From assembly GCA_030039825.1 (NCBI GenBank), contig JASHUV010000073.1, positions 1-9,708 on the forward strand: DNA of 9,708 bases, given 5' to 3'. The notes beneath the pieces were generated by a model. That model did no database searches. It had not been told where the DNA came from and saw only the letters and a program-made list of their open reading frames with translations. This DNA comes from Thermoplasmata archaeon (GTDB lineage: Archaea; Thermoplasmatota; Thermoplasmata; Lutacidiplasmatales; UBA184). Both the position numbers and the translations under genes were made by a program. Shown here in pieces: positions 1 to 9,708 of the stretch (position 1 is the stretch's first letter; each line of letters begins with the position of its first letter).

Positions 1-548
1 GGCGCCGGCCCTCCGGAGGCGCGGCGCTCCTCCCGCTCCTCGCCGCGGCGCTCCTCCTCGCCCCGGGCGTCGCGTACACGGCGACCTCCGTCCCGGCCTA
101 CGAGCTCGACCTCTACCGGGCCTTCGGCAACGTCTCGGACGGCGATCTCGCGCTCCTCGAGTGGGCCGGCGCGCACCTCCCCGACGGGGCCCGGGTGCTC
201 GTCGCCCCGGGGAGCGCCGCGGAGTTCCTCATCGGCTACGCGCCCCGGACGGTCCTCCTCTACCCGATGGTCGACGGCCGTGACGTCAACGCCTCCTACG
301 ACCTCCTCGTCCAGGAGCTCACGAACGGCACGCTCGATGCCGCCGGGCGCGCGGCCCTCGTCGCGCTGTCGGCGGGCTACGTCGCGGTCACGCAGGTCAA
401 CACGCGCCTCGACCCCGCGTTCTCACCGACCCCGCTCCTCGCCGACCCCGCGGCGAGCGTCGTCTTCCACGAGGGCGATGCCTACCTCTTCGAGCTCGGC
501 GGTGTCGGGACGGCGCTCGGGGCGCCGGCCGTCTCCGCCTCGAGGTAG
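1..548 (+). CDS. C-terminal part of a membrane protein, probably GT-C-like glycosyltransferase (5' partial)
   Basis: The open frame runs in from the left edge (codons begin at base 3) and stops at TAG 546-548. The visible part is about 181 residues. It starts with a hydrophobic segment (residues about 7-26 of the fragment, rich in Leu and Ala, ending PGVAYT). A soluble domain of about 150 residues follows, containing LLEWAGAHLPDGARVLVAPGS, a GYAPR segment, and near the end VVFHEGDAYLFEL. The pattern of a last membrane helix, then a short domain with a Trp/Ala-rich helix, 'PDGARVLV' and a closing 'GDAYLFEL' strand resembles the extracytoplasmic tail of multi-pass glycosyltransferase-like proteins (GT39/PMT-like or oligosaccharyltransferase-like). 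The catalytic N-terminal half is outside the window, so the family is inferred. The 3' end overlaps the convergent dehydrogenase gene by 67 bases, so the last 20 or so residues are probably a non-conserved tail. Confidence 0.6.
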   Translation, partial: RRPSGGAALLPLLAAALLLAPGVAYTATSVPAYELDLYRAFGNVSDGDLALLEWAGAHLPDGARVLVAPGSAAEFLIGYAPRTVLLYPMVDGRDVNASYDLLVQELTNGTLDAAGRAALVALSAGYVAVTQVNTRLDPAFSPTPLLADPAASVVFHEGDAYLFELGGVGTALGAPAVSASR

Positions 549-1414
549 CTCCAGAGGCGCGCCGCCAAGGGATCGTCGCGGGCCGCCCGGGACGGTTCGC
601 GCGGCCGACCCCGGACGAAGTAGGTCCCGGTCGTCCCGACGAGCTCCGGCGCGGCGGCGACCCGGACGGAGGTCCTCGCCCCCCGATCGGGCCGGATCGC
701 GAACAGCGTCTCCGCGACGGCGATCGCCCGGCCGAACGCCCCGCCGTTCTCCCGGCCGAACTCGCTCGCGACGAACCCGGGGTGCACGGCGTTCACGTCG
801 ATCCGCCGCGGCGCGAACCGCCGGGCCGCCTCCCGCGTCAGGAGGAGGAGGGCGAGCTTCGACTGGGCGTAGGCCCCCCACGCGGAGTACGACCGGGCCC
901 GACCCGGATCCCCGAGGTCGAGGTGGCCCCGTCGGTGGGCGGAGGAGGCGACGTTGACGATCCTGGACGGGGCGGCGGCCGCGAGCGCTCCGGCGAGCTC
1001 GCGCATCAGGAGGAAGGGGGCGACGACGTTGAGCGCCCAGGTCCGTTCGAGACCATCGGCGGTGGTCGTCCTCCGTGCGAAGATCCCCCCCGCGTTGTTG
1101 ACGAGGACGTCGAGGCGCGGGGCGCGATCGCTCACCGTCGCCGCGAGCCGGCGGGCGCCGTCCCGGGTGCTGAGGTCGGCGCCGATCCCCTCGGCGCTCC
1201 CGCCCGAGCTCCGGATCCGATCCGCCACGCTCTCCGCGGCCCGCGCGTCGCGACCGGTCAGGAGGACCCGGGCCCCGAGGCGGGCGAGGGCGCGGGCCGT
1301 GGCCTCCCCGACCCCCTTCGTCCCGCCGGTGACGAGGACGACCTTCCCGGTCATCGGGGCCGGGCCGACCCGGGGCGAGGGCGCGGCGGAGGCGACCGAG
1401 ACGGACGGCCCCAT
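482..1414 (-). CDS. Short-chain dehydrogenase/reductase (SDR), retinol-dehydrogenase-like
   Basis: A 310-residue protein with a complete classical SDR Rossmann fold: TGGTKGVG nucleotide loop at 29-36, NNAG at 106-109, Asn129, catalytic Ser157 or 158, and YAQSK giving Tyr182 and Lys186. TGRD after the second strand places Arg55 where NADP(H)-preferring enzymes carry a basic residue. The C-terminal pattern YFVRGR...PSRAARDDPLAARLWSYLE resembles the RDH/WWOX-like group of oxidoreductases; the substrate cannot be told from sequence. The start is uncertain. ATG at 1414 has an SD-like GAGGGGG (1422-1428) seven bases upstream but adds a 20-residue Ala/Pro/Ser-rich leader. Met21 (1354) sits right before the first beta-strand but lacks an SD. 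The gene lies 22 bases downstream of korB, so co-transcription is likely. The 3' end overlaps the convergent membrane-protein gene. Confidence 0.9.
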   Translation of the reverse strand: MGPSVSVASAAPSPRVGPAPMTGKVVLVTGGTKGVGEATARALARLGARVLLTGRDARAAESVADRIRSSGGSAEGIGADLSTRDGARRLAATVSDRAPRLDVLVNNAGGIFARRTTTADGLERTWALNVVAPFLLMRELAGALAAAAPSRIVNVASSAHRRGHLDLGDPGRARSYSAWGAYAQSKLALLLLTREAARRFAPRRIDVNAVHPGFVASEFGRENGGAFGRAIAVAETLFAIRPDRGARTSVRVAAAPELVGTTGTYFVRGRPREPSRAARDDPLAARLWSYLEAETAGAPSAVPTPPSSKR

Positions 1415-1436
1415 GGGCCCGCCCCCTCTCGCGGGG

Positions 1437-2336
1437 CTAGAGGAACTCCTCGAGCAGCGCGTCCCGGCCCTTCAGACCGGCCGGTTGCCGCGCGAGGGGT
1501 CCGGCGGCGAGGACCTCCTCGAGGTCCTCGTACGTCGGCTTCTCGGTCCGGTAGAACAGCCCGATCGGGATCTTGTCGCCCCACTCGAGCGCCCGCTCGA
1601 ACGCGAGCGCCCGGTTGGTGGGGTCGTGGCCGGAGCTCTCGAGCTTGTAGACGCGCTGCCGGAAGTAGTCGAAGGTGTTGATCTTGTTGTACGTCACGCA
1701 GGGCGAGAGCGCGTCGATGAACGCGAAGCCCTTGTGGGCGATCCCGTTCTGGATGAGGTCGGCCATGTGCTTGACGTCACCGGAGAACCCGCGCGCGACG
1801 TAGGTCGCGCCGCTCGCGATGGCGAGCGCGACCGGCTCGATCGGGTTCTCGATGACGCCCGCCGGGGTCGACTTCGTCTTCTGGCCCATCATCGACGTCG
1901 GGCTCGCCTGGCCGGTCGTGAGCCCGTAGATCTGGTTGTCCATCGTGACGTAGGTCAGATCGACGGTCCGCCGCATCGTGTGGACGAAGTGGCCGCAGCC
2001 GATCCCGAAGCCGTCCCCGTCGCCGCCGGTGGCGATGACGGTGAGCTCGTGGTTCGCCCAGCGGATCCCCTCGGCGACCGGGAGCGCGCGGCCGTGGATG
2101 GCGTGGAAGCCGTAGCTCGAGAGGAAGTGAGGGAGGTTCGAGGAGCAGCCGATCCCCGACACCACGGCGACGTTGTGGGAGGGGATCTTGAGCTTCTTCA
2201 CGGCCATCTCGATGGCGGCGAGGACGCTGAAGTCCCCGCATCCCGGGCACCAGGTCGGCTTCGTGTCGGACTTCCCCACCATCGGCAGGGCGGCCCCCGT
2301 CGTCGCGGGGACGCTCACCGCGCTAGTTCCGGCCAT
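1437..2336 (-). CDS. korB: 2-oxoacid:ferredoxin oxidoreductase, beta subunit
   Basis: A 299-residue protein that binds thiamine pyrophosphate and the [4Fe-4S] cluster in CoA-dependent oxidative decarboxylation of 2-oxoacids, with ferredoxin as electron acceptor; cytoplasmic. Visible motifs: WCPGCG at 29-34, GIGCSS at 61-66, the TPP/Mg motif GGDGDGFGIGCGHF at 104-117, DNQIYGLTTGQASPT at 133-147, and SPCVTYN at 211-217. Cys30, Cys33, Cys64 and Cys213 match the four cluster ligands of archaeal two-subunit enzymes. Length is normal for the family (about 290-310). The start at 2336 is fixed by a near-perfect Shine-Dalgarno site (2341-2350), and the gene overlaps the end of korA by 14 bases, so the two subunits are translationally coupled. 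2-oxoglutarate is a plausible substrate, but archaeal enzymes of this type often also accept pyruvate or other 2-oxoacids, so the Kor name is provisional. Confidence 0.95.
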   Translation of the reverse strand: MAGTSAVSVPATTGAALPMVGKSDTKPTWCPGCGDFSVLAAIEMAVKKLKIPSHNVAVVSGIGCSSNLPHFLSSYGFHAIHGRALPVAEGIRWANHELTVIATGGDGDGFGIGCGHFVHTMRRTVDLTYVTMDNQIYGLTTGQASPTSMMGQKTKSTPAGVIENPIEPVALAIASGATYVARGFSGDVKHMADLIQNGIAHKGFAFIDALSPCVTYNKINTFDYFRQRVYKLESSGHDPTNRALAFERALEWGDKIPIGLFYRTEKPTYEDLEEVLAAGPLARQPAGLKGRDALLEEFL

Positions 2337-4077
2337 GACCGATCACCTCCGTCGCCTTGCGGACGATCTCCATCGGATAGAACGGCTCGCCGTCGTATTT
2401 CAAGAGCCGGTGCGGGACCTCGAACCCGGTCTCGGCGCGGATGAGGCGGCCGAGCTGACCGGAGAAGTTCGCCTCGACGAGGATCGGCCGCTCCGCGGCC
2501 CGGAGGTGCGTCGCGACCGATTCGCGGTGGAGCGGGTAGACCGTCGGGACCGCGAGGAGGTTCGAGCGGACCCCGCGGGCCTCGAGGATCCGGCGCGCGT
2601 CGCGGACGGCGCCGACCGTCGATCCCCAGGCCACGAACGTCACCGGCGCCGTCGCGGGCCCCTCGAGCACCGGGGGCACGGCGTCCTTCAGGAGACCGTC
2701 GAGCTTGCGCATGCGCTTGTCCATCATCTTCGTGCGCTCGGCGACCCAGATCGGTACCCCCGCCTTCACGTCCGAGATGAGGTGGCCCACCTCGTCGTGC
2801 TCGTCGGAGCCGGCGATATAGTTGAGGCCGGGCTGGCCGGGGATCGACCTCGGTGAGACGCCCGACGGGGTGTAACGGTAGCGCTTGAACTCGTGACCGT
2901 TCGGCTCCGCGGTCGCGACCGGCGGGACCTCGAGGTCGAGGTGGAGCTCGGAGCGGTCGATCGTCCCGAAGCTCTCGGAGAGGTGGAGGTCGCTCGCGAC
3001 CAGCACGGGGGTCTGGTAGCGCTCCGCGAGCTCGAACGCGCGGACGGTGAGGTGGTAGGCCTCGAGGGGGTTCGAGGGCGCGAGGATCGCCCGGGGGAAC
3101 TCGCCCTGACCGGCGCCGAGCATGAGGTTGAGATCGCCCTGCTCGGTCTTCGTCGGGAGACCGGTCGACGGACCCGAGCGCTGGGACTCGACGACGACGA
3201 GGGGGGTCTCCGTCATGCCGGCCATCCCGAGGGCCTCGACCATGAGCGCGAAGCCGCCCCCGCTCGTGGCGGTCATCGCGCGCACGCCTCCGAAGGAGGC
3301 GCCGATCGCCATGTTGATCGCCGCGAGCTCGTCCTCGGCCTGCTTGACGACGACGCCGATCTCGCGCGAATGCGCCGCCATCCAGTGCATGATCGACGAG
3401 GCCGGGGTCATCGGGTACTGGGCGAGGAACTTGCAGCCGGCCGCGGCCGCGCCGAGGCCGATCGCCTGGTTGCCCGTCAGGAGGAGCTTCGGTTCCCCCG
3501 AGGGGCGGACCGCGTTCGAGTTCGGGCTCGTGTGCTCCTGGGCGAACTTGTAGCCGTCGGCCGAGGCACCGAGGTTCCAGTCGACGACCTCCCCCTTCTT
3601 CCTGCCGAAGGAGTCGGCGAGGGTCTTCTGGAGGAGCTCGAGCGGGATGCCGGCGAGGAACGCCGTCGCACCGAGACCGGCCGCGTTCTGGAGGATCGAC
3701 TGGCTCGTGTACTTCCGGGCGATCGCGAGGGTCGGCACCGCGAGCGCGCTCGCCCCCACCGGGACGCGCGCCGGGTCGATCGTGAACTTCTCCGGATCGT
3801 ACACCACGGTCCCTCCCGCGGCGAGGCCCGGGAGGTGGATGTCGACGGTCTGGGTGTCGAGGGCATACAGGACATCGCAGGTGTCGCCCTGGGAGGGCAC
3901 GGGGTCGGGGGAGGCCCGGGCGAGGAACCAGACGTGTCCGCCCCGGATCACGGACTGGTACGCGTTCAGACCGAAGAGATGCAGGCCCATGCGGGTGAAC
4001 GCTTTCGAGAGGGTCTCTCCCACCGACGCGATCCCGTCGCCGGCCTGCCCGCCGGCCACGATCGTGATCTCTTTCAC
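2323..4077 (-). CDS. korA: 2-oxoacid:ferredoxin oxidoreductase, fused gamma-alpha subunit
   Basis: A 584-residue partner of KorB. Residues about 1-185 form the gamma domain (GGQAGDGI at 9-16, then YQSVIRGGHVWFLARAS). Residues about 195-430 form the alpha pyrimidine-binding domain with YPMTPASS at 221-228, conserved QAEDELAAINMAIGASFGG at 246-264, and SQRSGPSTGLPTKTEQGDL at 298-316. The remainder is the C-terminal transketolase-like domain. This gamma-alpha fusion, with no separate ferredoxin-like delta subunit nearby, is the two-subunit architecture known from Sulfolobus, haloarchaea and some actinobacteria. I chose the GTG at 4077 because it starts directly at the first beta-strand (VKEITIVAGGQAGDG). 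An upstream in-frame ATG at 4224 would add 49 Arg/Pro-rich residues and would place the TATA box inside the gene. GGAG lies 10 bases before the GTG. It overlaps korB by 14 bases. Confidence 0.93.
   Translation of the reverse strand: MKEITIVAGGQAGDGIASVGETLSKAFTRMGLHLFGLNAYQSVIRGGHVWFLARASPDPVPSQGDTCDVLYALDTQTVDIHLPGLAAGGTVVYDPEKFTIDPARVPVGASALAVPTLAIARKYTSQSILQNAAGLGATAFLAGIPLELLQKTLADSFGRKKGEVVDWNLGASADGYKFAQEHTSPNSNAVRPSGEPKLLLTGNQAIGLGAAAAGCKFLAQYPMTPASSIMHWMAAHSREIGVVVKQAEDELAAINMAIGASFGGVRAMTATSGGGFALMVEALGMAGMTETPLVVVESQRSGPSTGLPTKTEQGDLNLMLGAGQGEFPRAILAPSNPLEAYHLTVRAFELAERYQTPVLVASDLHLSESFGTIDRSELHLDLEVPPVATAEPNGHEFKRYRYTPSGVSPRSIPGQPGLNYIAGSDEHDEVGHLISDVKAGVPIWVAERTKMMDKRMRKLDGLLKDAVPPVLEGPATAPVTFVAWGSTVGAVRDARRILEARGVRSNLLAVPTVYPLHRESVATHLRAAERPILVEANFSGQLGRLIRAETGFEVPHRLLKYDGEPFYPMEIVRKATEVIGHGRN
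2341..2350 (-). promoter_or_regulatory. Strong Shine-Dalgarno site of korB
   Basis: On the minus strand the bases read GGAGGTGATC, ending four bases before the korB ATG at 2336. This is an exact complement of the usual 16S rRNA 3' tail. It lies inside the end of korA, as expected for an internal operon gene. It shows that this organism uses SD-led initiation inside operons, in contrast with the apparently leaderless starts seen elsewhere in the window. Confidence 0.8.
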
Positions 4078-4111
4078 GGACCGGCGACTCCGGCGCGTTT
4101 CAGCGGCGGCC

Positions 4112-4120
4112 CATATTAAG
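4112..4120 (-). promoter_or_regulatory. TATA box of the korA-korB-SDR operon
   Basis: On the minus strand the bases read CTTAATATG, the only AT-rich patch in GC-rich surroundings. Its centre is about 39 bases before the GTG at 4077, so a start site about 25-27 bases downstream would fall near 4090. That gives a short leader of about 13 bases. The position supports the GTG start over the upstream ATG at 4224. Confidence 0.6.
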
Positions 4121-4232
4121 CGGTTGGGTCGTGCGGGAGGGTCCGGTCTTCCGACGGCGTCCCGGGCCCGTCCGGGTCGGCGTCGAGATGGCACGGGCCA
4201 TGCGGGAGCGTTCCGACGCATCATGGACCATG

Positions 4233-4240
4233 CTAAACCT
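4233..4240 (+). promoter_or_regulatory. Possible weak TATA element for the winged-helix gene
   Basis: CTAAACCT in a relatively AT-richer stretch, about 45 bases before the ATG at 4281. It would place a start site near 4262 and leave a leader of about 19 bases containing GAGG (4272-4275). A perfect 5-base inverted repeat CATGG-A-CCATG (4222-4232) sits directly upstream and could be an operator, though a repeat this short can occur by chance. The match to the archaeal TATA consensus is poor. Confidence 0.3.
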
Positions 4241-4280
4241 TGAAGTAACCGCGTGCGCCTCCCGCCCGGCCGAGGAACCG

Positions 4281-4673
4281 ATGTCGGACCGCGATGCCTC
4301 CCTGGCCGAGGAGATGGATGACGAATCGAAGGTCGACGGCGCCCAGCTCGTCGACCGGATCGTGGAGGAGCTCGACCTCCTCTCGCGGAACGTCGACATC
4401 CTCCAGCGGGTCTCCGGCGGCGCCCCGCTCGGGATCATCCGATTGAGCGACATGATGCAGTTGCCGATCCACAAGGTCCGATACTCCCTCCACCTCCTGG
4501 AGCGGGAGGGAGTCATACAGCCGTCGGCGAACGGCGCCGTCGTCACGGACCGCGCCAAGGACTTCTGGGACGACCTCGACAAGGGGCTCGACCGGATGAC
4601 CGAATCGATCCAGATCCTCAAGGAACGCGCGGCGGAGCGCAAGGCGCCCGCGTCGAGCCGGAAAGGCTATTAG
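4281..4673 (+). CDS. Small winged-helix DNA-binding protein (archaeal predicted transcriptional regulator)
   Basis: A 130-residue acidic protein. Residues about 21-45 form an amphipathic helix (VDRIVEELDLLSRNVDILQRV). Residues about 47-92 are a winged helix-turn-helix: IIRLSDMMQLP as positioning helix and turn, IHKVRYSLHLLEREGVI as recognition helix, and GAVVTDRA as wing. Residues 93-120 form a long helix (FWDDLDKGLDRMTESIQILKERA), probably for dimerisation. The tail is basic. There are no ligand-binding domain or metal-binding cysteines. The ATG at 4281 is preferred over the longer frame opening at GTG 4131 because GAGG lies five bases upstream and the extra N-terminal 50 residues are Arg-rich and featureless. 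It is divergent from korA across a shared 200-base region, so it may regulate that operon or itself; its true targets are unknown. Confidence 0.75.
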   Translation: MSDRDASLAEEMDDESKVDGAQLVDRIVEELDLLSRNVDILQRVSGGAPLGIIRLSDMMQLPIHKVRYSLHLLEREGVIQPSANGAVVTDRAKDFWDDLDKGLDRMTESIQILKERAAERKAPASSRKGY

Positions 4674-4699
4674 GAACGCCCCTGCTCGCCGCGTCCGGT

Positions 4700-4802
4700 G
4701 CCGCCGTAGCTCAGCGGCAGAGCGTCCGGCTGTTAACCGGACGGTCAGCGGTTCAAAAGCTTCGGGCGGGATCGACCGGGGCCGGAACTCCGCTCGGCGG
4801 CG
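4700..4802 (+). tRNA. tRNA-Asn (GTT) with a T-loop intron
   Basis: Acceptor strand GCCGCCG (4700-4706); D-stem GCTC/GAGC (4709-4712 and 4720-4723); anticodon stem TCCGG/CCGGA around loop CTGTTAA with anticodon GTT at 4732-4734; variable loop CGGTC. The 5' half of the T-stem is AGCGG (4747-4751), followed by TTCAAA. Read straight on, the T-stem and acceptor cannot close. The matching 3' strands, CCGCT (4790-4794) and CGGCGGC (4795-4801), occur 31 bases late, followed by discriminator G4802. All five T-stem pairs and all seven acceptor pairs are then Watson-Crick. The mature tRNA is 72 nt with no encoded CCA. A weak TATA-like CTATTA (4668-4673, the end of the preceding gene) lies about 30 bases upstream; co-transcription with that gene is also possible. 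Confidence 0.88.
4758..4788 (+). other. tRNA intron (31 nt) between T-loop positions 59 and 60
   Basis: Removing these bases gives the standard T-loop TTCAAAT, the same as in the neighbouring tRNA. The precursor folds as bulge-helix-bulge. The outer helix is the T-stem AGCGG/CCGCT. The central helix is TTCA (4752-4755) with CGGA (4783-4786): U-A, U-G, C-G and one A-C mismatch. Each side has a three-base bulge, AAA (4756-4758) and ACT (4787-4789). The inner helix is 4759-4765 with 4776-4782: seven pairs, two of them G-U. Cutting after the second base of each bulge yields exactly these ends. Position 59/60 is one of the non-canonical archaeal intron sites. The ends are inferred from folding, not from RNA. 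Confidence 0.8.
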
Positions 4803-4829
4803 CCTCCGGCCGCCCCTTCCTTCTCCCGA

Positions 4830-4905
4830 GGGCCCGTAGCTCAGCCCGGACTAGAGCGTCCGGCTCATAACCGGTCGATCGACGGTTCAAATCCGTCCGG
4901 GCCCA
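4830..4905 (+). tRNA. tRNA with CAT anticodon (elongator Met or Ile2)
   Basis: A complete 76-nt cloverleaf without intron. Acceptor GGGCCCG/CGGGCCC; D-stem GCTC/GAGC; anticodon stem TCCGG/CCGGT around CTCATAA with CAT at 4866-4868; T-stem GACGG/CCGTC with loop TTCAAAT; discriminator A4905; no encoded CCA. G1-C72 and the absence of three consecutive G-C pairs of initiator type in the anticodon stem argue against the initiator tRNA. Elongator Met and Ile2 (modified C34) cannot be separated confidently by eye. Base 27-43 is a T-T mismatch at the top of the anticodon stem. It lies 27 bases after tRNA-Asn, probably in the same transcript, as no promoter is visible between them. Confidence 0.9.
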
Positions 4906-4954
4906 ACTTCCGCGGGGGAACCCGGGTGCGCTCGCCCCCCCAGCTCCCCATCTT

Positions 4955-4971
4955 CCCGGAAGAACTCCGGG
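4955..4971 (+). repeat. Short inverted repeat after the tRNA genes
   Basis: CCCGGA (4955-4960) and TCCGGG (4966-4971) form a perfect 6-bp stem with loop AGAAC. It lies 50 bases after the tRNA and before the AT-rich phoU promoter. It could help end the tRNA transcript, but no T-run follows and the G+C background makes short stems common. Confidence 0.3.
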
Positions 4972-5000
4972 GGGGTCCTGAGGTCAACGTGGGCCTATCA

Positions 5001-5044
5001 TTACATATATACAAATCTATATTCTAACTGAATAACCTATATAT
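5001..5044 (+). promoter_or_regulatory. AT-rich promoter of the AbrB-PhoU gene
   Basis: A sharp AT-rich island in GC-rich DNA. The proximal TATA box TATATAT (5038-5044) is centred about 27 bases before the ATG at 5068, which predicts a leaderless or near-leaderless transcript. A second TATA-like run, CATATATAC (5004-5012), would start RNA near 5034 and give a leader of about 34 bases. Between them lies TATATTCTAAC (5018-5028), which recurs in inverted form upstream of the pst operon and may be a regulator site. Confidence 0.6.
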
Positions 5045-5067
5045 CGCGCGGGCGGCCTGCGAGGGTC

Positions 5068-6201
5068 ATGAGCGGAGTGTCAGAGACGATCCGGGCGGGT
5101 GCGCCGCCCCGGTCCCCCATCCCTCGCCGACTTCAGAAGATGGGCGCCGTGACGGTCGGCGTGTCGCTGCCGAGAGACTGGGTCGGTCAGCGCGGGCTCA
5201 CCCCCGGCCAGTCGGTCTACCTGCGCTCCCTGCCCGACGGGTCCCTCCTGGTCCGGGACAGCGAGCGGGGCCGCGGGCCGTCGAGCGCCATCGTGGACGT
5301 GGATCCCTCGGCTCCGGGCGAGCACCTGTTCCGGCGGCTGATCGGCGCGTACCTCGCCGGCGCGACCGAGTTCGTCCTCCGGGAGCCCGGCGGCCTTTCG
5401 GCTCCGACGCGGGCCGTGGCGCGTTCCTTCGCTCGGCGAACGGGACATACGGAGAGCGTGGCCGAGGAGGGCACGACCCTCCTCCTCCGCGACGTCTCGA
5501 TGGGGAGCGGCCTCCCCGCCCCCCGCCTCCTCCAGAGGATGTTCCAGATCGTCTACGACCTGCATGTCGATGCGGGTCGCTCCTGGACGCGCGCCCCGGC
5601 ATCGCCCCCGGCCTCCCTCGCCGCCCGCGACGATGAGGTCGACCGGTGCGCGTGGCAGATCGAGCGGGCGGTCCGGCTCGGGGCCTCGGAGACGAGCTCC
5701 CGGCCCGGCGCCGATCTCGGGGACGCGTTCCGGTTCCTTCTCTGGGCCCGGGACCTCGAGCGCCTCGGCGACCACGCCGTGCTCATCGGGGAGCACGGGA
5801 GCCGGCTCGCCGAATCCGGCCTTCCCGAACCGATCCGTCGGATGCTCTCGACCTACCACGGCCAGGCGCTCGAGCACCTCAAGGCCGCCCACGCCGTGGC
5901 GAGCGAACCGGATGCGCAGCGCGCCAACAGCCTGCTCGATGTCGGCGAGGCGCTTCAGGAGACCGGGACCGCGCTCGCGGATCGGATCGTCCTGCGCGAT
6001 TCGACGGAGCGACTTCCGCCGACGTCGATCCGCTCCCTGGGCCTGATCCTTCAGTCGATCGACCGGACCACCGGCTACGCCCAGAACCTCGCCGAGATCG
6101 GGCTCGATCGGGACCTCGATCGGATCACCCGGCCGAGCGCGGTGCCCGTCATCCGCGACCTGGCCGGGGCGCCGCGGCTCGTCCTGCCCCCTCGCCCGTA
6201 G
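5068..6201 (+). CDS. Phosphate-signalling regulator, AbrB-PhoU fusion
   Basis: A 377-residue protein. Residues about 19-64 match a SpoVT/AbrB swapped-hairpin DNA-binding domain (RRLQKMGAVTVGVSLPRDWV, then GLTPGQSVYLRSLPDGSLLV). A linker domain follows (about 85-150), then PhoU-type helical bundles from about 152. The metal-binding signature RDLERLGDHAVLIGE at 228-242 is intact. The second expected copy, IDRTTGYAQNLAEI at 331-344, has lost the GD pair. This AbrB-PhoU layout is typical of archaea. PhoU proteins act in the cytoplasm, reporting on Pst transporter activity; the AbrB domain suggests this one also binds DNA. It sits directly upstream of pstSCA on the same strand but has its own promoter. 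GAGGG is only two bases from the ATG, too close for a good ribosome site, so a leaderless start is more likely. Confidence 0.88.
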   Translation: MSGVSETIRAGAPPRSPIPRRLQKMGAVTVGVSLPRDWVGQRGLTPGQSVYLRSLPDGSLLVRDSERGRGPSSAIVDVDPSAPGEHLFRRLIGAYLAGATEFVLREPGGLSAPTRAVARSFARRTGHTESVAEEGTTLLLRDVSMGSGLPAPRLLQRMFQIVYDLHVDAGRSWTRAPASPPASLAARDDEVDRCAWQIERAVRLGASETSSRPGADLGDAFRFLLWARDLERLGDHAVLIGEHGSRLAESGLPEPIRRMLSTYHGQALEHLKAAHAVASEPDAQRANSLLDVGEALQETGTALADRIVLRDSTERLPPTSIRSLGLILQSIDRTTGYAQNLAEIGLDRDLDRITRPSAVPVIRDLAGAPRLVLPPRP

Positions 6202-6233
6202 GGGCGTCCTCGCGGGGCCGATGGTGAGCGCCC

Positions 6234-6247
6234 GCCCGGGCCCGGGC
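6234..6247. repeat. 14-base GC palindrome
   Basis: GCCCGGGCCCGGGC is its own reverse complement, 33 bases after the AbrB-PhoU stop codon. It may form part of the 3' end structure of that transcript. In such GC-rich DNA a chance origin is possible. Confidence 0.3.
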
Positions 6248-6274
6248 ACTCCCTCCGTGCGGCCGGCGGGTCGG

Positions 6275-6299
6275 CGCGATCGGGCCTCTCCCGATCGCG
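6275..6299 (+). repeat. Perfect 10-bp hairpin between phoU and pst
   Basis: CGCGATCGGG (6275-6284) and CCCGATCGCG (6290-6299) pair perfectly over ten bases around the loop CCTCT. It lies 73 bases downstream of the AbrB-PhoU stop and 120 bases before the pst TATA box. No T-run follows, so it is not a typical terminator. It could stabilise or delimit the 3' end of the upstream transcript, or be a protein-binding site. Confidence 0.55.
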
Positions 6300-6336
6300 G
6301 GCGATCCTCCGCGTCCTGGACCGGGGCCGATCGAGG

Positions 6337-6375
6337 CCTATGGCCCCCACCCTGAGACCCGGCCTCGGGCATAGG
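6337..6375 (+). repeat. Two-part stem-loop just upstream of the pst promoter
   Basis: The outer stem CCTATG (6337-6342) pairs with CATAGG (6370-6375). The inner stem CCTGAG (6351-6356) pairs with CTCGGG (6364-6369, one G-U) around the loop ACCCGGC, leaving eight unpaired bases on the 5' side. AT-rich DNA follows at once. It could be the 3'-end structure of the AbrB-PhoU transcript or a DNA site for a regulator. Confidence 0.4.
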
Positions 6376-6425
6376 TCTATACTGGACTATTGTTAGAACT
6401 ATACTCTACAGCCGCTTCCTATATA
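6376..6425 (+). promoter_or_regulatory. AT-rich promoter of the pst operon with repeated elements
   Basis: The TATA box TATATA (6420-6425) is preceded by an AT-rich stretch with a direct repeat CTATACT at 6377-6383 and 6399-6405, offset by 22 bases (about two helical turns). GTTAGAACTATA (6392-6403) is the reverse complement of TATAGTTCTAAC, close to the TATATTCTAAC seen in the AbrB-PhoU promoter. The predicted start site is near 6447-6450, about 170 bases before pstS. The repeats are candidate binding sites for a phosphate-responsive regulator. Confidence 0.6.
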
Positions 6426-6449
6426 CCGAAGGCCGAAGTCCTCGGGCCG

Positions 6450-6623
6450 ATGTCCAACGCGCAGCCGGGGGCCGGCCGGACCAGGTCCGACGAACCCGCC
6501 GCTCGGAACGGGCCGGGGATTCCCCGGGCCCTCGCGCGTGGGGCGCCCCGTCCGGGGCGACCCGGGACGTCGTCCGACGTCTCCTCGAATCGACCGAAGA
6601 GGGGAGGAACAAGAAAGGTATGA
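6450..6623 (+). CDS. Possible 57-residue leader ORF, stop-start coupled to pstS
   Basis: The ATG at 6450 lies where transcription from the TATA box at 6420 is predicted to begin, at exactly the TATA-to-ATG spacing (30 bases) seen for the AbrB-PhoU gene. The frame stays open to a TGA (6621-6623) that overlaps the pstS ATG as ATGA, the usual sign of coupled translation. The predicted product is basic, rich in Arg, Gly, Pro and Ser, and looks disordered; I recognise no domain. Third positions become AT-richer near the end, and the composition is little different from what GC-rich noncoding DNA would give. It may be a genuine small protein, a regulatory leader or simply an untranslated leader. 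PstS itself is in another frame. Confidence 0.3.
   Translation: MSNAQPGAGRTRSDEPAARNGPGIPRALARGAPRPGRPGTSSDVSSNRPKRGGTRKV
6602..6607 (+). promoter_or_regulatory. SD-like site upstream of pstS
   Basis: GGGAGG lies 12 bases before the pstS ATG at 6620, rather far for optimal use. AAAGG sits directly next to the ATG and is too close. The start at 6620 is still preferred because it precedes the membrane anchor by a short hydrophilic tail. Confidence 0.4.
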
Positions 6624-7975
6624 GCGGAGCGAACCCATCGAGCACGCCCTCGTCGACCACGTCGTCCGGTGACGACGACGCGTACCTGAAGAAGTCCCAG
6701 GGCCGCGGCCGGAACACGGTGATCATCGCCGTCCTGTTGGTGATCATCATCGCGCTCGCCGGCGTCGCGGGCGCGTACGCCACCGGGCTGATCGGGAAGA
6801 AGAGCACGACATCGACGAGCACCGGGACCGGCAACGGTAACAACAAGACGACCCCGACCGAACCGACGTGGTACCCCGAATGCGGGGGCGCCATCACCGC
6901 CGGCGGGTCGACCTTCGTCTACCCGCTCCAGGCGCTCTGGACCACGGACTTCGCCGGTCAGAAGTGCAACACGACCGGCGCCAACGGCGCGTCGGCCACC
7001 GACATCAACTACCAGGCGGTCGGCAGCGGCACCGGCGTCACGGACCTGACCGACGGGCTCTTCGCCTTCGGCGCGTCCGACGCCCCGCTCACGACGACCC
7101 AGACGAACGCGCTCAAGTCCCCGGTCGTGACGATGCCCGACTCCGCCGGCGCCGTGACCGTGATCTACAACCTGAAGGTCACGAACACCTCCACGGGGAA
7201 GACCACCCCGCTCCGCCTGACGGGCGCGGTCATCGAGCAGATCTACAACGGGACGATCACGAACTGGAACGTCACGCAGATCACGTCGCTCAACCCAGGC
7301 ACGACGGTCCCGTCGCAGACGATCACGGTGGAGCACCGCTCCGACGGCAGCGGCACGTCGTTCGCCTTCACGACGTTCCTGTCCGACGCGAGCCCGTACT
7401 GGGCCTCGCACGTCGGCGCCTCGACGACCCCCAACTGGCCGGTCGGCATCGGGGACCACGGGAGCGAGGGCGTCGCCGGCGCGGTCGCGACGACCACGGG
7501 ATCGATCGGCTACGACGAGCTCAACTACGCCGAGGAAGAGGGAACGGCGCTCGAGATCGCCGAGGTCCAGAACCCCGCGGGGAACTACATTCTCCCCTCG
7601 GTCGCGGACACGGCCTACGCCGTCAACAACGCCTCGAACATCCCGAGCCCGACGGGGAGCTGGCAGAACTACTCCCTCGAGAACGGCGCGGGAGCCGGGA
7701 CCTACCCGATCGTCACGCTGACCTACCTGATGATCTACACGGACATCGGGAAGGCCCCGGCGTACAGCGGGTCGTACACCCAGGCCGAGGCGACGAGCAT
7801 CGTCGACTACCTGTGGTGGATCGTCCACCAGGGGCAGAACGACTCGGCCGGTCTCTTCTACGTGCCGCTGCCCGCGGTGATCATCGCGGAGGATGTGGCG
7901 GCGATCGGGGACATCCAGTTCAACGGAGCGACGCTGACCTCGCACGCGCCCGCGGGCTGGCAGTCGAGCGACTAA
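6620..7975 (+). CDS. pstS: Phosphate ABC transporter, membrane-anchored phosphate-binding protein
   Basis: A 451-residue extracytoplasmic receptor that captures phosphate and hands it to PstCA. A hydrophilic N-tail (1-32, Ser/Thr/Asp-rich, then KKSQGRGRN) precedes one membrane helix at about 34-57 (VIIAVLLVIIIALAGVAGAYA). A Ser/Thr/Asn/Gly-rich linker spans about 61-82. The PstS domain runs from about 89: AGGSTFVYPL (94-103), AVGSGTGVTDL and FGASDAPL (133-157), TMPDSAGAVTVIYN (171-184), IYNGTITNWN (208-217), VEHRSDGSGTS (237-247), GSEGVAG (281-287). Thr98, Ser153, Asp154, Arg240, Ser244 and Thr246 are the likely phosphate contacts by family comparison. There is no lipobox Cys, so the helix probably serves as an uncleaved anchor, common in archaea. 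Cys88 and Cys116 could form a disulfide. It is first of the main pst genes; pstC follows after 33 bases. Confidence 0.95.
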   Translation: MSGANPSSTPSSTTSSGDDDAYLKKSQGRGRNTVIIAVLLVIIIALAGVAGAYATGLIGKKSTTSTSTGTGNGNNKTTPTEPTWYPECGGAITAGGSTFVYPLQALWTTDFAGQKCNTTGANGASATDINYQAVGSGTGVTDLTDGLFAFGASDAPLTTTQTNALKSPVVTMPDSAGAVTVIYNLKVTNTSTGKTTPLRLTGAVIEQIYNGTITNWNVTQITSLNPGTTVPSQTITVEHRSDGSGTSFAFTTFLSDASPYWASHVGASTTPNWPVGIGDHGSEGVAGAVATTTGSIGYDELNYAEEEGTALEIAEVQNPAGNYILPSVADTAYAVNNASNIPSPTGSWQNYSLENGAGAGTYPIVTLTYLMIYTDIGKAPAYSGSYTQAEATSIVDYLWWIVHQGQNDSAGLFYVPLPAVIIAEDVAAIGDIQFNGATLTSHAPAGWQSSD

Positions 7976-8008
7976 GAAACCGAACGGGGTGAACCGGGCC
8001 GACCTCGG

Positions 8009-9202
8009 ATGGCCAACCCTTCCGGTCCGGCGGCCGGGGGCCGGGGCGGCGCGCGCGAGCGCGTCGCCGCGGTCCTCGGCGGCCGGGCCTTTTTCCGCAT
8101 CTGGCTCCTGGCCGCGATCGCCTCCCTCGGCGCCTTCCTCCTCGCGTGGGCGACGAGCGAGGTCGCCACCGGCGCGGCCCGCGCGTCGGCGGGTCGGCTC
8201 GCGGGCGACCTCCTCCTGCTGCTGGTGCTCCTCGGCCTCGTCCTGCTGCTCGCCCGGTGGACCCGGCTCGCGGACCGCTTCTTCGCGGCCCTCACCGGCG
8301 CCGCCACGCTCGCGCTCCTCGCGGTCTTCGTCATCGCGGTCGTGGTCCTCTACGAGACGAGCGAACCGACCATCCAGCAGTACGGGCTCGGGTTCTTCAC
8401 CGGCCAGACCTGGGCGCCGTTCCCTCCCCCCGGGCTCCCGGTCGTCTTCAGCGGGGCACCGGCGATCTACGGAACGCTCTTCGTGGCGGGTCTCGCGATG
8501 CTCCTCGGCGTGCCGTTGAGCCTCGGGATCGCGATGTTCCTGACGGAGCTCTCGCCCCGGTTCCTCCGGAGCCCGCTCGCCTTCCTCGTCGAGCTCCTGG
8601 CGGCGATCCCGTCGGTCGTCTACGGGATCTGGGGGCTCTTGATCCTCGTCCCGTACATGCGCACGACGGTCAATCCGGCGCTCGCCTCGACGCTCGGCCG
8701 GGTCCCCGGGATCGGGCCGTTCTTCACGCCGACGACCGAGGGGGCGAGCGGCTTCACCTACCTGACCGCCGGGGTGATCCTAGCGATCATGATCGTGCCG
8801 ACCGTTTCGGCGGTCATGCGGGAGGCGTTCCAGGCCGTCCCCCAGGACCAGCGCGAGGCGGCGCTCAGCCTCGGCGCCACCCGCTGGGAGACGACCCGTC
8901 TCTCGGTCCTCCCGTACTCCCGCCGGGGCATCTTCGGCGCGATCATCCTCGGCCTCGGGCGGGCGATCGGTGAGACGATCGCGGTCGTCCTGGTCATCGG
9001 GAACACCTTCATCGTCGGGCCCTCCCTCCTCTCCCCCGGCACGACGATCGCCTCGTGGATCGCGAACGAGTGGGGCGAGGCGTTCGGGGCCCAGCGGGAC
9101 GCGCTCCTCGAGCTCGGCCTCTTCCTCCTCGTCCTCAGCGTGATCATCAACATCGGGGCGAGGTTCCTCGTCCGCCGGTCCTCCTTCTCGACGGGGGCCT
9201 GA
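8009..9202 (+). CDS. pstC: Phosphate ABC transporter permease PstC
   Basis: A 397-residue inner permease subunit. The core resembles PstC: a first helix at about 92-114; the outside segment TIQQYGLGFFTGQTWAP; helices near 152-176, 188-214, 251-271, 309-333 and 366-386; and the ATPase-contact (EAA) loop EAALSLGATRWETTRLSVLPYSRRGIFGA at 283-311, followed by GRAIGETIAV. Two further hydrophobic segments (about 31-49 and 67-83) lie before the core, giving around eight membrane spans rather than six. The ATG at 8009 has no clear SD, and no better in-frame start is obvious; translation may depend on coupling from pstS. The stop codon shares one base with the pstA start (TGATG at 9200-9204), so the permease subunits are coupled. 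Confidence 0.95.
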   Translation: MANPSGPAAGGRGGARERVAAVLGGRAFFRIWLLAAIASLGAFLLAWATSEVATGAARASAGRLAGDLLLLLVLLGLVLLLARWTRLADRFFAALTGAATLALLAVFVIAVVVLYETSEPTIQQYGLGFFTGQTWAPFPPPGLPVVFSGAPAIYGTLFVAGLAMLLGVPLSLGIAMFLTELSPRFLRSPLAFLVELLAAIPSVVYGIWGLLILVPYMRTTVNPALASTLGRVPGIGPFFTPTTEGASGFTYLTAGVILAIMIVPTVSAVMREAFQAVPQDQREAALSLGATRWETTRLSVLPYSRRGIFGAIILGLGRAIGETIAVVLVIGNTFIVGPSLLSPGTTIASWIANEWGEAFGAQRDALLELGLFLLVLSVIINIGARFLVRRSSFSTGA

Positions 9203-9708
9203 TGAAGTTCGACCGCGACGCCCGCCGCAAGATCCTCAGCGCGGTCGTTTCGGTCCTCGCGCTCGCGTGCGTGGCGATCGCCCTCATCCCCCTCGGGGAC
9301 ATCCTCTACACGGCGATCGTGAACGGGGCCCCGGCGATCGCGCGGGCCGGGTTCTTCACCCAGGACCTCCCGCCGCCCTGCAGCGGCGGCCCCTCGAACG
9401 GCTGTTCGTACGGGGGGGTCTTTCCGGCCATCGAGGGGACCCTCGTCCTCGTCCTGCTCTCCGCGGTCATCGCGATCCCCGTGGGGATCCTCGCGGGGAT
9501 CTACCTCGCCGAGTTCGGCCGGAACCGGTTCGGGGACCTCGCCCGGTTCAGCGCCGATGTCCTCGCGGGCGTCCCGTCGATCGTCATGGCGATCGTCGTC
9601 TTCTCGCTCTTCTACGAGCTCGACGAGGCCCACATCATCCGGTCGTACTGGGTGCTCTCGATCTTCTCCGCCTCCGTGGCGCTCGCCCTCGTGATGCTCC
9701 CGATCGTC
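9202..9708 (+). CDS. pstA: Phosphate ABC transporter permease PstA (3' partial)
   Basis: The frame opens at ATG 9202, overlapping the pstC stop by one base, and runs off the right edge with 169 codons visible and no stop. Residues about 12-36 form the first membrane helix (ILSAVVSVLALACVAIALIPLG). FFTQDLPPPCSGG...CSYGGVFPAIEGT follows, the usual outer loop leading into helix 2 (about 79-101), then IYLAEFGRNRFGDLARFSADVLAGVPSIVMAIVVFSLFY (100-138), the typical PstA pattern before helix 3. Cys60 and Cys68 in the outer loop could form a disulfide. PstA pairs with PstC to form the channel. The EAA loop and the likely downstream pstB are outside the window. Confidence 0.95.
   Translation, partial: MKFDRDARRKILSAVVSVLALACVAIALIPLGDILYTAIVNGAPAIARAGFFTQDLPPPCSGGPSNGCSYGGVFPAIEGTLVLVLLSAVIAIPVGILAGIYLAEFGRNRFGDLARFSADVLAGVPSIVMAIVVFSLFYELDEAHIIRSYWVLSIFSASVALALVMLPIV

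Follow-up and report, generated by a model that had tools for sequence, protein, structure and literature searches.

The window analysed in this study, i.e., the whole stretch of 9,708 nucleotides of a Thermoplasmata archaeon, carries a tRNA-Asn(GTT) gene that can be read directly on the forward strand as a 103-base stretch (4700-4802) with a 31-base insert at position 59/60 of the T loop. The acceptor stem is formed by seven of seven Watson-Crick pairs between GCCGCCG (4700-4706) and CGGCGGC (4795-4801) and the T stem by five of five between AGCGG and CCGCT (4790-4794); when the insert is taken out, the T loop becomes TTCAAAT and a normal tRNA with a length of 72 bases remains. Both edges of the insert can be arranged in a bulge-helix-bulge (BHB) motif, in which a central helix of TTCA and CGGA with the pairs T-A, T.G and C-G and an A.C mismatch lies between two bulges of three bases, and an inner stem within the insert pairs at seven of seven positions, two of them as G.U (Table 1). 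The BHB of the window is near-strict. The preliminary description had claimed a 59/60 BHB intron in the tRNA-Asn of a high-GC archaeon, and every detail of its pairs, bulges and 72-nt product matched on re-reading. The splice sites were placed between the second and the third base of each bulge by analogy with the relevant part of PMC12397907. Model R1 matches 4700-4802 with its positions 1-104, and the window was among the sequences from which this model was built.

Table 1. Features of the tRNA-Asn(GTT) gene, in positions of the window; ^ marks a predicted splice site.
Feature	Position	Strand	Basis
5' exon of tRNA-Asn(GTT), positions 1-59	4700..4757	+	sequence, cloverleaf parse, match of model R1
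5' strand of the T stem, AGCGG; outer helix of the BHB	4747..4751	+	5/5 pairs with 4790-4794; paired in 46/46 distinct sequences
TTCA, positions 54-57, exon strand of the central helix	4752..4755	+	3/4 pairs with 4783-4786
5' bulge AA^A, predicted 5' splice site 4757/4758	4756..4758	+	AA^N in 45/46 distinct sequences
59/60 intron, 31 bases	4758..4788	+	28-35 bases at the equivalent place in 50/50 tRNA-Asn genes
Inner stem, 5' strand	4759..4765	+	7/7 pairs, covariation
Inner stem, 3' strand	4776..4782	+	7/7 pairs, covariation
CGGA, intron strand of the central helix	4783..4786	+	pairing with 4752-4755, 3/4
3' bulge AC^T, predicted 3' splice site 4788/4789	4787..4789	+	AN^Y in 46/46 distinct sequences
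3' exon, positions 60-73: 3' strands of the T stem and acceptor, discriminator G	4789..4802	+	sequence

The gene was expected to be mishandled by gene finders, which was borne out. ARAGORN called a tRNA-Asn, but wrongly placed its 3' end at 4773, and the Rfam model matched with 35.8 bits and with the T arm deleted. Among 40 other loci with an intron in the T loop, ARAGORN reported no gene at 37. A second tRNA with the anticodon CAT (4830-4905) is contiguous and was named Met by ARAGORN; given its GGGCCCG acceptor and its likeness to the Ile(GAT) gene, it may be a tRNA-Ile2(CAT). A similar CAT tRNA with a 59/60 intron was seen in the families f25 and f28. The neighbouring genes, which are given here jointly for both sides (1440-4224 on the reverse strand and 5068-9199 on the forward strand), encode 2-oxoacid ferredoxin oxidoreductase subunits (PF02775, PF12367, PF01855, PF01558) as well as PhoU-domain, phosphate-binding-type and permease proteins (PF01895, PF12849, PF00528). 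The frame of 180 aa that adjoins the tRNA (4131-4670) had no Pfam match.

In 2000 plain shuffles of the letters of the window intron, a central helix and inner stem that were as good or better occurred at a frequency of 0.0005. An attempt to prove the BHB thermodynamically failed; the minimum free energy of the T arm, folded alone, was unremarkable (z -0.88), the central helix was left open in that fold, and the fold predicted for the whole precursor did not correspond to a cloverleaf. The gene was compared among 61 genomes of the family (that of the window and 60 drawn ones), which were searched with its DNA, and it was read in the window and 49 relatives. Each of the 50 tRNA-Asn genes that were read has an insert at the 59/60 position; they come from six of the family's seven genera, and five of their genomes consist of 5 to 9 contigs. 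Two further introns, one read (G009) and one recognised by a full-length model match of 105 bases (G015), extend this observation to all 52 genomes with a match. The 46 distinct introns were 28-35 bases long, and their median identity was 0.588 compared with 0.944 for the exons (1035 pairs). Across the 46 distinct sequences, the cloverleaf and BHB positions were paired in 90.7% of the alignment cells, with the anticodon-stem pair 27-43 being unpaired in 44 of them; despite the divergence of the introns, the central helix and inner stem were paired in 83.5% of the cells. The covariation score was 0.529 compared with a mean of 0.204 after shuffling (none of 500 shuffles reached it) and at most 0.200 when the register was slid. 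The number of pairs with a change on both sides (10) showed no excess over the shuffled mean of 9.6.

The register of the central helix was specific as well. It was paired in 83.7% of the cells at the predicted register and in at most 62.5% at any slid one, and all four pairs were formed in 21 of the 46 distinct introns at the predicted junction, as opposed to none or one at ten other offsets; three pairs were formed in 20 and two in five. The unpaired positions were mostly 57 (13/46) and 56 (12/46). Where position 57 of the tRNA-Asn is G, the intron has C in 28 of 31 cases, and where it is A, the intron has G (seven), T (five) or C (three). The insert thus has the two 3-nt bulges, the 4-bp helix and the structure kept under sequence change that characterise the archaeal BHB tRNA introns. 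On these grounds, we consider the predicted BHB to be beyond chance, its support being comparative rather than thermodynamic.

The tRNA-Asn is not the only tRNA in this genome that is interrupted at this place. In the genome of the window, 59/60 introns were found in six of 18 tRNA matches (Asn, Gly TCC, Arg TCT, Gln CTG, Glu CTC and Ser CGA) and 37/38 introns in two tRNAs (Tyr and Leu TAA). In G029, a relative that belongs to the window's genus, there were 59/60 introns in 11 of 38 tRNA matches: Ala GGC, Asp, Glu CTC, Gly TCC, Asn, Gln CTG, Arg TCG, Arg TCT, Ser CGA, Ser GCT and Ser GGA. This relative has 37/38 introns in three tRNAs (Tyr, Leu TAA and Met) and probable D-arm introns in two (L258 and L300, one with the anticodon CAT and one Arg), which were misread by the cloverleaf parser; a further match, L253, gave no cloverleaf parse. 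The 59/60 position is the commonest intron site in both genomes.

The host is a close relative of Ca. Lutacidiplasma (Thermoplasmatota), which places it in the order that PMC9287336, in the part describing it, names Lutacidiplasmatales. In a sample of the class, 200 genomes were searched and 43 loci were read, 40 of which were picked for a long match and three, all tRNA-Asn, for a short one; since the 40 were chosen by match length, they are not a random sample. All 40 had a 59/60 intron; they belong to 14 families, with 12 from the window's own, and by eye the introns lie chiefly in tRNA-Lys, tRNA-Ala and a CAT tRNA. The remaining 28 T-loop introns, from the 13 other families, include 23 with all four central pairs and 21 with Watson-Crick pairs throughout. 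The tRNA-Asn was intact in each of the three other families in which it was read (L145-L147), and the intron is therefore dispensable in the class. A strict 59/60 pattern, which covers the TTCG/CGAA form only, matched in at least 138 of the 200 genomes compared with 14 for the reversed control; these counts are of pattern matches, chance matches included. It had no match in the window's own genome, because the introns there are of other forms. In several families there are tRNA-Lys genes (L127, L132, L137, L138, L149, L150 and L151) in which, by eye, a D-arm intron accompanies the one at 59/60, and a tRNA-Asn of the same order (L136, 51-166, in G182) has, by eye, a 37/38 intron together with a 14-base 59/60 intron. 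It had been suggested beforehand that such introns are known from archaea, which is correct, and that they occur mostly in Thermoproteota and some small-genome lineages; with 14 families of Thermoplasmata, they are not confined to those.

Regarding the enzyme, the EndA of the window genome is encoded in one open frame of 354 aa with a tandem N-C-N-C arrangement (two stretches each of PF02778 and PF01974), which corresponds to the two fused N-C repeats of the alpha'2 type. EndA was found in 59 of the 61 family genomes, and 58 of these have two PF01974 domains, the exception being G052 with one. The residues Y284, H299 and K330 of the C-terminal repeat were invariant in 41 aligned proteins and form the Tyr/His/Lys set, whose catalytic role was assigned by motif position from the relevant parts of PMC6379350 and PMC12397907. 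The best sequence relative was the EndA of Methanopyrus (112.8 bits), followed by that of Archaeoglobus, and the monomer model (mean pLDDT 95.9) had the same order of nearest folds (Methanopyrus EndA, PDB 5x89, TMq 0.85, then Archaeoglobus). A CSL or ASL, i.e., a lysine-containing loop of 11-18 residues adjacent to the active site, was looked for in this EndA and was not found. The turn from the YG/FG to the next LxLS strand has six residues in all 30 family loci. Of the 29 class loci in which the catalytic motif is present, 28 have an equally short turn (26 distinct proteins, with three distinct ones read by eye) and L294 is divergent; L293 gave no motif. Wild-type Archaeoglobus EndA has the same turn length, and its CSL chimera (3p1y) is about ten residues longer; in the model of the window EndA, the strands 212-214 and 217-220 are predicted at the place of the CSL/ASL. 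The expectation that a 59/60 intron needs an endonuclease of broad specificity, which this host was thought likely to have, was not supported for an enzyme of the known sort, as a tandem N-C-N-C protein without CSL or ASL is the type that reviews call narrow.

Based on these results, it is very probable that 4700-4802 is the tRNA-Asn(GTT) gene of this genome and that its 59/60 BHB intron is cut by the genome's own tandem-repeat EndA, with RtcB joining the halves. EndA would cleave between the second and the third base of each bulge, and RtcB would ligate the halves into a 72-nt tRNA that is presumably used. RtcB was found in 59 of the 61 family genomes, that of the window genome being a piece of 107 aa. 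A loop-less EndA with two repeats could be able to cut these 59/60 introns because most of the BHBs there are strict or only one pair short. In Haloferax, the BHBs that EndA cleaves include those of an rRNA precursor and of a 5' UTR (described in part of PMC7714728), and a homodimeric EndA, that of Ferroplasma, was able to cleave a minimal BHB in vitro at 30 C (described in part of PMC8707768). Enzymes of this kind are hence not bound to the anticodon loop, so that the position as such is no barrier; the real puzzle is the mismatched central helices.

These mismatches are also where an alternative has to be weighed, namely that the splicing is real and proceeds through a relaxed specificity that is conferred by some other feature of EndA, e.g., a full-length N-terminal repeat as in Methanopyrus, rather than through BHBs that are strict enough. 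We regard this as possible, though less likely than not. Within the family, central helices often fall short of strict, and both sequence and model place the window EndA nearest to that of Methanopyrus, which is described as 'constrained broad' without a CSL or ASL in the relevant part of PMC6379350. A comparison between families points in the same direction. Among the matches listed, the strict 59/60 pattern was absent from the 32 genomes of the families f15, f19 and f27, as opposed to its presence in at least 138 of the 168 others, and the reversed control matched in five of those 32. The EndA shows a single scored PF01974 domain in 30 of the 32 genomes, compared with two domains in 154 of the 155 other genomes in which EndA was matched. 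However, this contrast is only a lead, because it may go back to a single evolutionary event or a small number of them and because the pattern, being limited to the TTCG/CGAA form, misses the TTCA form. Moreover, the two exceptions, G072 and G178, have two PF01974 domains and still no match, and the specificity of these enzymes is a predicted one.

It is most improbable that the mature tRNA keeps the insert as an extension of its T arm. Its inner stem, with seven pairs in the window, would be stable enough for such an arm, and both the excision and the spliced form are predicted; the strongest conservation, however, lies in the BHB geometry at the junction (the bulges AA^N and AN^Y together with the register-specific 4-bp helix), for which a permanent arm would have no use. 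The bases of the T loop normally meet the D loop, and the central helix would tie them up. The presence of both EndA and RtcB also argues for removal.

As regards the number of copies, a pattern for the anticodon arm of tRNA-Asn had exactly one match in 52 of the 61 family genomes and two in none. There was no match in the remaining nine, two of which are more than 90% complete, and a relaxed pattern gave nothing credible in them. A tRNA-Asn hidden by an additional 37/38 intron was considered for these nine and rejected, as there was one relaxed match (G059, L305) at which ARAGORN finds no tRNA, and the reversed control also gave one. Among named genomes, an exact pattern that demands the intron found 82 stretches, 79 of which belong to entries named Thermoplasmata archaeon, one to Candidatus Lutacidiplasma silvani and two to 'bacterium'. 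In two MAGs of this collection, the tRNA-Asn with its intron was found twice. One of these pairs is a single gene that recurs where two contig ends overlap (197 bases, identical). In the other MAG, YP4.bin112, the stretches (L192 and L201) differ, with an identity of 0.83 over the 778 surrounding bases and the intron in both, which indicates either two copies that arose by duplication or two strains in one bin. The preliminary description had named a second intact tRNA-Asn(GTT), together with a lack of spliced RNA from this locus, as the finding that would make the gene a disrupted copy, and no second tRNA-Asn emerged among the 61 family genomes. The window assembly is 64.4% complete in 213 contigs (the tRNA lies on C155 of G000), from which a second copy could be absent, and YP4.bin112 has two differing copies; nevertheless, a disrupted, non-functional gene or an assembly error, with the real tRNA-Asn missing from the assembly, is hardly credible, because the insert site is shared by all of the genes read, also in the genomes of few contigs, two matches were never found and the insert shows compensating changes. 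The comparative data make a pseudogene with an unconstrained insert very unlikely, and there is a high probability that the insert is a functional intron.

As to why such introns recur at this position, the T loop itself may offer an answer. The introns that were read share the same exon bases, with TTCR (54-57) in the central helix and A58-A59 opening the 5' bulge, and exceptions are rare (AT in L036, AG in L136 and TCCG in L151). The 17 T-loop introns found in the genome of the window and in G029, which represent 11 kinds of anticodon, without exception use the TTCR and AA of the T loop; at least three of the four central pairs are formed in each of the 17 and all four in six. In L151 (51-158, in G079 of family f11), position 55 is C instead of the normal T, and the intron has G opposite to it, which gives TCCG/CGGA. 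We propose that the conserved TTCRAA of the T loop constitutes half of a BHB in every isotype, with TTCR providing one side of the central helix and A58-A59 supplying the 5' bulge with its first two bases. An intron would then only have to contribute a stem and, just ahead of its final two bases, a complementary stretch (such as YGRA). Because the T loop would supply half of the BHB, any isotype could host a 59/60 intron, and such introns could thereby become established in many isotypes. It is feasible that this half-motif favoured their spread, and it suggests why 59/60 recurs as an intron position.

On a broader scale, one may tentatively suppose, as a real possibility, that in Thermoplasmatota the half-motif of the T loop made 59/60 the main intron site, which was filled isotype by isotype, and that the fused EndA, without CSL, ASL or ESL, cuts despite A.G or C.C mismatches in the central helix. 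If true, this would represent a further, loop-independent route to a broad recognition of splice sites and would break the rule that a single-protein EndA goes with introns at 37/38 only. According to the relevant parts of reviews (PMC4090602, PMC4033280, PMC6379350), a single-protein EndA goes with introns in the anticodon loop, and unusual positions go with enzymes that bear a loop. As many families combine T-loop introns with a loop-less fused EndA, this rule of co-evolution becomes testable in one enzyme assay. In practical terms, tools without a model for such introns miss tRNA genes of these genomes; the intron model of tRNAscan-SE 2.0 was trained, as stated in a part of its description, on Crenarchaeota and Euryarchaeota. 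In the parts of the literature on archaeal tRNA introns that were covered, we found no T-loop or other non-canonical tRNA introns named for Thermoplasmata. No word beginning with 'intron' occurs in the main text of the Lutacidiplasmatales paper, and the 'intron' mentioned once in the paper on Methanomassiliicoccales refers to one of group II. The 59/60 introns of Thermoplasmata may already sit unremarked in tRNA databases or in the supplement of tRNAscan-SE 2.0.

The published systems with which these findings can be compared are described below from the relevant parts of the sources. The alpha'2 EndA is called narrow (PMC6379350), Euryarchaeota with an alpha4 or alpha2 EndA are described as having introns at the canonical position only (PMC4090602), and the alpha2-type enzyme of Haloferax is said to need hBHBh' strictly (PMC7714728). 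Three thermophilic euryarchaeal methanogens were also listed with non-canonical introns in 2011 (PMC3218864). Among archaea with an alpha2 EndA, Korarchaeum is presented as the sole one to have non-canonical introns (PMC4033280); it likewise combines these with a single fused EndA, but its enzyme is said to bear the loop that is absent here. The EndA of Methanopyrus kandleri (5x89) is free of CSL/ASL like that of the window (PMC6379350), although it consists of two separate subunits in nature, the crystal being that of a subunit fusion, whereas the window EndA is one frame of 354 aa. In Thermofilum pendens, permuted tRNAs have the same 59/60 junction in the T loop (PMC3218864), with the halves being reversed there and colinear here. 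The known archaeal 59/60 introns (PMC4090602) share the position, the BHB rule and the normal T arm after removal; in contrast, those are found with (alpha-beta)2 or epsilon-2 enzymes, and the introns described here are found in Thermoplasmatota, at the commonest site of the genome and with a fused EndA that lacks CSL/ASL. The kind of intron is known, and it is the clade, the dominance of a single site and the enzyme that differ from the published descriptions covered here.
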